NCBI RefSeq assembly: GCF_008000995.1
Contig: NZ_CP042828.1
Span: 124,001 to 188,000 of the forward strand
Reading direction: 5' to 3'
Length of the DNA: 64,000 bases
From: Ruania zhangjianzhongii
GTDB lineage: Bacteria > Actinomycetota > Actinomycetes > Actinomycetales > Beutenbergiaceae
Part shown: one piece after another, positions 1 through 64,000 of the stretch
Layout of the letters: every line of letters starts with the position of its first letter
Position numbering within the stretch: the first letter of the stretch is position 1
The notes under the pieces: generated by a model
Told to the model about the DNA's origin: nothing
Databases searched by the model: none
Seen by the model: only the letters and a program-made list of their open reading frames with translations
Translations under genes and position numbers: made by a program

Positions 1-102
1 GTTGACTGGGGGCGGTGGAGTGGACGCGATCGTCTCGGCGCCCGCCGGAGCAAAGCGGGCGTCGTCGAGCGGATCGGAGGTCTTCTTGCGTCGCCAGAAC
101 AC
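1..102 (-). CDS. N-terminus of an unidentified protein running off the window
   Basis: An open frame starts at a GTG at position 102 on the minus strand and stays open to base 1, giving 34 residues. The start reads VFWRRKKTSDPLDDARF and continues into a Thr/Pro-rich stretch. Such a basic patch followed by an acidic, proline-rich stretch is common at the cytoplasmic N-terminus of actinobacterial membrane or secreted proteins, but this is only a guess. It begins 12 bp after the stop of the kinase gene at 115-1023 on the same strand, so the two may be co-transcribed. No clear ribosome binding site is visible. The product cannot be named from this fragment. Confidence 0.4.
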   Translation of the reverse strand, partial: MFWRRKKTSDPLDDARFAPAGAETIASTPPPPVN

Positions 103-114
103 GCTCTCACGGTA

Positions 115-1023
115 TCAAGGGCCCGACGGCGGAGCCTCGCCTTCCGTGAGTAGCTCGGCTCGGGCGTGGCGTCCGATGGCAGCCAGCTCCGGGTGATCGT
201 CGCTGCTCGCCAGCAGCACCCCGGCGAAGCTGGCACCCCAGGCGCGTGCGCGGGACCAGGTGGCGGCATCGGCGCCGGTGCCCGCGGTGTACCGGTCAAC
301 GAACACCGACCGGCCGGCGGCAGTGAAGGTGAGCCATGCGGTGCCCAGGTCGGTGGCCGGGTCGCCGCTGGTGGTGTCGCCGAAGTCGATGACCGCAGTG
401 AGTCGGTCGCCGGCGGCGAGCAGGTTCAGCGGGTGCAGGTCGCCGTGCAACCAGAGCGGCGGTCCGGAGTGCACCGGTGCGCTCGCGGACTCCTCGAACA
501 GCTCGCGCAGCTCGCGTGCACCGGCGAAGGTGCCCGCATCGAAGCGTGCGCGGATAGCCTCGGCCCGGTCGGCCAACGGCACCCCGCGCACCGGGTTCGC
601 AGGTGCATCGGCCTCCGCGGGGGTGTGCAGGGCGACGAGGAACTCCGCGAGCTCGCCGGCCCACTGGTCGCGTTCGCTCGGCAGCTGGGCGGCGGCGGGT
701 GCACCGGGCAGCCAGCGCGCCACCGTCCAGGACCACGGGTAGTAGTCCGTAGCGCGGCCGACGCGCACCGGTTCTGGCACGGCGACGGGCAGGCGGTCGG
801 CCAGCCGGGGCAGGACGAGCTGCTCGTGCTCGACCAGGGCGGCCGCCGCCTGCCGGCGCGGGAGCCGGGCAACCAGCTCCTCGCCGAGCCGGAGCATCAC
901 GTTGTCCCAGCCGTTGGCCACCACCTCCATCGGCAGGTCGGCCAGGTCCGGGTGCTGGTCGGTGAGCAGCCGGTGGACGAGGGGGAGGTCGACGTCGACC
1001 TCAGCGGCAGGCATCCGGGCCAT
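115..1023 (-). CDS. Aminoglycoside phosphotransferase (APH) family kinase
   Basis: This 302-residue protein has the APH/choline-kinase fold signatures: an N-terminal nucleotide-binding lobe (NGWDNVMLRLG around residue 37), the catalytic loop LHGDLHPLNLL (HGDxHxxN, about residues 192-202) and the metal-binding VIDFGDTTSGDP (about 211-222). It transfers the gamma-phosphate of ATP to a small hydroxylated substrate that cannot be predicted here; most chromosomal actinobacterial members are not proven resistance genes. The ATG at 1023 was chosen because GAAGGAGA lies just upstream. An in-frame start further up (1149) would run the protein through the intergenic repeat at 1095-1164 and is rejected. 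The neighbour on the same strand at 1213-1788 is separated by that repeat. Confidence 0.85.
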   Translation of the reverse strand: MARMPAAEVDVDLPLVHRLLTDQHPDLADLPMEVVANGWDNVMLRLGEELVARLPRRQAAAALVEHEQLVLPRLADRLPVAVPEPVRVGRATDYYPWSWTVARWLPGAPAAAQLPSERDQWAGELAEFLVALHTPAEADAPANPVRGVPLADRAEAIRARFDAGTFAGARELRELFEESASAPVHSGPPLWLHGDLHPLNLLAAGDRLTAVIDFGDTTSGDPATDLGTAWLTFTAAGRSVFVDRYTAGTGADAATWSRARAWGASFAGVLLASSDDHPELAAIGRHARAELLTEGEAPPSGP

Positions 1024-1094
1024 CGGGGTCTCCTTCGCTGGTGGTGACGGGTGCGAACCCGCAGCGCTCGCAGAGGCGGCGGGTGCGAGGTACG

Positions 1095-1164
1095 GATTCG
1101 ATACTTCGTCCGCCCGGGCGATACCGCGGAGCACGCCCGGGCGCGCCAAGTATCGCGTGATTCA
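1095..1164 (+). repeat. Dispersed 70-75 bp intergenic repeat, copy A
   Basis: The first of five copies of a palindrome-rich element (others at 1852, 11913, 41539, 58985). It opens with GATTCGATACTTCG, has a central GGGCGATACCGCGGAGCACG, and closes with AAGTATCGCGTGATTCA. The segments CGATACTT and AAGTATCG are exact reverse complements, so the transcript can fold into a hairpin. Copies A and B agree at roughly nine of ten positions. It lies in the spacer upstream of the kinase gene at 115-1023. Confidence 0.8.
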
Positions 1165-1212
1165 ACGTGCGCAGGGCCGGGCGGGCGGTCGGAGCCGTGC
1201 GGGGGAGTGGGG

Positions 1213-1788
1213 TTAGGCGTCGATGTCAGCGGTGCCGGTGACCGGCGGCTGGGCGGACCAGGGGAACGAGATCCACCGGTCAGTGCGCCGCCAGGTGTAG
1301 TCCGGCTCAATGATCGATCGCGGTTTGGTGTACAGCACCGCCGAGCGCGCCTCGCTCGGCAGGTGAGCGACCCGCAACGGTGCCGGACGTTCCGAGGAGG
1401 CTGCGCCGTCGGGCTCTGGAGAGGGCACCCCCTCCTGCAGCAGGTTCATCACTACCTGCAGGGTGCGCCCGGAGTCGGCGACATCGTCCACCACCAGCAC
1501 CTTCGCCCCGGCGAGCACACTGGTGTCCAGTAGCGGCGGCAGTACCACCGGGTCGGGCAGGGTCTCCTCGATATCGGTGTAGAACTCGACGTTCATCGTG
1601 CCCATCGCCTTCACCCCGAGCGCATAGGCGATCGAACCGGCTGGCACCAGCCCGCCACGGGCCACCGCGATCACCAGGTCCGGCATCCAGCCGCTCGCAT
1701 GCACCGTGCGGGCCAGATCTCGGGCCGCCTCCCCGAACCGTTGCCAGGGGAGTACTTCCATCGCGGGCGGAGGAGTCGCAGCGGTCAT
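1213..1788 (-). CDS. Phosphoribosyltransferase family protein
   Basis: This 191-residue type I phosphoribosyltransferase has the PRPP-binding loop VLVVDDVADSGRTL at about residues 97-110 and an upstream ARGGLVPAG loop (about 44-52). Family members transfer phosphoribose from PRPP to a purine or related base, or act as regulators. The spacing and the MNVEFYTD segment resemble the xanthine/guanine-type branch often annotated in actinobacteria simply as phosphoribosyltransferase. The ATG at 1788 is used; a second Met at residue 10 is possible. The C-terminus carries WISFPW followed by a short tail. The upstream region shared with the HAD gene at 1997 contains repeat copy B. Confidence 0.85.
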   Translation of the reverse strand: MTAATPPPAMEVLPWQRFGEAARDLARTVHASGWMPDLVIAVARGGLVPAGSIAYALGVKAMGTMNVEFYTDIEETLPDPVVLPPLLDTSVLAGAKVLVVDDVADSGRTLQVVMNLLQEGVPSPEPDGAASSERPAPLRVAHLPSEARSAVLYTKPRSIIEPDYTWRRTDRWISFPWSAQPPVTGTADIDA

Positions 1789-1851
1789 ACCCGTGACCTT
1801 ACCTGCGCTCGCCGTTCTGCCGCTGCCACCCCGGCCCCCTTCGACTTGACT

Positions 1852-1921
1852 GGAATCAGGCGATACCTGGCGCGCCCGGTCGTGCTCCGCGGTATCGCCC
1901 GGGTGGACGAAGTATCGAATA
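1852..1921 (-). repeat. Dispersed 70-75 bp intergenic repeat, copy B
   Basis: Reverse-complement copy of the element at 1095-1164, between the divergent phosphoribosyltransferase (1788) and HAD phosphatase (1997) starts. It differs from copy A at only a handful of positions, and the CGATAC/GTATCG arms are preserved. Confidence 0.8.
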
Positions 1922-1996
1922 CGTGGGCTGTTGGCGCTGCTGCCGCTGCTGCCGCTGCTGCCCTCGGGCCCGTGCGCCCCGGGTTACGGTGCGGGA

Positions 1997-2842
1997 ATGA
2001 GTATCCGGCTGATCGCCACCGACCTGGACGGGACGTTGTTGAGCGGACCGACCACGATCTCGGCGCGCAACCGTGCCGCCCTGGATGCCGCCCGAGCGTT
2101 CGGTATCGAGGTGGTGCCGGTGACCGCCCGGCAGCCGCTCGGGCTGAGTCCGATCGCTGAGCTCGCCGGATTCACCGGGTGGGCGCTGTGCGGTAACGGC
2201 GGGCAGGGCATTCACCTGACCACCGGCGAGGAGCTGTTCTCTGCCTACCTGGAGGCCGGGACCCAGCAGGCGGTCGCTGCGGCGCTGTTGAAGACTCTCC
2301 CGGAGGCGATGTTCGCGAGCGTTCGCGAGGGCGGGCGGGTGTTCGTGGCGCAGACCGAGTACGCCCGGTCGGCCACCTTCTCCGACCACAAGCGAGACCC
2401 CGCCGAGATGGAGGTGCAGCCGCTCACCGAGGTGCTCGCCGAGCCCAGCCTGAAGCTGATCGTGCGCCACCCCGAACTCGGTAACGACGATCTCCTCGGC
2501 CTGATCGCCGGGCTCGGCCTGGACGGCTTCGCCGCCACCCACTCGGGCGCCCCGTTCGTGGAGGTGCTTGCGCCGGGAGTGTCCAAGGCGTGGGGCCTGG
2601 GGCAGCTCTGCGCCCACCTGGGGATCGACCGGAGCGAGGTGCTGGCGTTCGGGGATGCGCCCAACGACGCCGAGATGCTCGCCTGGGCCGGCCGCGGGGT
2701 GGCCGTGGCGAACGCCGAGCCGGTCACGTTGGCTGCGGCGGACGAGTTGGCGGCGAGCAACCTCGATGACGGCGTTGCTCAGGTCATCGAGAGTGTGCTC
2801 GCCGCCCCTGTCGAACCGGAAGGTCTGCTCGGCGGCGCCTAG
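1997..2842 (+). CDS. Cof-type HAD superfamily phosphatase
   Basis: A 281-residue haloacid dehalogenase superfamily hydrolase of the Cof/YbiV subgroup. Motif I is DLDGTLLSG near the N-terminus (the first Asp is the nucleophile), and the late acidic motif GDAPNDAEML binds magnesium. A cap domain of about 100 residues lies between them. Members dephosphorylate sugar phosphates, FMN or similar small phosphates; the substrate is not predictable here. The ATG at 1997 is preferred because MSIRLIATDLDGT is the usual N-terminus; the frame is open further upstream but only through repeat copy B and low-complexity sequence. It ends 22 bp before the convergent CsbD gene. Confidence 0.88.
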   Translation: MSIRLIATDLDGTLLSGPTTISARNRAALDAARAFGIEVVPVTARQPLGLSPIAELAGFTGWALCGNGGQGIHLTTGEELFSAYLEAGTQQAVAAALLKTLPEAMFASVREGGRVFVAQTEYARSATFSDHKRDPAEMEVQPLTEVLAEPSLKLIVRHPELGNDDLLGLIAGLGLDGFAATHSGAPFVEVLAPGVSKAWGLGQLCAHLGIDRSEVLAFGDAPNDAEMLAWAGRGVAVANAEPVTLAAADELAASNLDDGVAQVIESVLAAPVEPEGLLGGA

Positions 2843-2864
2843 TGGCGCGGCGATTCCTAGCGGC

Positions 2865-3038
2865 TCAGCGGTTGAACGCGTCCTTGATCTTCTCGCCGGC
2901 CTTCTTCACATCCGAGGCCGCCTGGTCCTTACGACCTTCGGCCTGCAGCTCTTCGTCGCCGGTGGCCTTCCCGGCAGCTTCTTTCGCCTTGCCGGTCGCG
3001 CCTTCGGCCGTGTTCTCGAACTTGTCGCCTAGTCCCAT
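2865..3038 (-). CDS. CsbD family small stress protein
   Basis: A 57-residue protein starting MGLGDKFENTAEGATGKAKE and ending KAGEKIKDAFNR. This is the CsbD pattern: a short, charged, Ala/Gly/Lys-rich helical protein with alternating acidic and basic residues. CsbD proteins are general-stress induced in many bacteria; their biochemical role is not established. A strong AGGAGGG site lies six bases before the ATG at 3038. It converges on the HAD gene. The upstream spacer (3039-3387, about 350 bp) holds a three-unit tandem repeat and otherwise nothing recognisable except the promoter side of ptsH. Confidence 0.85.
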   Translation of the reverse strand: MGLGDKFENTAEGATGKAKEAAGKATGDEELQAEGRKDQAASDVKKAGEKIKDAFNR

Positions 3039-3095
3039 AGTGCCCTCCTGATTGTGCGGTCAGTGTCCTCAGGCTGCGGCCAGGGGTCCGCCACG

Positions 3096-3186
3096 GCAAC
3101 CGGAACGCCGCCGGCCAGGGGCTCGCACGGCAACCGGAACGCCGCCGGCCAGGCGCCCCGCACCGCAACCGGAACGCCGCCGGCCA
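3096..3186. repeat. Tandem repeat, three units of 34-35 bp
   Basis: The 22-base core beginning GCAACCGGAACGCC occurs at 3096, 3130 and 3165, separated by variable GGGGCTCGCAC-like linkers; a partial fourth flank precedes the first unit. Cores are identical while linkers vary. It lies in the non-coding gap between csbD and ptsH. Confidence 0.85.
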
Positions 3187-3387
3187 TGGGCCCTCTTCGC
3201 CCGGAGGGAGACAGCGCGGATCGGGTATCGGTGACAGCGAGCGACGCGCACCGGGTGCTGCGCTCGGCCCAGGGCTGGGCCTGACCGTCCGTCGGCTGCG
3301 TCACATTCCCAGTCGGCGCCCAGGGAATTCCCAGATCGCTCGGGTAGGTTGGGGAATTCATGCGAACGCGCCGATGAAGGACTGAGG

Positions 3388-3654
3388 ATGGCCACCCGAA
3401 CCGTCACGATCGGATCCCCTGTAGGCCTGCATGCACGCCCCGCTGCGGTGTTCACCCGAGCGGTGGAGGATACCGGCGTCAACGTGCGGATCTCCAAGGA
3501 CGGGTCCGTACCGCAGGATGCCGCCAGCATTCTCGGCGTGATGACGCTTGCCGTCGAGCACGGCGATACGGTGACCCTGCACGCCGACGGCCCGCGTGCC
3601 GAGGAGGTCCTCGCTGAGCTGGCGGATCTGCTCGCCCAGGACCTGACCGCCTGA
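3388..3654 (+). CDS. ptsH: Phosphocarrier protein HPr
   Basis: An 88-residue HPr. The active-site segment GLHARPAAVF places the phosphorylated histidine at residue 15, and the regulatory-serine region reads DAASILGVMTLA with Ser47. HPr receives phosphate from enzyme I and passes it to sugar-specific EII components of the PTS in the cytosol. No enzyme I or EII gene lies in the window. The ATG at 3388 follows AAGGACTGAGG. A TetR gene starts 17 bp downstream on the same strand. Confidence 0.93.
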   Translation: MATRTVTIGSPVGLHARPAAVFTRAVEDTGVNVRISKDGSVPQDAASILGVMTLAVEHGDTVTLHADGPRAEEVLAELADLLAQDLTA

Positions 3655-3671
3655 GCGGCACCGAAGGGAAG

Positions 3672-4238
3672 ATGCGCGTGGCACGTGGAGGGCAGGTCGA
3701 CCAGAGGATCCACGAGGCCGCGATGGCGTTGCTGCGTGCCTACGGTCCGGCGGCGGTGACCATCGAAGCGGTGGCCGCAGAGTCCGGGGTAGCCCGCACC
3801 ACCATCTACCGCCGGCACCGGGACCGCGGTGAGGTGCTGGAGTCGGCGTTGAAGGAGATCGCCGCGACGAACGTTCTGGTGCCCACCGCCGACGTCTGGG
3901 CGGATATGCGCACCGCGATCGAGATCACCATCGCCACCTTCCAGCAGAACAGGGGAGTCGGGGTGTTCATGGGGCTGGTGCAGAGCGGTGATCCGGAGCT
4001 GGTGGAACTGATCCGGGAGAAGCTGCTCCGGCCGCGGATGGAGCTGGGGGTGCGGCGACTGCGTGCCGGTATCGCCACCGGGCAGGTGCGCGCCGACGCC
4101 GAGGTGGAGACGGTTGCCGATCTGGTGCTCGGGGCGGTCGCCGCGCGGTTCGCGCACGCCGGCACGTTCCCACCGGAGTGGATCGACTCGGTGGTCGCGC
4201 TGATGCGCCGAGCGCTCGAGCCCGACGGCGGACGGTAG
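3672..4238 (+). CDS. TetR/AcrR family transcriptional regulator
   Basis: A 188-residue regulator with a TetR-type helix-turn-helix at about residues 12-55 (AAVTIEAVAAESGVARTTIY) and a divergent C-terminal ligand-binding domain. The start follows GAAGGGAAG. It lies upstream of the ether-lipid-like cluster in the same direction, and a perfect TetR-style palindrome (4433-4453) sits between it and the first ferritin-like gene. By position it is the best candidate regulator of that cluster. Its spacing from ptsH allows co-transcription with HPr instead. The ligand is unknown; acyl-CoA or fatty acid sensing would fit the context but is inference. Confidence 0.85.
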   Translation: MRVARGGQVDQRIHEAAMALLRAYGPAAVTIEAVAAESGVARTTIYRRHRDRGEVLESALKEIAATNVLVPTADVWADMRTAIEITIATFQQNRGVGVFMGLVQSGDPELVELIREKLLRPRMELGVRRLRAGIATGQVRADAEVETVADLVLGAVAARFAHAGTFPPEWIDSVVALMRRALEPDGGR

Positions 4239-4432
4239 CCCGCCGGAGGTCCGGTACGGGGCCAGGTTGCCCCACCGGAGGTTGGCTCGTCGGTTGCTCC
4301 ACGGGTTGGCTCGTCGGCGCAGCCGGCCAGTCGACGAACGTGGCCCGGTCGGGCTCGCGGCCACCGTGCGGCGATCAGGTTGTCACGAGGGTTGGACCCC
4401 GCGCGGTCAACGTCGTAGGCTGACCTCAACGA

Positions 4433-4453
4433 ACGCTACAGTCCATGTAGCGT
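4433..4453. promoter_or_regulatory. Perfect palindrome, candidate TetR operator
   Basis: ACGCTACA-N5-TGTAGCGT is an exact 8-bp inverted repeat 58 bp before the ATG of the ferritin-like gene at 4512. TAGCGT inside the right arm could also be a -10 element. Size and symmetry fit a TetR dimer site. The preceding 190 bp (4239-4432) holds only a short direct repeat of GGTTGGCTCGTCGG. Confidence 0.6.
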
Positions 4454-4511
4454 ATCGGTACCGAACCCCGGCTGAGACCCATTTCGATGACCACAGCAAA
4501 GGACGGCGCGC

Positions 4512-5309
4512 ATGGCTTTCGACATTGAGCGCTTCGCCCGTGACTCTGTCCGCGTGGGCTGGGACGACCTTGACCTGGAGGTCTTCCGCACCGACCCGTT
4601 GCCGCCGGAGTCACTGCGCACCCTGCGTTACATGTGCGATGTGGAGTACCACACGGTCTGCTACCTGCGGGACATGCTGGTCACGCGTTCCCGCCGGGAG
4701 ACCGAGGTGAACGCGTTCATGACGATGTGGAACCGGGAGGAGTTCTGGCACGGCGAGGCGCTTGCGCACGTGCTCTCCCTGCACGACATCACCGTCTCCT
4801 ATGACGAGCTCAAGGCGAAACGGGTCAAGCTCGGCTGGAAGGATCGCCTCGCACCGTTGAAGCAGTCGATCATGTCCAACCTGGTGGGCAAGGACTTCGT
4901 GGCGGTGCACATGATCTGGGGCGCGGTGAACGAGTGGACTGCCGCTGCGGCGTACAAGCGACTCGCGGTGCTCGAGGGGCACCCCGGCCTGGCAGAGCTG
5001 CTCCGGCGGATTGCCGCCCAGGAGGCCCGGCACGTGGCCTTCTACGCCACCCAGGCGCGCAACCGGCTGACCAATAGCCCCAAGGCACAAAAGCTCGCCC
5101 GGCTCGCCCTGTCCACTGCCTGGCGGCCGGTCGGGTCGGGAATCGCCAGCGACGACGAGGTGACCCACGTGATGGGCCATCTGTTCGGCGGCGCGGCGGG
5201 GCGCAAGGCGATCAATGCCGTCGACCGGCACATCGCCAAGCTGCCCGGGATGGAAGGGCTCGCGGTGGTGGCGGATGCCTTCGACGCCCGCGGCATTGCC
5301 GCAGCATGA
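4512..5309 (+). CDS. Ferritin-like di-iron protein, complete metal site
   Basis: A 265-residue, all-helical soluble protein with a full ferritin-like di-iron ligand set by pattern: Glu45 (DVEYH), E77FWH80 (ExxH), Glu141 (VNEWT) and E171ARH174 (ExxH). Such carboxylate-bridged sites activate oxygen in acyl-ACP desaturases, aldehyde-deformylating oxygenases and related enzymes. I do not recognise the exact subfamily. No membrane segment or signal peptide is seen. It opens the cluster that includes a fatty acyl reductase and an alkyl-DHAP synthase, which suggests an oxidative step on an acyl, alkyl or aldehyde chain. A plasmanyl desaturase-like or fatty-acid desaturase role is inference only. A paralogue with a broken metal site follows. 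Confidence 0.75.
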   Translation: MAFDIERFARDSVRVGWDDLDLEVFRTDPLPPESLRTLRYMCDVEYHTVCYLRDMLVTRSRRETEVNAFMTMWNREEFWHGEALAHVLSLHDITVSYDELKAKRVKLGWKDRLAPLKQSIMSNLVGKDFVAVHMIWGAVNEWTAAAAYKRLAVLEGHPGLAELLRRIAAQEARHVAFYATQARNRLTNSPKAQKLARLALSTAWRPVGSGIASDDEVTHVMGHLFGGAAGRKAINAVDRHIAKLPGMEGLAVVADAFDARGIAAA

Positions 5310-5424
5310 GCGTGCCTCACCAGCTGCTGTGCGCATCGGAACACCGTTGGCGCCTTCGAACCACCGTGCAACCTGGTTCTCATCCGCGAAGGGTGTTCCA
5401 ACGCGGTGACGGTGGGGCCGGCCG

Positions 5425-6198
5425 GTGACCTTCGACGTGAAGGCGTACACCCGCGCGCCGATCGACCTGCGGCCGACGAACCTCGACCTGACCGCGTTGG
5501 CCGGCTTGGACCCGTCTACCCTCGCCACACTGGGCTACCTCTGGCAGGTCGAGCACGCCGTGCTCGACCTGATGCGGGATGTCCTGGTCACCCCCACGCA
5601 CGCCGAGTCGGAGGTCACCGCCTTCCTGGTGACCTGGGGCTACGAGCAGTACTGGCTCGCCGAGACCCTCCGCGAGGTGCTCGCCACCAATGGTGAGCGA
5701 ACAGACCACAGCCGGGACGCCGTCGTCGGCATGATGCTGCGTGGCTGGGACGACCGGGCTCGCCCGATGCTGCACTCCTTCCGCACCAATCTGCTCGGCG
5801 AGCAGGTGGTGGCCGGGCATTTGGCCACCGGCTGGTTGGACACTGCTGCGCTGGCGCTGTGCTACCGGCGGCTGGCCGCTGTGGTGCCGGCCTGCAGCAG
5901 GCTGACCGAGGCCGTGCTGCCGATGAAGGAACGGCACCTGGCCTTTCACGCCGCCCAGCTCCAGCAGCGGATCGCCGACCCCGCAGCTGCCCGGCACGCC
6001 CGGCGCGCCGCCCGCGCGTGGCGTTGGCCGGGAACCCGGTACGGCGGGTACGCCGCGGTGCACCCGGTGGTCGAGTTCCTGTTCGCGGACCGGGCAGCAC
6101 GCGCCCCGGTGCGCGCCGTCGACGAGGACGTGCAGGCCCTGCTGGACGTGGCACCCCTCACCCCGGTGCGCTCAGCACTGGGCCGTTTCGTCCGCTGA
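5425..6198 (+). CDS. Ferritin-like paralogue with degenerate di-iron site
   Basis: A 257-residue homologue of the preceding gene: both start M(A/T)FD and share VEHAVLDLMRDVLV-like and AFH/AFY helices. Aligned against the upstream protein, four of six ligands are lost: E77 to Gln75, H80 to Leu78, E141 to Thr140 and E171 to Lys168. The first helix Glu and the last His remain. It probably cannot hold two irons and may be a partner or regulatory subunit of the intact paralogue, or a duplicate taking a new role. It uses a GTG start at 5425 with a weak site. The 115-bp spacer before it carries GGAACACC/GGTGTTCC arms 45 bp apart. Confidence 0.75.
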   Translation: MTFDVKAYTRAPIDLRPTNLDLTALAGLDPSTLATLGYLWQVEHAVLDLMRDVLVTPTHAESEVTAFLVTWGYEQYWLAETLREVLATNGERTDHSRDAVVGMMLRGWDDRARPMLHSFRTNLLGEQVVAGHLATGWLDTAALALCYRRLAAVVPACSRLTEAVLPMKERHLAFHAAQLQQRIADPAAARHARRAARAWRWPGTRYGGYAAVHPVVEFLFADRAARAPVRAVDEDVQALLDVAPLTPVRSALGRFVR

Positions 6199-6375
6199 GC
6201 TGGGACGACGTCACACGCAGCAGCCGCCCCGGTGATCGCGGCGCTTGCCGGGCAGCGAAATAGCGCAGGTGCGGACCCTGCTGGACGTGGCTCCGCTCAC
6301 ATCTGTGCGCTCAGCACTGGGCCGACTCGCCTGCTGAGGCCACGGCAGTGTCCGCTTCCGCGTACAGTAACCGGA

Positions 6376-8646
6376 GTGTCGGACCCATTGAAGAACGCCC
6401 ACGTCCTGGTGACGGGTGCCACCGGATTTGTCGGACAGGCTGTCGTCGAGAAGCTCCTGTCCGCCTATCCGTCGACCCGGATCACCGTGCTGGTACGCCC
6501 ACGCGGCGCCCTCAGCGCGCAGGCGCGAGTGGACAAGCTCCTCCGTAAGCCGGTGTTCGATCCGTGGCGAGAACAGGTCGGTACTGAGGCCGCACAGCGG
6601 CAGACCGCCGAGCGGCTCACCGTGCTGGCCGGGGACCTGGGCGACGTCCCCGCACTGCCCGACGACCTGGACGTGGTGATCCACTCCGCCTCCACCGTCT
6701 CCTTCGACCTGCCCATCGATGAGGCCTTCGCCTCGAACGTCGGTGGTCCGGTGAACCTGTACCAGGCGATCACCGCCTCCGGGTCCGACCCGCACGTGGT
6801 CCACGTGTCTACCTGCTATGTGGCCGGCCTGCGCAAGGGCCTGTCCGAAGAACGGAGCCTGGAGCACCAGGTGGACCGCGAGGCGGAGATGACCCGGGCA
6901 CTCGCCGCCCGGGCGGACACCGAGACCGCCTCCCGCCGGCCGCAGCTGCTCGGCAAGCTGGTGGCCAAGGCCCGTTCCCAGCACCGCCGCGCCGGGGCGC
7001 AGGCGGTGGCCAAGGCTGCCGAGGAAGCGCGGAAGGCATGGGTCACCGACCAGCTCGTCGACGCGGGCCGCACCCGCGCCACCTCGCTGGGCTGGCCGGA
7101 CGTGTACACGTTCACCAAGGCGCTCGGCGAACGGGTGGCCGAGGACCTGTGGGCCGGCACCGGGCACCGGCTGTCGATCGTCCGCCCGACCATCATCGAG
7201 AGCTCGCTGCAGCACCCGTTCCCCGGCTGGATCGACGGCTTCAAGGTGGCCGACCCGCTGATCGCCGCCTATGGGCGCGGCGCCCTGCCGGAGTTCCCGG
7301 TGCTCGCCGACGCCATCCTGGACGTGATCCCGGTGGACCACGTGGTGAACGCGACGCTCGCCGCCGCCGCCTCGCCGCCCCCGGCCGCCGAGGCGCAGTA
7401 CTTCCAGGTAGCCTCCGGTAGCCGCAACCCGCTGCGGTTCGGCACCATCGTGCGGCTGCTCCGCGGCTACTTCAGCAAGCATCCGCTCACCGACGCCGAC
7501 GGTTCGTTCGTGCAGGTACCGAACTGGACCTTCCCGAACGGCCCTGCCGTGCAGCGCTCGCTGCGCCGACGCGAGCTGGCGGTGGATGCGGCCGATTCCG
7601 TGGTGGGCCGTCTCCCCGCGAACAACACCACGCGGAAGTGGATCTCCACGATCTACAAGGCCAAGCGAGACCTGGGCACCCTGCGCAAGTTCACCGACCT
7701 CTACCAGGCCTACACCCAGACCGAGGTCGTCTTCGACGACGCCAACACCCGGGCGCTGCACGAGGCGGTCGCCGACGAGCGCAAGGCGGAGCACGGGTTC
7801 GACGTCACCGCGATCGACTGGACGTACTACCTGCAAGAGGTGCACGTGCCGAAGGTCCCCGGCCTGATGCGCGAGCGCCGTCCCTCCGTGAAGCCCTCCA
7901 CCAGTGCCGACAACCTGCCCCAGCGCGACGATGTGCTCGCCGTGTTCGACCTGCACGGCACTGTGGCGGCAGCGAGCCTGATCGAGCACTACGTCTGGGT
8001 AGAGCTGGCCGCCAAGGGCATGCTCCCGGCCGTCCGCGAGCTCGGTGGGATGGTTGCGACCTCCGGCACGTACCTGCAGGCGGAGCGCCGCGACCGAGGC
8101 GACTTCATCCGCTCGTTCATGCGCCGCTACGCCGGGGTGAACGAGGCCGAGCTGCGTGAGGTGATCGCCACCAAGGTGACGCCGTCACTGCGTGCCCGGG
8201 TACACGCCGAGGCCACCGAACGTATCGCCAAGCACCGCGCCGCCGGGCACCGTACCGTGCTGGTCACCGGTCAGATCGACGTATTCGTGGAGCCGCTGGC
8301 GGATATGTTCGACGTGATCCTGGCCGGCGAGATGGAGAAGGATTCCTCGGGGAGCTGGACCGGGCACCTGGCTACCTCTCCGCTGGTGGACGAGGCCCGT
8401 GCCGCCTGGCTGGTGCGGTATGCCCGGGAGGAGGGTGTCGATCTGGGCGCCTCCTACGCTTACGGGGACACCTACTCGGACCGGCCGTGGCTGGACGTCG
8501 TCGGCCACGCGAACGTCGTCAACCCGGATCCGAGCCTGTACCGGTATGCGCGGGAGAAGCGCTGGCCGGTGCACTCCTGGACCACGACGGCGGAGGGTCG
8601 CCTCTCCCCGGTGGTCCGCTCGATCACAGGCGCGGGGCGCCGATGA
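6376..8646 (+). CDS. Fatty acyl reductase - HAD phosphatase fusion
   Basis: A 756-residue two-domain enzyme. Residues 1 to about 430 form an extended short-chain dehydrogenase of the thioester/fatty-acyl reductase kind: nucleotide loop LVTGATGFVG (residues 11-20), VHVSTCYVAG, and catalytic Y244TFTK. Residues about 520-740 form a HAD-IB (PSP-like) domain: VFDLHGTVA (nucleophile Asp525), LVTGQIDVF, and GDTYSDRPW (about 697-705). Motif I is D-x-H rather than the usual D-x-D. The reductase half is expected to turn acyl-CoA into fatty alcohol using NAD(P)H. The GTG start at 6376 gives MSDPLKNAHV; the frame is open upstream without a good start. The stop overlaps the next start (ATGA), so expression is coupled. 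Confidence 0.85.
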   Translation: MSDPLKNAHVLVTGATGFVGQAVVEKLLSAYPSTRITVLVRPRGALSAQARVDKLLRKPVFDPWREQVGTEAAQRQTAERLTVLAGDLGDVPALPDDLDVVIHSASTVSFDLPIDEAFASNVGGPVNLYQAITASGSDPHVVHVSTCYVAGLRKGLSEERSLEHQVDREAEMTRALAARADTETASRRPQLLGKLVAKARSQHRRAGAQAVAKAAEEARKAWVTDQLVDAGRTRATSLGWPDVYTFTKALGERVAEDLWAGTGHRLSIVRPTIIESSLQHPFPGWIDGFKVADPLIAAYGRGALPEFPVLADAILDVIPVDHVVNATLAAAASPPPAAEAQYFQVASGSRNPLRFGTIVRLLRGYFSKHPLTDADGSFVQVPNWTFPNGPAVQRSLRRRELAVDAADSVVGRLPANNTTRKWISTIYKAKRDLGTLRKFTDLYQAYTQTEVVFDDANTRALHEAVADERKAEHGFDVTAIDWTYYLQEVHVPKVPGLMRERRPSVKPSTSADNLPQRDDVLAVFDLHGTVAAASLIEHYVWVELAAKGMLPAVRELGGMVATSGTYLQAERRDRGDFIRSFMRRYAGVNEAELREVIATKVTPSLRARVHAEATERIAKHRAAGHRTVLVTGQIDVFVEPLADMFDVILAGEMEKDSSGSWTGHLATSPLVDEARAAWLVRYAREEGVDLGASYAYGDTYSDRPWLDVVGHANVVNPDPSLYRYAREKRWPVHSWTTTAEGRLSPVVRSITGAGRR

Positions 8647-9446
8647 CGGGCCGTACCCGCAGGAGCATCGTGCCGATCATCGGCACGGCGATGGTCACCG
8701 GCGGTACCTCCGGTATCGGTCTGGCGTTCGCCCGAGCGCTGGCCTCCCGAGGCTGCGACCTGGTGCTGGTGGCGCGCAACCGGCAGCGGCTGGACGCTGT
8801 GGCCGAGGAGCTGCGCGCCGAACACGGCATCGCCGTGGAGACCATCGAGGCGGACCTGACCGACCACGCCGAGACCGGCCGGGTCGCCCAGCGGTTGGAG
8901 GACACCGCAGCACCGGTGGACATCCTGGTGAACAACGCCGGCAACGGCATCCATGCGCCGCTGACCGTCGAGGACATGAGCATCCATGAGGTGTCCATGG
9001 ACCTGATGGTCCGCGGCGTCCTCCTCCTCGGCGGGGCGGCCGGGCGGACGATGAGTGCACGTGGCCGTGGTCTGATCATCAACGTCGGCTCAGTGGCCGG
9101 GCTGGTGCCGATGGGCACCTACTCGGCGATCAAGGCGTGGGTGAACATGTACTCGGAGAGCCTGAGCCTGGAGCTGCGGCGGGACGGCGTGCAGGTGATG
9201 ACGCTGATCCCCGGTTGGGTGCGCACCGAGTTCCACGGCCGGGCCAGTATCCGGACCTCGGCGATCCCGGGCTTCCTGTGGCTCGAGCCGGACCGGTTGG
9301 TGGAAGACTGTCTGCGTGATGTGGAGGCCGGGAAGACCCGGTCGGTACCATCACGAAGGTTCAAGGTGATTGCCTGGTCAGCGCAGCGGGCACCTCGCGC
9401 GTTGGTGCGCAGGGCTACAGCCCTGATCAAGAAGGGACGAGCATGA
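8643..9446 (+). CDS. Short-chain dehydrogenase/reductase, candidate alkyl/acyl-DHAP reductase
   Basis: A 267-residue classical SDR: cofactor loop MVTGGTSGIG (residues 17-26), LVNNAGNG, catalytic serine in NVGSVAG, and Y160SAIK164. The C-terminus carries a basic tail (ATALIKKGRA) that may touch membrane. It overlaps both neighbours by four bases (ATGA). In ether-lipid synthesis a ketone at C2 of alkyl-DHAP must be reduced, and in animals an SDR does this; position makes this SDR the candidate. Alternatively it resembles mycobacterial SDRs acting on long-chain beta-keto lipids. Function beyond SDR is inference. Confidence 0.85.
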   Translation: MTGRTRRSIVPIIGTAMVTGGTSGIGLAFARALASRGCDLVLVARNRQRLDAVAEELRAEHGIAVETIEADLTDHAETGRVAQRLEDTAAPVDILVNNAGNGIHAPLTVEDMSIHEVSMDLMVRGVLLLGGAAGRTMSARGRGLIINVGSVAGLVPMGTYSAIKAWVNMYSESLSLELRRDGVQVMTLIPGWVRTEFHGRASIRTSAIPGFLWLEPDRLVEDCLRDVEAGKTRSVPSRRFKVIAWSAQRAPRALVRRATALIKKGRA

Positions 9447-10195
9447 GCGAGCGGCGCAGGACCGGCCGGTACCACTCCCGGGTACACCGATGGTTGCGAT
9501 ATGTGGCCCAGCGACTCATCCTTCGCCCGGTGATCGCCTCCAGCGTGCGGGTCACGGTCGAGGGTGAGCGGAACCTGGCCGGGCTGGACGGCCCGTTCAT
9601 CCTGGTGGCGAACCACTCCTCGCACCTGGACGCACCGCTGTGCCTGACCACGTTGCCGTACCGGGTGACCAAGAACATCGCCACTGCGGCGGGTGCCGAC
9701 TACTTCTACTCCTCGAAGTGGCGCAGCTTGCTCACCTCGTTGTTCTTCAACACCTACCCGGTGGAGCGAGGTAAGGCGCGCGGCAAGTCCGCCGGCCTCT
9801 CGGTGAGTCTGCTCCGCCAGGGTGTCCCGCTGCTGATCTTCCCCGAGGGCACTCGTTCGCGCACCGGCGAGATGGCCGACTTCACCCCCGGAGCGGCCGC
9901 ACTCGCCCGTGCACTGCGCCTGCCGTTGGTGCCGGTGGCGCTGGTTGGCGCGCACGATGCGATGCCGGTCGGGATGTTCTGGCCGAAGTCCGGCCGGATG
10001 CCGGTGAAGGTACTGATCGGCAAGCCACTGCGGGTGCGTGCGGGGGAGAAGCTGCCCGAGTTCAATGCACGAGCGCAGGCGCGGGTGCGGGCGATGCACA
10101 CGATGCAGACGTCCTACGTACTCGTTCCCGAGGACAACGCGACACCGAAGCCGGGCAGCAACGACCTGCCCGAGGCACAGGAAGGGATCTCATGA
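9443..10195 (+). CDS. PlsC-type 1-acyl-glycerol-3-phosphate acyltransferase family protein
   Basis: A 250-residue acyltransferase with the catalytic HX4D motif in ANHSSHLDAP (His58, Asp63) and the glycerol-phosphate-binding FPEGTRS (133-139). The membrane-near segment is short. The reaction is transfer of an acyl chain from acyl-CoA or acyl-ACP to a hydroxyl of a glycerol phosphate or lyso-lipid. In this operon it may acylate DHAP at C1 (the substrate for ether exchange) or alkyl-glycerol-3-phosphate at C2. Start and stop overlap both neighbours by four bases, so the four-gene operon is translationally coupled. Confidence 0.88.
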   Translation: MSERRRTGRYHSRVHRWLRYVAQRLILRPVIASSVRVTVEGERNLAGLDGPFILVANHSSHLDAPLCLTTLPYRVTKNIATAAGADYFYSSKWRSLLTSLFFNTYPVERGKARGKSAGLSVSLLRQGVPLLIFPEGTRSRTGEMADFTPGAAALARALRLPLVPVALVGAHDAMPVGMFWPKSGRMPVKVLIGKPLRVRAGEKLPEFNARAQARVRAMHTMQTSYVLVPEDNATPKPGSNDLPEAQEGIS

Positions 10196-11874
10196 CCGAC
10201 GTCGTCCACCAGAAGTGGTGGGGCTGGGGTGTGGAAGGCATCGCCTTCCAGCACGAGAACAAGCCCGGGTTCGCTCCGTTTGTACGCGAGGCGATCGGGC
10301 TGGACCTGCACTCTCCGGCCGGCCGACCGCCGTCGTTCGAGGACCTGGACGTTCCCGCCTCGCAGCTGGACGACTCGCTCGGTGCGCGCCTGCGGGAGAT
10401 CGTCGGCGACCACCAGGTCAGCAGCGAGGACATGAACCGGGTGGTGCACACCTACGGCAAGGGCCTGCGGGACCTGGTGCGGGTGCGCGCCGGTGACCTG
10501 CCCCGGGTGCCGGACGTGGTGGTCTACCCGGCCAACTCCGATGAGGTGCGCGCGATCGTGGATGCCGTGGTCGCTGCCGACGGCGTGCTCATCCCGTTCG
10601 GTGGCGGTTCGAACATCTCCGGCTCGCTCACCCCACAGGCGGGGGAGAAGCGGGTGGTGGTCTCGCTCGACATGGGCCGGATGAACCGGGTGCTGGAGAT
10701 TGACGCGGACGCCGGTCTCGCCCTCATCCAGGCCGGTGGCCTGGGTCCCGACCTGGAGGAGCAGCTGAACGGCCAGGGCTGGACGATGGGGCACCAGCCG
10801 GACTCGTTCAAGCACTCCACGCTCGGCGGCTGGATCGCTACCCGGTCCTCCGGGATGCAGTCGGACAAGTATGGCGATATTGCCGACATCACTCGCGGGA
10901 TGACTGTGGTGCTGCCGGGCAAGGTGGTGCAACTGCGGCCGTTGCCGAGCACCTCCACCGGTCCGAGCGTGCGGGAGATGATCATCGGCTCCGAGGGCCG
11001 GCTCGGCGTGATCACCCAGGCCTGGGTGCACGTGCACCGGCTGCCGGAGAACCGCGAGGTGATCGCCTACCTGTTCCCGAACTGGGCAGCCGGTCTGGCC
11101 GCGATGCGGGAGATCTCCACCTCCGACGCCACACCGAGTATCACCCGGGTCTCCGATGCACCCGAGACGGGCTTCTCCCTGGCGACCCGCAAGGAGTCGA
11201 ACAGCCTGTCGTCCAAGGTGGGCGAAGGGCTGTTCGAGGTGCTTCGCCGCCGTGGCTGGGACCTGGAGAAGGTCTGCATCTCCTACATCGGCTACGAGGG
11301 CGGCTCAGCCAAGGTACGTGCGGACAAGTCCGTGGTGGGCAAGATCGTCAGCAAGAACGGTGGCATCAAGCTCGGCAAGGGTCCGGGAGCGATGTATGAC
11401 CAGAAGAAGTTCGACACGCCGTACCTGCGGGACTTTCTGTTGGACCGGGGGGCCCTGGGCGACGTCTCCGAGACCGCCGCGCCGTGGTCCCGCCTCGGTG
11501 AGGTGTACACCGCCACGGTGCGCGCCGCCCGTACCGCGTTCGATGAGCTCGGTGTGCACGGCTTCGTGATGTGCCATCTCTCGCACTCCTACCACTCCGG
11601 TGCGTGCCTGTACTTCACCTTCGCGTTCCCGCCCAAACCCGATGCGGACCCGCTGGCGCAGTACGACGTGGTGAAGTCCGCGATCCAGCAGTCCTTCGTG
11701 GACCATGGCGGTACGCTCTCGCACCACCACGGGGTGGGTACCGATCACGCGCCGTGGATGGAGCAAGACATCTCCGAGCCGGGGGTGGACCTGATGGTGG
11801 GGCTGCTGTCCTCCGCGGATCCGGGCCGGAACCTGAACCCGGGCACGCTGATCCCCGAGCACCGGGAGTGGTGA
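10192..11874 (+). CDS. FAD-linked alkyl-DHAP (alkylglycerone-phosphate) synthase homologue
   Basis: A 560-residue flavoprotein that matches remembered eukaryotic alkyl-DHAP synthase motifs over its whole length: WWGWG at the N-terminus, FAD-binding IPFGGGSNIS, MGHQPDSF, GGWIATRSSGM, YGDIADI, STGPSVREMIIGSEG, ETAAPW, SYHSGACLYF (Tyr467) and the FAD/active-site histidines TLSHHHGVG (about 508-516). That enzyme swaps the acyl group of acyl-DHAP for a fatty alcohol, making the ether bond. Other VAO-family oxidases lack the Tyr plus HHH pair. Length is close to bacterial members. It is the last gene of the coupled operon; a repeat and a convergent TetR gene follow. Confidence 0.88.
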   Translation: MTDVVHQKWWGWGVEGIAFQHENKPGFAPFVREAIGLDLHSPAGRPPSFEDLDVPASQLDDSLGARLREIVGDHQVSSEDMNRVVHTYGKGLRDLVRVRAGDLPRVPDVVVYPANSDEVRAIVDAVVAADGVLIPFGGGSNISGSLTPQAGEKRVVVSLDMGRMNRVLEIDADAGLALIQAGGLGPDLEEQLNGQGWTMGHQPDSFKHSTLGGWIATRSSGMQSDKYGDIADITRGMTVVLPGKVVQLRPLPSTSTGPSVREMIIGSEGRLGVITQAWVHVHRLPENREVIAYLFPNWAAGLAAMREISTSDATPSITRVSDAPETGFSLATRKESNSLSSKVGEGLFEVLRRRGWDLEKVCISYIGYEGGSAKVRADKSVVGKIVSKNGGIKLGKGPGAMYDQKKFDTPYLRDFLLDRGALGDVSETAAPWSRLGEVYTATVRAARTAFDELGVHGFVMCHLSHSYHSGACLYFTFAFPPKPDADPLAQYDVVKSAIQQSFVDHGGTLSHHHGVGTDHAPWMEQDISEPGVDLMVGLLSSADPGRNLNPGTLIPEHREW

Positions 11875-11912
11875 GCTCACCCTCAGCTGGCTTCGCCGGC
11901 CCGCAGTGCTGC

Positions 11913-11986
11913 TGAATCCATTCACTCGTTACCTGCTGCACCCAGGCGTGCTCTGCGGTATCGCCTGGGCGCAGCAAGTATCGAAC
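11913..11986 (-). repeat. Dispersed 70-75 bp intergenic repeat, copy C
   Basis: Minus-strand copy, 74 bp, between the convergent alkyl-DHAP synthase and TetR genes. It keeps TTCGATACTT, GGCGATACCGC, GAGCACG and the GTGAATGGATTCA end but is more diverged than copies A and B. A downstream GC-rich stretch (CCGCCGGCC repeated) fills the rest of the gap. Confidence 0.75.
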
Positions 11987-12075
11987 GGGCGGAGCCGACG
12001 AACCTGCGGACCCGGCGCGCTGACCCCGCCGCCGGCCTGGGCCGCCGCCGGCCCGGTCCCCCGCCGCCGGCCCGG

Positions 12076-12660
12076 TCAGGCGTCGTCGAGCTGGGCGACG
12101 GCCCGCGATGCCGCCTGGACGGGCTCGTCCAGCCAGTGGGGGATGTCCTCGCCGATGAGGCTACGCACCATCCCCAGCGGGGCGTCCCGAACGGCGAGCG
12201 AGACGAGCTCGATCCCGCGCTGCCTGACCCGGCCGTAGCGCTGCTCGGTGAGGTGGGTGATCAGTCGGCCCACCGGCGCGTTCAGCTCGAGGAGCACGTC
12301 CGCCAGCCCGGCCGGCGGCTCGGCGAGTAGGTCCCGGTAGCGAAACACCGTCAGCATCCGGGCATCCTGAGGGTTCGCGCGGCAGAAGCGTGGGATGAAC
12401 AGGCCGGTCTCCACGATCGCCTCCAGCGGGTCCACGAGCTCGTAGATCGCGTCGAACTGCGCGTGATAGCGGTGCACTGCGCGGATCCACGCTGAGGCGA
12501 ACAGGGCGTCCCGCGAGGCGAACCGGTGATAGATCGAGCCCGATGGTGCTCCCAGCCGTGCGGTGACGTGCCCGACGGTGGCCGTGCGCCAGTGCTCATG
12601 AACGGCCGAGGTGGCCGCGTCGAGAATCTGATCGATCGTGAATCTGGAGGGCTTGACCAT
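12076..12660 (-). CDS. TetR/AcrR family transcriptional regulator
   Basis: A 194-residue regulator with a TetR helix-turn-helix at about residues 8-50 (TVGHVTARLGAPSGSIYHRF) and a C-terminal helical domain. It is divergent from the membrane protein at 12724, with a palindrome between them. The ATG at 12660 gives a family-typical N-terminus (MVKPSRFTIDQIL). A further in-frame ATG at 12693 adds 11 residues and cannot be excluded. TACACT lies just upstream of 12660, compatible with a leaderless message. Confidence 0.85.
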   Translation of the reverse strand: MVKPSRFTIDQILDAATSAVHEHWRTATVGHVTARLGAPSGSIYHRFASRDALFASAWIRAVHRYHAQFDAIYELVDPLEAIVETGLFIPRFCRANPQDARMLTVFRYRDLLAEPPAGLADVLLELNAPVGRLITHLTEQRYGRVRQRGIELVSLAVRDAPLGMVRSLIGEDIPHWLDEPVQAASRAVAQLDDA

Positions 12661-12694
12661 CGGACCAGTGTAGGCAATCCTAGAGACCGACATC

Positions 12695-12710
12695 TAGAGA
12701 TTCCTCTCTA
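12695..12710. promoter_or_regulatory. Palindromic operator between divergent TetR and membrane genes
   Basis: TAGAGA-TTCC-TCTCTA is an exact inverted repeat; a further TAGAGA lies 10 bp to the left (12681), so two overlapping sites are possible. It is directly before the AAAGGAG site of the gene at 12724, a typical place for TetR auto-repression and target repression. Confidence 0.6.
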
Positions 12711-12723
12711 AAAGGAGCCGAGT

Positions 12724-13644
12724 ATGCATTCCCGTACTGAGCTGATCGCTTTCGGTCTGATCATCGTCGCGATCGTGCCCTACATCGGGCTGAAGGCGCT
12801 CTGGCTCACCGGGTCTACCGTCGGGCTGCGCGGAACCGCGGCCGCAGCGGAGATGCACAGCGGCCGGATGATGGTCGGAAACAACATCACCATCGTCCTC
12901 GAACTGCTGGCCGTGTTGCTTGCCCTGGCGTTTACTCGGCCCTGGGGTCGGCGCATCCCCGCCTGGATTGTGCTCGGGCTCGGCGCCGGAGCGACCGGCC
13001 TGCTGGCACCGGTCGTGCTCGGCGTACCACTCGGCAGCCTGCTGCAACTGGCGATCAGTGGGTCCGTGCGGACCGGGGGCATGTCGGAGATGAGCCCGTG
13101 GGCATTCGCCCTGGTGTACGGCGGATTCGGTCTGCTCGCCGTGGCGCTGGCGATCCTAGGCTGGCGCTATGTCCGAAGCCGCTGGGGCGACGTACTGCAG
13201 CACCGCCCACCGCGGCCGCCGCACTGGGCCACCGCCGCGGGAACCATCGGGTTGCTGCCGTTCGGACTCGCCATGCTCTGGTGGGGTGTGTTCGGTCCTG
13301 GGGGCACCGGACCGCAGGGCATGGGCGCCTTGGCGCAGCGGCTACCGCTGGCAGCAGCGGGAGCGCTGGCCCTGTTGGGCCTGGTGTCCCCGTTCCTGGC
13401 CGGCCTCGCCCGGTGGCCGGGCCTGGCATGGCTGGTGGTCTGGACCGGCTGCACCACCGCTGCGCTCCAGGGCCCGACGGCGCTGCTGCTCGCCAATGAC
13501 GGCCAGATCGCGCCGATGGTGCTCGCCCTCACCCTCGTCGCGACACCCGGCGGCGCCGTCTATGGGCTCGCCGTGCTCCGTGCTCGTCGCCGCGAGCTCC
13601 GGACGGCGGAGGTGGCGCCGGCTTTGGCCGGTCCCCACCCGTAG
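12724..13644 (+). CDS. Multi-pass membrane protein, TetR-linked
   Basis: A 306-residue protein with about eight hydrophobic segments (for example around residues 5-25, 55-75, 82-110, 125-150, 165-190, 205-225, 230-250, 262-285) and short polar loops. I do not recognise a family with confidence. AAAGGAG lies six bases before the ATG. It is divergently paired with the TetR gene at 12076, so it is probably the repressor's target; an efflux or envelope function would be usual for such pairs but is not shown by sequence. Its stop codon lies inside the first unit of an 18-bp tandem repeat. Confidence 0.7.
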   Translation: MHSRTELIAFGLIIVAIVPYIGLKALWLTGSTVGLRGTAAAAEMHSGRMMVGNNITIVLELLAVLLALAFTRPWGRRIPAWIVLGLGAGATGLLAPVVLGVPLGSLLQLAISGSVRTGGMSEMSPWAFALVYGGFGLLAVALAILGWRYVRSRWGDVLQHRPPRPPHWATAAGTIGLLPFGLAMLWWGVFGPGGTGPQGMGALAQRLPLAAAGALALLGLVSPFLAGLARWPGLAWLVVWTGCTTAALQGPTALLLANDGQIAPMVLALTLVATPGGAVYGLAVLRARRRELRTAEVAPALAGPHP

Positions 13645-13694
13645 TCGGTCGCCCACAGGTAGTCGGTCGCTCACTGGTAGTCGGCCGCCCACAG
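13641..13694. repeat. Exact-period 18-bp tandem repeat, three units
   Basis: Units start at 13641, 13659 and 13677; the first is GTAGTCGGTCGCCCACAG and each later unit has one or two changes. The TAG of the upstream gene is inside unit 1. Period 18 is a multiple of three, so duplication did not shift any frame. Confidence 0.9.
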
Positions 13695-13714
13695 GGCAAC
13701 CATCGAAGCCCTGA

Positions 13715-13743
13715 TTGTATACATGCCGATATGGGTATATATT
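13715..13743 (+). promoter_or_regulatory. Promoter of the ArsR-SRPBCC pair
   Basis: TTGTAT (13715-13720), 17 bp, TATATT (13738-13743). The predicted transcription start falls at or next to the ATG at 13751, implying a leaderless mRNA. The AT-rich stretch also contains GTATAC and GGTATAT half-sites that could bind the ArsR protein. Confidence 0.65.
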
Positions 13744-13750
13744 ATCCGCC

Positions 13751-14092
13751 ATGGCACGAGCAGCAACGACCTCGGACGTCTTCAACGCCATCGCCGAGCC
13801 GCGGCGCCGGGAGATTCTGGTGCTGCTGCGCACCGGCGAGCGTCCGGTGACGGAGCTGTCTCAGGAACTGGGCATGCCTCAGCCGGGGACGTCCAAACAT
13901 CTTCGAGTGCTCCGGGAGGTCGGGCTGGTGCGCGACCGCCGGGCGGGGAAACAGCGTCTCTACGGCCTGGATGCTCGTGGACTGCGCGCCGTTCATGAGT
14001 GGGTCGGCGGGTTCGAGCAGTTCTGGACCGAGAGCTTCGACCGCCTGGACGCCTATGTGCAGGAACTCAAGCAGGAACGACAGGAGGAGTAG
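13751..14092 (+). CDS. ArsR/SmtB family winged-helix repressor
   Basis: A 113-residue regulator with the ArsR core: FNAIAEPRRREILVLL, then the recognition region MPQPGTSKHLRVLREVGLV (about residues 42-60) and a beta-wing RAGKQRLYGL. No cysteine metal site is visible, so a non-metal signal is likely. The next gene, four bases downstream, is an SRPBCC protein; such ArsR-SRPBCC pairs are common in actinobacteria. The ATG at 13751 sits almost on the predicted transcription start. Confidence 0.9.
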   Translation: MARAATTSDVFNAIAEPRRREILVLLRTGERPVTELSQELGMPQPGTSKHLRVLREVGLVRDRRAGKQRLYGLDARGLRAVHEWVGGFEQFWTESFDRLDAYVQELKQERQEE

Positions 14093-14095
14093 CTG

Positions 14096-14590
14096 ATGAC
14101 TGCGACTGGACCAGGTGAGCCGGTCACCGACCGGGAGACGGTAGTCTCTCGGACGGTCGCCGCCCCGCGAGAGCTGGTGTTCGAGGCGTTCACCGAGGTG
14201 CGTCACCTCTCCCGGTGGTGGGGGCCGGAGGGGTCCAGCACCACGACGCGGGCCTTTGAGTTCCGCGCCGGCGGCGAGTGGGTCTTCACGATGCACGGTC
14301 CGGATGGGACCGACTACCCGGAATGGATCTCCTGGACCGAGATCACGCCGCCCGCGAAGCTCGCGATGGTGCACGGCGAGTATCGCGACGATCCGAACGC
14401 CTTCGAGTCGGTGCTGACCTTCGAGCCGGACGAGGCGGGAACCAGGATCGAGATGCGGACCGTGTTCGCCACCAAGGAACTGCGCGACGAAGCGGTCGAG
14501 AAGTACCACGCGATCGACGGCGGACAGCAGACGCTGAGCAAGCTGGCCGGTTACGTCACCGAGACCCTGCAGCCCACGGCTGACGGCTGA
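14096..14590 (+). CDS. SRPBCC (AHSA1-like) domain protein
   Basis: A 164-residue START-like protein with the AHSA1 pattern: APRELVFEAFTEVRHLSRWWGP at the N-terminal helix and strand (residues about 21-42), GGEWVFTMHGPDG, and a C-terminal long helix ending in LAGYVTETL. The fold binds hydrophobic small molecules. Role unknown; it is co-transcribed with the ArsR gene (AGGAGGAG overlaps that gene's end). Confidence 0.88.
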   Translation: MTATGPGEPVTDRETVVSRTVAAPRELVFEAFTEVRHLSRWWGPEGSSTTTRAFEFRAGGEWVFTMHGPDGTDYPEWISWTEITPPAKLAMVHGEYRDDPNAFESVLTFEPDEAGTRIEMRTVFATKELRDEAVEKYHAIDGGQQTLSKLAGYVTETLQPTADG

Positions 14591-14676
14591 TCACCGCCGA
14601 AGGTCGCCGTCGGTGGCGACTGCCCTGTGCGGTGCGGGGTGCCGCCGCCTGTGCCCGGCCCGCGAACAGTTCGGCC

Positions 14677-14856
14677 TCAGTCCGCCTGGACGACCGGCGA
14701 GCCGTCCGGGTTCACCAGGACGGTGAGGCCGCCGCCACTCATCGTCCACGCATACAGGTAGCAGACTCCCGTGGCTGTGTCCCGCAGCACCCGGGTGAAC
14801 TCTCCGATCTGTTTCTCCTCATGGATGATCTCGAACCGCTTCTCGCTCTGTGTCAT
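14677..14856 (-). CDS. DUF6440 family small protein
   Basis: A 59-residue protein starting MTQSEKRFEIIHEEKQ, with TGVCYLYAWTMSGGGLTVLV and a final DGSPVVQAD. The order charged N-terminus, GVxYL, GGGLTxL and DGxPV is the DUF6440 pattern as I remember it. Function unknown. It is convergent with the SRPBCC gene, and only a weak ribosome site (GGGCGG) precedes the ATG. It has not been shown to be expressed. Confidence 0.7.
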   Translation of the reverse strand: MTQSEKRFEIIHEEKQIGEFTRVLRDTATGVCYLYAWTMSGGGLTVLVNPDGSPVVQAD

Positions 14857-14981
14857 CCGCCCACGCTACGTGCTGACCGGTCTGAGGTCAGACCCATGAC
14901 GAAGGGTGTGGATTACCTCACCCTGCGGTGGATCGCGCGGTGGAGTGCGACCGGCCTTCGGGTGCGCCGACCTGGGTGAGC

Positions 14982-15118
14982 TGTGGACAACCCGAGCCGA
15001 TCTGTGGATGGAGGCTGCGCCGTCGGCGGCTATCCACGGCGATACCCACAGACCGCCCGCGCGAGTACACAGGAAGGGCCCAGAAGTCCACAGCAACACG
15101 CCGTCAGGCTGTGGATGA
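14982..15118. promoter_or_regulatory. Cluster of six DnaA-box-like 9-mers
   Basis: TGTGGACAA at 14982 is the reverse complement of TTGTCCACA, a perfect box. TGTGGATGA at 15110 (8/9), and TGTGGATGG (15003), CTATCCACG (15030), ATACCCACA (15042) and AAGTCCACA (15084), each 7/9, follow within 137 bp. They occupy the middle of the gene-free region 14857-15311 upstream of nrdHIEF, directly before the NrdR boxes. No origin genes (dnaA, dnaN, parAB) are near, so regulation of nrd rather than an origin is the reading. Confidence 0.55.
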
Positions 15119-15141
15119 CACGCCCGCGACACGACACGCCA

Positions 15142-15189
15142 ACACAAAGTGTTGGGGTCTGCCCATCCGCTCACCACAAGGTGTAGTGT
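15142..15189 (+). promoter_or_regulatory. Pair of NrdR boxes upstream of nrdHIEF
   Basis: Box 1 is ACACAAAGTGTTGGGG (15142-15157) and box 2 is CCACAAGGTGTAGTGT (15174-15189). They match the ACAC(A/T)ATATAT(A/T)GTGT consensus at about 11 and 12 of 16 positions and start exactly 32 bp apart, three helical turns, as in known NrdR sites. NrdR is the ATP/dATP-sensing repressor of ribonucleotide reductase genes. TAGTGT at the end of box 2 may be the -10. Confidence 0.75.
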
Positions 15190-15311
15190 CTAAGGAGTCG
15201 GAAGTTGCCGGGGCACCAGCAGCGGCTCCGACGAATGACATGACTGTAGTTTCACGGCGGGGACTCACCGCAGAACCGCCTCTGACGAAGGAACTGGAAG
15301 GACGTTCGATC

Positions 15312-15566
15312 ATGACCATCACCGTCTTCAGCAAGCCGGCCTGTGTGCAGTGCGACGCCACCTACCGAGCGCTGAAGAAGCACGGCCTGGATTACACGGT
15401 GGTGGATATCAGTACCGACGCCGAAGCACTCGAATCGGTCAAGGCCCTCGGCTACCAGCAGGCTCCGGTCGTGTTCGCCGGTGGCGACCACTGGTCCGGC
15501 TTCCGTCCCGACAAGATCAAGGCGCTCGCCGCGGTCTCCGCAGACAACCAGGCCGCACTGGCCTGA
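15312..15566 (+). CDS. nrdH: Glutaredoxin-like protein NrdH
   Basis: An 84-residue thioredoxin-fold protein with the redox motif C-V-Q-C in KPACVQCDAT near residue 10 and the NrdH signature WSGFRPDKI near the C-terminus. NrdH receives electrons from thioredoxin reductase and reduces the class Ib ribonucleotide reductase. It is first in nrdHIEF. The ATG at 15312 follows GGAAGGA; an open frame runs further upstream through the NrdR-box region but is non-coding in character. Confidence 0.95.
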   Translation: MTITVFSKPACVQCDATYRALKKHGLDYTVVDISTDAEALESVKALGYQQAPVVFAGGDHWSGFRPDKIKALAAVSADNQAALA

Positions 15567-15700
15567 GTCCCGGTGCCGCAGGGAGCAACCAGTTCCCGAC
15601 GGCGTCGCACCAGTTTCATAACGCACTCGCCTCCCCGTCCGGCTTCGGCCAGGGCGGGGTGGCAGTGCATCCGCACCGTTTCGTGAAGGCGTGATCGATC

Positions 15701-16086
15701 GTGACCGGCATCGTGTACTTCTCCTCCGTCTCGGAGAACACACGGCGTTTCGTGGAGCGGGTGGACCTCGCGTCCGAACGCATCCCGCTCCGACCGGCGG
15801 ACGGGCACCTGCGAGTGGACCACCCGTACGTGCTCATCACCCCCACCTACGGGGGCGGGAACGGCCAGGGGGCTGTACCCAAGCAAGTGATCAAGTTCCT
15901 CAACGACACTCACAACCGATCGCTGATCCGCGGTGTGGTGGCCGCGGGGAACACCAACTTCGGTGCGGCTTACTGCCTGGCCGGGCGAATCGTCGCCCGC
16001 AAGTGCAAGGTGCCGCACCTGTACGACTTCGAACTACTAGGAACCGCTGAGGACGTCATGCACGTCCGCGAAGGAATGGGGCACAC

Positions 16087-16102
<16 letters not shown>
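15701..16102 (+). CDS. nrdI: Flavodoxin-like protein NrdI
   Basis: A 133-residue NrdI. The FMN-binding start reads [14 protein letters not shown], followed by [10 protein letters not shown] and a third loop, [13 protein letters not shown]. NrdI supplies the oxidant needed to build the dimanganese-tyrosyl radical cofactor of NrdF. GTG start at 15701 with GAAGG upstream. It overlaps nrdE by 16 bp. The 134-bp spacer after nrdH shows nothing notable. Confidence 0.95.
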
Positions 16103-19270
<3,168 letters not shown>

Positions 19271-19306
19271 GTCGCTGAGCCCACTCGTGGCCTGTCAGCG
19301 TTAACC

Positions 19307-19347
19307 GGAGGGCCCGGAACCGCACTCTTCTGCGATTCCGGGCCTCC
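19307..19347. terminator. Hairpin terminator-like structure between nrdF and the convergent gene
   Basis: GGAGGGCCCGGAACCGCA (19307-19324) pairs with TGCGATTCCGGGCCTCC (19331-19347) around a 6-base loop with a one-base bulge and one mismatch. No T-tract follows, as is common in high-GC actinobacteria. It can serve both nrdF and the gene ending at 19380. Confidence 0.65.
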
Positions 19348-19379
19348 GGGGCCTTCTCGGCCTTGCGGGCCCTGCGGCC

Positions 19380-20381
19380 TCAAGCCCGGCGCCTGGCGGT
19401 GCGATGCGCTCGGACCACCAACGCCGCCACCACCAGCGCGAACACGGCGAACCCGAGCCAGATCATCGCCTGCGTGAAGGTGAGGGGCGCGCCGTCGACT
19501 CCGGGGGTGCGCCCACCGTCACGGCCGGTTGCCGCCACGATGAGCAGGACCAGGATGGTCGCCGTGGCGGAGATCCGGGCTACGAGCCGGCCGAGCCGGT
19601 CTCCGGCCGTCGCCCCCGGTCGGTAGGCCGGACGCAACAGCCGAACGAGGAGAAGTCCGGCGATCGGTAGCTGCAGCAACCAGATGGTGGTCCGGAAGGG
19701 ACCGTCGTACCAGACGCTCGTTCCGTACAGCAGGGTGTGCCACACGCTCAGCACGTACACGACGATGATCGAGGCGTGCAACACGCGCCACACCCGTGTC
19801 CCCAACGCCCGGCGGGCATAGAACGCCAGGCCCAGGGGGATCGCGAGGTAGAGAGCCAGCAGCCCGATGAGGATGGCGATCACCCCGGTGCCGCTGTCGT
19901 ACCCGCCAGGGACGAACGAGTCGACGAACGCACGCCACAGGCGCCCAGCCCAGCCGGCGTCCGCTCGGTTGTCGCGGACCATCTCAGCGAAGAACCAGAA
20001 GGCGTGGCCGAACATCAGGGCGATGGTGGTCAGGCTCGTCTGCCGGTGCCACTTCTCGATCCGGGCGACGGACACCGGCATCCAGCTCGGGTGCCGGCTG
20101 GACCGGAGCAGACCGAGCACCACCGTGATCCAGGCCCACAGCAGGCCCGACCATCCGAAGGCCTGAGATAGCCAGTACATCCAGTACCCGGGATCGGCCA
20201 GGTCTGGCATCACCACGATCGTCGCGGACGTTCCTGCCTCGATGCGCCACGCAAGGAGCACCAAGATCGCGAGGGTGACCACCAGAGCCACACTCGCGTC
20301 CAGTGCGGCCCCCCGGACGTCCTGTTTCAGGGCGCGGACGTCGAACCACGCCCGCTGGCGCGTCCGCGTCGAGTCAGTCAT
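19380..20381 (-). CDS. Ferric reductase-like transmembrane protein
   Basis: A 333-residue membrane protein with about seven hydrophobic segments and paired histidines on two helices (EKWHRQTSLTTIALMFGHAF and LHASIIVVYVLSVWHTLLYG), spaced like the bis-heme ligands of the ferric reductase/NADPH-oxidase membrane domain. It lacks the cytosolic FAD/NAD domain, so it would need a partner reductase or serve as an electron conduit. A short segment near residue 300 repeats a helix. Its promoter side faces carD; the 315-bp gap carries two palindromes (20456, 20621). Confidence 0.75.
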   Translation of the reverse strand: MTDSTRTRQRAWFDVRALKQDVRGAALDASVALVVTLAILVLLAWRIEAGTSATIVVMPDLADPGYWMYWLSQAFGWSGLLWAWITVVLGLLRSSRHPSWMPVSVARIEKWHRQTSLTTIALMFGHAFWFFAEMVRDNRADAGWAGRLWRAFVDSFVPGGYDSGTGVIAILIGLLALYLAIPLGLAFYARRALGTRVWRVLHASIIVVYVLSVWHTLLYGTSVWYDGPFRTTIWLLQLPIAGLLLVRLLRPAYRPGATAGDRLGRLVARISATATILVLLIVAATGRDGGRTPGVDGAPLTFTQAMIWLGFAVFALVVAALVVRAHRTARRRA

Positions 20382-20455
20382 CGTTGACGGTCCTATTCCT
20401 TGCTGGCAGGCGGGTTGCTCGAAAACCTAGCATCTTCTAGTGCAGAGCATACAAA

Positions 20456-20489
20456 AGAGTCCAACTATCACCCCGAAAGTGTGGACTCT
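20456..20489. promoter_or_regulatory. Long imperfect palindrome upstream of the ferric reductase-like gene
   Basis: AGAGTCCA (20456-20463) and TGGACTCT (20482-20489) are exact reverse complements, with CAC/GTG continuing the symmetry inside. It sits 75 bp before the divergent start at 20381 in a locally AT-rich stretch with TAACAT nearby. It could be an operator for either divergent gene. Confidence 0.45.
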
Positions 20490-20620
20490 GACTAACATAG
20501 TGAGTCGCGGGCACAACCTCAGGCGTGTGTCCCGACGTCGGGCGGTACCGGCAACAGGCGCCGGTTCCGCGGGGCCGCCGACATCTGGTCCACGGAGTCG
20601 CAAGAGCAGCCCGGGCCCCG

Positions 20621-20667
20621 ATTTACGCAACTTTTTACTAGCAAAATTGTCGTAAATGTGACATAAT
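20621..20667 (+). promoter_or_regulatory. AT-rich palindrome and -10 upstream of the CarD-type gene
   Basis: ATTTACG (20621-20627) and CGTAAAT (20651-20657) flank partly symmetric CAACTTTT/AAAATTGT arms; the centre is TACTAGC. CATAAT (20662-20667), preceded by TGTGA, can act as an extended -10. In a GC-rich chromosome this 40-bp AT-rich patch stands out. Confidence 0.5.
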
Positions 20668-20696
20668 CGAAGCAGTCACCGGAGAAGGGAATAGCG

Positions 20697-21224
20697 TTGC
20701 AGTTCGCCAAGGGTCAGGTCGTCGTCCACCCCCATCACGGACCGGCAACGGTCACACGTCTGGCTTTCCGAACGGTCGGCGAGCAGCGCAGCCGGTACCT
20801 CACCCTCCGGATCCGCCGCGATGATCTCGAGGTGTCGCTGCCGGTCGAGCGCGCTGAGGACATCGGCGTGCGATCGGTGCTCGATGCTGCAGGCGTGCAG
20901 AAGGTCTTCAAGATCCTGGCCGGTCCGGGTCAGGCGTTCGACAAGGTCTGGTCCCGCCGGGTCAAGGACTTCACGGAGCGCCTGCGTTCCAGCGACATCT
21001 TCACCGTCGTCGGTCTGGTGCGGGACATTACCCGCCAGAACGAGGAGAAGAAGGTCTCCTACGGTGAGATGAACCTGCTGAACGAGGCCCGCGCTCTGGT
21101 GACCGCCGAACTCGCGGTCGCGCTGGGCCTGGACGATGAGGAGATTGCGGAGCTGATCGAGCCCGCCGTCCTCGAAGGCACACTGCCGACCCTGTCCAAG
21201 CAAGTCCTGGCCCGCGCGAGCTGA
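20697..21224 (+). CDS. carD: CarD/CdnL family RNA polymerase-binding transcription factor
   Basis: A 175-residue protein with the CarD_CdnL_TRCF Tudor-like N-terminus (FAKGQVVVHPHHGPATVTRL, VPVE-like SLPVERAEDIGVR) and a helical DNA-binding C-terminal half. CarD binds RNA polymerase beta and stabilises open complexes, mainly at rRNA and other sigma-A promoters. The start is TTG at 20697 with GGAGAAGGGA ideally spaced. The length and N-terminus match mycobacterial CarD loosely (the usual MIFKVGDTVVYPHHG is here MQFAKGQVVVHPHHG), so it may be a second, divergent CarD rather than the housekeeping one. Confidence 0.88.
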   Translation: MQFAKGQVVVHPHHGPATVTRLAFRTVGEQRSRYLTLRIRRDDLEVSLPVERAEDIGVRSVLDAAGVQKVFKILAGPGQAFDKVWSRRVKDFTERLRSSDIFTVVGLVRDITRQNEEKKVSYGEMNLLNEARALVTAELAVALGLDDEEIAELIEPAVLEGTLPTLSKQVLARAS

Positions 21225-21261
21225 CCGCGGCCGCGCGCTCCGGGCGGTGGCGCACTCAGCC

Positions 21262-21792
21262 CTAGCGCACTACGTCGTAGCTCAGGCACGCGAAGTCCCG
21301 GTTCCGGGCAACTCCGGTCAGCCGGAGCTCGACCTGCCGGGGCAGCAGCGGCGCACCCGCGCCGAGTGTCACCGGTGCCACCGAGACCTGCACGGCGTCG
21401 AGCAGACCGCGCTCCGCGAACTGCCCGGCCAAGTCACCCCCACCAACCACCCAGAGGTCCTTGCTCGCGGCCGCGGCCACCATCTCCGGGTGCAGCTCGG
21501 CCACGTTCCCGCTTCTGAAGCGCACGTCCACGCCATCGGCGGGAGTCGGAAAGTCCCGGTGGGTCAGCACCCAGGTCGGCTGATCGTACGGCCAGTCGCC
21601 ATCGAGCTGCTCAGTCACCCAGGCATAGGTCGACGCGCCCATCACCAGGGCACCGATCTGGGCGAAGAAGACGTCGTAGCCCATCGGCCCGGCGGGGTCG
21701 TTATCGCGGCTGACCAGCCAGTCCAGGGAGTGCTCCGAGGTGGCGATGAACCCGTCCAGCGACGTGGCGGTGTAGTAGAGGGTGCGAGTCAT
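21262..21792 (-). CDS. Dihydrofolate reductase (RibD C-terminal) family protein
   Basis: A 176-residue RibD_C/DHFR-fold protein: TATSLDGFIATSEHSLDWL at the N-terminus, LVMGASTYAWV, and the nucleotide-binding LWVVGGGDLAGQF. These stand-alone actinobacterial proteins are probably NADPH reductases of unknown substrate. The start overlaps the stop of the AraC-DinB gene by four bases (ATGA), so the two are one unit, perhaps a sensor with its enzyme. Confidence 0.88.
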   Translation of the reverse strand: MTRTLYYTATSLDGFIATSEHSLDWLVSRDNDPAGPMGYDVFFAQIGALVMGASTYAWVTEQLDGDWPYDQPTWVLTHRDFPTPADGVDVRFRSGNVAELHPEMVAAAASKDLWVVGGGDLAGQFAERGLLDAVQVSVAPVTLGAGAPLLPRQVELRLTGVARNRDFACLSYDVVR

Positions 21793-22748
21793 CGGTGATC
21801 CTCCGTGTCGGGTGCGGTGGCGACTCCATAGTCACGGAGCCACTCGATCGGATCCCCGTGGTCCAGTTCCAGTCCGGCCTGGCGAAGTAGCTGCCGGGCG
21901 AGCTGGCGGCGGTGGGCGGCGAAGGTGATCACGTGGGTGACCACGCTGCTGAGTACGAAACTCTCCGGCGGTTCGCAGAGGGCATCGATCAGTCGGTCTC
22001 CCCAGATGCCCTGGCGGTCGATCTCGCGCACCGTGTCTACCCACCGCGGTCCGATCTGCTCCTGCCGGGCGAGCAGAGACTGTGGGTCGTCGGCGCCACG
22101 TGCGGGGAACTCGCCGCCGTCGATCGATGCCAGCCAGACCTCTTTGGCCCAGACCTGATGCTCCAGGATGGCCGCGATCGACTCCTCCGGACCGTCCCAC
22201 TCGAGCACGTAGAACCCCGGCAGCCGCACCCGCCGGAACTCCTCGTCGGTGAGCGCACCGGCGCTGCGGATCAGATCGGTCGTATCGTCCAGATCGTGCT
22301 GCACCAGCTGGGCGACGAGCTGCATGCTCGCCGGGGGCGCCTCGCGCTCGCTGACCCACAGGTGCATCGGCGGGTGGAAGTGGATGCCGTTCGGTGCCGG
22401 TAGCCAGTGCGCCCGCGCAGACCCGGACTCGTCGGCCGAGGGCACACTGCTCGGCGGGTAGCCGAATGACCGCGCGAAGGCGCGAGAGAAGCCCTCCACC
22501 GACTCGTACCCGGAGCCGAAGGCGACATCGGTCACGGACGCGCCCTGGCGCAACTGCCAGGCGGCGCGCTCGAGCACCACCCGCCGCCGCAGAGCCACGG
22601 GTGGTTCACCGGTGCCGTGGCTGAGCTGGCGGCTGAAGTGCCACGGTGTCGCGAAGGCGCCGGCTGCCATCGCGCCAAGTTCGTCGTGCTCGTCGGCGAG
22701 GACGGCGTCCAGCAGTTCACGCAGGCGGTCACGGCCGAGTTCGGGCAT
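21789..22748 (-). CDS. AraC-type HTH - DinB-like domain fusion
   Basis: A 319-residue protein. Residues about 1-105 form an AraC/XylS helix-turn-helix pair (HFSRQLSHGTGEPPVALRRR; VTDVAFGSGYESVEGFSRAF). Residues about 140-310 fit a DinB/YfiT-like four-helix domain with histidines (VVTHVITFAAHRRQLARQLL) that could bind metal. The start at 22748 gives MPELGRDRLRELLDAVL; longer in-frame starts run into the vapBC remnant. It probably controls, or is controlled with, the DHFR-family gene it overlaps. Confidence 0.8.
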   Translation of the reverse strand: MPELGRDRLRELLDAVLADEHDELGAMAAGAFATPWHFSRQLSHGTGEPPVALRRRVVLERAAWQLRQGASVTDVAFGSGYESVEGFSRAFARSFGYPPSSVPSADESGSARAHWLPAPNGIHFHPPMHLWVSEREAPPASMQLVAQLVQHDLDDTTDLIRSAGALTDEEFRRVRLPGFYVLEWDGPEESIAAILEHQVWAKEVWLASIDGGEFPARGADDPQSLLARQEQIGPRWVDTVREIDRQGIWGDRLIDALCEPPESFVLSSVVTHVITFAAHRRQLARQLLRQAGLELDHGDPIEWLRDYGVATAPDTEDHR

Positions 22749-22860
22749 GCCCACCAGTGTGCCGGGCCGACCCCCGGGCGCGCCTGACCATTCTTGCTCA
22801 GCACGGCATGCCTCATGGTGCCTGCTGCTCTGCTGCTCTGCTGACCAGAGGCGTACGACG

Positions 22861-23118
22861 GTGAACATCGACGAGCACCTTCTCACCGAAGCGAAGGTAT
22901 GTGCGGCGCGTTCCCGCCGGTCGATGACTCTCGTCGCGAAGACGCGTTGCGCCGGTACCTGGAGGGCGAGGCCAACGCGGAGCATGCGCCTGCGTGGCCA
23001 CGACGTGCCGGGTGCCTACTTGGCCGCCCTGGCACTCGAGAATGGCGCCTCGATGGTGACGCTCGACCAGGGCTTCCGGCGGTTCGGGCAACTTCGGACG
23101 ATCGACCCGCTCGGCTGA
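22861..23118 (+). pseudogene. Decayed vapBC toxin-antitoxin remnant
   Basis: The GTG at 22861 opens with a VapB-like antitoxin N-terminus (VNIDEHLLTEAKVCAARSRR). The expected continuation EDALRRYLEGEANAE is in another frame, so a frameshift is present. The original frame then continues into the C-terminal third of a PIN toxin (YLAALALENGASMVTLDQGF, then RTIDPLG), while the N-terminal two-thirds of the toxin with its catalytic acids is missing. Deletion plus frameshift make both proteins non-functional. This is the only content of the 397-bp gap 22749-23145. Confidence 0.75.
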
Positions 23119-23145
23119 CTCGTTCCGTGCGGTATGCGGGAATTC

Positions 23146-23676
23146 CTAGACCAGCCGCCGGCTGATCGCCTCGGCGAGCACATCCGCGTGCAGCACATCG
23201 TGCTTCGCCAGCTCGGCCACGGCTTCGGCGGGCGGCAGCGCGGTCACCGCCACCACCTGCTCACCGTCGTCAGGGTTCGTGGGCGGGCCGGTCACCACTA
23301 CGTCGGCGACGGCGTAGGCCCAGTACGCGCGTGGGTGCGGCAGGTGTGGGCGGTAGGGCTGGTCGAGCCGGCTGATCGCCTCATGTGCACCGAACAGCCG
23401 GACCGGGCCGCGCAGCTCAGCGCCGGCCTCCTCCAGCAGTTCCCGGCGGGCCAGCGTCTGTACCTGCTCCTCGGGTTCGCGGGTTCCACCAGGCAGGAAG
23501 CGCCACTCCTCCACACTGCGGCAGACCAGCACCTCGCCGGCCGCGGTCCGCGCCACCAGATGCAGCCGGGAGACCCGGTCTTCCGGCGGCGGCTCCGGGC
23601 GGTACTGGATGTCACAGCCGGCATAGCCGATGTAGGTCGGCTGCAGCAGCCGGGTCTGCCAGGTAGGAGCGTCCAC
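23146..23676 (-). CDS. Nudix hydrolase
   Basis: A 176-residue protein with a full Nudix box at about residues 63-85 (GGTREPEEQVQTLARRELLE, then EAG), giving the metal-binding RExxEE core. It hydrolyses a nucleoside diphosphate linked to another moiety; the substrate is open. GTG start at 23676, with CAGGTG upstream as a weak ribosome site. The next gene on the strand starts at 24432. Confidence 0.9.
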   Translation of the reverse strand: MDAPTWQTRLLQPTYIGYAGCDIQYRPEPPPEDRVSRLHLVARTAAGEVLVCRSVEEWRFLPGGTREPEEQVQTLARRELLEEAGAELRGPVRLFGAHEAISRLDQPYRPHLPHPRAYWAYAVADVVVTGPPTNPDDGEQVVAVTALPPAEAVAELAKHDVLHADVLAEAISRRLV

Positions 23677-23772
23677 GCACCTGAGTATGCCCCTGCGTCG
23701 GAGGTACTCGCCGCGGACCGAGGTACGCCGCGCCAGCCTCCGACCGCCTGGGCTCCCTCCGATGCGGCGCCG

Positions 23773-24432
23773 TCAGCGCAGCTCGACCGGCCCGTCCGGC
23801 CCGGCAAGGGTGGCAACGATCGCTACCTGCTCCGCCGGCACCACCTCCACCTGCAGTCCGAGCACGCCGTACTTGGCCGCCAACGCCGCCGGGTCCGGGT
23901 GCTCGATACGGAACGCAAGGAGCTCGAGGGTGGGGATATCGGCCAAGCCGGGCTGCGCCGTCGTGCCCCAGTCGATCAAGAACGGCACCGCCGGGTCGGG
24001 GTCGCGGTCCTCGCCGCGGGTCAACCGCCACTCGAGCAGCTCCCCGGCGGGGGTGCGTCGAGACAGCGGCCGGATCTCGCCGAGGGACACACCGGCGGCC
24101 GCGGCACGCTCAGCGGTTCCCTCGAAGTCGGCCGGGTGGATCGCGAACGTGGCCACTGCGGGTTCGGATCGGCCGGAGATGCCGAACGTGGCGATCTCGC
24201 TCGCCGGGGTGTCCCCCTCCGGGTCCGGGCCGATCACCTCAAGGTAGTGCGGCAGCCGCCGCCCGCCTACGGTGAAGGCGATCAGTGCGTTCGCGGTGCC
24301 GGTCGGGTGCTTGCCTCCCGGCGCTGCGCGCACCCCGGTGAGATTCTCGACGGCGTCAATCGCCTCGGCCAGGTCCGGCCCGGCGTAGATCACGTGGTCG
24401 AGCGCAGCGGGAATGGCGGTGGTGTCGGTCAT
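23773..24432 (-). CDS. VOC (glyoxalase-like) family protein
   Basis: A 219-residue protein of the glyoxalase-like type: LDHVIYAGPDLAEAIDAVENLTGVRA at the N-terminus, HYLEVIGPDP, and a second half with FLIDWG and LEVVP strands. The pattern fits the Glyoxalase_3 branch of the vicinal-oxygen-chelate fold, whose members bind or convert small metabolites. It is on the same strand as the M20 hydrolase, separated by a G-rich tandem repeat. Confidence 0.8.
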   Translation of the reverse strand: MTDTTAIPAALDHVIYAGPDLAEAIDAVENLTGVRAAPGGKHPTGTANALIAFTVGGRRLPHYLEVIGPDPEGDTPASEIATFGISGRSEPAVATFAIHPADFEGTAERAAAAGVSLGEIRPLSRRTPAGELLEWRLTRGEDRDPDPAVPFLIDWGTTAQPGLADIPTLELLAFRIEHPDPAALAAKYGVLGLQVEVVPAEQVAIVATLAGPDGPVELR

Positions 24433-24462
24433 GGCGGGCTCCGTAGTGGTCGACGGCCAGTC

Positions 24463-24517
24463 AAGGGGCGGGCGGATGGTCAGGGGGCGGGCGGGTGATC
24501 AAGGGCGGGCGGGTGCG
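24463..24517. repeat. G-rich 19-bp tandem repeat, three units
   Basis: Units resemble AGGGGGCGGGCGGGTGATC and start at 24463, 24482 and 24501. The plus strand has at least four G-runs of three or more and could form a G-quadruplex. It lies between the M20 stop (24531) and the VOC start (24432), i.e. in the 5' leader of the VOC gene. Confidence 0.75.
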
Positions 24518-24530
24518 CGGTGGACGGGAG

Positions 24531-25802
24531 TCACCCGGCCGGAGCAGGCGCGGCGGGGAAGTCCGGCCACTCGGCGAGTGGGACGAGATCGCCGACTCGC
24601 ACCGGCTCCCCGGCCTCGGCGAACGTCGCCCAGGCTTCGGCGCGCAGCGCATCGTCGGTGAGCACGTCGGCGGCGGTGCGCGCCAGGCCGATCGCCGAGT
24701 CGACGATCGCGCGCTGCCCGTCGGGGGTGAGCGTGGAGTCCGCGCGCTCGCGGGAGTGCCCGGGGATGTCCGGGTCGCCGATGGCCACATACGGCTGGAT
24801 CGTCGGCACCACGTGGGAGACGTTTCCGATGTCGCTGGAGCCGCCGGAGGCCTCCGCGACCACCGGCTGCACCGCCCGGCGATCGGCGAGGTTGGCGGAG
24901 TATCGCTCGGCGAGCACCGTGTTGATTCGTTGCGGCAGGTAGATCGGTTCAGCGTCCCACGCCACGTCCACCTCCACCCCGGCGGCCAGCGCGGCACCGC
25001 GCAGGGCCGCCTCCACCCGCTCGGAGAGAGCGAGCACCCCCTCGATAGTGCGGGACCGGAGGAAGAACTCCAGCACCGCCCGCTCCGGCACGATGTTCGG
25101 CCGGGTGCCTGCCTCCAGGAATACCCCGTGCACCTTGTCGGTGGCGACGATGTGCTGGCGCAGTTGCGCGATCGCCTGGTAGGCGGTGACCGCACCGTCC
25201 AGAGCATTCCGGCCCAGATGCGGATTGGCAGCAGCGTGCGCTGTGCGCCCGGTGAACGTGGCGACCACCTGACGCTTCGCCGCCGATGGGCTCGCTGCGA
25301 TGTCCGCAGCGCCCGGATGCACCATCACCGCTGCGTCATAACCTGCCAACGCGCCCGCCTGGATGAGCAGCTCCTTACCACCGCCACCCTCCTCGGCCGG
25401 AGTCCCGACCAAGGTGACGCCACCCGGGAGCCGGGCATCGCCGTCGAACAGGGGCGCGAGCGCGAGGAACGCGCCGAGCGAGGAGGCGGCGATCACGTTG
25501 TGCCCGCAGCCGTGCCCCACCCCGGGTAGCGCGTCGTACTCGGCGGTGATCGCCACCTGCGGACCGGAGGCGCGGGTGCCGAGCTGGGCGGTGAACGCGG
25601 TCGGGATGCCGCCGGTGCCGCGCTCGATCGCGATTCCGGCCTCGGCCAGTGCCGCGGTGAACGCCTCCACGGCGTAGAACTCGCGGTAGCCGAGCTCCGG
25701 GTGGGCGTACAGGTCGCGGGAGAAGGCGTCCAGGCGGCCGGAGAGGCCTTCTGCGCGCTCGCGGATCTGCGCGTGGTGGCCAGGTGGTTCGGGGAGAGTC
25801 AT
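24531..25802 (-). CDS. M20 family metallo-amidohydrolase
   Basis: A 423-residue M20 peptidase of the amidohydrolase/AbgB-like group: LYAHPELGYREF, the metal site GVGHGCGHN, TPAEEGGGGK with the catalytic Glu pair, and TAHAAANPH in the lid/dimer domain. It cleaves an amide or peptide bond in a small N-acyl amino compound; the substrate is unknown. No signal peptide is seen. It lies 67 bp downstream of an MFS porter on the same strand, which may import its substrate. Confidence 0.9.
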   Translation of the reverse strand: MTLPEPPGHHAQIRERAEGLSGRLDAFSRDLYAHPELGYREFYAVEAFTAALAEAGIAIERGTGGIPTAFTAQLGTRASGPQVAITAEYDALPGVGHGCGHNVIAASSLGAFLALAPLFDGDARLPGGVTLVGTPAEEGGGGKELLIQAGALAGYDAAVMVHPGAADIAASPSAAKRQVVATFTGRTAHAAANPHLGRNALDGAVTAYQAIAQLRQHIVATDKVHGVFLEAGTRPNIVPERAVLEFFLRSRTIEGVLALSERVEAALRGAALAAGVEVDVAWDAEPIYLPQRINTVLAERYSANLADRRAVQPVVAEASGGSSDIGNVSHVVPTIQPYVAIGDPDIPGHSRERADSTLTPDGQRAIVDSAIGLARTAADVLTDDALRAEAWATFAEAGEPVRVGDLVPLAEWPDFPAAPAPAG

Positions 25803-25869
25803 GATGCGACCGTAGAAGCCGCGCGACCACCGTGCCGAGCGTGGAAGAGGAAGTCTCAGCAGCTGAGAC

Positions 25870-27294
25870 CTAGCTCTCCTCGAGCGCCCGTCCGGTCAGC
25901 TCCGGCAGCAGCAGCGCCGCACCGCAGGCGAGGGCGAACGCCACAGCGAACACCGCGAAGGCGAATCCCGCGCCGCCGATACTGAGCAGCAGCGGCACGC
26001 TCAGCGGCGCCAGGATCGAGGCGATCCGCCCGAACGCGGCCGCACTGCCGGCGCCGGTACCCCGCAGTGCGGTGGGGTACAGCTCCGGGGTCACCGCATA
26101 GAGCGCACCCCAGGCACCGAGGTTGAAGGCGGAGAGTGTCATCCCTGCGGCGATGATCATCCCGACCGAGTCCGCCTGCCCGAACCAGATCGCTGCCACC
26201 GCGGACCCGGCGAGGAACACCGCCAGCGTGGCGCGCCGGCCCCACTTCTCGATCAGGAACGCTGCCGCCGCGTACCCGGGGAGCTGGGCGAGAGTGATGA
26301 TCAGCGTGTACCCGAAGGAGTGCACCAGGTCGAAACCCTTGGCCACCAGCAGTGAGGGCAGCCAGATGAATGCGCCGTAGTAGGCGAAGTTCACCCCGAA
26401 CCAGACCAGCCAGATCGCCCCGGTCCGCCGCCGCAGCCGGGGCTGCCACAGATCACGCCAGCCGGAGCGCTCACCTGCGCCCGGAGCAGGTGAGGCACCA
26501 GCGGGACCTGTCGCTGCGCCGTCGACCGCTTCCGCGGAAACCTGCTGCCCAGCCGCTTCCTGAACCGATGAATGTGCTCGTCGACCTGGCTGCCCAGCGT
26601 GGCCAGATCGACGAGGAAACTCCGGGGACTGCTCGAAGCTGCGGACCACCGCCTCGGCTTCCGCATGCCGGCCGGTGCGCTCGAGGAACCGCACCGACTC
26701 CGGCATCTTCCAGCGCACCACCAGCGCCCACAGCGCCGGCACCGTGCCGATCAGCAGCGCCCAGCGCCACCCGTTGGCCGCCGGCACCACGAAGTAGCCG
26801 ACCAGCGCGGCCGCGATCCAGCCGAACGCCCAGAAGGCTTCCAGGATCACCACCACCCGGCCCCGGATCTTCCGGGGTGCGAACTCGCTCATCAGGGTGG
26901 AGGCCACCGGCAGCTCGGCACCCAGCCCGAGTCCGACCACGAAGCGCAGGGCGAGCAGCATCACCAGCCCGGTCGAGGCGGCGGAGGCACCGGTGGCCAG
27001 CCCGTAGATCAGCAGCGTCAGCGCGAATACCTGTCGGCGGCCGAGCCGGTCCGCGAGCAGCCCGCCCACGCTGGCGCCGATCGCCATCCCGACGAATCCG
27101 ATCGAGCCGATCCAGGACTTCTCCGCATCCGAGAGTGCCCACTCGGCGCCGAGAGCGGCCATGATGAACGAGATCAGTCCGACGTCCATGGCGTCCAGCG
27201 CCCAGCCCACTCCGGAGGCGCCGAGCAGCTTGCCGTGCGCACGGGTGAACGGGAGCCGGTCGAGGCGCTGCGTGCGCGTGGGAGTGTCAGGCAT
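25870..27294 (-). CDS. MFS transporter, sugar/aromatic-acid porter type
   Basis: A 474-residue, 12-helix major facilitator. The conserved loop 2-3 motif reads GGLLADRLGRRQVF, and the second-half equivalent is FLIEKWGRRATL. A long charged loop (about 225-280) separates the halves, and ALDAMDVGLISFIMAAL is typical of the metabolite:H+ symporter branch. The central loop is unusually long and Gly/Ala/Pro rich. The ATG at 27294 is used. It is probably co-transcribed with the M20 hydrolase. Confidence 0.88.
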   Translation of the reverse strand: MPDTPTRTQRLDRLPFTRAHGKLLGASGVGWALDAMDVGLISFIMAALGAEWALSDAEKSWIGSIGFVGMAIGASVGGLLADRLGRRQVFALTLLIYGLATGASAASTGLVMLLALRFVVGLGLGAELPVASTLMSEFAPRKIRGRVVVILEAFWAFGWIAAALVGYFVVPAANGWRWALLIGTVPALWALVVRWKMPESVRFLERTGRHAEAEAVVRSFEQSPEFPRRSGHAGQPGRRAHSSVQEAAGQQVSAEAVDGAATGPAGASPAPGAGERSGWRDLWQPRLRRRTGAIWLVWFGVNFAYYGAFIWLPSLLVAKGFDLVHSFGYTLIITLAQLPGYAAAAFLIEKWGRRATLAVFLAGSAVAAIWFGQADSVGMIIAAGMTLSAFNLGAWGALYAVTPELYPTALRGTGAGSAAAFGRIASILAPLSVPLLLSIGGAGFAFAVFAVAFALACGAALLLPELTGRALEES

Positions 27295-27380
27295 CGGACC
27301 TCGATGAGACGGTGGGGCGGGGACTGACTGAACTCTATTGCTTCGCCCCGGCGGCGGGCTGGCTGAGAGGATGTGCGGCT

Positions 27381-28277
27381 ATGGATACCACCGCTCACAC
27401 GCCCGAAGAGATCGCTGCGCTGGCTGGCTCGCACGGTCTGGACGTCGACCCGGCGAGCATCCGGGTGAACGAGGCCGGCCTGGACTACCGGGTGGCCCAT
27501 GCGCGGGAGGTGACTGGCACGCACTGGGTGCTGCGCATCCCACGCCGCGCCGGACTGGTAACCGGTGCCCGGGCCGAGGCGCTGATGTTGGACCTGGTGC
27601 GCGACCACCTCGAGGTCACGGTGCCCGAGTGGCGGGTGCACGCCGAGGACCTGATCGCCTACCCGTTGCTTCCGGGTGAGCCTGCGCTCACGATCGACGA
27701 CGGCGAGCCCACCTGGCACCTGGACGTCGCCTCCCAGCCCTTCGCCCGGGCATACGGGCAGCTGGTCGGCCAGCTGCATCAGATCCCGATCAGCGACGTG
27801 GCCCGTGCCGGACTGCCCACTCCGACGATCGATGACGTCCGTGCCGCGCGAGCCGACGAGCTGGCCCGGGTGGCCGGCGAGTTCCGGATCGCCGCGGATC
27901 TCCGTGAGCGATGGGACGCCTGGCTCGCGGACACCGAGTGCTGGCCCGAGCAGCCGGTCTTCACCCACGGTGAGCTGTACCACGCGCACATTCTGGTGGC
28001 GGACGAGGGAACCATCACCGGGGTGCTGGACTGGACCACCGCCGGGGTCGGGGATCCTGCGAAGGATCTGGCCTTCCAGGCCAGTTTTGCGCCGCCGGAG
28101 GCATTCGCCACCTTCCTCGACGCCTACCGGGGCGCCGGTGGGAGTACCTGGCCCGGGCTGGCGAGGCACTGCGCCGAACTGCACTCGTTCACGCCGGTGA
28201 ACTACGGCTTGTACGCACTGGTGACCGGGGACCAGGAGCACCGCACCGCCGCGCAGGCACTGCTCGACCCGTCCTGA
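27381..28277 (+). CDS. Macrolide 2'-phosphotransferase-like kinase
   Basis: A 298-residue kinase that follows Mph enzymes closely in order: VNEAGLDYRVAHA, HWVLRIPRRAG, VPEWRVHAEDLIAYPLL, then the catalytic loop FTHGELYHAHIL (residues about 194-205) and GVLDWTTAGVGDP. Mph proteins phosphorylate the desosamine 2'-hydroxyl of 14- to 16-membered macrolides with GTP. The usual catalytic Asp of HGD is Glu198 here, so activity is uncertain. The ATG at 27381 follows GAGAGGATG. It is chromosomal, with no mobile element nearby, and likely intrinsic. Confidence 0.85.
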   Translation: MDTTAHTPEEIAALAGSHGLDVDPASIRVNEAGLDYRVAHAREVTGTHWVLRIPRRAGLVTGARAEALMLDLVRDHLEVTVPEWRVHAEDLIAYPLLPGEPALTIDDGEPTWHLDVASQPFARAYGQLVGQLHQIPISDVARAGLPTPTIDDVRAARADELARVAGEFRIAADLRERWDAWLADTECWPEQPVFTHGELYHAHILVADEGTITGVLDWTTAGVGDPAKDLAFQASFAPPEAFATFLDAYRGAGGSTWPGLARHCAELHSFTPVNYGLYALVTGDQEHRTAAQALLDPS

Positions 28278-28393
28278 TCACTGCCTCGACATGCCACCAG
28301 GGCAGGGTGTCGTGCGTTCACACCCAGCACCACTGGCAAGTCGGTGGCCGGGCGGGGTAGCTGTGCGGCGGGTCAGGGGGCGCGTGGTGGTGG

Positions 28394-28957
28394 TCAGTCG
28401 GGCTGTGGGCCGGTGAGCCAGAGCAGCACCTGGTCGAAAGCCGAGACCAGCTCGGTGCGCCGGGCTGTGGCCAGCACCGGGAGGCAGGCCCCCTTGCACA
28501 GGGCGATCAGCATCGCCGCCGTGGCCCCCGGGTTCACTGGGACCGCCCAGCTGCCGTCAGCGACGCCCGCGTCGAGCAGGCCCTGCAGCTGGCCGAACCA
28601 GGTATTTTCGGCGGTCGTGATCGCCGACTCCAAAGCCGGGTCGCGCCGCGCGCGGAGGGCGATCTCGGACAGCACGCCGCGCAGCGCATCGTCGCCGAGC
28701 AGGATCTCGCGCACGTCGAGCAGATGCTCGGTGAGCCGTTCGGCGGCCGTTCCTTCGGGGCGGACGGTGGCGCGGAACCGGGCCTGCAGCTCGTCATAGG
28801 CGGCATGGATCAGCTGTTCCTTGCTGCCGTAGTAGTAGTGCACCGTCGCGATGTTCACCTCGGCCCGCTCGGCGACATCGCGCATCCGCAGCCCTTCGAA
28901 GCCACGCTCGGCGATGCTGGCGAACGCCGCTCGCGAGATCTGCTCCCGACGATTCAC
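28394..28957 (-). CDS. TetR/AcrR family transcriptional regulator
   Basis: A 187-residue repressor with helix-turn-helix GLRMRDVAERAEVNIATVHY (about residues 22-41) and a YYYGSKEQL continuation. GTG start at 28957. It is divergent from the F420-type reductase at 29069, with two identical palindromes between them, which makes that gene its probable target. Confidence 0.9.
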   Translation of the reverse strand: MNRREQISRAAFASIAERGFEGLRMRDVAERAEVNIATVHYYYGSKEQLIHAAYDELQARFRATVRPEGTAAERLTEHLLDVREILLGDDALRGVLSEIALRARRDPALESAITTAENTWFGQLQGLLDAGVADGSWAVPVNPGATAAMLIALCKGACLPVLATARRTELVSAFDQVLLWLTGPQPD

Positions 28958-28978
28958 TGCTGCGTCCTTTCAGTCGGT

Positions 28979-29033
28979 CAATCACTTGATTGTAGGTGGG
29001 TGAGGGCCTAGCGTGGTATCAATCAAGTGATTG
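28979..29033. promoter_or_regulatory. Twin palindromic operators of a divergent TetR unit
   Basis: CAATCACTTGATTG (28979-28992) and CAATCAAGTGATTG (29020-29033) are each CAATCA-N2-TGATTG; their centres are 41 bp apart, four helical turns. They lie between the divergent starts at 28957 and 29069. Confidence 0.8.
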
Positions 29034-29068
29034 ATGGGTGCCCGCTCGAAGCGTGTGGAGGACGAACG

Positions 29069-29551
29069 ATGAGTGAGACGGTTTCCGGTGGCGGAGCGAT
29101 TCGGGACAACAGTCGGGACCGCTCGCAGCGGACGTTCAACCGCCTCGTGCGGTGGGTGCTCGCGTCACCACTGCACCGGATGATGAGCGGGAAGCTGATC
29201 ATCATCGAGGTGACTGGTCGCCGCACCGGCACCCGGTATTCGGTACCCACGGCCTATGCCCAGCGCGGCGAGCAGGTGCTGGCCGCTTCGGCCGGTACTT
29301 GGGTGCGGAACCTGTCCTCCGAGCGTCCGGTGGTGCTGCTGCACCGGGGCCGCCGCCGGCCGATGGTGCCGGAGGTCGCCACCGATGCCGAGCAGGCACT
29401 GCAGCTGGCCGCTGACCTGCTCCCGGGCAACCCGATCCTGCAGCGCAACATGGGCGTGACGCTCGGAGCCGACGGGCAGCCGGACCGGGCACAGTTCCAG
29501 GCGGCCCGTGACCGGGGCTGGGTGTACTTCGCCTTCGACCCACAGGCCTGA
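29069..29551 (+). CDS. Deazaflavin (F420)-dependent nitroreductase family protein
   Basis: A 160-residue protein of the Ddn/FDOR group: IIIEVTGRRTGTRYSVPTAY and ERPVVLLHRGRRRPMVPEV match the split-barrel F420-binding core. Family enzymes use reduced F420 to reduce quinones, enones or nitro compounds. It is preceded by GGAGGACG at the ATG 29069. TetR control suggests a response to an exogenous compound. Confidence 0.85.
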   Translation: MSETVSGGGAIRDNSRDRSQRTFNRLVRWVLASPLHRMMSGKLIIIEVTGRRTGTRYSVPTAYAQRGEQVLAASAGTWVRNLSSERPVVLLHRGRRRPMVPEVATDAEQALQLAADLLPGNPILQRNMGVTLGADGQPDRAQFQAARDRGWVYFAFDPQA

Positions 29552-29647
29552 CGGCAGCAGACTGACCCCGACCGGGCCGCGAACCCCCAGTCCGGCAGGG
29601 TGCCACGCGCTCACACCCACGACAACTGCGGGCTCGCCGCGCTGCGG

Positions 29648-29884
29648 TCAGTCAGTCAACGGCGCCATTGAGCGCCGGCCGGCCATGAACCAGGCACCGG
29701 CCCCGAGTAGCGGGAGGAGAAGGATCGCCAGGGACCACCCGAGCGTCGTAGCGGGTCCGAGTCGGCGGCCCGAGCGCCCGACCGAGACGAGCGCCGCGAC
29801 CACGAGGCCCAGGTAGCACAGCAGCGCCAGCGACCAGAGGAGGTCGTAGGCGGTGGGTAGGAGCGGGCTCGGCATCCCCGTCAC
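29648..29884 (-). CDS. Small PLDc_N domain membrane protein
   Basis: A 78-residue protein with two hydrophobic helices (about 10-33 and 48-68) joined by a basic turn, ending AGAWFMAGRRSMAPLTD. This is the phospholipase-D-nuclease N-terminal (PLDc_N) architecture also seen at the start of cardiolipin synthases; stand-alone copies are of unknown role. The start is GTG at 29884 or ATG at 29875; no clear ribosome site decides. Confidence 0.65.
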   Translation of the reverse strand: MTGMPSPLLPTAYDLLWSLALLCYLGLVVAALVSVGRSGRRLGPATTLGWSLAILLLPLLGAGAWFMAGRRSMAPLTD

Positions 29885-29929
29885 GCTACCGGAGGAAGAT
29901 CAGGGCCGGCCGACGAATACTCTGCCGGC

Positions 29930-30229
29930 TTACGGCGCTGGCACCGCTGGTCGGGTGGCCTTGCCGTCCAACCAGAGAGTGTCCGAGACGTCGCGGTGGG
30001 TCCCGGTCGTGCCGACATGCTTGGTGCTGATCTGCTGACCGTTCTTGATCACGTGCCACAGGGCCATCGCGTGACCGCGGCCAAGACCGTAGTCGTCGGC
30101 GAACCAGGTGACCACGTCACCGGCGCTGGAATCAGCGGTGATGCCCTTCTGCGCGGCGATCTCCAGCAACTCGCGCGGCGTGTGGCCGGTCTTGTCCTCG
30201 ATCGTGTCGAGATAGGCCTGGAATGACAT
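29930..30229 (-). CDS. DUF4287 domain protein
   Basis: A 99-residue protein starting MSFQAYLDTIEDKTGHTPRE and containing WFADDYGLGRGHAMALWHVI, the DUF4287 pattern. AAGGAGAG precedes the ATG at 30229. Function unknown; members often sit near or fused to DUF5655 proteins, which is not the case here. The frame is open far upstream, but that part is antisense to the LLM gene and is not coding. Confidence 0.85.
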   Translation of the reverse strand: MSFQAYLDTIEDKTGHTPRELLEIAAQKGITADSSAGDVVTWFADDYGLGRGHAMALWHVIKNGQQISTKHVGTTGTHRDVSDTLWLDGKATRPAVPAP

Positions 30230-30297
30230 CGGGGCTCTCCTTCGGTGAACCTGCTGAGCTCGGCACTGTGCCCGCGTACTCATGATGCCCTGGGAAC

Positions 30298-31329
30298 TCA
30301 GCCGCGCAGCGCAGTGACGATCGGAGCGAGCATACGCGGGTCGGTCTGCAGGATGAGCGTGGTCACGCAGCTCGCCTCCCAGGTGGCCAGCTGGGCGCGG
30401 AGCGCTTCGGGCGGGCCGACCAGCGCCACCTGCTGCACCAGCTCTGTGGGGATCGCAGCGGCGGCCGCCTGCTTGTCCTTCGCGGCGTACTTGGCCTGCA
30501 CCTCGGCACACACCTGCGCATACCCGAGCCGCTCGATCGCCGCGCGGTGGAAGTTCGTGTTCTCCGAACCCATCCCGCCGATGTACAGCGCCAGGTGCGG
30601 GCGTACCGCATCCGCGGCGGACTCCAGATCCGGGCCGATCACCGCGGGAACCGAAGCACTCACCTCGAACTCCTCGACCGGCGAGCGCGCCGGATCGCGC
30701 CGGGCGAACCCGTCGGCCAGGTTCTGGCGATACCCGGCGTCCAACGCCGGGGAGATGAAGGCCGGCAACCAGCCGTCGGCGATCTCGGCTGCCAGCGCGG
30801 TGTTCCGCGGACCTTGCGCCGCGAGGTGGATCGGCAGGTCGGCTCGCAACGGATGCACAGTGGACCGCAACGCCTTGCCCTGGTGAGCTCCGCCGTCGTA
30901 CGGGAGCACGAAGTGCTTTCCGGAGAAGGTGACCGGCGCTTCCCGCGCGAGCACCTGACGCACGATCGCCAGATACTCCCGGGTACGCTCCAGCGGGCGC
31001 GGGTAGGGCTGGCCGTACCAGCCCTCCACCACCTGGGGACCGGACGCCCCGAGCCCGAGCACGAACCGGCCACCGGACAGGTGGTCCAGGGTGAGCGCGG
31101 TCATCGCGGCGGCGGCCGGCGTGCGGGCAGACATCTGCGCGATCCCGGTGCCGAGCCGCACCCGCTCGGTGCCGGCACCCCACCAGGCCAGCGGGGTGAA
31201 GGCATCCGACCCATAGGATTCCGCTGTCCAGACGGAGTCGAGTCCCAGCTCGTCGGCTGCCGCCACTGCCTCGGCAGCCCCTGGCGGCGGCCCGGCCGCC
31301 CAGTACCCGGTGTGAAATCCGATGCGCAT
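30298..31329 (-). CDS. LLM class F420-dependent oxidoreductase
   Basis: A 343-residue luciferase-like TIM-barrel protein: MRIGFHTGYW start, LGLDSVWTAESYGSDAFTPL, VRLGTGIAQMSARTP, and SGGRFVLGLGASGPQVVEGW, all typical of F420-dependent members. The substrate is unknown. Starts at 31341, 31338 and 31329 are all in frame; 31329 gives the usual MRIG N-terminus. It begins 28 bp after the GAP-family gene on the same strand. Confidence 0.88.
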   Translation of the reverse strand: MRIGFHTGYWAAGPPPGAAEAVAAADELGLDSVWTAESYGSDAFTPLAWWGAGTERVRLGTGIAQMSARTPAAAAMTALTLDHLSGGRFVLGLGASGPQVVEGWYGQPYPRPLERTREYLAIVRQVLAREAPVTFSGKHFVLPYDGGAHQGKALRSTVHPLRADLPIHLAAQGPRNTALAAEIADGWLPAFISPALDAGYRQNLADGFARRDPARSPVEEFEVSASVPAVIGPDLESAADAVRPHLALYIGGMGSENTNFHRAAIERLGYAQVCAEVQAKYAAKDKQAAAAAIPTELVQQVALVGPPEALRAQLATWEASCVTTLILQTDPRMLAPIVTALRG

Positions 31330-31357
31330 CCCACCCATCATGCCGCAGTGGGACCGG

Positions 31358-32098
31358 TCAGAATCCGAAGATCTCGCTCCCGGCCTTCAGCGCCAGGATC
31401 GCGCCGCCGATTCCGATCAGCCAGCCGATCGTCTCTCCGGCCTCCCGCTCGAGGAAGTCCCCGAGCCTACGGAGCGCACCATCCAGGCGGGTACCGACGG
31501 CAAGACGCACAGTCAGGAGCACTGCTGCGGGCGCCACCATCACCAGGCAGTAGCCGAAGAGCACGCCCGCCTGTGCCACACCGCCGAGGTCCGCGGCGCT
31601 GAGCAGCCCGATCCCGGCCAGGTACGGCAGCATCGTCGGGATCTCGGCAGCGGCCGCCAGGACCGCCAGAGCCGCCAGCGCGACGACGCTCTTCCCGGAC
31701 CGCTGATCGGTCATCGCCCGCTCGCGCCACCGGTCCAGTCGGCCGCGGGGAACCTCCTCGCCACGTTTGCGGGCCTCCTGCCGGGCAACCGCTGCCTTCT
31801 TCCCCGGGATCTTCCAGGAGATGCCGAACAGGGCGAGCCCCACGAGCAGGAGCAGCCACGAGCCACCTTCGGTAGTCAGGAAGGCCTCGATCTGGTCTCC
31901 GAAGGTCACCGCGCCGGCGAGCAGCGCCAGGCCCATCGCCCAGTAGAACAGGGCAACGACCAGCAGAAACGCGCCGATGCGCCCGGCGAGCAGCCGGCCA
32001 TGCTGCAGCATCAGCCAGATCGGCAGCACGAGGGTGCCGATGCTGGTGGAGTCGATCAGCGCGAGGACCGCTAGGCCGCCGGCGAGGGAGAGGGACAT
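31358..32098 (-). CDS. GAP family (SfLAP-like) membrane protein
   Basis: A 246-residue protein with six hydrophobic segments split by a central charged loop (KKAAVARQEARKRGEEVPRG, about 100-120), as in the GAP/sulfolipid-addressing (Sap) family of actinobacteria, itself related to LysE-type exporters. Mycobacterial members help export or traffic surface glycolipids; the substrate here is unknown. ATG at 32098. Confidence 0.8.
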   Translation of the reverse strand: MSLSLAGGLAVLALIDSTSIGTLVLPIWLMLQHGRLLAGRIGAFLLVVALFYWAMGLALLAGAVTFGDQIEAFLTTEGGSWLLLLVGLALFGISWKIPGKKAAVARQEARKRGEEVPRGRLDRWRERAMTDQRSGKSVVALAALAVLAAAAEIPTMLPYLAGIGLLSAADLGGVAQAGVLFGYCLVMVAPAAVLLTVRLAVGTRLDGALRRLGDFLEREAGETIGWLIGIGGAILALKAGSEIFGF

Positions 32099-32249
32099 GG
32101 TGTCAGCCTGGTTGCCGATGAACCTGCGGCGCGTCAGCAGGGTGGCTCATCTGGCCGCGGCGGCATACATCCTTCGGCGGATGCGGGTGAGGGAAGTGGG
32201 TTCCTTCGGCCGATGAGCCCGGGCCGACCGGTCGCCCAGGATGGTCAGC

Positions 32250-32981
32250 ATGGAAGGAAACTCGACGATCCTGGTCGGCGGCATCATCGCCTCAGAAGTG
32301 CTGTTCTGGGTGTTGCTGTTCGGCGGTCTGGCCGCGCGCTACCTGCTGCGTGCGAAGCGACTGAGCACCGCTCTGCTGTTCGGGGTGCCGCTCGCGGACC
32401 TGGTGCTGGTCACCCTCACCCTGATCGACCTGACCGGAGGGTCCACGCCGGGGAACGTGCACGGGCTGGCCGCGATCTACCTGGGCGTGAGCGTGTCCTT
32501 CGGGCACTACATCGTGGGCCGGGTGGACGGCTGGTTCGCCCACCGGTTCGCCGGCGGCCCGAAGCCGGCCACGCTCCCGGCCTCCGGCCCGGAGCGGGTG
32601 CGGCACGAGTGGCACAGCTTCAAGCGGATGGCGATCGCGTGGGCACTGGCCGTACCGCTGCTGCTGGCGATGGTCGCCGTCTCCGGCTGGCGGGTGCCTA
32701 GTTCGCTGGTCGAGCTGTTCGGCACCGACCCGATCTGGGCGTGGATCGGGCGGCTGACCGCGGTGCTCGTGCTCTGGTTCGCCGCCGGCCCGGTGTACTA
32801 CGGGCTGTTCCAGAGCAAGCCGGCCGGCGCTGCGCCGGATGCGCCGCCGGTCAGAACGGGAGCGCCGACGGCGGTCACGCCAGTGGAGCAGGACGAACTC
32901 GACGAGCACGCCGAGCAGGCAACGCGTGCGGCTCAGGCCCCCGCGGGCGCGGGCACGTCCTCGCCGCGCTTGACCGGCTGA
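32250..32981 (+). CDS. Multi-pass membrane protein of unknown function
   Basis: A 243-residue protein with about six hydrophobic segments in the first 190 residues and a polar Ala/Pro/Glu tail. It starts MEGNSTILVGGIIASEVLFW, and a conserved-looking RHEWHSFKRM loop lies before the last helices. AGGA lies eight bases before the ATG at 32250. The last 49 bp overlap the convergent NhaC antiporter gene end to end. Family not recognised. Confidence 0.7.
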   Translation: MEGNSTILVGGIIASEVLFWVLLFGGLAARYLLRAKRLSTALLFGVPLADLVLVTLTLIDLTGGSTPGNVHGLAAIYLGVSVSFGHYIVGRVDGWFAHRFAGGPKPATLPASGPERVRHEWHSFKRMAIAWALAVPLLLAMVAVSGWRVPSSLVELFGTDPIWAWIGRLTAVLVLWFAAGPVYYGLFQSKPAGAAPDAPPVRTGAPTAVTPVEQDELDEHAEQATRAAQAPAGAGTSSPRLTG

Positions 32982-34387
32982 CCGCCGGGGCCCTCGAACC
33001 GCCGGCCCCACCCGGTGGCCACCGCCACGATCAGCACCACGGTCAGCAGCAGCGGGTACCAGGTCGCCCCGAAGAGCTGCGTGGTGGAGATCTCGGGCGC
33101 CTGCTCGTGCCCTGCGGTGAGCATCGCCCCGATGAACAGGAACGCGCTGAACACCGGCACCACGCAGGACAGCCCCATCGCGAAGCAGTCCATCACGTTG
33201 GTGCGCCGGTACGGGTGCAGGCCCTGGCGGGCGCCGATCTCGTCCGCGACCGGTCCGAAGGTGAGCATCGAGGCGGAGTTCACCCCACCGAAGAGCACGG
33301 TGGTGGCGCTGACTCCGAGCCCGATCGCCGCCTCGGCGCCACGCGGTGTGCCGGCCAGGCGGCCCTCGGTGAGCGCGGCAACGATCCGCTCCAGCACACC
33401 GGCCGCGCGGAGCACACCCATGATCCCGAACACGGCGATCACCAGGGCGACCGTGGGCAGCATTGCCGAGACCCCGGTCACCAGATAGCCGGTCGGGGCA
33501 CCCTCGGTGACCCCGAGCACCCCGGACGGTTCCAGGAGCCCGGCGAGCAACGCCGTCGCCGTGCCCAGAACCAGACCGACGGTCACGGCGAGGTAGATGT
33601 TCCGGGAGAGGAACGCCGTCAGCAGTAGTGCTGCGACCGGGGCGAGCATGATCAGCCCACGCGGATCGGCCTGGTCGGCCAGGTCCACCGAGGCCGTGCC
33701 GCCTGCGCCGGTGCCGCCGAAGACGAGGTAGCCGATCCCAGCGAGAGCGGCCGCCACCAGGGCGTACCGGGCTCGGCTGGTGACCACGCCGCCGATGTCC
33801 GCCGATCCGTCTTTGTGCCGGAACCGCTGGGTGGAGGCGGAGATGATCGTGGTGTCCGAGATCGGGGCGAGGTTGTCGCCGAAGATCGCGCCGGAGACGA
33901 TGGCGCCGGCCAGCATCGCCGGGTCCGCGCCGAGCAGCACTCCGGCCGGGTAGAAGATCGGGAACGCGGTGAACATCGTGCCGATCGAGGAGCCGGTGGC
34001 CATCGCGATCAGACAGCAGGCGAGGAACACGAACAGCGTCAGCCCACCGCCGTGCAGCCCGGCCTGGTCGGCGATCCAGACGAACCCTGCGGAGACGTCG
34101 GAGTCCTTGATCAGCTGCCCGAGCATGCCGACCAGCACCAGGATCATCACGATCGAGACCGAGGTCGCACTGCCGATCCCGGCGATCACCGCGTCCCAGA
34201 ACTTGCTGTAACCGCGCGCCAGCAACGCACCTACGAGCAGGGCGATGAAGCCGCCGGCGGCCAGCGCCGTCATGTCGAAGGCGTCCAGCACCACGAAGTA
34301 GACCACGCTGAAGATCACGAAGATCACCACGGGGATGAACGCCATCGTCCAGCCACCGCGGAACGTCAACTGGGGTGCAGTGCTCAT
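32933..34387 (-). CDS. NhaC-type Na+/H+ antiporter
   Basis: A 484-residue membrane protein with about 11-12 helices. NhaC-family features include SSIGTMFTAFPIFYPAGVLL, GAIFGDNLAPISDTTIISAS (the conserved GD-N-SP-I-SDTT-like segment) and NSASMLTFGPVADE in the second half. It exchanges sodium, or a substrate such as an organic acid, for protons; exact specificity is open. GGAAAGG lies upstream of the ATG at 34387. Convergent overlap with the membrane gene at 32250-32981. Confidence 0.9.
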   Translation of the reverse strand: MSTAPQLTFRGGWTMAFIPVVIFVIFSVVYFVVLDAFDMTALAAGGFIALLVGALLARGYSKFWDAVIAGIGSATSVSIVMILVLVGMLGQLIKDSDVSAGFVWIADQAGLHGGGLTLFVFLACCLIAMATGSSIGTMFTAFPIFYPAGVLLGADPAMLAGAIVSGAIFGDNLAPISDTTIISASTQRFRHKDGSADIGGVVTSRARYALVAAALAGIGYLVFGGTGAGGTASVDLADQADPRGLIMLAPVAALLLTAFLSRNIYLAVTVGLVLGTATALLAGLLEPSGVLGVTEGAPTGYLVTGVSAMLPTVALVIAVFGIMGVLRAAGVLERIVAALTEGRLAGTPRGAEAAIGLGVSATTVLFGGVNSASMLTFGPVADEIGARQGLHPYRRTNVMDCFAMGLSCVVPVFSAFLFIGAMLTAGHEQAPEISTTQLFGATWYPLLLTVVLIVAVATGWGRRFEGPGGQPVKRGEDVPAPAGA

Positions 34388-34542
34388 CGGGACGACCTTT
34401 CCTCGCCGGCGGGCCGCTGCGGGCATCGGCGGCCTGGCCGGGAGAGTACACGGCGCGCGGCTGCGGTGACCGAGGTGTCCACGCCCGGGCCGGTGGCGAG
34501 AGGGTCGGCCGAGTCGCGCGATACTGGGGCCAGGAGGATGTG

Positions 34543-34911
34543 ATGAGCGAGAACAGGGAAGTCGGCGAGGATGTGGGCGCCGAGCCCGGCGGCGCCCGGC
34601 GGCGCACAGAGCTGTATGACCTGCGCGTGGTGGTGGACCGGATCGAGGGGCGGTCGGTGTGCGGTCTGCAGGCCGGCGACCATTTCGACCTGACCTGCTC
34701 CAGCCGGATCTCGCTGCCGGAGGGCGGCCACTTCTGCCTCTATGCGCTCTCCGCCGTGCTGCCGCTGCTGCCCGCGGCACAGCGCGCTGTGGCCGCCGGG
34801 GACTGGCTCGCCACCGATAACGAAGTGGCTTGCCCGGACCCCGAGGAACGGCTGATCATGCGCATCGAGCGCACTGGCCGGTCCAGCATTCCCACGGAGG
34901 AGCTGACATGA
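34543..34911 (+). CDS. TIGR04076 family protein
   Basis: A 122-residue protein with the TIGR04076 pattern: YDLRVVVDRIEG, CGLQAGDHFDLT, HFCLYALSAVLPLLPAAQR, GDWLATDNEVACPDPE and IMRIERT. Conserved Cys residues suggest a metal or redox role, but function is unknown. The first 20 residues are an acidic extension. CAGGAGGATG precedes the ATG at 34543. It overlaps the LLM gene by four bases. Confidence 0.85.
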   Translation: MSENREVGEDVGAEPGGARRRTELYDLRVVVDRIEGRSVCGLQAGDHFDLTCSSRISLPEGGHFCLYALSAVLPLLPAAQRAVAAGDWLATDNEVACPDPEERLIMRIERTGRSSIPTEELT

Positions 34912-35921
34912 GCGTGGCGCTGACGATCGCGCTGCAGTCGGACAAGACCGCCGTCGAGTACGCCCGGCAGGCGCGCGAGGTGGAGGCCCGCGGATTCGAC
35001 GGCCTGTCGGTGTACTCCGACCTGGGGTTCCAGCCGCCGATGGCTCCGCTGATGGTTGCGGCCGACGTCACCGAGACCCTGCGGCTGGGACCGTCCTGCC
35101 TGAACCCGTACCTGCTGCACCCGGTGGAGGTCGCCGGTCAGGTGGCCGCCCTGGACGAGGCCAGCGGCGGGCGGGCGTACCTGGGTTTGGCTCGCGGGTC
35201 CTGGTTGGGTCAGGTGGGCGTGCGGCAGGACCGTCCGCTGGCGCACCTGGAGGACACCGTGCACATCGTGCGTCGGCTGCTCGCCGGGGACGACTCCGGG
35301 TACACCGGGAAGGCGTTCACCCTCGAGCCCGGTTTCCGGCTGCACTACGAGCCCGTGCGCACCGACGTCGATGTGCTCCTCGGCGTCTGGGGGCCGCGCG
35401 GGGCGGCACTGGCCGGCCGGCTGGCGGACGAGGTGAAGATCGGCGGCTCCGCCAATCCGGACATGGTGCGCCAGATGCGCACCTGGGTAGATGAGTCCGC
35501 CGCGGCGGCGGGCCGGCCGGCAGGGTCGGTCGCGGTGTGCGCCGGGGCGGTCACGGTAGTCGATGCCGACGGCGATCTGGCCCGGGGCGTAGCCCGGCGG
35601 GAGGTGGCCATGTACGTGGACGTGGTGGCGGATCTGGATCCGACGGTGCAGGTGGAGGAGGAGCTGCTGGTGCGGTTGCGCGCGCTGCTCGCCGAGGGCC
35701 GTGCGGACGATGCCGGCGCGCTGCTCAGCGACGACCTGCTGGACCGATTCTCCTTCGCCGGCACCCCGACCCAGATCGTGGACCACACCCTGCGGGTGGC
35801 TGGCGCCGGGGCCGACCGGGTGGAGTTCGGCACTCCGCACGGGCTCACCGGCGCTGGCGGGATCGGGCTGCTCGGCTCGGCGGTGCTGCCGGCGGTGCGT
35901 GCGGAGCTGGCGGCGGCCTGA
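34908..35921 (+). CDS. LLM class flavin/F420-dependent oxidoreductase
   Basis: A 337-residue luciferase-like protein: ALTIALQSDKTAVEYARQA, FDGLSVYSDLGFQPPM, RLGPSCLNPYLLHP and SGGRAYLGLARGSWLGQVG (related to methylene-tetrahydromethanopterin reductase-like members). It is translationally coupled (ATGA) to the TIGR04076 protein, implying a joint function. Substrate unknown. Confidence 0.88.
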   Translation: MSVALTIALQSDKTAVEYARQAREVEARGFDGLSVYSDLGFQPPMAPLMVAADVTETLRLGPSCLNPYLLHPVEVAGQVAALDEASGGRAYLGLARGSWLGQVGVRQDRPLAHLEDTVHIVRRLLAGDDSGYTGKAFTLEPGFRLHYEPVRTDVDVLLGVWGPRGAALAGRLADEVKIGGSANPDMVRQMRTWVDESAAAAGRPAGSVAVCAGAVTVVDADGDLARGVARREVAMYVDVVADLDPTVQVEEELLVRLRALLAEGRADDAGALLSDDLLDRFSFAGTPTQIVDHTLRVAGAGADRVEFGTPHGLTGAGGIGLLGSAVLPAVRAELAAA

Positions 35922-35937
35922 TCAGCGAGGGGTCGCA

Positions 35938-37173
35938 CTAGGGGTTCAGGTAGTAGAAGACCTCCTCGCGGATGATCCTGCTTGCGGCCACGGTGCACAG
36001 CGAGAGCTTCACGGTCCGCAGCGGTGTGCCGGTCTCGCGGTCTCGCTCACCGAAGGTGAATCGAAGCGCGAACTTGTCACCGGCAACCAGCGGATCATCG
36101 ACCTCGACCGATTCCAGCTCTGCGGTCTCGAACTGGCGGTCGGCGTTCTCCGCGATGGCGGCCAGACCCCGCACCTCGCGCTCGATACCGCCATCCTCCA
36201 ACGGCGCGATGCGGACCACGTCCTCGGCCAGGAGTTGCGCCGCATCGTCGAGCTGACCGGTACGGAAGGCGCCGGCGTATCGGCGGCCCACCTCGGCGGT
36301 GGTGAGCCGTTCGAAGTCTGCGCGGTGCAGGCGCACCCAGTCCTCGTAGTGCCGAGGTGACCGCCCCAGAATCTCCTCGATGCCGGTGGTCACCGGTTCC
36401 GGGTTCTCGACCAGGGTCGCCCAGTAGCTGAGCGCCATGTCGGCGAAATCGGCGCCGAGCATCGCGGCATACTCCTCGCGAACTTGGTCGGGATCAAGGT
36501 TCGCCACCGTCAGGTCCCTGTCGAGGACATGACCGATAGTGGCGACCTGCTCCCGCTGGGTGAGAGTCGCCGGGCCGGTGAGGGAGTAGGCGCGACCGGC
36601 CAACGAAGGATCCAGCAGTGCCCTGACCGCGGCCTCGGCCAGGTCGCGCTCGTCCACGACGGACCGCCCGGCGTCGGGGTGGAGCACTTCCGCCGTGTCT
36701 CCGGAACGGATCTGTTCGGCCCACTCCAGCGTGTTGGCGGCGAATCCGCCACCGCGCAGAAAGGTCCAGGTGCTCGCGGTGGCCTCGAGCGCGCGTTCTA
36801 CCTCGGCCCAGATCCCGGCCTGGACCGTGCTCTCGCTCGCACTGCTCAGGTCTGCCGCGGACAGGTAGGCGACGTGACGCACGGACTCGGTCAGCGCCTC
36901 GATCACTTCCGGGATCATCGTCGGATCGTCAACGGGCCAGAGCAGAAATGCCGCGTCGGCTCCGGCTGCCGCCGCCCGGACGGCGTTGGGGTCCTGCAGA
37001 GTGCCTTCGACCACGGTTACCGCGGCGGGCAGTCCCGCCGTGATGGGGTGGCGGACCAGCGCCCGGACGGCAACATCGGCGGCGAGCAGGCCGTCGACGA
37101 CATGGCGGCCGGTCCGGCCGGTGGCACCGATGACCAGGACGGTTCTCGGCTGGGTGTTCTGCTGGGGGCTCAT
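35938..37173 (-). CDS. NmrA-like NAD(P)-binding domain fused to an NTF2/SnoaL-like domain
   Basis: A 411-residue protein. Residues 1 to about 285 form an NmrA-type Rossmann domain (VLVIGATGRTGRHVVDGL, LSAADLSS, VVDERDLAEAAVRAL). Residues about 290-411 form an NTF2-like cone (VGRRYAGAFRTGQLDDAAQL, REEVFYYLNP). NmrA proteins sense or oxidise NAD(P)(H); the NTF2-like part may bind a small ligand or act on the same substrate. The start overlaps the stop of the upstream quinone-reductase-like gene by four bases. Confidence 0.8.
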   Translation of the reverse strand: MSPQQNTQPRTVLVIGATGRTGRHVVDGLLAADVAVRALVRHPITAGLPAAVTVVEGTLQDPNAVRAAAAGADAAFLLWPVDDPTMIPEVIEALTESVRHVAYLSAADLSSASESTVQAGIWAEVERALEATASTWTFLRGGGFAANTLEWAEQIRSGDTAEVLHPDAGRSVVDERDLAEAAVRALLDPSLAGRAYSLTGPATLTQREQVATIGHVLDRDLTVANLDPDQVREEYAAMLGADFADMALSYWATLVENPEPVTTGIEEILGRSPRHYEDWVRLHRADFERLTTAEVGRRYAGAFRTGQLDDAAQLLAEDVVRIAPLEDGGIEREVRGLAAIAENADRQFETAELESVEVDDPLVAGDKFALRFTFGERDRETGTPLRTVKLSLCTVAASRIIREEVFYYLNP

Positions 37174-38141
37174 GGAATCAGCACCGACTTTCCGACGACG
37201 CGTCGTCTCTCGATCTCCGCATGTGCCTCGGCGGCACGCTCCAGAGGAAGCTGCTGCCCGATCACCGGACGGATCGAACCGTCGGCCAGGAGGCGTAGTG
37301 CCTGCGTCGCATAGCGATGGGCATCTTCGTCCGTGAAATCCTCATTGATACCGATCACCTCGAGGTTCCGCTCGGCCGCGAGTGCCTCGATATCGGTGAA
37401 GTCGCCGGCGCTGGCGCCGTAGGCGAAGAATCGTCCGCCCCGGCGCAGTAGGGTGGCCGCTTGCTGCCCGAGGGCTCCTCCGGCACCGTCGAAGACGACG
37501 TCGACCTCACCGAGCTGTCCGGTCCAGCCGTTCTCGCTGTAGTCGACGGCCACCGCGGCTCCTCGCTCCCGCGCCAGCTCGATCTTCTGCGGGCCGCGAG
37601 CTGCTGCCAGCACCTGTATTCCGGCGGCGGTGAGCAGGGGGATCAACCAGATGCCGATGCCACCGCTGGCGGCGGTCACCAACGCCGTGTCGCCCGCCCG
37701 GAGACCGGACCGGTCCACCCGGCTGACCCCCATGGCGCCGTCGTTGACCGCGGCCAGCGCCTCGGCTGCCTCGACCCCAGCGGGGATCATCAGCGCGCGG
37801 TCGGCGACGGTCCGGGCGAACTCGGCGTAACCGCCACCCCGGTAGGAGCCCACTCCCGAGGTGCTACCGACCACCCGGGACCCGTGCCAGTTCTCGTCGA
37901 CCCCCTCGCCGAGCTCGACCACAGTGCCGGCGACGCCCACACCGGGGATAAACGGGGGCTCGATCGTGAAGAAGTCGCGACCCCAGCCGCTCCGGAGCTG
38001 AGTGTCGAGGAAGAGGATCTCGGCAGCTTCGACCTCGATCACCATCTCGCCGGGCCCCGGCGTTGGCCGGGGAACCTCAAGAACACGGAGAACTTCCGGA
38101 CCGCCGAAGGCAGTCACTTGCGCGCTACGCAGATGAATCAC
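37170..38141 (-). CDS. Medium-chain dehydrogenase, quinone oxidoreductase type
   Basis: A 323-residue MDR protein: N-terminal GroES-like part (VTAFGGPEVLRVLEVPRPTP; PFIPGVGVAGTVVELGEG) and nucleotide-binding TALVTAASGGIGIWLIPLL. No catalytic-zinc cysteine pattern is visible, so it fits zinc-independent quinone/enone reductases that use NADPH. GTG start at 38141. Together with the NmrA fusion and the divergent TetR gene it forms a detoxification-style unit. Confidence 0.85.
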   Translation of the reverse strand: MIHLRSAQVTAFGGPEVLRVLEVPRPTPGPGEMVIEVEAAEILFLDTQLRSGWGRDFFTIEPPFIPGVGVAGTVVELGEGVDENWHGSRVVGSTSGVGSYRGGGYAEFARTVADRALMIPAGVEAAEALAAVNDGAMGVSRVDRSGLRAGDTALVTAASGGIGIWLIPLLTAAGIQVLAAARGPQKIELARERGAAVAVDYSENGWTGQLGEVDVVFDGAGGALGQQAATLLRRGGRFFAYGASAGDFTDIEALAAERNLEVIGINEDFTDEDAHRYATQALRLLADGSIRPVIGQQLPLERAAEAHAEIERRRVVGKSVLIP

Positions 38142-38157
38142 CCCTCTGGATGCTTAT

Positions 38158-38208
38158 CGGACTGATGTTGTCCGACTAAAACTAACATAGACGGACAAAG
38201 TCAGTCCG
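38158..38208. promoter_or_regulatory. Twin TetR operators
   Basis: CGGAC-N7-GTCCG occurs at 38158-38174 and again at 38192-38208, 34 bp apart, between the divergent starts at 38141 and 38223. TAACAT between them may be a -10 element. Confidence 0.8.
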
Positions 38209-38222
38209 CTAAGGTCAGGTGC

Positions 38223-38846
38223 ATGACCTCCGCCCGCGGCCGCCAAGCCGAAGCCCGCCGCAACGACGTCCTGGTGCTTGAGGCAGCACTCGACGTGTTC
38301 AGCCACGACCCCGCCGCCCCGATGTCAGCGGTCGCGCGCCGGGCTGGCGTCGGTCAGGCGACCCTCTATCGGCGCTACCCGGCCAAAGAGGCGTTGCTGA
38401 TCGCAGTGGCTCGGCACGGCCTGCAGTCGATCACCGACCGGGCAGCGTCGGCGCTACTGACGGTCAAGCCCTGGGACGGGCTGGAGGATTTCCTGGGCTG
38501 GTACGCGAACTCCGGGATGCTCCGGATGGGCAGCCTGCTCGGCACCTTCACCCCACCCCCGGAGCTCTACGAGCTCGCGCACCGCGGGAACCTGGCGATG
38601 CGGGAGCTCGTTGACCGCGCCCAAGCTGCCGGCGTCATCCGAGCCGACATCACCGGCGCCGACCTCACCCTGATCGCGACGCAGATCGCGGCGCTCGACA
38701 CCGGCGATGCCGACCGCACCGCGACCCTGCGGCGACGGTACGTCGACCTGGTGCTGCAGGCCCTGGCGCTGACTGGCGCACCGGCCCTCACCGGCCCGGC
38801 CCCCGATGCCGCCGAGCTCGAAGCACCGTGGCACGAGCAGTCCTGA
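38223..38846 (+). CDS. TetR/AcrR family transcriptional regulator
   Basis: A 207-residue regulator with helix-turn-helix PMSAVARRAGVGQATLYRRY (about residues 37-56) followed by PAKEALL. It is divergent from the quinone-reductase/NmrA pair with two matching palindromes between, so auto-regulation and repression of that pair are likely. Downstream lies a 613-bp region without an intact gene (38847-39459). Confidence 0.9.
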   Translation: MTSARGRQAEARRNDVLVLEAALDVFSHDPAAPMSAVARRAGVGQATLYRRYPAKEALLIAVARHGLQSITDRAASALLTVKPWDGLEDFLGWYANSGMLRMGSLLGTFTPPPELYELAHRGNLAMRELVDRAQAAGVIRADITGADLTLIATQIAALDTGDADRTATLRRRYVDLVLQALALTGAPALTGPAPDAAELEAPWHEQS

Positions 38847-38996
38847 CCTCCCCGGACCGAGGCGGATGCTCAGCTGGCCTGCGGGACGACCTCACGGGCG
38901 ATCAGGTCCAGATGGTCCAGATCGTGCAGGTCCAGGATCTGCAGGTAGCTGCATGGCCCCCACACGGTGCACGGCATCGCGATGTCATCGAGCAGT

Positions 38997-39040
38997 GACA
39001 CTGCAGCGATGTCAGAGAGCGTAGACATTGCGGCAGTGTC
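38997..39040. repeat. 44-bp imperfect palindrome in gene debris
   Basis: GACACTGCAGCGATGTC (38997-39013) and GACATTGCGGCAGTGTC (39024-39040) pair at 15 of 17 positions around a 10-bp centre. It sits between an unrecognisable minus-strand remnant (about 38868-38995) and a hipA tail. Confidence 0.6.
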
Positions 39041-39049
39041 TGCGTCTTC

Positions 39050-39268
39050 CTGCTCGAGGAGGTGGACTCCCATGCCTGGCGCAGGTTCGCCGACGATGCC
39101 GGCCTGGACGCCGAACGGGTTCTGGTCCGGGTCGTCGCGATGGCTGAGGCCGTGCCCGCCGCCTTCGAGGCGGCGCTGGCCGAGGTGGACGACTGGCATG
39201 GTCAGGCGGCCGACTTGAGCGAACGCCTGCTGCCCCGACTGCGCCGGCGTGCGGCGCGGCTCGCCTGA
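39050..39268 (+). pseudogene. C-terminal remnant of a HipA-like kinase
   Basis: This frame encodes LLEEVDSHAWRRFADDAGLD, then ERVLVRVVAMAEAVPAAFEA and ADLSERLLPRLRRRAARLA. That matches, from memory, the C-terminal helices of HipA-type Ser/Thr kinases of toxin-antitoxin modules (residue order DAGLDAERV, A..P.A). The kinase body, active-site motifs and HipB partner are absent, so it is non-functional. The GTG or other internal starts inside it are not real gene starts. Confidence 0.55.
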
Positions 39269-39459
39269 CGTCCCGACGGCGTCGACCGGCGTCCGATCGA
39301 CGCCGCTGGTCCGCAACCGTTGCCATTCCTACCATTCACCCGCCCAACTGGCATCCGAAACTGTTAGGTCTCGCATCGTGCACGCGGTTGCGGTAGCGTT
39401 GCATTCTGTTGCGAAGCGGCCTCGGCCGCCCATGATCACGAGTGCGCAGGAGGAACACC

Positions 39460-40233
39460 ATGCCGGAGCCGGTCAAGGCGATCCAGGCGGAGCAGTTGCC
39501 GATCGAGGTCTATGCCTCACCGGAGGAGATGGGCCAGGCCGCTGCAGAGCGGGCCGCAGCCGTGATCCGCGAGGCGGTCGCAGCCAGAGGGCACGCCCGG
39601 ATCGTCGTGGCTACCGGTAACTCCCAGTTCGCGTTCGTGGCGGCTCTGCACGATCAGGACATTCCCTGGCAGCAGGTGACCGCCTTCCACATGGACGAGT
39701 ACGTCGGTATCGACGCCGACCACAGTGCGAGCTTCCGCCGCTGGATCCACGAACGGATCGAGGAGCCGTTCCGCCCCGCGAAGGTGGAGTACATCATCGG
39801 CGACGCACCGGACGCCCAGGCCGAGGCCGACCGGTACGAGGCGCTGCTGCGGGAGGCCCCGCTGGACCTGGTCTGCATGGGCATCGGGGAGAACGGGCAT
39901 CTGGCCTTCAACGAGCCCTATGACGCCGACTTCGACGACGAACGCTGGGCCCGGATCATCACCCTGACCGAGCAGTCGGTGCGCCAGCAGGTGGGTGAGG
40001 GGCACTTCCCGGACGAGGCCGCCACCCCGAAGACCGCGATCTCGCTGACCATCCCGGCACTGCTCTCCGCGGCGCACGTGCAGGTCTGCGCACCGGAGGA
40101 CCGCAAGGCTGCCGCCGTGGCCGCCGCGGTCAGCGAGCCGATCTCGAACGCGTGCCCGGCGACCATCCTGCGGCAGAGCCCGCACGCCACCGTCTTCCTG
40201 GAGCCTGCCTCTGCGGCACAATTGCCGAGATGA
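39460..40233 (+). CDS. nagB: Glucosamine-6-phosphate deaminase
   Basis: A 257-residue NagB/sugar isomerase-fold enzyme: VVATGNSQFAFVAAL (phosphate loop), the catalytic AFHMDEYVGI, GIGENGHLAFNEP, and TIPALLSAAHVQV. It converts glucosamine-6-phosphate to fructose-6-phosphate and ammonia. The phosphate loop NSQ replaces the more usual TP/GS, so a related 6-phospho-amino-sugar isomerase is possible. CAGGAGGA precedes the ATG at 39460. It overlaps nagA by four bases. Confidence 0.88.
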   Translation: MPEPVKAIQAEQLPIEVYASPEEMGQAAAERAAAVIREAVAARGHARIVVATGNSQFAFVAALHDQDIPWQQVTAFHMDEYVGIDADHSASFRRWIHERIEEPFRPAKVEYIIGDAPDAQAEADRYEALLREAPLDLVCMGIGENGHLAFNEPYDADFDDERWARIITLTEQSVRQQVGEGHFPDEAATPKTAISLTIPALLSAAHVQVCAPEDRKAAAVAAAVSEPISNACPATILRQSPHATVFLEPASAAQLPR

Positions 40234-41411
40234 CCCTCCCGAACAACCCCGAGAGCCCTGCCCCGCTGATCCTGACCGGTGGCCGTGTCCTGGTCGAAGG
40301 CGGCCCGACCGACGCCGCAGTGGTGGTGCGCGAGGGTCGGATCGCCGAGGTGACCACGCAGCCACCCACCGGGCAGGTGCTGGACGTCGGGGGCCGGCTG
40401 GTGGCGCCCGGGCTGGTGGATATCCACATCCACGGGGCCGCCGGGCACAGCTTCGAGCAGGCGGAGGATGACGACGGCGTAGCGGCCATCCTGCACCACC
40501 TCGCCGGCCGTGGGGTCACCACAGTGCTCGCCTCCCTGGCCTCGGACGAGGTGGACACGCTGGCCGGCACGGTCCGCGCACTGCACCGCCACCGGGACCG
40601 CCCGCTGCCGCGGGCGGCCGAGCTCGCCGGAGTGCACCTGGAGGGGCCATTCCTCGCGCCGGCCCAGGCCGGCGCGCACTCCCCGGCCGTGCTGCGCGAC
40701 CCGGACCCGGAAGCGGTGGCGACGTTGGCGGGCCTGTCCCCGGCGATGATCACCCTGGCGCCGGAACGGACCGGGGCGAGCTCCGCCGTCGACCGCTTCA
40801 TCGCGGCCGGGACGGTAGTGGCGGCCGGGCACAGCGAAGCCCGTGAGGATGACTTGAGTGCCGCGCAGGCTGCGGGGCTGACTCACCTGACCCACCTGTG
40901 GAGCGGGCAGTCGGCCCTGGTGCGGGAGGGTCCGTGGCGGGTGCCGGGTCTGCTCGAGTCCTCGCTCGCGTCCACCGGGCTGACCGCCGAGGTGATCGCC
41001 GACGGCAAGCACCTGCCCCCGGCGCTGCTGGAGATCGCCCGCCGGTGCCTGGGCGAACGGCTGATCGTGGTCTCCGACGCCACTGCGGGCGCCGGACTGC
41101 CCGAGGGCTCCCGGTACGCGCTTGCCGAGGTGGTCTGCGAGGTGCGCGACGGCGTCGGCGTGGTCCTCGGCGCCGATGCCTTCGGCGGTAGCACCACCAC
41201 GCTGGAGGCGATGCTCAGCTACCTGCACGCCGAGCTCGGCTGGCCGGTCGCTGAGCTGTTCGCGATGGGCAGCACCCGGCCTGCGCAGATCGCCGGACTG
41301 GGCGGCCGGAAGGGCCGCATCGCAGCCGGCTACGACGCCGACCTGGTGATCGTCGAGGACGATCTCACCCCGTGGGCCACTCTCGTCCGCGGCGAGCTGG
41401 TCCAGCCGTAG
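40230..41411 (+). CDS. nagA: N-acetylglucosamine-6-phosphate deacetylase
   Basis: A 393-residue amidohydrolase: APGLVDIHIHGAAGH (metal site), GVHLEGPFLAP, VVAAGHSEA, THLTHLWS (usually THLFN), IADGKH and VSDATAGAG with the catalytic Asp. It removes the acetyl group from GlcNAc-6-phosphate before NagB. The WS for FN change in the substrate loop is slightly unusual. It starts inside the nagB stop (ATGA). It converges on the LacI repressor; CCACCC-GGC-GGGTGG (41481-41495) can act as terminator. Confidence 0.92.
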   Translation: MTLPNNPESPAPLILTGGRVLVEGGPTDAAVVVREGRIAEVTTQPPTGQVLDVGGRLVAPGLVDIHIHGAAGHSFEQAEDDDGVAAILHHLAGRGVTTVLASLASDEVDTLAGTVRALHRHRDRPLPRAAELAGVHLEGPFLAPAQAGAHSPAVLRDPDPEAVATLAGLSPAMITLAPERTGASSAVDRFIAAGTVVAAGHSEAREDDLSAAQAAGLTHLTHLWSGQSALVREGPWRVPGLLESSLASTGLTAEVIADGKHLPPALLEIARRCLGERLIVVSDATAGAGLPEGSRYALAEVVCEVRDGVGVVLGADAFGGSTTTLEAMLSYLHAELGWPVAELFAMGSTRPAQIAGLGGRKGRIAAGYDADLVIVEDDLTPWATLVRGELVQP

Positions 41412-41500
41412 CTGCGCTCACCCGCCGCCCGCCACACCCGCGCCGCAGCGTTCGCGCCGCCACGGTCGCCCACCCACCCACCACCCGGCGGGTGGCCCGG

Positions 41501-41550
41501 CGGCCCGGCAGATGGTTCGTCACGGCGGCCCGGCAGATGGTTCGTTACGG
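41501..41550. repeat. 25-bp direct repeat, two units
   Basis: CGGCCCGGCAGATGGTTCGT occurs at 41501 and 41526 with CACGG/TACGG linkers. The second unit merges into repeat copy E. Confidence 0.8.
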
Positions 41551-41613
41551 CGCCCGATGGGTCGATACCCGGGAGCACGACTCACCGCGCCGGGTGACGA
41601 GTGAATGGATTCA
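41539..41613 (+). repeat. Dispersed 70-75 bp intergenic repeat, copy E
   Basis: A 75-bp copy in the same register as copy D: GGTTCGTTAC, GGTCGATACC, GGAGCACGACT and GTGAATGGATTCA. Its last bases contain the stop codon of the LacI gene (41611-41613), so the element has shaped the end of that protein. Confidence 0.7.
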
Positions 41614-42618
41614 GCGCGCGGGGGTCGAGGCGGGGGCGGGGGCCGGGGCGGTGCTGCCTCGGATGATCAGTCGGGTATCCAGCTGCACCAACGGTTTGGC
41701 GGCGCCGCCGGGGTTGTCCACCAGGTCCAGCACCAGATCGACGGCGGTCGCACCGGCACGCGTGCCCGGCACGTGGATCGAGCTCAGCGTGGGGTAGGCC
41801 ATCCCGGACATCGGGGAGTCGTCGATGCCGATCACCGAGATGTCCGGACCCACCCGGAGGCCGCGTTCGTTCAGCCGGGCCATCAGGCCCAGGGCGATCA
41901 TGTCGTCGTAGGCGATCACGGCGCTGGCGCCCCGGCTGTGCACCAGGTCCGCCGCTCGGACCCCGGCCTGGATCTGTGGCTCGAACGGGCCGAACTCGAT
42001 CAGCTCGATACCCAGCTTCTCGCACGCTGCTCGTACTGCACTCTGCCGCTGCGCGTTCGACCAGGACCGGCGCGGGCCGTTCAGGTAGCAGATCTCCCGG
42101 TGTCCGAGCGAGGCGAGGTGCTCCACCGCCTCGGTCATCCCCTCGGCAGCATCGATGATCACGCTCGCCGCTCCCGGCACCTCCCGGTTGACGAACACGA
42201 TCGGCTCCAGCGCCGCCAGGGCATCGAGCTGGTCCACCGGTGTGCGGGGAGACACCACGATCAGCCCGTCCACCCGCTTGCGGATCACCCGTGCGCGCTC
42301 GAGCTCGTCCGCCGGGTGCTCGTCCACGTCAGAGATCAGCACCGTCTTGCCCTTGGCGGAGGCGCGGGCCTGCACCGCCTTGATGATCGGCGGGAAGAAC
42401 GGATTCGCGATGTCCGGCACGATCAGGCCGATCAGATCGCTGCGGCCAGAGGTGAGCGAGCGGGCCACGTGGTTCGGTTCGTAGCCCATCTCCCGGGCGA
42501 CGCGCTTGATCCGGTCCCGGGTGGCATCTTTGACCTTCTCCGTACCGGACAGCGCCCGGGACACAGTGGAGGGCGAGACACCGACGGCGCGCGCCACGTC
42601 GGCGAGCGTCACGCTCAT
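41611..42618 (-). CDS. LacI family transcriptional repressor
   Basis: A 335-residue repressor: HTH TLADVARAVGVSPSTVSRAL (residues 4-23), hinge NHVARSLTSGRSDLIGLIVP, and a periplasmic-binding-protein-like sugar domain. The C-terminus ends in an Ala/Pro-rich tail where repeat copy E supplies the stop. It is divergent from the Gfo/Idh gene at 42790; LacI-type operators with the core GCAAGC-GNTTGC lie before that gene (42759) and before the transporter (44064). The inducer is probably the transported sugar. Confidence 0.93.
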   Translation of the reverse strand: MSVTLADVARAVGVSPSTVSRALSGTEKVKDATRDRIKRVAREMGYEPNHVARSLTSGRSDLIGLIVPDIANPFFPPIIKAVQARASAKGKTVLISDVDEHPADELERARVIRKRVDGLIVVSPRTPVDQLDALAALEPIVFVNREVPGAASVIIDAAEGMTEAVEHLASLGHREICYLNGPRRSWSNAQRQSAVRAACEKLGIELIEFGPFEPQIQAGVRAADLVHSRGASAVIAYDDMIALGLMARLNERGLRVGPDISVIGIDDSPMSGMAYPTLSSIHVPGTRAGATAVDLVLDLVDNPGGAAKPLVQLDTRLIIRGSTAPAPAPASTPAR

Positions 42619-42758
42619 GGTCCCTCCCTGAAATCACTCCGGTCGGCGCGGGCAAGGTGCGTGCACAGCGTGCGCAACCGTAGCCGTGAGGTTAGCGCAT
42701 CCCTGGGGTGCCCCACGCACTTCTCCCCCTCATCGTAGGCACAGGGTGCACCCTTGCC

Positions 42759-42770
42759 GCAAGCGGTTGC
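42759..42770. promoter_or_regulatory. LacI-type operator upstream of Gfo/Idh gene
   Basis: GCAAGCGGTTGC, the GCAAGC/GCTTGC half-site pattern with one mismatch to perfect symmetry, 20 bp before the ATG at 42790. Confidence 0.65.
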
Positions 42771-42789
42771 GTACCGTAGGTTCCTGGAC

Positions 42790-44037
42790 ATGACGCGCGA
42801 AGACGTGCCCCCTGCCCCGGCAACGACGCAACCCGTCCGGCGATCCCTGCCCGGCCGCGGCGCCCCGCTGCGCCTCGGAGTCATCGGAAACGGCAACCGC
42901 GGGGTGATCGCGGCGCGGGCGGCTGATGCCGATGCCGATGCCGCCGTCGTGGCGGTGGCGGACCCGCTCGAGCGTGCCCGCCACCGCGCCCGCGAGGCTT
43001 ACGGGTCTGGCGTGAGCGTCGGTGAGAGCGTGACGGAGGTGATCGAGGCTGGTGTGGACGCGGCGTTCGTCACCTCTCTGGACCACCAGCACGCAGACCA
43101 CACCGTCCAGCTCCTGAGCGCGGGTGTGGACGTGTTCGTGGACAAGCCGATGGCCACCACTGTGGCAGACGCCGACCGGATGCTGGTGGCCGCGCAAGCG
43201 AGCGGCAGCAAGCTGTATGTGGGCCACAACATGCGGCATATGCCGGTGATCGGGCTGATGCACGACCTGGTGGCCCAGGGGCGGATCGGCCAGGTGAAGG
43301 CCATCTGGTGCCGCTACTTCGTCGGCGACGGGGGCGATCGCTTCTTCAAGGACTGGCACGCCGAGCGGGCCAATGTGAACTCCTTGCTGCTGCAGAAGGG
43401 GGCGCATGACATCGACGTGATTCACTGGATCGCCGGCGGCTACACGCGCCGAGTGAGCGCGATGGGCGCACTGACTCTCTACGGCGACGTCGACTCCCGG
43501 CAGGATCGCACCGGACAGGTGGTGACCGAGTGGCTGGACCGGGAGAAGAACTGGCCACCGCTGGCCCAACAGGGCCTGCACCCGGTGATCGACGTCGAGG
43601 ACCTCTCGATGGTCACCATGGCGCTCGACAACGGCGTGTTCGCGACCTATTCGGAGTGCCACTACACCCCGGACTACTGGCGGAACTACACCGTCATCGG
43701 CACCGAAGGCCGGATCGAGAACTTCGGCCTGGGCGACGATGGCGTGGTGCGGCTCTGGAATCGGCGCACCGAGTACAGCGCCGACGGCGACGAGCAGTTC
43801 CCGATCCCCCGGGTCGAGGGCGGGCATCACGGGGCCGACCCGGCGTTGCTCGCGGAGTTCCTGGAGTTCGTGCGCACCGGTGCTCCCACTCAGACCTCAC
43901 CGGTCGCGGCCCGGGAGGCGGTGGCCACCGGAGCGGTCGCCACCACCTCGATGCGCAGCGGCTCCGGCGCCCTGGATGTGCCCGAGCTGGACCCCCGGCT
44001 GCGGGCCTACTTCGACGGCGGCCAGGTCCGCCGGTGA
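42790..44037 (+). CDS. Gfo/Idh/MocA family oxidoreductase
   Basis: A 415-residue NAD(P)-dependent sugar or inositol dehydrogenase-type protein: LRLGVIGNGNRGVIAAR (Rossmann), VFVDKPMATTV with the catalytic-region Lys, and a C-terminal beta-sheet domain with KGAHDIDVIHWIAGG (His/Asp pair). A 25-residue Pro-rich N-terminal extension precedes the Rossmann fold. The ATG at 42790 is close to the operator; the longer frame is rejected because it would run through the operator. It is the first gene of the LacI-controlled transporter cluster. Confidence 0.9.
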   Translation: MTREDVPPAPATTQPVRRSLPGRGAPLRLGVIGNGNRGVIAARAADADADAAVVAVADPLERARHRAREAYGSGVSVGESVTEVIEAGVDAAFVTSLDHQHADHTVQLLSAGVDVFVDKPMATTVADADRMLVAAQASGSKLYVGHNMRHMPVIGLMHDLVAQGRIGQVKAIWCRYFVGDGGDRFFKDWHAERANVNSLLLQKGAHDIDVIHWIAGGYTRRVSAMGALTLYGDVDSRQDRTGQVVTEWLDREKNWPPLAQQGLHPVIDVEDLSMVTMALDNGVFATYSECHYTPDYWRNYTVIGTEGRIENFGLGDDGVVRLWNRRTEYSADGDEQFPIPRVEGGHHGADPALLAEFLEFVRTGAPTQTSPVAAREAVATGAVATTSMRSGSGALDVPELDPRLRAYFDGGQVRR

Positions 44038-44063
44038 CCGACCGCAAACAGTTTGGTGTTGCA

Positions 44064-44075
44064 GCAAGCGCTTGC
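44064..44075. promoter_or_regulatory. Perfect LacI-type operator upstream of the ABC transporter
   Basis: GCAAGCGCTTGC is an exact 12-bp palindrome within TTGCA-GCAAGCGCTTGC-AC, 133 bp before the binding-protein start. Confidence 0.8.
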
Positions 44076-44207
44076 ACTCGCTAAGTTCGATCCAGGCCAA
44101 CCAGAGCGATCGATCAGTGTGAGGTCTCGACGTGGACGTCTTCCCGCCTCGAGCGCAGCAGCAGACCACAGGCCGACCCCCGCCGGCCGTCAACTGAGGA
44201 GATATCG

Positions 44208-46184
44208 ATGACGATGGACCGAAAGACCTGGGCCGGACAGCACCTGTCCCGGCGGAACTTGCTGATCTACAGCGGCGGCGGCCTGACGCTCGGCGCGCTC
44301 ACGCTGGCCGGCTGCAGTGACGATGAGGCGCCCAACCCGTTCGACGATGCAGCCGGCGGCAGTGATGCTCTCGAGTCGCCGATGCTCACCGAACGGGTCG
44401 ACGCGGGGGACCTGCCCTCGCTGGAGGAGCGCCTCCCCGCCGAGCCGATGGTGGTGGAACCGTGGGACGGGCCGGGCGCGTTCGGCGGCACGCTCCACCG
44501 GGCCCAGACCGACGTCGCGGACGCCGGGGTGATGCAGTCCTTCGCCGGCGTGGGACTGCTGGAGTGGGACTGGGACGCCGCCGGTGCAGTCCCCAGCATC
44601 GCTGCCGAGTTCGAGAAGAACGAGACCAACACCCAGTTCACCTTCCGGCTGCGGGAAGGGATGAAGTGGTCTGACGGAGAGCCGTTCACCTCCGAGGACC
44701 TGATGTTCACCATCACCGACTACCTCAGCAACGAGACCACGATCCCGACCGCACCGTTCTGGTTCAGCGACGGCGGGAACACCCGGCCCAGTGCAGAGGC
44801 TCCGGACGAGCTGACCGTGGTGATCACCTACACGGAGCCCTTCTCCCTGTTCGAGAAGTACATGTGCCACCCGGCGGTGAGCTACCAGTTCCTCAAGCCG
44901 AAGCACTACCTGAGCCAGTTCCATCCGGACTATGCCGACCCCGAGGAAGTGGACGCTGCCACCAGTGAGGCAGGCTTCGACTCCTGGGACCAGTACTTCG
45001 CCGACCGGGACAACTGGTGGACCAACCCCGAGCGCCCGGTGCTCGGTGCGTACCTGGTCACCAGCTCGGCGAACGCCCAGAGCGGTACGGCGGCCCTGGA
45101 GCGCAACCCGTACTACTGGAAGACCGACCCGGACGGTCGCCAGCTGCCCTACGTGGACGAGATCCAGGTCCAGGTGCTCGCCCAGGACGCCCTCGACCTG
45201 CGCGCCGCCAACGGCGACCTGGACTTCCAGGGCCACTTCCTCGGGTACAACACCGCCCAGGTGTATCTGCAGAACGCGGAGTCCAAAGGCTTCGAGATGC
45301 TCCGTTGGCAGCCGGTCGGCACGCTCGCCTCCATCTGCCTGAATCTCTCCCACCAGAACGACGTGCTGCGCGAACTGTTCCTGGACGTCGAGTTCCGCCG
45401 CGCTCTCTCCCTGGGTATCGACCGTGAGGAGATGAACTCCACCCTGGTGGGTGACCTGGGCACCATCGCCCAGCCGATCCCCACCGAGAACTCCGAGTAC
45501 TTCGTAGAAGGCACCGGGCAGAACGCGATCGAGTTCGACCCGGACGAGGCGAACCGCATCCTCGACGACCTCGGCCTGACCATGGGCACCGACGGCGTCC
45601 GGCAGCGGCCTGACGGCGAGCCCCTGGCGCTGGTGCTGATGTACGTGGAGAGCTCGGCGGGGATCTCTCCCGCGGACGCCTACGGCATGGTGCGCCGCAA
45701 CTGGGCCGATATCGGCGTCAAGCTCGATCTGCGTCCGGTGGACGGCGGCCTCTACGGCGAGCTGCGTGGGTCGAACGACTTCGACATCGACGGCACCACG
45801 ATCCCCACCGACGATTTCGACCTGGAGCCGGTGTGGTTCATCCCGACCGCGTCGAACTCCCACAGCGCTCCCGGTTACGGCGGCTGGTATGCGAGCGCCG
45901 GGGCCGAAGGGATGGAGCCGCCGCAGGATATCAAGGACCTGATGGACCGCTGGGACGACCTGCGTACGGCGGAGACCGACGAGGACCGGATCGCGGCCGG
46001 GCAAGCCATCACCAGCCAGCACGAGGAGCAGATCTACGCCATCGGCCTGGTCGCCCTGCCGTTCACACCGGTGATCGTGGCAGGCGACCTGCACAACGTG
46101 CGCGACGACGAACCGCAGCTGTCCTACTACAAGGGCCGGGAAGGCATCACCAAGCCGGAGCAGATCTACTTCGCCGAGGCCTGA
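44208..46184 (+). CDS. ABC transporter substrate-binding lipoprotein, family 5
   Basis: A 658-residue SBP_bac_5 protein. The N-terminus has a twin-arginine-like SRRNLLIYSGGG and a lipobox LTLAGC, so it is probably Tat-exported and lipid-anchored. FTFRLREGMKWSDGEPFTSE and RRALSLGIDREEMN are family signatures. Family 5 proteins bind oligopeptides, and in many actinobacteria and Thermotogae oligosaccharides. LacI control and nag genes nearby favour a sugar. It is larger than the typical 500-550 residues. GAGGAGATATCG precedes the ATG. Confidence 0.9.
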   Translation: MTMDRKTWAGQHLSRRNLLIYSGGGLTLGALTLAGCSDDEAPNPFDDAAGGSDALESPMLTERVDAGDLPSLEERLPAEPMVVEPWDGPGAFGGTLHRAQTDVADAGVMQSFAGVGLLEWDWDAAGAVPSIAAEFEKNETNTQFTFRLREGMKWSDGEPFTSEDLMFTITDYLSNETTIPTAPFWFSDGGNTRPSAEAPDELTVVITYTEPFSLFEKYMCHPAVSYQFLKPKHYLSQFHPDYADPEEVDAATSEAGFDSWDQYFADRDNWWTNPERPVLGAYLVTSSANAQSGTAALERNPYYWKTDPDGRQLPYVDEIQVQVLAQDALDLRAANGDLDFQGHFLGYNTAQVYLQNAESKGFEMLRWQPVGTLASICLNLSHQNDVLRELFLDVEFRRALSLGIDREEMNSTLVGDLGTIAQPIPTENSEYFVEGTGQNAIEFDPDEANRILDDLGLTMGTDGVRQRPDGEPLALVLMYVESSAGISPADAYGMVRRNWADIGVKLDLRPVDGGLYGELRGSNDFDIDGTTIPTDDFDLEPVWFIPTASNSHSAPGYGGWYASAGAEGMEPPQDIKDLMDRWDDLRTAETDEDRIAAGQAITSQHEEQIYAIGLVALPFTPVIVAGDLHNVRDDEPQLSYYKGREGITKPEQIYFAEA

Positions 46185-46250
46185 GCCGCTGCAGCGGGCC
46201 CTCTCCCGGCCCGCGGCCCACCCGCCCATGACTGGACTGGAAGGAGCGCC

Positions 46251-47243
46251 GTGCTGAGATTTGTGGTGCACCGCGTGCTGCACGTGCTGCCGACGCTGAT
46301 CGTGGTGACGATCATCGCGTTCTTCATCATCCAGCTGCCCCCAGGTGACTTCCTCACCACTCAGGTGGCCGCACTGGAGGCGCAGGGAGAAAGCATCGAC
46401 CCGGCCCAGCTGGAGGCGCTACGCGCCCGGTACGGCATCGGCGACCCGTTCTGGGTGCAGTACTTCAAGTGGATCTCGAACATCGTGATGCACGGTGACT
46501 TCGGCCTCTCCTTCGCCTACCAGCGCCCGGTGGCGGACCTGATCCTCGAACGCCTCCCGCTCACCCTGCTGCTCGGTATCGCCACCTTGCTGGTGACCTG
46601 GCTGATCGCCCTGCCGGCCGGCGTCTACTCGGCGATCAAGCAGCACACCGGCGGTGACTACGTGATCTCCACCGTGGGGTTCATCGCGCTGGCAGTGCCG
46701 AACTTCCTCGCCGCCCTGGTGCTCGCCTATATCGGGTTCCACTACTTCGGGCAGAGTGTGGGCGGGTTGTTCTCCCCCGAGTACGTGAACGCGCCGTGGA
46801 GCTTGGCCAAGTTCGGCGATCTGCTCGAGCACCTGTGGGTCCCGGTGCTGGTGATCAGCCTGGCCGGTACCGCGAGCATTATCCGGGTGACTCGCGCGAA
46901 CATGCTCGACGAGCTGCACAAGCCATATGTGACCACCGCGCGCGCCAAGGGGCTGCCGGAGGGCAAGATCATCCGCAAGTACCCGCTGCGGATCGCGCTG
47001 AACCCCTTCATCTCCACCGCCGGCTGGCACCTCCCGTCCCTCTTCGACGGCGAGGTGATCGTCGCCACTGTGCTGGCGCTGGGCACCACCGGGCCGCTGC
47101 TGCTGGATGCCCTGAAGTCCCAGGACATGTACCTCGCCGGCGGCATCATCCTGATCATCGCGGTGCTGACCGTGGTCGGCACGCTGATCTCCGATGTGCT
47201 GCTCGCCGTGGTCGATCCGCGGGTGCGATTCGGGAAGGCGTGA
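46251..47243 (+). CDS. ABC transporter permease, DppB type
   Basis: A 330-residue permease: N-terminal MLRFVVHRVLHVLPTLIVVT, the conserved YGIGDPFWVQYFKWI, and the EAA-loop region IIRVTRANMLDELHKPYVTT with ARAKGLPEGKI. Six helices. It starts at GTG 46251 after AAGGAGCGCC. Confidence 0.93.
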   Translation: MLRFVVHRVLHVLPTLIVVTIIAFFIIQLPPGDFLTTQVAALEAQGESIDPAQLEALRARYGIGDPFWVQYFKWISNIVMHGDFGLSFAYQRPVADLILERLPLTLLLGIATLLVTWLIALPAGVYSAIKQHTGGDYVISTVGFIALAVPNFLAALVLAYIGFHYFGQSVGGLFSPEYVNAPWSLAKFGDLLEHLWVPVLVISLAGTASIIRVTRANMLDELHKPYVTTARAKGLPEGKIIRKYPLRIALNPFISTAGWHLPSLFDGEVIVATVLALGTTGPLLLDALKSQDMYLAGGIILIIAVLTVVGTLISDVLLAVVDPRVRFGKA

Positions 47244-47247
47244 GCAG

Positions 47248-48435
47248 ATGACCGAGACCAGCCAGCTGCCCCAACACGATCCGGACCGCACCGACGGCCC
47301 GGAGGGCGAGCCCGATGCCGACACCCTTGCCGCCGAGTCCGGGAGGTCCCGGCAGGACGTCACCTCCGCCCCGCAGTGGAAGCTGATCTGGTGGCGGTTC
47401 CGCAAGCACAAGATGGCCATGATCGGGATGTGGATCCTGGTGGTGCTGTACGTGGTGGCGCTGTTCGCCGGGTTCTTCGCCCCGTTCAACACCTCCAGCT
47501 ACTCCGCCGAGCACGTGTTCCAGCCGCCGCAGGTGCCGAGCTTCAGCTTCTCCGACGGCTTCTACGTGCACCCCACCACCGGCTCCACCGATCCGGAGAC
47601 TCTGCAGCGGGTCTTCGAGGAGGACACCAGTGAGCAGATTCCGCTCGGCTTCTTCGTCCACGGCGACGAGTACCAGCTGCTCTGGCTGTTCGAGACCGAC
47701 CTGCACCTCTTCGGGCCGGAGAACGCCGGTGATCGCTGGTATCCGTTGGGCGGCGATCGTACCGGTGCGGACCTGCTGTCCAAGATCACCTACGGTTCCC
47801 AGATCTCTCTGTCCATCGGGCTGATCGGGGTGGGGATCTCGCTCGTGCTGGGCATGCTGCTCGGGGGCATCTCCGGGTACTTCGGCGGTGTGGTGGACAC
47901 CATCATCCAGCGTGTGATCGAGCTGATCATGAGCGTGCCCACGTTGCCGCTCTGGCTCGGACTGGCTGCCGCGGTGCCGCCCCAGTGGGGTTCCACGCCG
48001 ACCTACCTGATGATCACGGTGATCCTGTCCCTGCTCGGCTGGACGCAGCTGGCCCGGGTGGTGCGCGGACGGCTGCTGCAGCTGCGCAGCGAGGACTTCG
48101 TGATGGCGGCCAGGTTCGATGGCGTGAGGACCGGGCGGATCATCTTCCGGCACATGCTGCCCTCGTTCAGCTCGCACATCATCGCCACGGTCAGCCTCGC
48201 AGTGCCGGCGATGATCCTGGCGGAGACGTCGCTGTCCTTCCTCGGCCTGGGCCTGCGCGCCCCGGCGGTGTCCTGGGGCGTCCTGCTGCAGGACGCCCAA
48301 TCGGTCTCCACTGTGGCCACCACCCCCTGGCTGATCCTGCCCGGGGTGGCGGTAGTGCTCGCCGTGGTGGCATTCAACTTCGTCGGTGACGGTCTGCGCG
48401 ACTCCGCCGACCCGTACGGAAAGAGGTCGGCATGA
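47248..48435 (+). CDS. ABC transporter permease, DppC type
   Basis: A 395-residue permease. It has an acidic N-terminus, a first helix at MAMIGMWILVVLYVVALFAG, a large extracytoplasmic insert (about residues 90-190) and the EAA loop VRGRLLQLRSEDFVMAARFD. The insert is longer than in standard DppC. It starts five bases after DppB. Its stop codon lies at the beginning of the 89-bp tandem duplication. Confidence 0.93.
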   Translation: MTETSQLPQHDPDRTDGPEGEPDADTLAAESGRSRQDVTSAPQWKLIWWRFRKHKMAMIGMWILVVLYVVALFAGFFAPFNTSSYSAEHVFQPPQVPSFSFSDGFYVHPTTGSTDPETLQRVFEEDTSEQIPLGFFVHGDEYQLLWLFETDLHLFGPENAGDRWYPLGGDRTGADLLSKITYGSQISLSIGLIGVGISLVLGMLLGGISGYFGGVVDTIIQRVIELIMSVPTLPLWLGLAAAVPPQWGSTPTYLMITVILSLLGWTQLARVVRGRLLQLRSEDFVMAARFDGVRTGRIIFRHMLPSFSSHIIATVSLAVPAMILAETSLSFLGLGLRAPAVSWGVLLQDAQSVSTVATTPWLILPGVAVVLAVVAFNFVGDGLRDSADPYGKRSA

Positions 48436-48607
48436 GCACGAGGAGCCCCCGCGTAGGTACGCCGAGGGACGAGGTGTGCTGGAGCGAGGCACCGCAGTGC
48501 TCAGGCATAGGAGGTGGAGCATGAGCACGAGGAGCCCCCGCGTAGGTACGCCGAGGGATGAGGTGTGCTGGAGCGAGGCACCGCAGTGCTCAGGCACAGG
48601 AGGTAGA
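48430..48607 (+). repeat. 89-bp tandem duplication inside an operon
   Basis: Two consecutive 89-bp units (48430-48518, 48519-48607), nearly identical (a few substitutions), between the DppC-type permease and the ATPase gene. Each unit begins GCATGAGCACGAGGAGCCC and ends in a GGAGG-type ribosome site. GAGCAC near the start and GTGCTC near the end of each unit are complementary. Confidence 0.95.
48432..48524 (+). CDS. Short ORF 1 in tandem duplication, overlapping permease stop
   Basis: A 30-codon frame starting MSTRSPRVGTPRDEVCWSEA. The ATG overlaps the TGA of the upstream permease (ATGA), and its own stop overlaps the next copy's ATG. Whether it is translated as a peptide or merely carries ribosomes forward is unknown; no family recognised. 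Confidence 0.4.
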   Translation: MSTRSPRVGTPRDEVCWSEAPQCSGIGGGA

Positions 48608-48613
48608 GCATGA
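48521..48613 (+). CDS. Short ORF 2 in tandem duplication, overlapping ATPase start
   Basis: Second copy of the 30-codon frame, differing at two residues near the C-terminus. GGAGGTGGAGC lies before its ATG, and its TGA overlaps the ATG of the ATPase gene at 48610. The chain of ATGA overlaps keeps translational coupling across the insertion. Confidence 0.4.
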   Translation: MSTRSPRVGTPRDEVCWSEAPQCSGTGGRA

Positions 48614-50697
48614 AGCGCCGCCGCAACCAGACCGAACGTACCGGGCACAAACAGCTCGGCGCGGCGGTGGTCGAGGCCACCGAGCTCAGCGCAGCCGAGG
48701 CGATCCTGGACGTCCAGGACCTGCACACCACGTTCCGCACCGACCAGGGGGTGGTGCGCGCCGTCGATGGTATCGACATGACGATCCGCCGCGGGACCAC
48801 CACCTGCATCGTGGGCGAGTCCGGGTCCGGCAAGTCGGCCACTGCGCGGTCCATCCTCCAGGTGGTGGACGCGCCCGGGGTCGTGGAGTCCGGCCGAATC
48901 CTGTTCCGTGCCGAGGAGCAGGGAGACGTCGTTGACCTGGCCGCGCTCGACCCCAAGGGTGAGGGCATCCGCCAGGTGCGCGGGCGGGACGTCGGCATCG
49001 TGTTCCAGGAGCCGATGTCCTCGCTCAGCCCGGTGCACACGATCGGCAACCAGATCTCCGAGCTGCTGGCGCTGCACACGGATCTGAACGAGGCGCAGAT
49101 CCGTGAACGCGTCGTCGCCGAGCTGGCCGGCGTGGGGATCCCGCGTCCGGCCGAACGCATCGACGCCTACACCTTCCAGCTCTCCGGCGGGATGCGTCAG
49201 CGGGCGATGATCGCGATGGCACTGATCTGCCGGCCGTCGCTGCTGATCGCAGACGAGCCCACCACCGCCCTGGACGTGACCACTCAGGCGCAGATCCTGG
49301 ACCTGCTCGGGGAGCTCAAGCGCGAGCTGGCGATGACGCTGATCTTCATCACCCACGACCTGGGCGTGGTCGCCGAGATCGCCGATGACGTGGTGGTGAT
49401 GCGCCACGGCAAGGTGGTGGAGACCGGGCCGGTGGACCAGATCTTCCACGATCCCCAGCACCCGTACACCCGCGAGCTGCTCGCGGCGTTGCCGCAGCGC
49501 TCGGGTGGGCTCGTTGATCAGGCCGGCGACGGCGCAGCCCCGGCGGGCAGGGGAAGTTCCGGGGATCAGGTCCTCGGCCGGGAGGGGCCGGGGCAACCCC
49601 AGGGCGAGGAAACGGACCCGGAGAAGCCCAGCTCCGCCGTCGAAGTACCGCAGGGCGGGCCGGCGTCTGCGGTCACGGGAAGCTTCGCCGTCGGGCAGGA
49701 GCTCCCGGCACCCGGCGAGCCGGTCGAGGCGACCGGAACGGCCGAGGCGACCGGAACGGCTGAGGCCGCCGGAACGGCCGGGGTGACCGGAGCCGGCGAG
49801 ACGACCCACGCCCACGAACCCGGCGCCCCGCGCGCGCTGCTGTCCATCCAGGACCTGCGGATGGAGTTCGACGCCGTCTCCGGCGGTCTGTTCCGCCGGC
49901 GCCGCAAGGAGAAGATCGTCGCGGTGAACGGGGTAAGCCTGGACATTCCCGAGGGCGCCACGCTCGGCCTGGTGGGGGAGTCCGGGTGCGGGAAGACCAC
50001 TCTGGGCCGGTGCGTGATGCGCGCATACGAGCCGACGGCGGGCCGGATTCTCTACCGGAATGGTCAGGGCGGCGAGGTGGACCTGGCCCGGTTGTCCGAG
50101 CGGGAGCTGCTGCCGTACCGGCGCCAGATCCGGATGGTGTTCCAGGACCCGTACGGGTCGCTGAACCCGCGAATGACCGTGCGGCAGGTGATCGCCGAGC
50201 CGCTGAAGGCTGCCGGGATGGCGAAAGGGTCAGAGCTGGCTGACCGGGTGGAGACGATGCTGGAGCGGGTCGGCCTGCGCCGCTCGATGGCGGGCCGCTA
50301 CCCGCATGCATTCTCCGGCGGGGAGCGGCAGCGGATCGGCATCGCCCGCGCGCTGATCACCTCGCCGAAGCTGGTGATCGCCGATGAGGCAGTCTCCGCA
50401 CTCGACGTGTCCGTGCGCACCCAGATCCTCGAGCTGCTCGCCGACCTGCAGTCCGATCTGGGGCTGACCTACCTGTTCATCTCCCACGACCTGTCGGTGA
50501 TCGAGCGGATCTGCGACCGGGTGGCGGTGATGTACTACGGCAACCTGGTGGAGGAGGGCCCGACCGAGACCCTGTTCGCCGATCCGCAGCACGGGTACAC
50601 CCGGGCACTGCTGTCCGCAGTGCCGATCCCGGACCCGCGGCTGCGCGGCACCCGTGAGCGGGTGGACTACCGGCCCGAGGAGGACGAGGCAGCCTGA
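48610..50697 (+). CDS. Fused DppD-DppF type ABC transporter ATPase
   Basis: A 695-residue double ATPase. Domain 1 (about residues 35-300): Walker A GESGSGKSA, signature LSGGMRQR, Walker B LLIADEPTTALD. Domain 2 (about 405-690): GESGCGKTT, FSGGERQR, and LVIADEAVSALD, where Ala replaces the usual Pro. The linker (about 300-400) is Gly/Ala/Thr/Pro/Glu-rich and contains six-residue repeats EATGTA coded by an 18-bp tandem repeat at 49726. It energises the permease pair upstream. GGAGGTAGAGC precedes the ATG. Confidence 0.95.
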   Translation: MKRRRNQTERTGHKQLGAAVVEATELSAAEAILDVQDLHTTFRTDQGVVRAVDGIDMTIRRGTTTCIVGESGSGKSATARSILQVVDAPGVVESGRILFRAEEQGDVVDLAALDPKGEGIRQVRGRDVGIVFQEPMSSLSPVHTIGNQISELLALHTDLNEAQIRERVVAELAGVGIPRPAERIDAYTFQLSGGMRQRAMIAMALICRPSLLIADEPTTALDVTTQAQILDLLGELKRELAMTLIFITHDLGVVAEIADDVVVMRHGKVVETGPVDQIFHDPQHPYTRELLAALPQRSGGLVDQAGDGAAPAGRGSSGDQVLGREGPGQPQGEETDPEKPSSAVEVPQGGPASAVTGSFAVGQELPAPGEPVEATGTAEATGTAEAAGTAGVTGAGETTHAHEPGAPRALLSIQDLRMEFDAVSGGLFRRRRKEKIVAVNGVSLDIPEGATLGLVGESGCGKTTLGRCVMRAYEPTAGRILYRNGQGGEVDLARLSERELLPYRRQIRMVFQDPYGSLNPRMTVRQVIAEPLKAAGMAKGSELADRVETMLERVGLRRSMAGRYPHAFSGGERQRIGIARALITSPKLVIADEAVSALDVSVRTQILELLADLQSDLGLTYLFISHDLSVIERICDRVAVMYYGNLVEEGPTETLFADPQHGYTRALLSAVPIPDPRLRGTRERVDYRPEEDEAA
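49726..49797 (+). repeat. 18-bp coding tandem repeat in the ATPase linker
   Basis: Units of GAGGCGACCGGAACGGCC start at 49726, 49744, 49762 and (degenerate) 49780, encoding EATGTA, EATGTA, EAAGTA and GVTGAG. Frame-preserving repeat in a disordered linker. Confidence 0.85.
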
Positions 50698-50800
50698 GGC
50701 TGCCGAAGCCGCGGTGTCGGCGTCTCGGTTCGAGACCGACGTTCGACCGCTGGTCTGCCGCGGCGGCGTGGGAGCGGCTGGGGCATGGGACGATCCGGGC

Positions 50801-51625
50801 ATGGTTTCTCCGCTTGCCCGCACCTTTCGCTGGCACGGTCGAGAGGTGGCATGGGACCGGTTCGGCCAGGGGCCGCCGCTGGTGCTGCTGCACGGCACAC
50901 CCTGGTCCTCGGCGCTGTGGCGGCCGATGGCCACCGCGCTGAGCGCACGGTTCACCGTGTACCTGTGGGACATGCCCGGCTACGGGGCATCGTCGAAGGA
51001 CCCGGACCATCGAGTGGACCTGGGCGTGCAGGGTAAGTTGTTCGCCGCTCTGCTCAACGTGTGGCAGCTCGACCGGCCGCATGTGCTGGCGCACGACTTC
51101 GGCGGCGTGGTCTCGTTGCGCGCCCGGCTGCTGCACGGCGCGCAGTATGCCTCGCTCTGCCTGGTGGACGCGGTGGCGCTGAGCCCCTGGGGCTCGCCGT
51201 TCTTCACCCTCGTACGCGACCATGCCGAGGTGTTCGCCCAGCTTCCACCGGCGGTGCATCGCGGGGCGGTGGAAGCCTACATCGGCGGAGCGAGCCACCG
51301 GGGACTGGGCGCGGAGGATCTCGCCATGCTGGTGGCACCCTGGACCGGAGCGATCGGCCAGAGCGCGTTCTATCGCCAGATTGCCCAGGCCGACGAACGG
51401 TTCACCGACGAGATCGAGCCGCGGTACGGCTCGATCGACGAACCGACACACATCATCTGGGGCAGCGAGGACACCTGGATCCCACCGGAGCGGGCCGGCC
51501 GGCTGCAGCAGCTGATCCCGGGCTCCTCGTTGGCGGTCATCGACGATGCGGGCCACCTGGTCCAGCTCGACGCTCCGACGGCGCTCGCGGCCGAGCTCAC
51601 CCGCTGGACGGAGCAGGTGCGCTGA
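50801..51625 (+). CDS. Alpha/beta hydrolase, haloalkane dehalogenase/epoxide hydrolase-like
   Basis: A 274-residue alpha/beta hydrolase: oxyanion region LLHGTPWSSALW, nucleophile elbow LAHDFGGVVSL with Asp instead of Ser, the acid in WGSEDTWIPPE and His in DDAGHLVQLDAP. An Asp nucleophile places it with haloalkane dehalogenases and epoxide hydrolases rather than esterases; the substrate is unknown. The ATG at 50801 is used. It is the last gene before the ROK regulator and may be co-transcribed with the transporter (103-bp gap). Confidence 0.85.
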   Translation: MVSPLARTFRWHGREVAWDRFGQGPPLVLLHGTPWSSALWRPMATALSARFTVYLWDMPGYGASSKDPDHRVDLGVQGKLFAALLNVWQLDRPHVLAHDFGGVVSLRARLLHGAQYASLCLVDAVALSPWGSPFFTLVRDHAEVFAQLPPAVHRGAVEAYIGGASHRGLGAEDLAMLVAPWTGAIGQSAFYRQIAQADERFTDEIEPRYGSIDEPTHIIWGSEDTWIPPERAGRLQQLIPGSSLAVIDDAGHLVQLDAPTALAAELTRWTEQVR

Positions 51626-51640
51626 CCCGCTCATCAGCCG

Positions 51641-51667
51641 CCATTCCTTGACAGAGTGAAGGAATGG
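51641..51667. promoter_or_regulatory. Palindrome over a TTGACA box upstream of the ROK gene
   Basis: CCATTCCTT-N9-AAGGAATGG is an exact 9-bp inverted repeat, extended outward by GCC/GGC. TTGACA (51648-51653) is a consensus -35 within it. 17 bases upstream of the GTG start at 51684; fits ROK self-repression. Confidence 0.65.
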
Positions 51668-51683
51668 GCGGCATGGTCGGGGT

Positions 51684-52883
51684 GTGCAACGGAGCCGCGA
51701 CAGTACTGACGCACCGTCGCTCGCGACCCTCGGGCCGGCGGCTCGCGGAGTGGTGCGGGCGTTGCTGCTCGGTGGCCCGCTCTCCCGTGCCGAGCTCGCC
51801 CGACGCCTCGGACTCTCCCCGGCCAGTCTGACCAAGACCACTCGGCCTTTGCTGGTCTCTGGCTTGATCTCGCAAGGAATCGCGCTGGTTTCGGAACAAC
51901 GCGGCCGTCCTGGCGCGCCCTTGGTACTCGACGCCTCCCGGCATCAGTTCATCGGAGTGAAGATCACCGCGGACGAGGTGTTCGCGGTCCGCACCGATGC
52001 GCGCGGACGCGTCGGGGCGAGCCAGAGCGCTGCGATCGCGAGCCCGGAAGTCGCGCCGGTCGTGGGCCAGATTGTTGCACTAGTGAATGAACTCAGCGGA
52101 GATCAGCGGATCCAGGCCCTCGGGATCGGCCTGGCCGGTGAGCAGACCCGCTTCGACGACACCGTCCGCCGGAACAGCCATCTCGGCTGGGACCAGGTCC
52201 CCCTCGCCCGGCTGATCGAAGAGCGGACGGGGATCCCCACCGTGCTCAGCGGCGACGCTCGGGCGCTCACCGCGGGGGTGCAGTGGTCCGGACCCGGCAA
52301 GGGGATGACCGAGCTCGCCGTGCTGACCGTGGGGGTGGGTATCGGCCTGGGCATCGTCCTCGAGGACACGGTGCTCTCCGGTCCGACCGGCCGGGTCGGC
52401 ATGATCGGGCACAACCGGGTCTCCGACTCCGGGCCGCTGTGCGCGGCCGGCCATCGCGGCTGTGCGTCGAGCTTCCTCACCACGGCTGCGATCACCGGGG
52501 CGATCGGACTGCCGCACGGCCGTGCCGATGTGGATCTGGCCGAGGGCTGCGCGCTCGCCGCAGCCGGGGATCCGGTAGCCCTGCGGGTGTTCGCCGACGC
52601 CGGCCGCGCGCTCGGCGTGATCATCGCCCAGCTCGTCAACACCCTCGGTCTCCCCGCAGTGATCCTCGCCGGCGACGGCCTGGACCTGCTCGCCTACGCC
52701 GAGGCGAGCATGCACGAGGCCCTCGCCGAGCACCTCGACCCGAACGCCCGCAGCCCGCAGGTGCTGGTATTCACCTCCGGGTTCGACGAATGGGCCCGCG
52801 GCGCCGCCGTGGTCGCCTGCCAGTGGCTGCTCGATCCGCCCCGCCACCGCTACACCCACCCGTCATCACCCAGGACAACGTAG
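51684..52883 (+). CDS. ROK family transcriptional regulator
   Basis: A 399-residue NagC/XylR-type ROK protein: winged helix (LSRAELARRLGLSPASLTKT, about residues 32-51) followed by a ROK domain with GIGLAGEQ, VGVGIGLGIVLED and GMIGHNRVSDSGPLCAAGHR. The ROK zinc motif CxCGxxGC is partly broken: CAAGHRGC keeps the first and last Cys. The phosphate loop and catalytic Asp region (SGDARALTAG) suggest loss of kinase activity. GTG start. It precedes a second Gfo/Idh and sugar transporter cluster, its likely targets. Confidence 0.9.
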   Translation: MQRSRDSTDAPSLATLGPAARGVVRALLLGGPLSRAELARRLGLSPASLTKTTRPLLVSGLISQGIALVSEQRGRPGAPLVLDASRHQFIGVKITADEVFAVRTDARGRVGASQSAAIASPEVAPVVGQIVALVNELSGDQRIQALGIGLAGEQTRFDDTVRRNSHLGWDQVPLARLIEERTGIPTVLSGDARALTAGVQWSGPGKGMTELAVLTVGVGIGLGIVLEDTVLSGPTGRVGMIGHNRVSDSGPLCAAGHRGCASSFLTTAAITGAIGLPHGRADVDLAEGCALAAAGDPVALRVFADAGRALGVIIAQLVNTLGLPAVILAGDGLDLLAYAEASMHEALAEHLDPNARSPQVLVFTSGFDEWARGAAVVACQWLLDPPRHRYTHPSSPRTT

Positions 52884-52905
52884 AGATCGACACTAGGAGA
52901 AACCC

Positions 52906-54147
52906 TTGCCCGAGCTGCCCCTCGACCCCACCACCGCGCTGGACCCAGACGCCGGCTCGATCAGCATCGGCATCGTCGGTGCGGGCCAGTTCTCCCGGAG
53001 CTTCGCCACCTTGTGGGACCGGCATCCGAACGTCAGCCGGATCGCGATCACCGATCTGCTGCCCGAGCGTGCCGAGGCACTCGCTGAGCGCTACCAGCAC
53101 GTGAGCGTGATGGCCAGCTTCGAGGAGATGCTCGCCTCGGATCTGGATGCGGTGGCGATCTTCACCCAGCGGTGGACGCACGCCCCGCTGGTCCTGGCCG
53201 CGCTCGAGGCCGGCAAGCACGTCTACTCCGCCGTGCCGATGGCCACCGAGCTCACCGATATTGAGGCGATCATCGCCGCCGTCGAACGCACGGGCCTGAC
53301 CTACATGATGGGTGAGACGAGCTACTACAACCCGGCGACCGTGTTCCTGCGCCAGAAGATCGCCGAGGGTGCGTTGGGCCGGGTGTTCTACTCCGAGGGC
53401 GATTACGTGCACGATATGGACCTCGGGTTCTACGACGCCTATGCCTATAGCGGCGGGGAGAACTGGAGGGCTACCGCCAGCTATCCGCCGATGCTCTACC
53501 CCACGCACGCGATCGGCGGGGTGCTCGGGGCGCTGCCGGCCCGAGCAGTGAGCGTGAGCTGTATCGGCGTGGAGGACCAGCGCGGTGACGGGGTCTTCGA
53601 CCGAGAGATCAGCCAGTTCAACAACAGCTTCTCCAACGCCACGGCGTTGTTCGAGCTTTCCGACGGCGGTGCGATGCGCACCAACGAGATGCGCCGGGTG
53701 GGTTACCCCTCCCGCATCCGGGAGTCCCGGTTCCGGTTCTTCGGCACCGAGGCCAGCTTCGAGCAGCTCGCCCACCAGAGCGTCTGGCACGACAAGGAGA
53801 GCTCGCGCGACATCTCACCGGACTTCATTCCGCTCCGTGGCGCCGACGACGGCGAGCTCGCTGATGTGGCACCGGCACTGCGGGAAGCGTTCACCTCCGG
53901 GTCGGCACCGGTGCACGATCGCGGCCGGTTGCCGGCCAGCTACGCCGACGCCCCGAACGGGCACGAGGGCTCCCACCACTTCCTCGCCGATGACTTCGTC
54001 CGCGGGGTGGTCACCGGGCAGCACCCACCGGTGCACGCCTGGCGCGCCGCGCACTTCACCGCGCCCGGGATCGTGGCGCATGCTTCCGCTCTTGCTGGGG
54101 GTGAGCGCCTGACCATCCCGGACTTCGGTGACGGGCCGCGCAGCTGA
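52906..54147 (+). CDS. Gfo/Idh/MocA family oxidoreductase
   Basis: A 413-residue protein: SISIGIVGAGQFSRSFATL, VYSAVPMATELTD (Met/Ala where Lys-Pro, EKP, is typical), and YPTHAIGGVLGAL in the C-terminal domain. The active-site Lys of the EKP motif is absent, so catalysis may differ from dehydrogenation. TTG start at 52906 with TAGGAGAAA. First gene of the second transporter cluster. Confidence 0.85.
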   Translation: MPELPLDPTTALDPDAGSISIGIVGAGQFSRSFATLWDRHPNVSRIAITDLLPERAEALAERYQHVSVMASFEEMLASDLDAVAIFTQRWTHAPLVLAALEAGKHVYSAVPMATELTDIEAIIAAVERTGLTYMMGETSYYNPATVFLRQKIAEGALGRVFYSEGDYVHDMDLGFYDAYAYSGGENWRATASYPPMLYPTHAIGGVLGALPARAVSVSCIGVEDQRGDGVFDREISQFNNSFSNATALFELSDGGAMRTNEMRRVGYPSRIRESRFRFFGTEASFEQLAHQSVWHDKESSRDISPDFIPLRGADDGELADVAPALREAFTSGSAPVHDRGRLPASYADAPNGHEGSHHFLADDFVRGVVTGQHPPVHAWRAAHFTAPGIVAHASALAGGERLTIPDFGDGPRS

Positions 54148-54193
54148 CCCACCCGCCGCCGAGCACCGCCTGCAACGACGCAAGGAGGACGAT

Positions 54194-55099
54194 ATGAGCG
54201 CACCACCGTTGCGAGAGCAACGGGCCGGCCGCCGTCGCGACGACACCCGGCTCGCCCTGCTCTTCATCCTGCCGGCCACGATCGGTCTGGTCACCTTCTA
54301 CTTCTGGCCCCTGCTCCGCGGCATCTGGCTGAGCTTCACCTCCTGGGACCTGCTCAGCCCGGCCGAGTTCATCGGCCTGCAGAACTACCGGGACATGATC
54401 GTGGACCCAGTGTTCTGGAACGCGCTGCAGGTCACCGCCTGGTACGTGGTGATCAACATCGGGGTGCAGACCGTGGTGGCGCTGCTGCTGGCCGTGCTGA
54501 TGCAGCGGCTGAGCCGGTCGACGCTGCTGCGCTCCCTGGTGCTCGCGCCCTACCTGGTCTCCAACGTGGTGGCAGCCCTGGTGTTCCTCTGGATCCTCGA
54601 CTACCAGCTCGGAGTCGGCAACCAGGTGCTGGCCTGGCTGGGGCTGGACCGGATCGGCTTCTTCACCTCCGAGGTCTGGGTGATCCCCACGATCGCCCTG
54701 GTGAACGTGTGGCGATACATGGGCTACACGGCGCTGCTGATCTTCGCCGGGCTGCAGACCATCCCGCACACCATGTACGAAGCGGCCCGGGTGGACGGCG
54801 CGTCGGAGATTCGGATGTTCTTCCGGATCACCGTGCCGCTGCTGCGACCGATCCTCGGTCTGGTCCTGATCATCTCGGTGATCGGCTCCTTCCAAGTCTT
54901 CGACACCGTGGCGGTCACCACCAACGGCGGTCCGGTCGACGCCTCCCGCGTGCTGCAGCTCTACATCTATGACAAGGCCTTCGCACAGTTCGACTTCGGC
55001 TACGCCTCCGCACTGAGCGTGGCCCTGCTCCTGCTGCTGATGGTGGTCACCTTCCTGCAGTACCGCATCACGCGGGCCGGCCAGACGGATCTGAACTAG
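54194..55099 (+). CDS. Carbohydrate ABC transporter permease, MalF/UgpA type
   Basis: A 301-residue permease: LLFILPATIGLVTFYFWPLL, SFTSWDLLSPAEFIGLQNY, and EAA loop YEAARVDGASEIRMFFRITV. Six helices. CAAGGAGGACGAT precedes the ATG at 54194. It pairs with the MalG-type gene 10 bp downstream. Confidence 0.95.
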   Translation: MSAPPLREQRAGRRRDDTRLALLFILPATIGLVTFYFWPLLRGIWLSFTSWDLLSPAEFIGLQNYRDMIVDPVFWNALQVTAWYVVINIGVQTVVALLLAVLMQRLSRSTLLRSLVLAPYLVSNVVAALVFLWILDYQLGVGNQVLAWLGLDRIGFFTSEVWVIPTIALVNVWRYMGYTALLIFAGLQTIPHTMYEAARVDGASEIRMFFRITVPLLRPILGLVLIISVIGSFQVFDTVAVTTNGGPVDASRVLQLYIYDKAFAQFDFGYASALSVALLLLLMVVTFLQYRITRAGQTDLN

Positions 55100-55109
55100 G
55101 AGGTGCGAG

Positions 55110-56063
55110 ATGAGTGAAACCACCGTTGCCACCAGGCCCGATGAGGCCGGCACGACCTCTGCCCACTCGGTGCCACCTCGACGTCGCCGGCGCCCGAGCG
55201 TGGGCCGGATCGTGGCCTGGGTGGTGATGGTCGTGCTGCTGATCATCACCTTGTTCCCGTTCTACTGGATGCTGCGCACTGCGCTCTCCAGCAACAGCGC
55301 CCTGTACGCCGAGGCGAGCTCCTGGCTGCCGGTGGACTTCAGCTGGGGCGGCTTCGAACGCGTCTTCGGGCTGCAGAGCACCGAGGAGGCGATTGCCCAG
55401 GGGGGATCCGGAGCCTCGATCGACTTCTGGCGCTACCTCGGTAACTCGGTGGTCGTGGCCACCGGGATCACCGCGTGCCAGGTGTTCTTCTCGGCGATGG
55501 CCGCCTACGCCTTCTCCCGGCTGCACTGGAAGGGGCGGGACCGAGTGTTCGCCATCTTCCTGCTCTCATTGATGGTGCCGGTGATCTTCACCCTGCTGCC
55601 GAACTTCCTGCTGATCCGCGAGCTGGGCCTGATCGACACCCTGTTCGGGATCATGCTGCCGGGCCTGTTCATGACCCCGTTCGCGATCTTCTTCCTGCGG
55701 CAGTTCTTCATGAACGTCCCTCTCGAGGTCGAGGAGGCGGCGCTGATCGACGGCGCCAGCAAGGTGCGGGTGTTCTTCTCCCTGATCATCCCGATGTCGG
55801 CAGGCCCGATCGCCACGATCTCGATCCTGACCTACATCACCGCCTGGAACGACTACTTCTGGCCGCTGATGGTCTCCTACTCCGATGAGTCCCGGGTGCT
55901 GACCGTAGCCCTGGGCAACTTCAACGAACAGAGCCCGCAGACCGGACCCGACTGGTCCGGGCTGATGGCCGCAACGCTGGTGGCGGCACTGCCGATGATC
56001 CTGCTGTTCCTGGTCTTCGCGAGACGGATCGTCAACTCCATCGGCTTTACCGGGATCAAGTGA
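55110..56063 (+). CDS. Carbohydrate ABC transporter permease, MalG/UgpE type
   Basis: A 317-residue permease: LLIITLFPFYWMLRTALSSN, SRLHWKGRDRVFAIFLLSL, EAA loop EEAALIDGASKVRVFFSLII, and AWNDYFWPLMV. An insert of about 15 residues (QSTEEAIAQGGSGAS) lies in the first extracytoplasmic loop. AGGAGGTGCGAG site. Confidence 0.95.
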   Translation: MSETTVATRPDEAGTTSAHSVPPRRRRRPSVGRIVAWVVMVVLLIITLFPFYWMLRTALSSNSALYAEASSWLPVDFSWGGFERVFGLQSTEEAIAQGGSGASIDFWRYLGNSVVVATGITACQVFFSAMAAYAFSRLHWKGRDRVFAIFLLSLMVPVIFTLLPNFLLIRELGLIDTLFGIMLPGLFMTPFAIFFLRQFFMNVPLEVEEAALIDGASKVRVFFSLIIPMSAGPIATISILTYITAWNDYFWPLMVSYSDESRVLTVALGNFNEQSPQTGPDWSGLMAATLVAALPMILLFLVFARRIVNSIGFTGIK

Positions 56064-56073
56064 GGGGCATCAG

Positions 56074-57444
56074 ATGAAGACCACGACACATCGACCGACT
56101 CTCGCCCGCCGCCGCCGCACGGCGACCGTGGCCACCCTCGCCGCTGGCGTGCTGGCGCTCGCAGGCTGTGCCGGCTCCGGCAGCGCGGAAGACTCCGTGG
56201 CGCTGGACTATTGGCTCTGGGATGCCAACCAGCTGCCGGCGTACCAGTCCTGCGTGGACGCCTTCGAGGAAGCGAACCCGGACCTGCAGGTGCGGATCAG
56301 CCAGTACGGCTGGGACGACTACTGGCGCAAGCTCACCGCCAGCTTCGTGGCTGGTGCCGGCCCGGACGTGTTCACCGACCATCTCACCCGCTACCCGGAG
56401 TTCGCCGAGCGCGGTCTGCTGCTCGACCTGACCACGCTCGAGGCCACCGCCGATGCGGAGGCCGCCGAATTCCAGGAGGGCCTGGCAGACCTCTGGGTGG
56501 GGCAGGACGGCGCGCAGTACGGGATGCCGAAGGACTTCGACACGATCGCGTTGTTCTACGACGCCACCCTGATCACCGAGGCCGGGATGAGCCCGGAGGA
56601 CCTCGACGATCTGGACTGGAACCCCGAGGACGGCGGCTCGTTCGAGGACGCCATCGCCCACCTGAGCGTGGACGCGAACGGTGTGCGGGGTGACGAGGAA
56701 GGCTTCGACCCGGAGAACGTCGCCGTGTACGGGCTCGCCTCGAACGGGTCCGGCGGGACGGACGGGCAGACGCAGTGGTCCTGGCTTGCCGGCTCCACCG
56801 GCTGGACCTTCACCGACGCCGATGTGTGGGGCACCGAGTACAACTTCGACGACCCGCAGCTGCAGGCCTCGCTGGAGTGGCTCTTCGGTCTGGTGGACAA
56901 GGGATTCATGGCACCCTACGAAGAGGTCGGCACCGAGCCGAACCCGCAGCAGGCGCTCGGCTCCGGGCGCGCGGCGCTGTCCGCCAACGGGTCCTGGATG
57001 CTGCCCACCTACGCCGGTCTGGACGGCATCGACCTGGGCATCGCCTCGCTGCCGAGCGGACCGGTAGGACACCCGGTCTCGATGTACAACGGGCTCGGTG
57101 ACTCGATCAGCTCCCAGTCCGAGCACCCGGAGGAAGCCGCCCGGCTGGTGGACTTCCTCGGGTCGGACGAGTGCCAGACAATCGTCGGGGAGGCCGGTGT
57201 GGTGTTCCCCGCCCGCCCGGCCGGTACCGAAGCGGCACGGCAGGCGTTCGCCGACCAGGGCCTGGACGTCTCCCCGTTCCTGGACCTGGTGGAGAACCAG
57301 AACACCTTGTTCTTCCCGGTGACGCAGTCCTACGGGTCGATCACCGCGCTGGTGACGCCGATCATGGACGAGATCTATATCGGCAGCCGGGACGTTGCCA
57401 CCCTGACCGAGGTGAACGAGCAGGTGAACGACATGCTGGGGTGA
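56074..57444 (+). CDS. Carbohydrate ABC transporter substrate-binding lipoprotein, family 1
   Basis: A 456-residue SBP_bac_1 lipoprotein: arginine-rich N-terminus, lipobox LALAGC, DYWLWDANQLPAYQSCVDAF and NGSWMLPTYAGL. It binds a sugar and delivers it to the MalF/MalG pair. No ATPase is in this cluster, so a shared MsiK-type ATPase encoded elsewhere is expected. Confidence 0.93.
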   Translation: MKTTTHRPTLARRRRTATVATLAAGVLALAGCAGSGSAEDSVALDYWLWDANQLPAYQSCVDAFEEANPDLQVRISQYGWDDYWRKLTASFVAGAGPDVFTDHLTRYPEFAERGLLLDLTTLEATADAEAAEFQEGLADLWVGQDGAQYGMPKDFDTIALFYDATLITEAGMSPEDLDDLDWNPEDGGSFEDAIAHLSVDANGVRGDEEGFDPENVAVYGLASNGSGGTDGQTQWSWLAGSTGWTFTDADVWGTEYNFDDPQLQASLEWLFGLVDKGFMAPYEEVGTEPNPQQALGSGRAALSANGSWMLPTYAGLDGIDLGIASLPSGPVGHPVSMYNGLGDSISSQSEHPEEAARLVDFLGSDECQTIVGEAGVVFPARPAGTEAARQAFADQGLDVSPFLDLVENQNTLFFPVTQSYGSITALVTPIMDEIYIGSRDVATLTEVNEQVNDMLG

Positions 57445-57569
57445 GCTGCCGGCGGGCCAGGAGGTGGGTGGCCGTGAACGGTGGTCTACGTGGCCGACGA
57501 GTCGGCGCGCGGCCGGACCTGGTTGATCGCCGGTGGTCGCGGTACAGTGACGGGAATGCACGCGGTTGC

Positions 57570-57579
57570 TGCAATTGCA
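57570..57579. promoter_or_regulatory. Possible LacI/ROK-type site upstream of the third Gfo/Idh gene
   Basis: TGCAATTGCA is a 10-bp palindrome inside GGTTGCTGCAATTGCAATC, 28 bp before the ATG at 57608. Weaker than the two operators at 42759 and 44064. Confidence 0.4.
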
Positions 57580-57607
57580 ATCGGATGTCGTCTCCGGAGG
57601 AGAACTC

Positions 57608-58951
57608 ATGGCCACCGCCTCGCCGGAGCCTGCCCGCCGCTATGCCCTGATCGGCCTCTCGAACCGTGGGGTGGCCAGCTTCGCCCGCCCGCTCCTCGGG
57701 GTGGCCGGCGGCACCGACGCCGCGCTCGGTTACGGCGCCAGTGCTGACGACTTCTCGGCCTACGGGCAGCTGGTGGCGGTGCTGGACGTGGACCGTGCAC
57801 GGGCGCAGGCCTTCGCCGAGACGATCCTGCCGCCGGGGCACCCGGAGGTGCTCGTCTACACCCCGGACCAGCTGCAAGAGCTGTTCACCGCCACCCGGCC
57901 GGACGCCGTCATCATCGCCTCCCCGGACCACACCCACGCCGACTACATCGAGGCGGCTCTGGCTCACGGTGTGGACGTCATCTCGGAGAAGCCGATGGTT
58001 GCCACAGCCGCCGAGGCTGCCCGGGTGCTCACCGCCGAGCAGGCCTCGACTGCCACGGTGCAGGTCACGCACAACCTGCGCTACACCGCCCGGCACCGCC
58101 GGATCAAGGAGTTGCTGGACGCCGGTGCAATCGGCAGGGTGCTGCACGTGGCGCTCGACTACCGGGTGGACGTGCGTCACGGTGCCAGCTACTTCCTGCG
58201 TTGGAACCGCACCCGGGCGGCCTCCGGCGGACTGACCATCCACAAGAGCACCCATCACCTGGACCTGATCGCCTGGTGGCTCGGCCAGCGTGCCGACACT
58301 GTCTATGCCGTCGGCGGCCGGGACTACTACGGGCCCGAGGGCGCACACCGCCCGAGTGGAGCGACCACTGCGCAGGTGCGCGCGGCCGACCCGTACTACC
58401 AGGCTCAGCTCGGGTCGGGCACGTTCCCTGACGATGCCACGGGAGTGCGCCGGGGGCTGTTCGACCTTCCCTACGAGGTGCAGTACCCGGCCGGTGCGGA
58501 CCTGTATCTCTATGACGAGGAGATCGACATCGAGGACCACGTGAGTGCGTTGCTCACGTTCGACGGCGGAGCCACCGCGGCCTACGCCGTCACCTTCTCC
58601 TCCCCGTGGGAGGGCTACCGGGCCACGATCACCGGGACGCACGGGGTGATCGAGGTGTTCACCGGACGGACTCCGGACGGGGAACACCTACCCGGTTCCG
58701 GTGAGCTGGTGCTCCGGCCGATGTTCGCACCGGCAGAGGAGATCGAGGTGGCCAGTGCCGCAGGAGGGCACGACGGTGCCGACCCGCTGATGCGCCGCGA
58801 CCTGTTCGCCGGGCCGGACGAGGAGTCGGTGCGCCTCGGCCTCGGCGCAAGTGCGGTGGCGGGAGCCTTCGCGGTGGCGGCGGGTGAGGCGCTCTGGCGC
58901 TCGATCGCCGAGCAACGGATCGTGTCCGTGCCCGAGCTGCTTGGCCGCTGA
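57608..58951 (+). CDS. Gfo/Idh/MocA family oxidoreductase
   Basis: A 447-residue protein: RYALIGLSNRGVASFARPLL, VISEKPMVATAAEA with the catalytic-region EKP, VTHNLRYTARHRRIKELLDA, and IHKSTHHLDLIAWWLG as the C-terminal active-site segment. CCGGAGGAGA precedes the ATG. It ends the second sugar cluster; its own promoter region holds a short palindrome, so separate control is possible. Confidence 0.9.
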   Translation: MATASPEPARRYALIGLSNRGVASFARPLLGVAGGTDAALGYGASADDFSAYGQLVAVLDVDRARAQAFAETILPPGHPEVLVYTPDQLQELFTATRPDAVIIASPDHTHADYIEAALAHGVDVISEKPMVATAAEAARVLTAEQASTATVQVTHNLRYTARHRRIKELLDAGAIGRVLHVALDYRVDVRHGASYFLRWNRTRAASGGLTIHKSTHHLDLIAWWLGQRADTVYAVGGRDYYGPEGAHRPSGATTAQVRAADPYYQAQLGSGTFPDDATGVRRGLFDLPYEVQYPAGADLYLYDEEIDIEDHVSALLTFDGGATAAYAVTFSSPWEGYRATITGTHGVIEVFTGRTPDGEHLPGSGELVLRPMFAPAEEIEVASAAGGHDGADPLMRRDLFAGPDEESVRLGLGASAVAGAFAVAAGEALWRSIAEQRIVSVPELLGR

Positions 58952-58984
58952 GCGCCCGCTCACTACCCGCCACCCCCATCGGCC

Positions 58985-59059
58985 GATTCGTTACTTCGCC
59001 CGCAGAGGCGATACCGCGGAGCACTACTGCCCGGGTGAGGTATCGCGTGAAGGGATTCA
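58985..59059 (+). repeat. Dispersed 70-75 bp intergenic repeat, copy D
   Basis: A 75-bp copy: GATTCGTTACTTCGCC, AGGCGATACCGCGGAGCACT, GAGGTATCGCGTGAAGGGATTCA (split here at 20 bases or fewer by position). GCGATACC and GGTATCGC are exact complements and would fold a hairpin. Between the Gfo/Idh stop and the gene at 59114. Confidence 0.8.
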
Positions 59060-59113
59060 CGGCCGAGGCGGGGCGGTAGAGTGTAGGCGTCCCACAGCCC
59101 GAGGAGAAGTTCT

Positions 59114-59614
59114 GTGACCATGCCGAACACCGGCCCGCAGGCCGTCAAGCTCAATGTGGACCGGAGCACCGGTGCCACCGTCTTCCAGACGACGCCGGCA
59201 CGTATCGAGTGGACCGCGCAGGACCGGATCCGGGTGATCGACGTCCATCCCAGTGGCGACCCGGCGGCCGAACGCGTCGTGTTCGATTCGGCCCCGCAGG
59301 AGATCACCAAGGCTCGGTACTGGCCTGGCAACCCGAGCTGGCTGACCTTTTGGACCGGGAACGCCCGGGTGCGGGTGATTCCGGAGACTGCGATGCCCAG
59401 CCCGGAGCCGTGGGAGTCGGAGGCGCAGTACAACGAGCGACTGTCCACGCTCGCGGTGCCCGGCTGGCGCTGGTGGATCGAGCGGCTGAAGAGCTACGGC
59501 GTCAATGCGAAAGGCTGGACCTACGGGCGCGTGTTCGGGATGACGCTCCTGGGCCTGTTGGCGCTGATCGTTGCGATCTTCGTGATCTACGTGCTCGTCG
59601 AGGCCTTCGGCTGA
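59114..59614 (+). CDS. Single-pass membrane-anchored protein of unknown function
   Basis: A 166-residue protein: a mainly beta-rich soluble part (residues 1-130; SWLTFWTGNARVRVIPE, PGWRWWIERL) and one C-terminal hydrophobic segment (about 142-163, MTLLGLLALIVAIFVIYVLV) that would tail-anchor it. GTG at 59114 (or ATG at 59120) after GAGGAGAAG. Family not recognised. Confidence 0.65.
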   Translation: MTMPNTGPQAVKLNVDRSTGATVFQTTPARIEWTAQDRIRVIDVHPSGDPAAERVVFDSAPQEITKARYWPGNPSWLTFWTGNARVRVIPETAMPSPEPWESEAQYNERLSTLAVPGWRWWIERLKSYGVNAKGWTYGRVFGMTLLGLLALIVAIFVIYVLVEAFG

Positions 59615-59725
59615 GGAGTCCGCGTCGACGTCCTCGGCTGGCCGTGAGGATGCGGTCGCAGCCCGATCCTGGTGGGCCCCGGTCGCGGCTCGGCGGCTGG
59701 TCGGCGGCGACTTGCGGGCATGAGC

Positions 59726-59929
59726 GAGCCCGCGGGCTGCTCGGCTGGCCGAACGTGCACACTGGACGAGGGTGCGCCCCGCGGGCTCATCGGTGACTAC
59801 CTGGTTCTCGCTGATGCCCCGCACCTGCGAGACGGCGGTCCGTCCGTAGTTGCTGACGGGCGACTAGCTGGTAGTCACCTCACGCGTCCGATAAGAATTC
59901 ACTCTTCGGATCACCTCCTTTCCCGTGTA
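59726..59929 (-). ncRNA. Candidate structured RNA or leader with a 14-base Shine-Dalgarno match
   Basis: Read on the minus strand, a promoter (59936-59964) is followed within about 8 bases by AAAGGAGGTGATCC (59921-59908), the exact reverse complement of the conserved 16S rRNA 3' end. A 12-codon frame starting GTG (NSYRTREVTTS after it) follows. Then come GGTGACTACC (59879-59870) pairing with GGTAGTCACC (59801-59792), enclosing CCGTC/GACGG and TCTCGC/GCGAGA hairpins, and a second long stem CCCGCGGGCTC/GAGCCCGCGGG (59788-59778, 59736-59726). No protein gene follows on this strand. The G-U pair in the GGUGACUA/UAGUCGCC alternative hairpin favours the minus strand. No known family is assigned. 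Confidence 0.45.
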
Positions 59930-59935
59930 CCGACC

Positions 59936-59964
59936 ACGCTAGGCCGCCTCCCGGTGCCGGACAA
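59936..59964 (-). promoter_or_regulatory. Minus-strand promoter of the candidate RNA
   Basis: On the minus strand, TTGTCC (59964-59959), 17 bp, TAGCGT (59941-59936). Spacing is optimal for a primary sigma factor, and no other gene uses it. Confidence 0.5.
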
Positions 59965-60004
59965 GGGAATTTCCGCCCACGTTCGCCCACGGCGTGAGGA
60001 GCGT

Positions 60005-60056
60005 TTTGCCGCACCCTGTCGCTCCGGCTCGAACCAAGGCGACAGAGTGGGGCAAA
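60005..60056. repeat. Long inverted repeat upstream of endonuclease IV
   Basis: TTTGCCGCACCCTGTCGC (60005-60022) pairs with GCGACAGAGTGGGGCAAA (60039-60056) at 16 of 18 positions around a 16-base loop. No T-tract on either side. It lies 93 bp before the nfo ATG; the rest of the 59965-60148 spacer shows nothing else. Confidence 0.7.
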
Positions 60057-60148
60057 TCGATGGAGGGGTGGCTGTCGTGGTCCGGCGGATGACCGGGTGG
60101 GGAGCCGAGCCCATCGGCCGCACCGCCGCGCTTCGCTAGGCTCGGAGC

Positions 60149-60943
60149 ATGTCACTGATCGGAGCACACGTCGGCCAGAGCGACCCGATCGCTGAAGCGC
60201 GGGCACGGGGGGTGAACTTCGCGCAGATCTTCATCGGGGATCCGCAGGCGTGGAAGGGGCACGAGGTCAATTACCCCGAGGGCCCGGCGGCGCTCAAGGA
60301 AGCGGCGGCCGAGGCGGGCATCACCCTGGTGGTGCATGCCCCGTATGTGCTGAACGTGGCCACGACAAACAACCGGATCCGCATCCCCAGCCGCAAGCTC
60401 CTGCAGAAGCAGGTCGATGCCGCCGCCGAGATCGGCGCGATCGGCGTGGTGGTGCACGGCGGGCACGTGCTGGCCACCGACGATGAGGAGATCGGCTTCG
60501 ACAACTGGCGCAAGGCCGTGGACCAGTTGGACGCCGCAGTGCCGATCTTCATCGAGAACACCGCCGGCGGGAAGAAGGCCATGGCTCGCGGGGTGGCCAA
60601 GCTGACCCGACTCTGGGAGGCGGTACGCAGCGCCGACGGAGGGGACGCCGTCGGCTTCTGCCTCGATACCTGCCACGCCTACGCCGGGGGAGAGCAGCTC
60701 GACGGTCTGGTGCAGCGGGTGCTGGCGGCCACCGGTCGGATCGATCTGGTGCACGCCAACGACTCCCGGGACGACTTCGACTCCGGCGCTGACCGGCACG
60801 CCAACCTCGGCCAGGGCTCGCTCCCGCTGGACGCGCTGGCCGAGCTGATCCGCGAGGCAGGTGCGCCCGTGATCGTGGAGACCCCGGGCGGTGCCGCCGA
60901 GCAGACCAGTGATATCGCCTGGATCCGGGGGCGTAGTGACTGA
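60149..60943 (+). CDS. nfo: Deoxyribonuclease IV (endonuclease IV)
   Basis: A 264-residue TIM-barrel AP endonuclease with the tri-zinc site residues: IGAHVG, VVHAPYVLN, VVVHGGHVL, IFIENTAGG, FCLDTCHAYAGG, LVHANDS and DRHANLGQG. It cleaves 5' of abasic sites in base-excision repair. The protein is slightly shorter than E. coli Nfo (285). It overlaps the next gene by eight bases. Confidence 0.93.
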   Translation: MSLIGAHVGQSDPIAEARARGVNFAQIFIGDPQAWKGHEVNYPEGPAALKEAAAEAGITLVVHAPYVLNVATTNNRIRIPSRKLLQKQVDAAAEIGAIGVVVHGGHVLATDDEEIGFDNWRKAVDQLDAAVPIFIENTAGGKKAMARGVAKLTRLWEAVRSADGGDAVGFCLDTCHAYAGGEQLDGLVQRVLAATGRIDLVHANDSRDDFDSGADRHANLGQGSLPLDALAELIREAGAPVIVETPGGAAEQTSDIAWIRGRSD

Positions 60944-62576
60944 GCGGGCGCACTGGCGGCTCTACCCGGTGGGGCCGCTCGGCTCGCTGGTGCGTGGCGT
61001 CAGCTGGGCACTGAGCAGCGTCCCGATCATCGCGATGCTGATGATCCTGCCGTTCCTCGGTATGTGGTACGTCGCGGACAAGGGCTCTTTCGGTGTGGAC
61101 AGCACCGGACTGGCCTGGTCGACCTGGGCGGAGCTCGCCCTCGGAGTGGCTGTGCTGGTCTTCCCGTTGACCACGCTGACAGTCTCCGTGCTGAACCTGC
61201 TGCGCACCGTTCTCACGATCGGCGCATTGCGCCGAGCCGTGCGCCAAGGCGCCCGCGGTACCGAGGTGCCGCACCCGCAGCAGTGGGGGATGGCTACCGG
61301 ATGGACCGGCACGGGGATGATCGTGTCCGCACTCCTGCTGACGGCGATGCTCGCCTTCTCGTGGGTGTTCACCGCTCCGGTGCGCACCTGGGTCGAGGCG
61401 AACCTCGTGCCCGAGGGCTGGGCCCTCGTTCCTCTGCCGGTGATCGCCATCGCGGTGGTGGTGGCTTTCCGGTTGTGGCGGAAGAAGCCCCTGGCCGAGT
61501 TGGAGGGCCGGTGGACCGAGGAGCGGCGATCGGCCGCGGAGGACGCAGCGGCTGCACGTGTGCCGAACCTGCCGACTGACGCAGACGGCGACCTGGTCAA
61601 CCCGGCGACCACGCATCGCCGCCCCCTGGATCGCGCCGGAGACCGGGTCAACTCTGCCGGCCTGTGGATCACCGTGATCGCGATGTTCGATGCGGTCGTC
61701 ACTCTGCCGGTGGGAACCTCGATGATTGGTGGCGGATTCGCTTCCAGCACTACTGAAGCGCTCCTCCTGAGCTCGTCGGTGCTGCTGGTGGCGATCGCGA
61801 TTGCGTTGTACGCGCTCGGCGCCCTGTTGCAGCACGGCGCGCAGCTGAGCGAGCTTCGAGGACTTCTTGCCGCTGCGAGTCGGCCGTATGGGCCGATCCC
61901 GGAACTGAGTGTGCTTGCTCGGTACTGGCGACCGCTGGAGTACCCCTGGGTGAACTTCTTGGGCTGGGTTGGTGCGCTGGCACTCCTCTTTGCAGTTCCA
62001 GCCGCGCTGATGACCGACTCCGGCGCGGTGGAGCGCTGGGGCATTGCCGGTGGGGTGCTGGCCGTTCTCCTGCTGCTGGCCGCAGTGGTGGTTGATGTCG
62101 CGGCGGAGAACGTCACCCGGGACCGGCGCAACCTGATCATGCGGCAGTGGCCGATCCCTGACCCGAACTCTATGAACAAGAAGGCGCAGCTGGACTCGGC
62201 CCTCGAGGCGGATGTGGTCGGGTATGGCCAGCACCTCGGCGCTGGGCAGTGGGCACCGGCTGCTGCGGCAGCCCCGCCGCCCTCGGCCATGGGTCCGGGA
62301 GCCGCCGCCCCTCCCGGAATGACCGGGGGCTACTACCCGCCACCGGCGGCCGGCCCCGCTGCGCCTCCGGGTGCGCCGTATGCGCCACCAGTTGGCACGC
62401 CGCATGCACCGGCCGGAGGAGCGTACCCGCCACCAGGCCCTTACCCGCCGCCTCCGCTGCCGTCGGGGTCACCGGCCACCCTGCCGCCACCACCACGGGC
62501 TCCCCAGGGCAGGCGACGTGCCTGGGGGCCGCCCAAGAAGCTCCGCGGCCGCGGCCTCGGTGACCTTTACCGTTAA
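60936..62576 (+). CDS. Multi-pass membrane protein with proline-rich tail
   Basis: A 546-residue protein with about eight hydrophobic segments in the first 410 residues (for example 28-48, 68-88, 120-145, 158-180, 245-265, 285-310, 350-370, 385-405). A C-terminal Pro/Gly/Ala-rich tail (about 435-520, PYPPPPLP, PPPPRAP) ends in a basic KKLRGRGLGD. GTG start at 60936 inside the nfo end. Pairing with the next gene, similar in build, suggests a two-protein membrane unit; family not recognised. Confidence 0.75.
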   Translation: MTERAHWRLYPVGPLGSLVRGVSWALSSVPIIAMLMILPFLGMWYVADKGSFGVDSTGLAWSTWAELALGVAVLVFPLTTLTVSVLNLLRTVLTIGALRRAVRQGARGTEVPHPQQWGMATGWTGTGMIVSALLLTAMLAFSWVFTAPVRTWVEANLVPEGWALVPLPVIAIAVVVAFRLWRKKPLAELEGRWTEERRSAAEDAAAARVPNLPTDADGDLVNPATTHRRPLDRAGDRVNSAGLWITVIAMFDAVVTLPVGTSMIGGGFASSTTEALLLSSSVLLVAIAIALYALGALLQHGAQLSELRGLLAAASRPYGPIPELSVLARYWRPLEYPWVNFLGWVGALALLFAVPAALMTDSGAVERWGIAGGVLAVLLLLAAVVVDVAAENVTRDRRNLIMRQWPIPDPNSMNKKAQLDSALEADVVGYGQHLGAGQWAPAAAAAPPPSAMGPGAAAPPGMTGGYYPPPAAGPAAPPGAPYAPPVGTPHAPAGGAYPPPGPYPPPPLPSGSPATLPPPPRAPQGRRRAWGPPKKLRGRGLGDLYR

Positions 62577-62578
62577 CC

Positions 62579-63913
62579 GTGCCCACTGACCAGCGGACCG
62601 AGCCCGCCGATGCATCGGAGCCGCCTGAAGCCCCACCCGGCTGGTACGAGTACTCCCTCGGTCCGTACGGACTGATGCTGCAGGCGCTGCGCGCCAGTGC
62701 AATCCCGGTGGGGGTCGGGGCTGGGATCGCCTTCGGCCTGGTCCTGGTACTCGGCCTGCTCGGCGAGGAGGCCGTCTTCGACAGTTCAGCGATCAACGAG
62801 GGTCTGGACCAGTTCGCTCGTCTGATGCTCGGCGTCCTGTGCGCCGTGGCGGCGGCGGCCGCGCTGCTCGCTTGCCTGTGCGGCGGCTTGCTGCCCTGGG
62901 TGGCCGCCCGTCGGTTGCGTCACGAAGTCCGGACTGGCGCTGTCCGCACCGCTGTGCCCACGCCAGCACAACAGGACCTGCTCCTCGTTCCGATCGCCAA
63001 GGGGCTGAAGGGCCTCCTGGTCGGCTTCATCTGCCTGGACGCACTGGCACTCCTGATCTTCATCCCCGCTAGCTTCGCGAGCGGGTTCGACACCGTCTCG
63101 CTGCAGGTGCTCGGCGTCACGCTCGCCATCGGCGCGGCCCTGTTCGGGGGAGTGCGGTTGATCGATACGCGGCTACGGCCAGCGCACGGGAACGTGGCGA
63201 ACGGGCTGCGCTCGTTCTGGCGCCCGGCGGAGGTGGGTGGGGTCCACCGTCGGATCCGGATCCAGAGCGAGGGCACGCCCACCGGTGGCGCACCTGTCCG
63301 GCCGGTAGCTCCGGGGTGGTACCGCCTGTGCACCGGGGGGCAACGCCTCGGTGCGGTGGGCGTTCAGGCGGGGTTCGCATTGCTGATGCTCGCGGTCTAC
63401 ATCCGCCAGCCGGGTCGCTATGCCGACCGCCGGGAGTTCGGCCCGTCGATGGAGCAGGGCATCGATCTGCTCGCCCTCAGCGCGGCAATCGTCGGGGGGA
63501 TCGCGACCGCGATGCTGGTGATCACCGCACTGACCCGAGCGCTGATCCGCGCCACTGAGCGCCGTCGGCTGCACGAGAGCGCTGCCGACCCGCAGTCTGC
63601 ACGGCCGGAGACGGCGCTCCTGCAGCGCCACTCCCACTCTGGAACCGTGCTGGCGGCACAGTTGCTCAGCGGTGCCGGCGGCGTCGGGCTGATTGTCGCG
63701 ATCACCGCCCGTATCGATGCCGGGAGAGAGGGCTCGCTGTTTGCCGGGGCGGAGGCGATCTTGGGCCCGATGCTGGCCGGCTCGCTGCTGGCGATCATTC
63801 TCGGATGTGTGTGTCAGGCGCTGGAGATCGGGTTCGGGCGTGCGTCCCGGAACCGCATCCTGCTCCGGTGGCCGACCCGGCGGGCCAAGGACGAGGACGA
63901 GGACGACGAATAG
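62579..63913 (+). CDS. Multi-pass membrane protein paired with upstream gene
   Basis: A 444-residue protein with about eight hydrophobic segments and an acidic C-terminus (KDEDEDDE). The motif APPGWYEYSLGPYGLMLQAL near the start and APGWYRLCTGGQRLGAV near residue 245 are repeated halves, so an internal duplication is likely. GTG start two bases after the previous stop. The upstream protein's HWRLYPVGPLGSLVRGV segment has the same WYxLxPxG start. Function unknown. Confidence 0.75.
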   Translation: MPTDQRTEPADASEPPEAPPGWYEYSLGPYGLMLQALRASAIPVGVGAGIAFGLVLVLGLLGEEAVFDSSAINEGLDQFARLMLGVLCAVAAAAALLACLCGGLLPWVAARRLRHEVRTGAVRTAVPTPAQQDLLLVPIAKGLKGLLVGFICLDALALLIFIPASFASGFDTVSLQVLGVTLAIGAALFGGVRLIDTRLRPAHGNVANGLRSFWRPAEVGGVHRRIRIQSEGTPTGGAPVRPVAPGWYRLCTGGQRLGAVGVQAGFALLMLAVYIRQPGRYADRREFGPSMEQGIDLLALSAAIVGGIATAMLVITALTRALIRATERRRLHESAADPQSARPETALLQRHSHSGTVLAAQLLSGAGGVGLIVAITARIDAGREGSLFAGAEAILGPMLAGSLLAIILGCVCQALEIGFGRASRNRILLRWPTRRAKDEDEDDE

Positions 63914-64000
63914 CTGCCCGCCCGGGGCAGGCTCGGCCGCCAGCCTCTCACCCAAACCGCCCGGGGTGGCTGACTGCCCCCATTTGGGTTGACCCTAGGG
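63914..64000. other. Window end, hairpin after the membrane pair
   Basis: CTGCCC (63914-63919) and GGGCAG (63925-63930) form a short GC hairpin right after the stop codon; the remaining 70 bp show no gene start. Confidence 0.5.

Follow-up and report, generated by a model that had tools for sequence, protein, structure and literature searches.

The window analysed here is a stretch of 64,000 nucleotides from Ruania zhangjianzhongii (NZ_CP042828.1, positions 124,001 to 188,000). It holds six genes that all lie in one direction on the + strand, from 4512 to 11874, as originally predicted. ferA (4512–5309) encodes a ferritin-like diiron protein, a candidate vinyl-ether (delta-1') desaturase, and ferB (5425–6198) a degenerate FerA paralogue. 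They are followed by genes for FAR-HAD (6379–8646), an alcohol-forming fatty acyl reductase fused to a HAD-IB-like domain; an SDR (8643–9446), proposed to be a 1-alkyl-DHAP (C2 ketone) reductase on a predicted substrate; a PlsC-type acyltransferase (9443–10195); and AGPS (10192–11874), an alkyl-DHAP synthase homologue recognised by matches to solved structures, motifs and a tree. The last four genes are joined by three ATGA overlaps (8643–8646, 9443–9446, and 10192–10195), so that the acyltransferase gene is overlapped on both sides. The FAR-HAD frame is open from 6232; as the majority of homologues have about 755 aa, its start is likely at about 6379. The true start of the SDR is likely ATG 8643, the listed start at 8487 being over-extended. 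An inverted repeat 3' of AGPS (11926–11984, + strand, 23-nt arms, 13-nt loop) is a possible transcript end, but this reading is weak because a scan for T-run terminators found none at the repeat. Sigma-70 and terminator scans of the cluster were uninformative.

All four motifs named in the original prediction (IPFGGGSN, GGWIATRSSGM, SYHSGACLYF, and SHHHGVG) are present in the translation of the last gene, and in searches against solved structures the protein hits two of AGPS at E 4.9e-113 and 1.3e-90 (382 and 308 bits), compared to E 5.7e-20 (75 bits) for the best other flavoprotein structure. It is 39.7% identical to Dictyostelium AGPS, 33% to guinea pig AGPS and 26.8% to a GlcD-like protein of its own genome. 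The Tyr position of the SYHSGAC segment and the HHH motif, which we take to be AGPS active-site residues, are kept in the alignment and are absent from the three other flavoproteins of the genome. A phylogeny places the protein with AGPS and far from the GlcD-like protein, a long outgroup, and not with the D-lactate/glycolate-type oxidases that had been named as the competing family. The protein is an AGPS homologue, and acyl-to-alkyl exchange on acyl-DHAP is its predicted reaction. A second AGPS-like type (31–40% identity) forms a separate clade, and in none of the 20 loci examined does FAR-HAD, PlsC, or FerA lie next to it; it was set apart from the cluster AGPS (loci were fetched for 40 of the 62 strong-type matches and for 20 of the 25 matches of the second type). 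AGPS homologues in Actinobacteria MAGs have already been published, according to the available text of PMC11868695. Within the open-licence PMC literature we recognised no publication linking the ether lipids of Micrococcales to AGPS, FAR, or a ferritin-like protein.

In profile searches FAR-HAD contains NAD_binding_4 (5e-48; 163.9 bits, cut-off 20.1) and HAD (5e-31) domains together with a Sterile-type C-terminal domain (E 3.8e-8) that at 33.8 bits falls below its cut-off of 35.4, and residues 7–493 match the solved fatty acyl-CoA reductase 7eoz (E 1.2e-51). The HAD domain passes TIGR01490 (111.7 vs a cut-off of 98.3 bits). The catalytic motif of HAD-IB phosphatases is DxD; it is absent from this domain, which has DLHGT instead, and among 94 sequences the motif reads DLEGT in 45, DLHGT in 20, DFEGT in 12, DLDGT in nine, DMEGT in two and DMHGT in one, with none found in five. 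The SDR matches adh_short (1.3e-41) and the acyltransferase PF01553 (9e-23). The proposed FAR and AGPS roles are thereby upheld by domain and by nearest solved structure, and those of the SDR and PlsC at the level of the family, their substrates being predictions.

Upstream of ferA lies a gene for a TetR-family regulator (3672–4238, + strand), overlooked in the original prediction and apparently belonging to the unit. It has TetR_N and TetR_C_11 domains and is found upstream of ferA in all 11 Ruaniaceae ferA-cluster loci (64–94% identity), which with its domains suggests a regulator dedicated to the cluster; relatives in two further loci (L055 and L056) are 34–35% identical. More widely, 31 of the 62 named cluster loci, 6 Ruaniaceae included, have a relative (31–94%), and none was found nearby in the other 31, which counts against the operon reading given below. 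The proposed operator at the cluster promoter is the palindrome ACGCTACA-N5-TGTAGCGT (4433–4453), the first base of which is also where the original prediction began the cluster. It occurs once in the window at up to 3 mismatches (0.07 expected), and all 12 Ruaniaceae loci examined, the window counted, have a counterpart 60–91 bp upstream of ferA. Its core, CGCTAC-N7-GTAGCG, is found in 31 of 80 named loci, at cluster promoters or upstream of the TetR relative; against the proposal, the exact core was not found in 49 of the 80. Over all 120 permutations of the arm the mean was 2.4 loci, the true arm giving 31 and two other CG-rich permutations 24 and 21. Palindrome and TetR relatives are common to colinear and divergent layouts, in favour of control of the cluster by TetR through 4433–4453, as we propose from sequence conservation. 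Another TetR gene (12076–12693, - strand) was rejected as a member of the unit, having no match at E 1e-3 or 1e-6 in 60 fetched AGPS loci.

Of 207 named FerA loci the best-scoring 80 were examined, some of them cut by contig ends. FerA, FAR-HAD, SDR, PlsC, and AGPS occur together in 63 of these 80, in colinear and divergent layouts; counts by Tblastn and by extracted ORFs differ slightly (63 and 62 for AGPS). The gene set is not confined to Micrococcales, being found also in Phytoactinopolyspora (Jiangellales) and in a record titled Streptomyces. Among the remaining named loci this AGPS lies elsewhere in the genome in 11 of 16 searchable genomes; two named Agromyces genomes and Haloactinopolyspora, all FerA-positive, gave no AGPS match at E 1e-30, which counts against the operon reading. 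FAR-HAD is present in 62 of 62 strong-AGPS genomes vs 2 of 18 others, in favour of the operon reading. In the order sample 37 genomes have FerA and strong AGPS, 25 AGPS alone, 5 FerA alone and 230 neither; by genus the numbers are 11, 6, 2, and 76, and the Fisher tests on this co-occurrence, one of them run per genus, ignore phylogeny. Also against that reading are three genomes of the order sample with FerA and neither strong AGPS nor FAR-HAD (G021, G238, and G054, the last with the second AGPS-like type) and two with FerA and FAR-HAD without strong AGPS (G004 and the 73% complete G040). At the level of the phylum (396 genomes), 23 are FerA-positive, and among these 23 strong AGPS is limited to the genome of the window, which likewise counts against; the other 22 (0/22 with strong AGPS) comprise 20 with distant FerA-like proteins plus G021 and G054. 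FerA is present in 12 of 12 Subtercola genomes. All 11 Kineococcus genomes carry strong AGPS and FAR-HAD and none of the 11 FerA or FerB, a further point against; by eye, no alternative desaturase was recognised beside their AGPS or FAR-HAD. The neighbours of unlinked ferA genes had no informative repeated partner, these readings and those of the Kineococcus loci resting on a crude GC-frame gene caller.

The ferritin-like pair, left unexplained in the original prediction, may be the most interesting part of the cluster; that the metal-ligand set is complete in FerA and degenerate in FerB was also overlooked there. Soluble acyl-ACP desaturases have six diiron ligands, from two E and two ExxH. 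The set is complete in 81 of 81 FerA-type sequences, and H80 and E171 are missing in 71 of 71 FerB-type sequences, so FerB (30% identical to FerA) is probably a non-catalytic partner. The predicted fold of FerA is that of the soluble acyl-ACP desaturases, the closest among the 50 structural matches listed, and FerA shares this predicted fold and the ligand set with stearoyl-ACP desaturase and mycobacterial DesA2. It differs from them in sequence (12–19% identity in alignments), in its PF03405 score (18.6 bits, below the Pfam gathering cut-off of 22.7), and in its ether-lipid gene context. A PF03405 match at E 0.1 or better was obtained for 38 of 69 members of family A3 (FerA and FerB together; best 1.5e-5). 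No match of FerA to Lipid_desat (PF10520, CarF/PEDS1) was seen up to E 10. The soluble desaturases known to us use ACP-bound chains as substrate and not membrane lipids, which counts against action of FerA on lipids.

We consider it likely, at a probability of roughly 0.7, that the cluster is an operon under TetR control that makes ether lipids aerobically through the alkyl-DHAP route and in which FerA has a working role. FAR would convert branched acyl thioesters to fatty alcohols; DHAP would be acylated by the cluster PlsC or a housekeeping enzyme; AGPS would replace the acyl chain of acyl-DHAP with the fatty alcohol; the SDR would reduce the C2 ketone; and PlsC would add the sn-2 acyl chain. 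That the unit has only one acyltransferase gene counts against the operon. FerA with its degenerate partner FerB would most likely act on the alkyl chain of the ether lipids or of a direct precursor, and the best single guess is an O2-dependent C1'–C2' desaturation that yields the vinyl ether of plasmalogens. The probability given for the operon and the likelihoods of the FerA alternatives below overlap and do not sum to 1, because these alternatives (desaturase, aldehyde/alcohol, iron storage) share the operon.

The mammalian peroxisomal alkyl-DHAP pathway (FAR1, GNPAT, AGPS, acyl/alkyl-DHAP reductase, PEDS1) likewise has FAR, AGPS, a ketone-reducing-type SDR, and an acyltransferase. Unlike it, Ruania has a single gene cluster, a FAR fused to a HAD-like domain and no separately assigned GNPAT, and no PEDS1 family member was found, its place possibly being taken by a soluble-type diiron protein. 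The reductase genes of anaerobic plasmalogen synthesis, presumably plsA/plsR, would lead to the same product class, vinyl-ether lipids, if FerA is read correctly. That synthesis is described as a reductive route from diacyl lipids by two reductase genes, reported in some other actinobacterial orders (PMC9702350, available text). Myxococcus xanthus makes plasmalogens aerobically, CarF forming the vinyl ether, and its elbA-E and MXAN_1676-1674 with CarF encode AGPS, FAR-like, acyltransferase, HAD-like, and NAD-dependent proteins as in Ruania (PMC9131029, in the part available). There, ElbD and MXAN_1675 each combine FAR with acyltransferase domains in one protein (PMC9131029, same part), whereas in Ruania the two are encoded by separate coupled genes, as predicted, and a multidomain ElbD (FAR, ACS, ACP, and acyltransferase in one protein) is absent from the cluster. 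Ruania differs further in having FerA/FerB, a TetR regulator, and a FAR-HAD fusion, and CarF was not found.

The CarF/PEDS1 family PF10520 was found in 0 of 67 genome records, 56 with strong AGPS, and in none of 14 control genomes; the records may include a few repeats (L101, for example, lies within G682, apparently identical to G295), and the sample has S. lobariae in and S. vilae out. PF09989 (DUF2229), which we take to be the family of the anaerobic PlsA, was found in 0 of 16 strong-AGPS genomes and in 4 of 14 controls. Dimethyl acetals can also come from free fatty aldehydes, which counts against the ether-lipid reading. Dimethyl acetals are reported in S. vilae DB165 (the strain of cluster locus L104), S. 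lobariae, and S. boreus (PMC5945732, available text), and for Subtercola by Männistö et al. (2000), as cited in the available parts of PMC5945732 and PMC7472656; the reports for cluster-bearing Subtercola strains and species support the predicted ether-lipid function. The same part of PMC5945732 gives low amounts for Agreia and reports none for Frondihabitans. For K. rubinsiae, of the genus whose 11 genomes lack FerA and FerB, 2.9% anteiso-C15:0 dimethyl acetal is given, a point against the FerA reading, and the Kineococcus dimethyl acetals are termed surprising at first sight (PMC7472656, available text); for Subtercola and Kineococcus the available parts of these papers offer no genetic explanation.

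It is possible, though less likely than not, that FerA and FerB are a third independent solution to the vinyl ether: a diiron desaturase that is soluble, ferritin-like and O2-dependent and has no relation to CarF/PEDS1 or to the reductive route of anaerobes. The pair would then be encoded with a whole ether-lipid pathway under one TetR in aerobic actinobacteria. It is also quite conceivable, if somewhat doubtful, that the four enzymes make saturated alkyl-acyl lipids only and that FerA/FerB is an ordinary soluble acyl-ACP desaturase or hydroxylase tailoring the chain before FAR or PlsC. The closeness of the predicted FerA fold to acyl-ACP desaturases among the 50 matches listed, the genomes with FerA and no strong AGPS, and the lack of FerA in 25 of 62 strong-AGPS genomes agree with this; the sub-threshold Pfam score does not, and it would leave the Subtercola dimethyl acetals (PMC5945732, available text) without an enzyme, the CarF and PlsA families not having been found. 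That FerA/FerB uses the fatty aldehyde or alcohol product of FAR, in the manner of an aldehyde-deformylating oxygenase, and so makes hydrocarbons or removes aldehydes in parallel to ether-lipid synthesis, is unlikely; the absence of the cyanobacterial enzymes from the 50 structural matches listed carries no exclusion. Very unlikely is an iron-storage or oxidative-stress function, near lipid genes by chance or protecting oxidation-prone lipids: weak matches to the Rubrerythrin family, seen for 38 of the 69 members, point that way, and against it stand a linkage that survives rearrangement in 63 of the best 80 of 207 loci, the desaturase-like predicted fold and the pairing of catalytic-type and degenerate paralogues. 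That the flavoprotein is a 2-hydroxyacid oxidase of the glycolate/lactate type among unrelated lipid-tailoring genes is highly improbable and already largely refuted, GlcD being its best NCBIfam name at a score far under cut-off (129.7 vs 567.9 bits) and the AGPS structure matches, the outgroup position of the GlcD-like protein and the retained HHH and Tyr positions speaking against it.

The cluster, with the parts of an alkyl-DHAP pathway and a candidate for the vinyl-ether step, is a candidate genetic basis for the dimethyl acetals of aerobic actinobacteria. Its gene set apparently follows the animal route of ether-lipid synthesis in an aerobic-type actinobacterium, and FerA/FerB might account for the traces of plasmalogens reported in related aerobic bacteria. 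If FerA is a vinyl-ether enzyme, O2-dependent plasmalogen desaturation would have at least two separate origins, and a desaturase that is soluble may be easier to study than a membrane enzyme.

A gene-by-gene check of the window bore out the original prediction of six + strand genes, which encode the ferritin-like diiron protein FerA (4512–5309), its degenerate paralogue FerB (5425–6198), FAR-HAD (6379–8646, with the reading frame open from 6232), SDR (8643–9446), PlsC (9443–10195) and AGPS (10192–11874), the last four being coupled by three ATGA overlaps as had been claimed. The host, a member of the Ruaniaceae (Micrococcales), has a 5.1 Mb genome in two contigs. Upstream of the six genes lie a 21 bp palindrome (4433–4453) and a TetR gene (3672–4238) that was absent from the predicted list. 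An imperfect 23-nt inverted repeat without a T-run is found at 11926–11984, directly 3' of AGPS, and downstream of the cluster nrdI, nrdE, and nrdF (ribonucleotide reductase) are consecutive at 15701–19270, which is ordinary.

Compared with the window flavoprotein, Dictyostelium AGPS scored 382 bits and guinea pig AGPS 308 bits, with the next flavoprotein at 75 bits. The protein retains the Tyr of SYHSGAC and the HHH motif, neither of which occurs in the genome's three other FAD-oxidase_C proteins. The AGPS phylogeny that the original prediction had proposed as a check, a tree of 37 proteins, placed it in a clade of 14 members (support 100/99), with the GlcD-like protein of the same genome as a distant, very long outgroup; long branches make the exact placement of the eukaryotic rows unsure. 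Another clade in this tree, of 20 rows (100/99), was formed by a second AGPS-like type of actinobacteria (31–40% identity). This clade (loci L075–L094) is deep, keeps the Tyr and HHH positions and has no ether-lipid neighbours. At E 1e-100 the AGPS profile matched 65 of 396 genomes sampled across the phylum, only three of which, the window's own counted, reached strong-type scores (>860 bits). AGPS homologues were already described in Actinobacteria MAGs (PMC11868695).

The strong AGPS type, defined by at least 50% identity, was present in 62 of 297 genomes of the host order, and FAR-HAD (E 1e-40 or better) was encoded in all 62 vs. 2 of 18 other genomes tested. Where AGPS occurred without FAR-HAD among the genomes tested (G025, G094, G260, and G054), it was of the second type only. 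Neighbourhoods were fetched for 40 of the 62 strong-type loci, and these stretches held relatives of SDR (36), PlsC (34), and FAR-HAD (30) as well as FerA (15). FAR-HAD, PlsC, and FerA were found in none of 20 stretches around second-type loci, two of which gave generic SDR matches (27–28%). In Kineococcus the pathway genes are scattered, FAR-HAD adjoining a PlsC relative with AGPS elsewhere. The sequence evidence supports the ether-lipid operon reading well, with a probability that we put at about 0.88. A point against it is that no gene is assigned as the DHAP acyltransferase. In the HAD-like domain of FAR-HAD the second Asp of the motif is mostly absent: in place of D-x-D, the window and most of its Ruaniaceae relatives have D-x-H-G-T, and most Microbacteriaceae have D-x-E-G-T; phosphatase activity is therefore doubtful, and it is possible that this function of the fused domain was lost or changed.

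A survey of the gene set was made from the best 80 of 207 FerA relatives in the named genome collection, and in 63 of these 80 loci FerA, FAR-HAD, SDR, PlsC, and AGPS were grouped. Loci of Ruania and Occultella have the same colinear layout as the window, and most Microbacteriaceae and Phytoactinopolyspora have a divergent layout with FerB-type, FAR-HAD, and FerA genes opposed to SDR, PlsC, and AGPS. For the 17 remaining loci 16 genomes could be searched; strong AGPS was located elsewhere in 11 and was not found in five (two Agromyces, Haloactinopolyspora, and two metagenome-assembled genomes). On one contig titled Acidobacteria bacterium MAG (L165), all genes of the actinobacterial set are present at 43–66% identity, perhaps through mis-binning or transfer.

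A counterpart of the palindrome is found upstream of ferA in all 12 Ruaniaceae loci, window counted, and a TetR gene in all 11 other than the window. The core CGCTAC-N7-GTAGCG was found 32 times among the best 80 of 207 named loci, spread over 31 of them: 20 copies directly precede the FerB-type gene of the divergent layout, seven are upstream of ferA and five lie about 84 bp upstream of a TetR relative. The exact core was not found in 49 of the 80, and a TetR relative is present in 31 of 62 named cluster loci. Such a distribution fits a dedicated and probably self-controlled TetR regulon present in part of the family, with the palindrome as the putative TetR binding site.

Dimethyl acetals are on record for cluster-bearing species. 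PMC5945732 lists iso-16:0, anteiso-15:0, and anteiso-17:0 dimethyl acetals at 17.0, 3.2, and 1.9% in Subtercola vilae DB165 and, taken from earlier papers, at 6.9, 9.7, and 2.6% in S. lobariae and 11.9, 11.0, and 4.0% in S. boreus DSM 13056. The five-gene set was present in all five Subtercola loci compared, which represent DB165 itself (L104), S. lobariae (L105), and other S. boreus strains (L107, L108, and L112), and FerA and FerB in all 12 Subtercola genomes searched. The product of the operon in FerA-bearing species probably includes vinyl ethers.

The CarF/PEDS1 family was found in none of 67 genome entries, 56 of them with strong AGPS, and its absence is likely rather than proven because no control genome matched either. 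The PlsA-type family was found in none of 16 strong-AGPS genomes, S. vilae, S. lobariae, and K. radiotolerans included, and matched 4 of 14 controls; anaerobic plasmalogen genes occur in several other actinobacterial orders according to a review (PMC9702350). This leaves the Subtercola vinyl-ether step without a known enzyme and makes FerA/FerB the candidate within the cluster. In the order sample FerA and strong AGPS co-occurred in 37 genomes (11 genera), with AGPS only in 25 (6), FerA only in five (2) and neither in 230 (76). Counting against a role for FerA, some genomes retain it without the ether-lipid pathway. In the phylum sample, 22 genomes besides the window's own are FerA-positive; strong AGPS was found in none of them, and 20 hold only distant FerA-like proteins. 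Two genomes of one family, G004 and G040 (the latter 73% complete), have FerA (L188 and L189) and FAR-HAD (L203 and L204) without strong AGPS and might arrive at a related product in a different way. We put forward as a testable proposal, somewhat less likely than not, that FerA forms the vinyl bond.

For Kineococcus rubinsiae PMC7472656 reports 2.9% anteiso-C15:0 dimethyl acetal by GC-MS, a result termed surprising at first sight. FerA and FerB were found in none of 11 Kineococcus genomes, none of them identified as K. rubinsiae, a further point against FerA: either this small signal has a different origin, or FerA does not serve as the enzyme in every case. According to the same text the MIDI system assigned the peak to C14:0 2-OH, and such lipids may therefore be under-reported.
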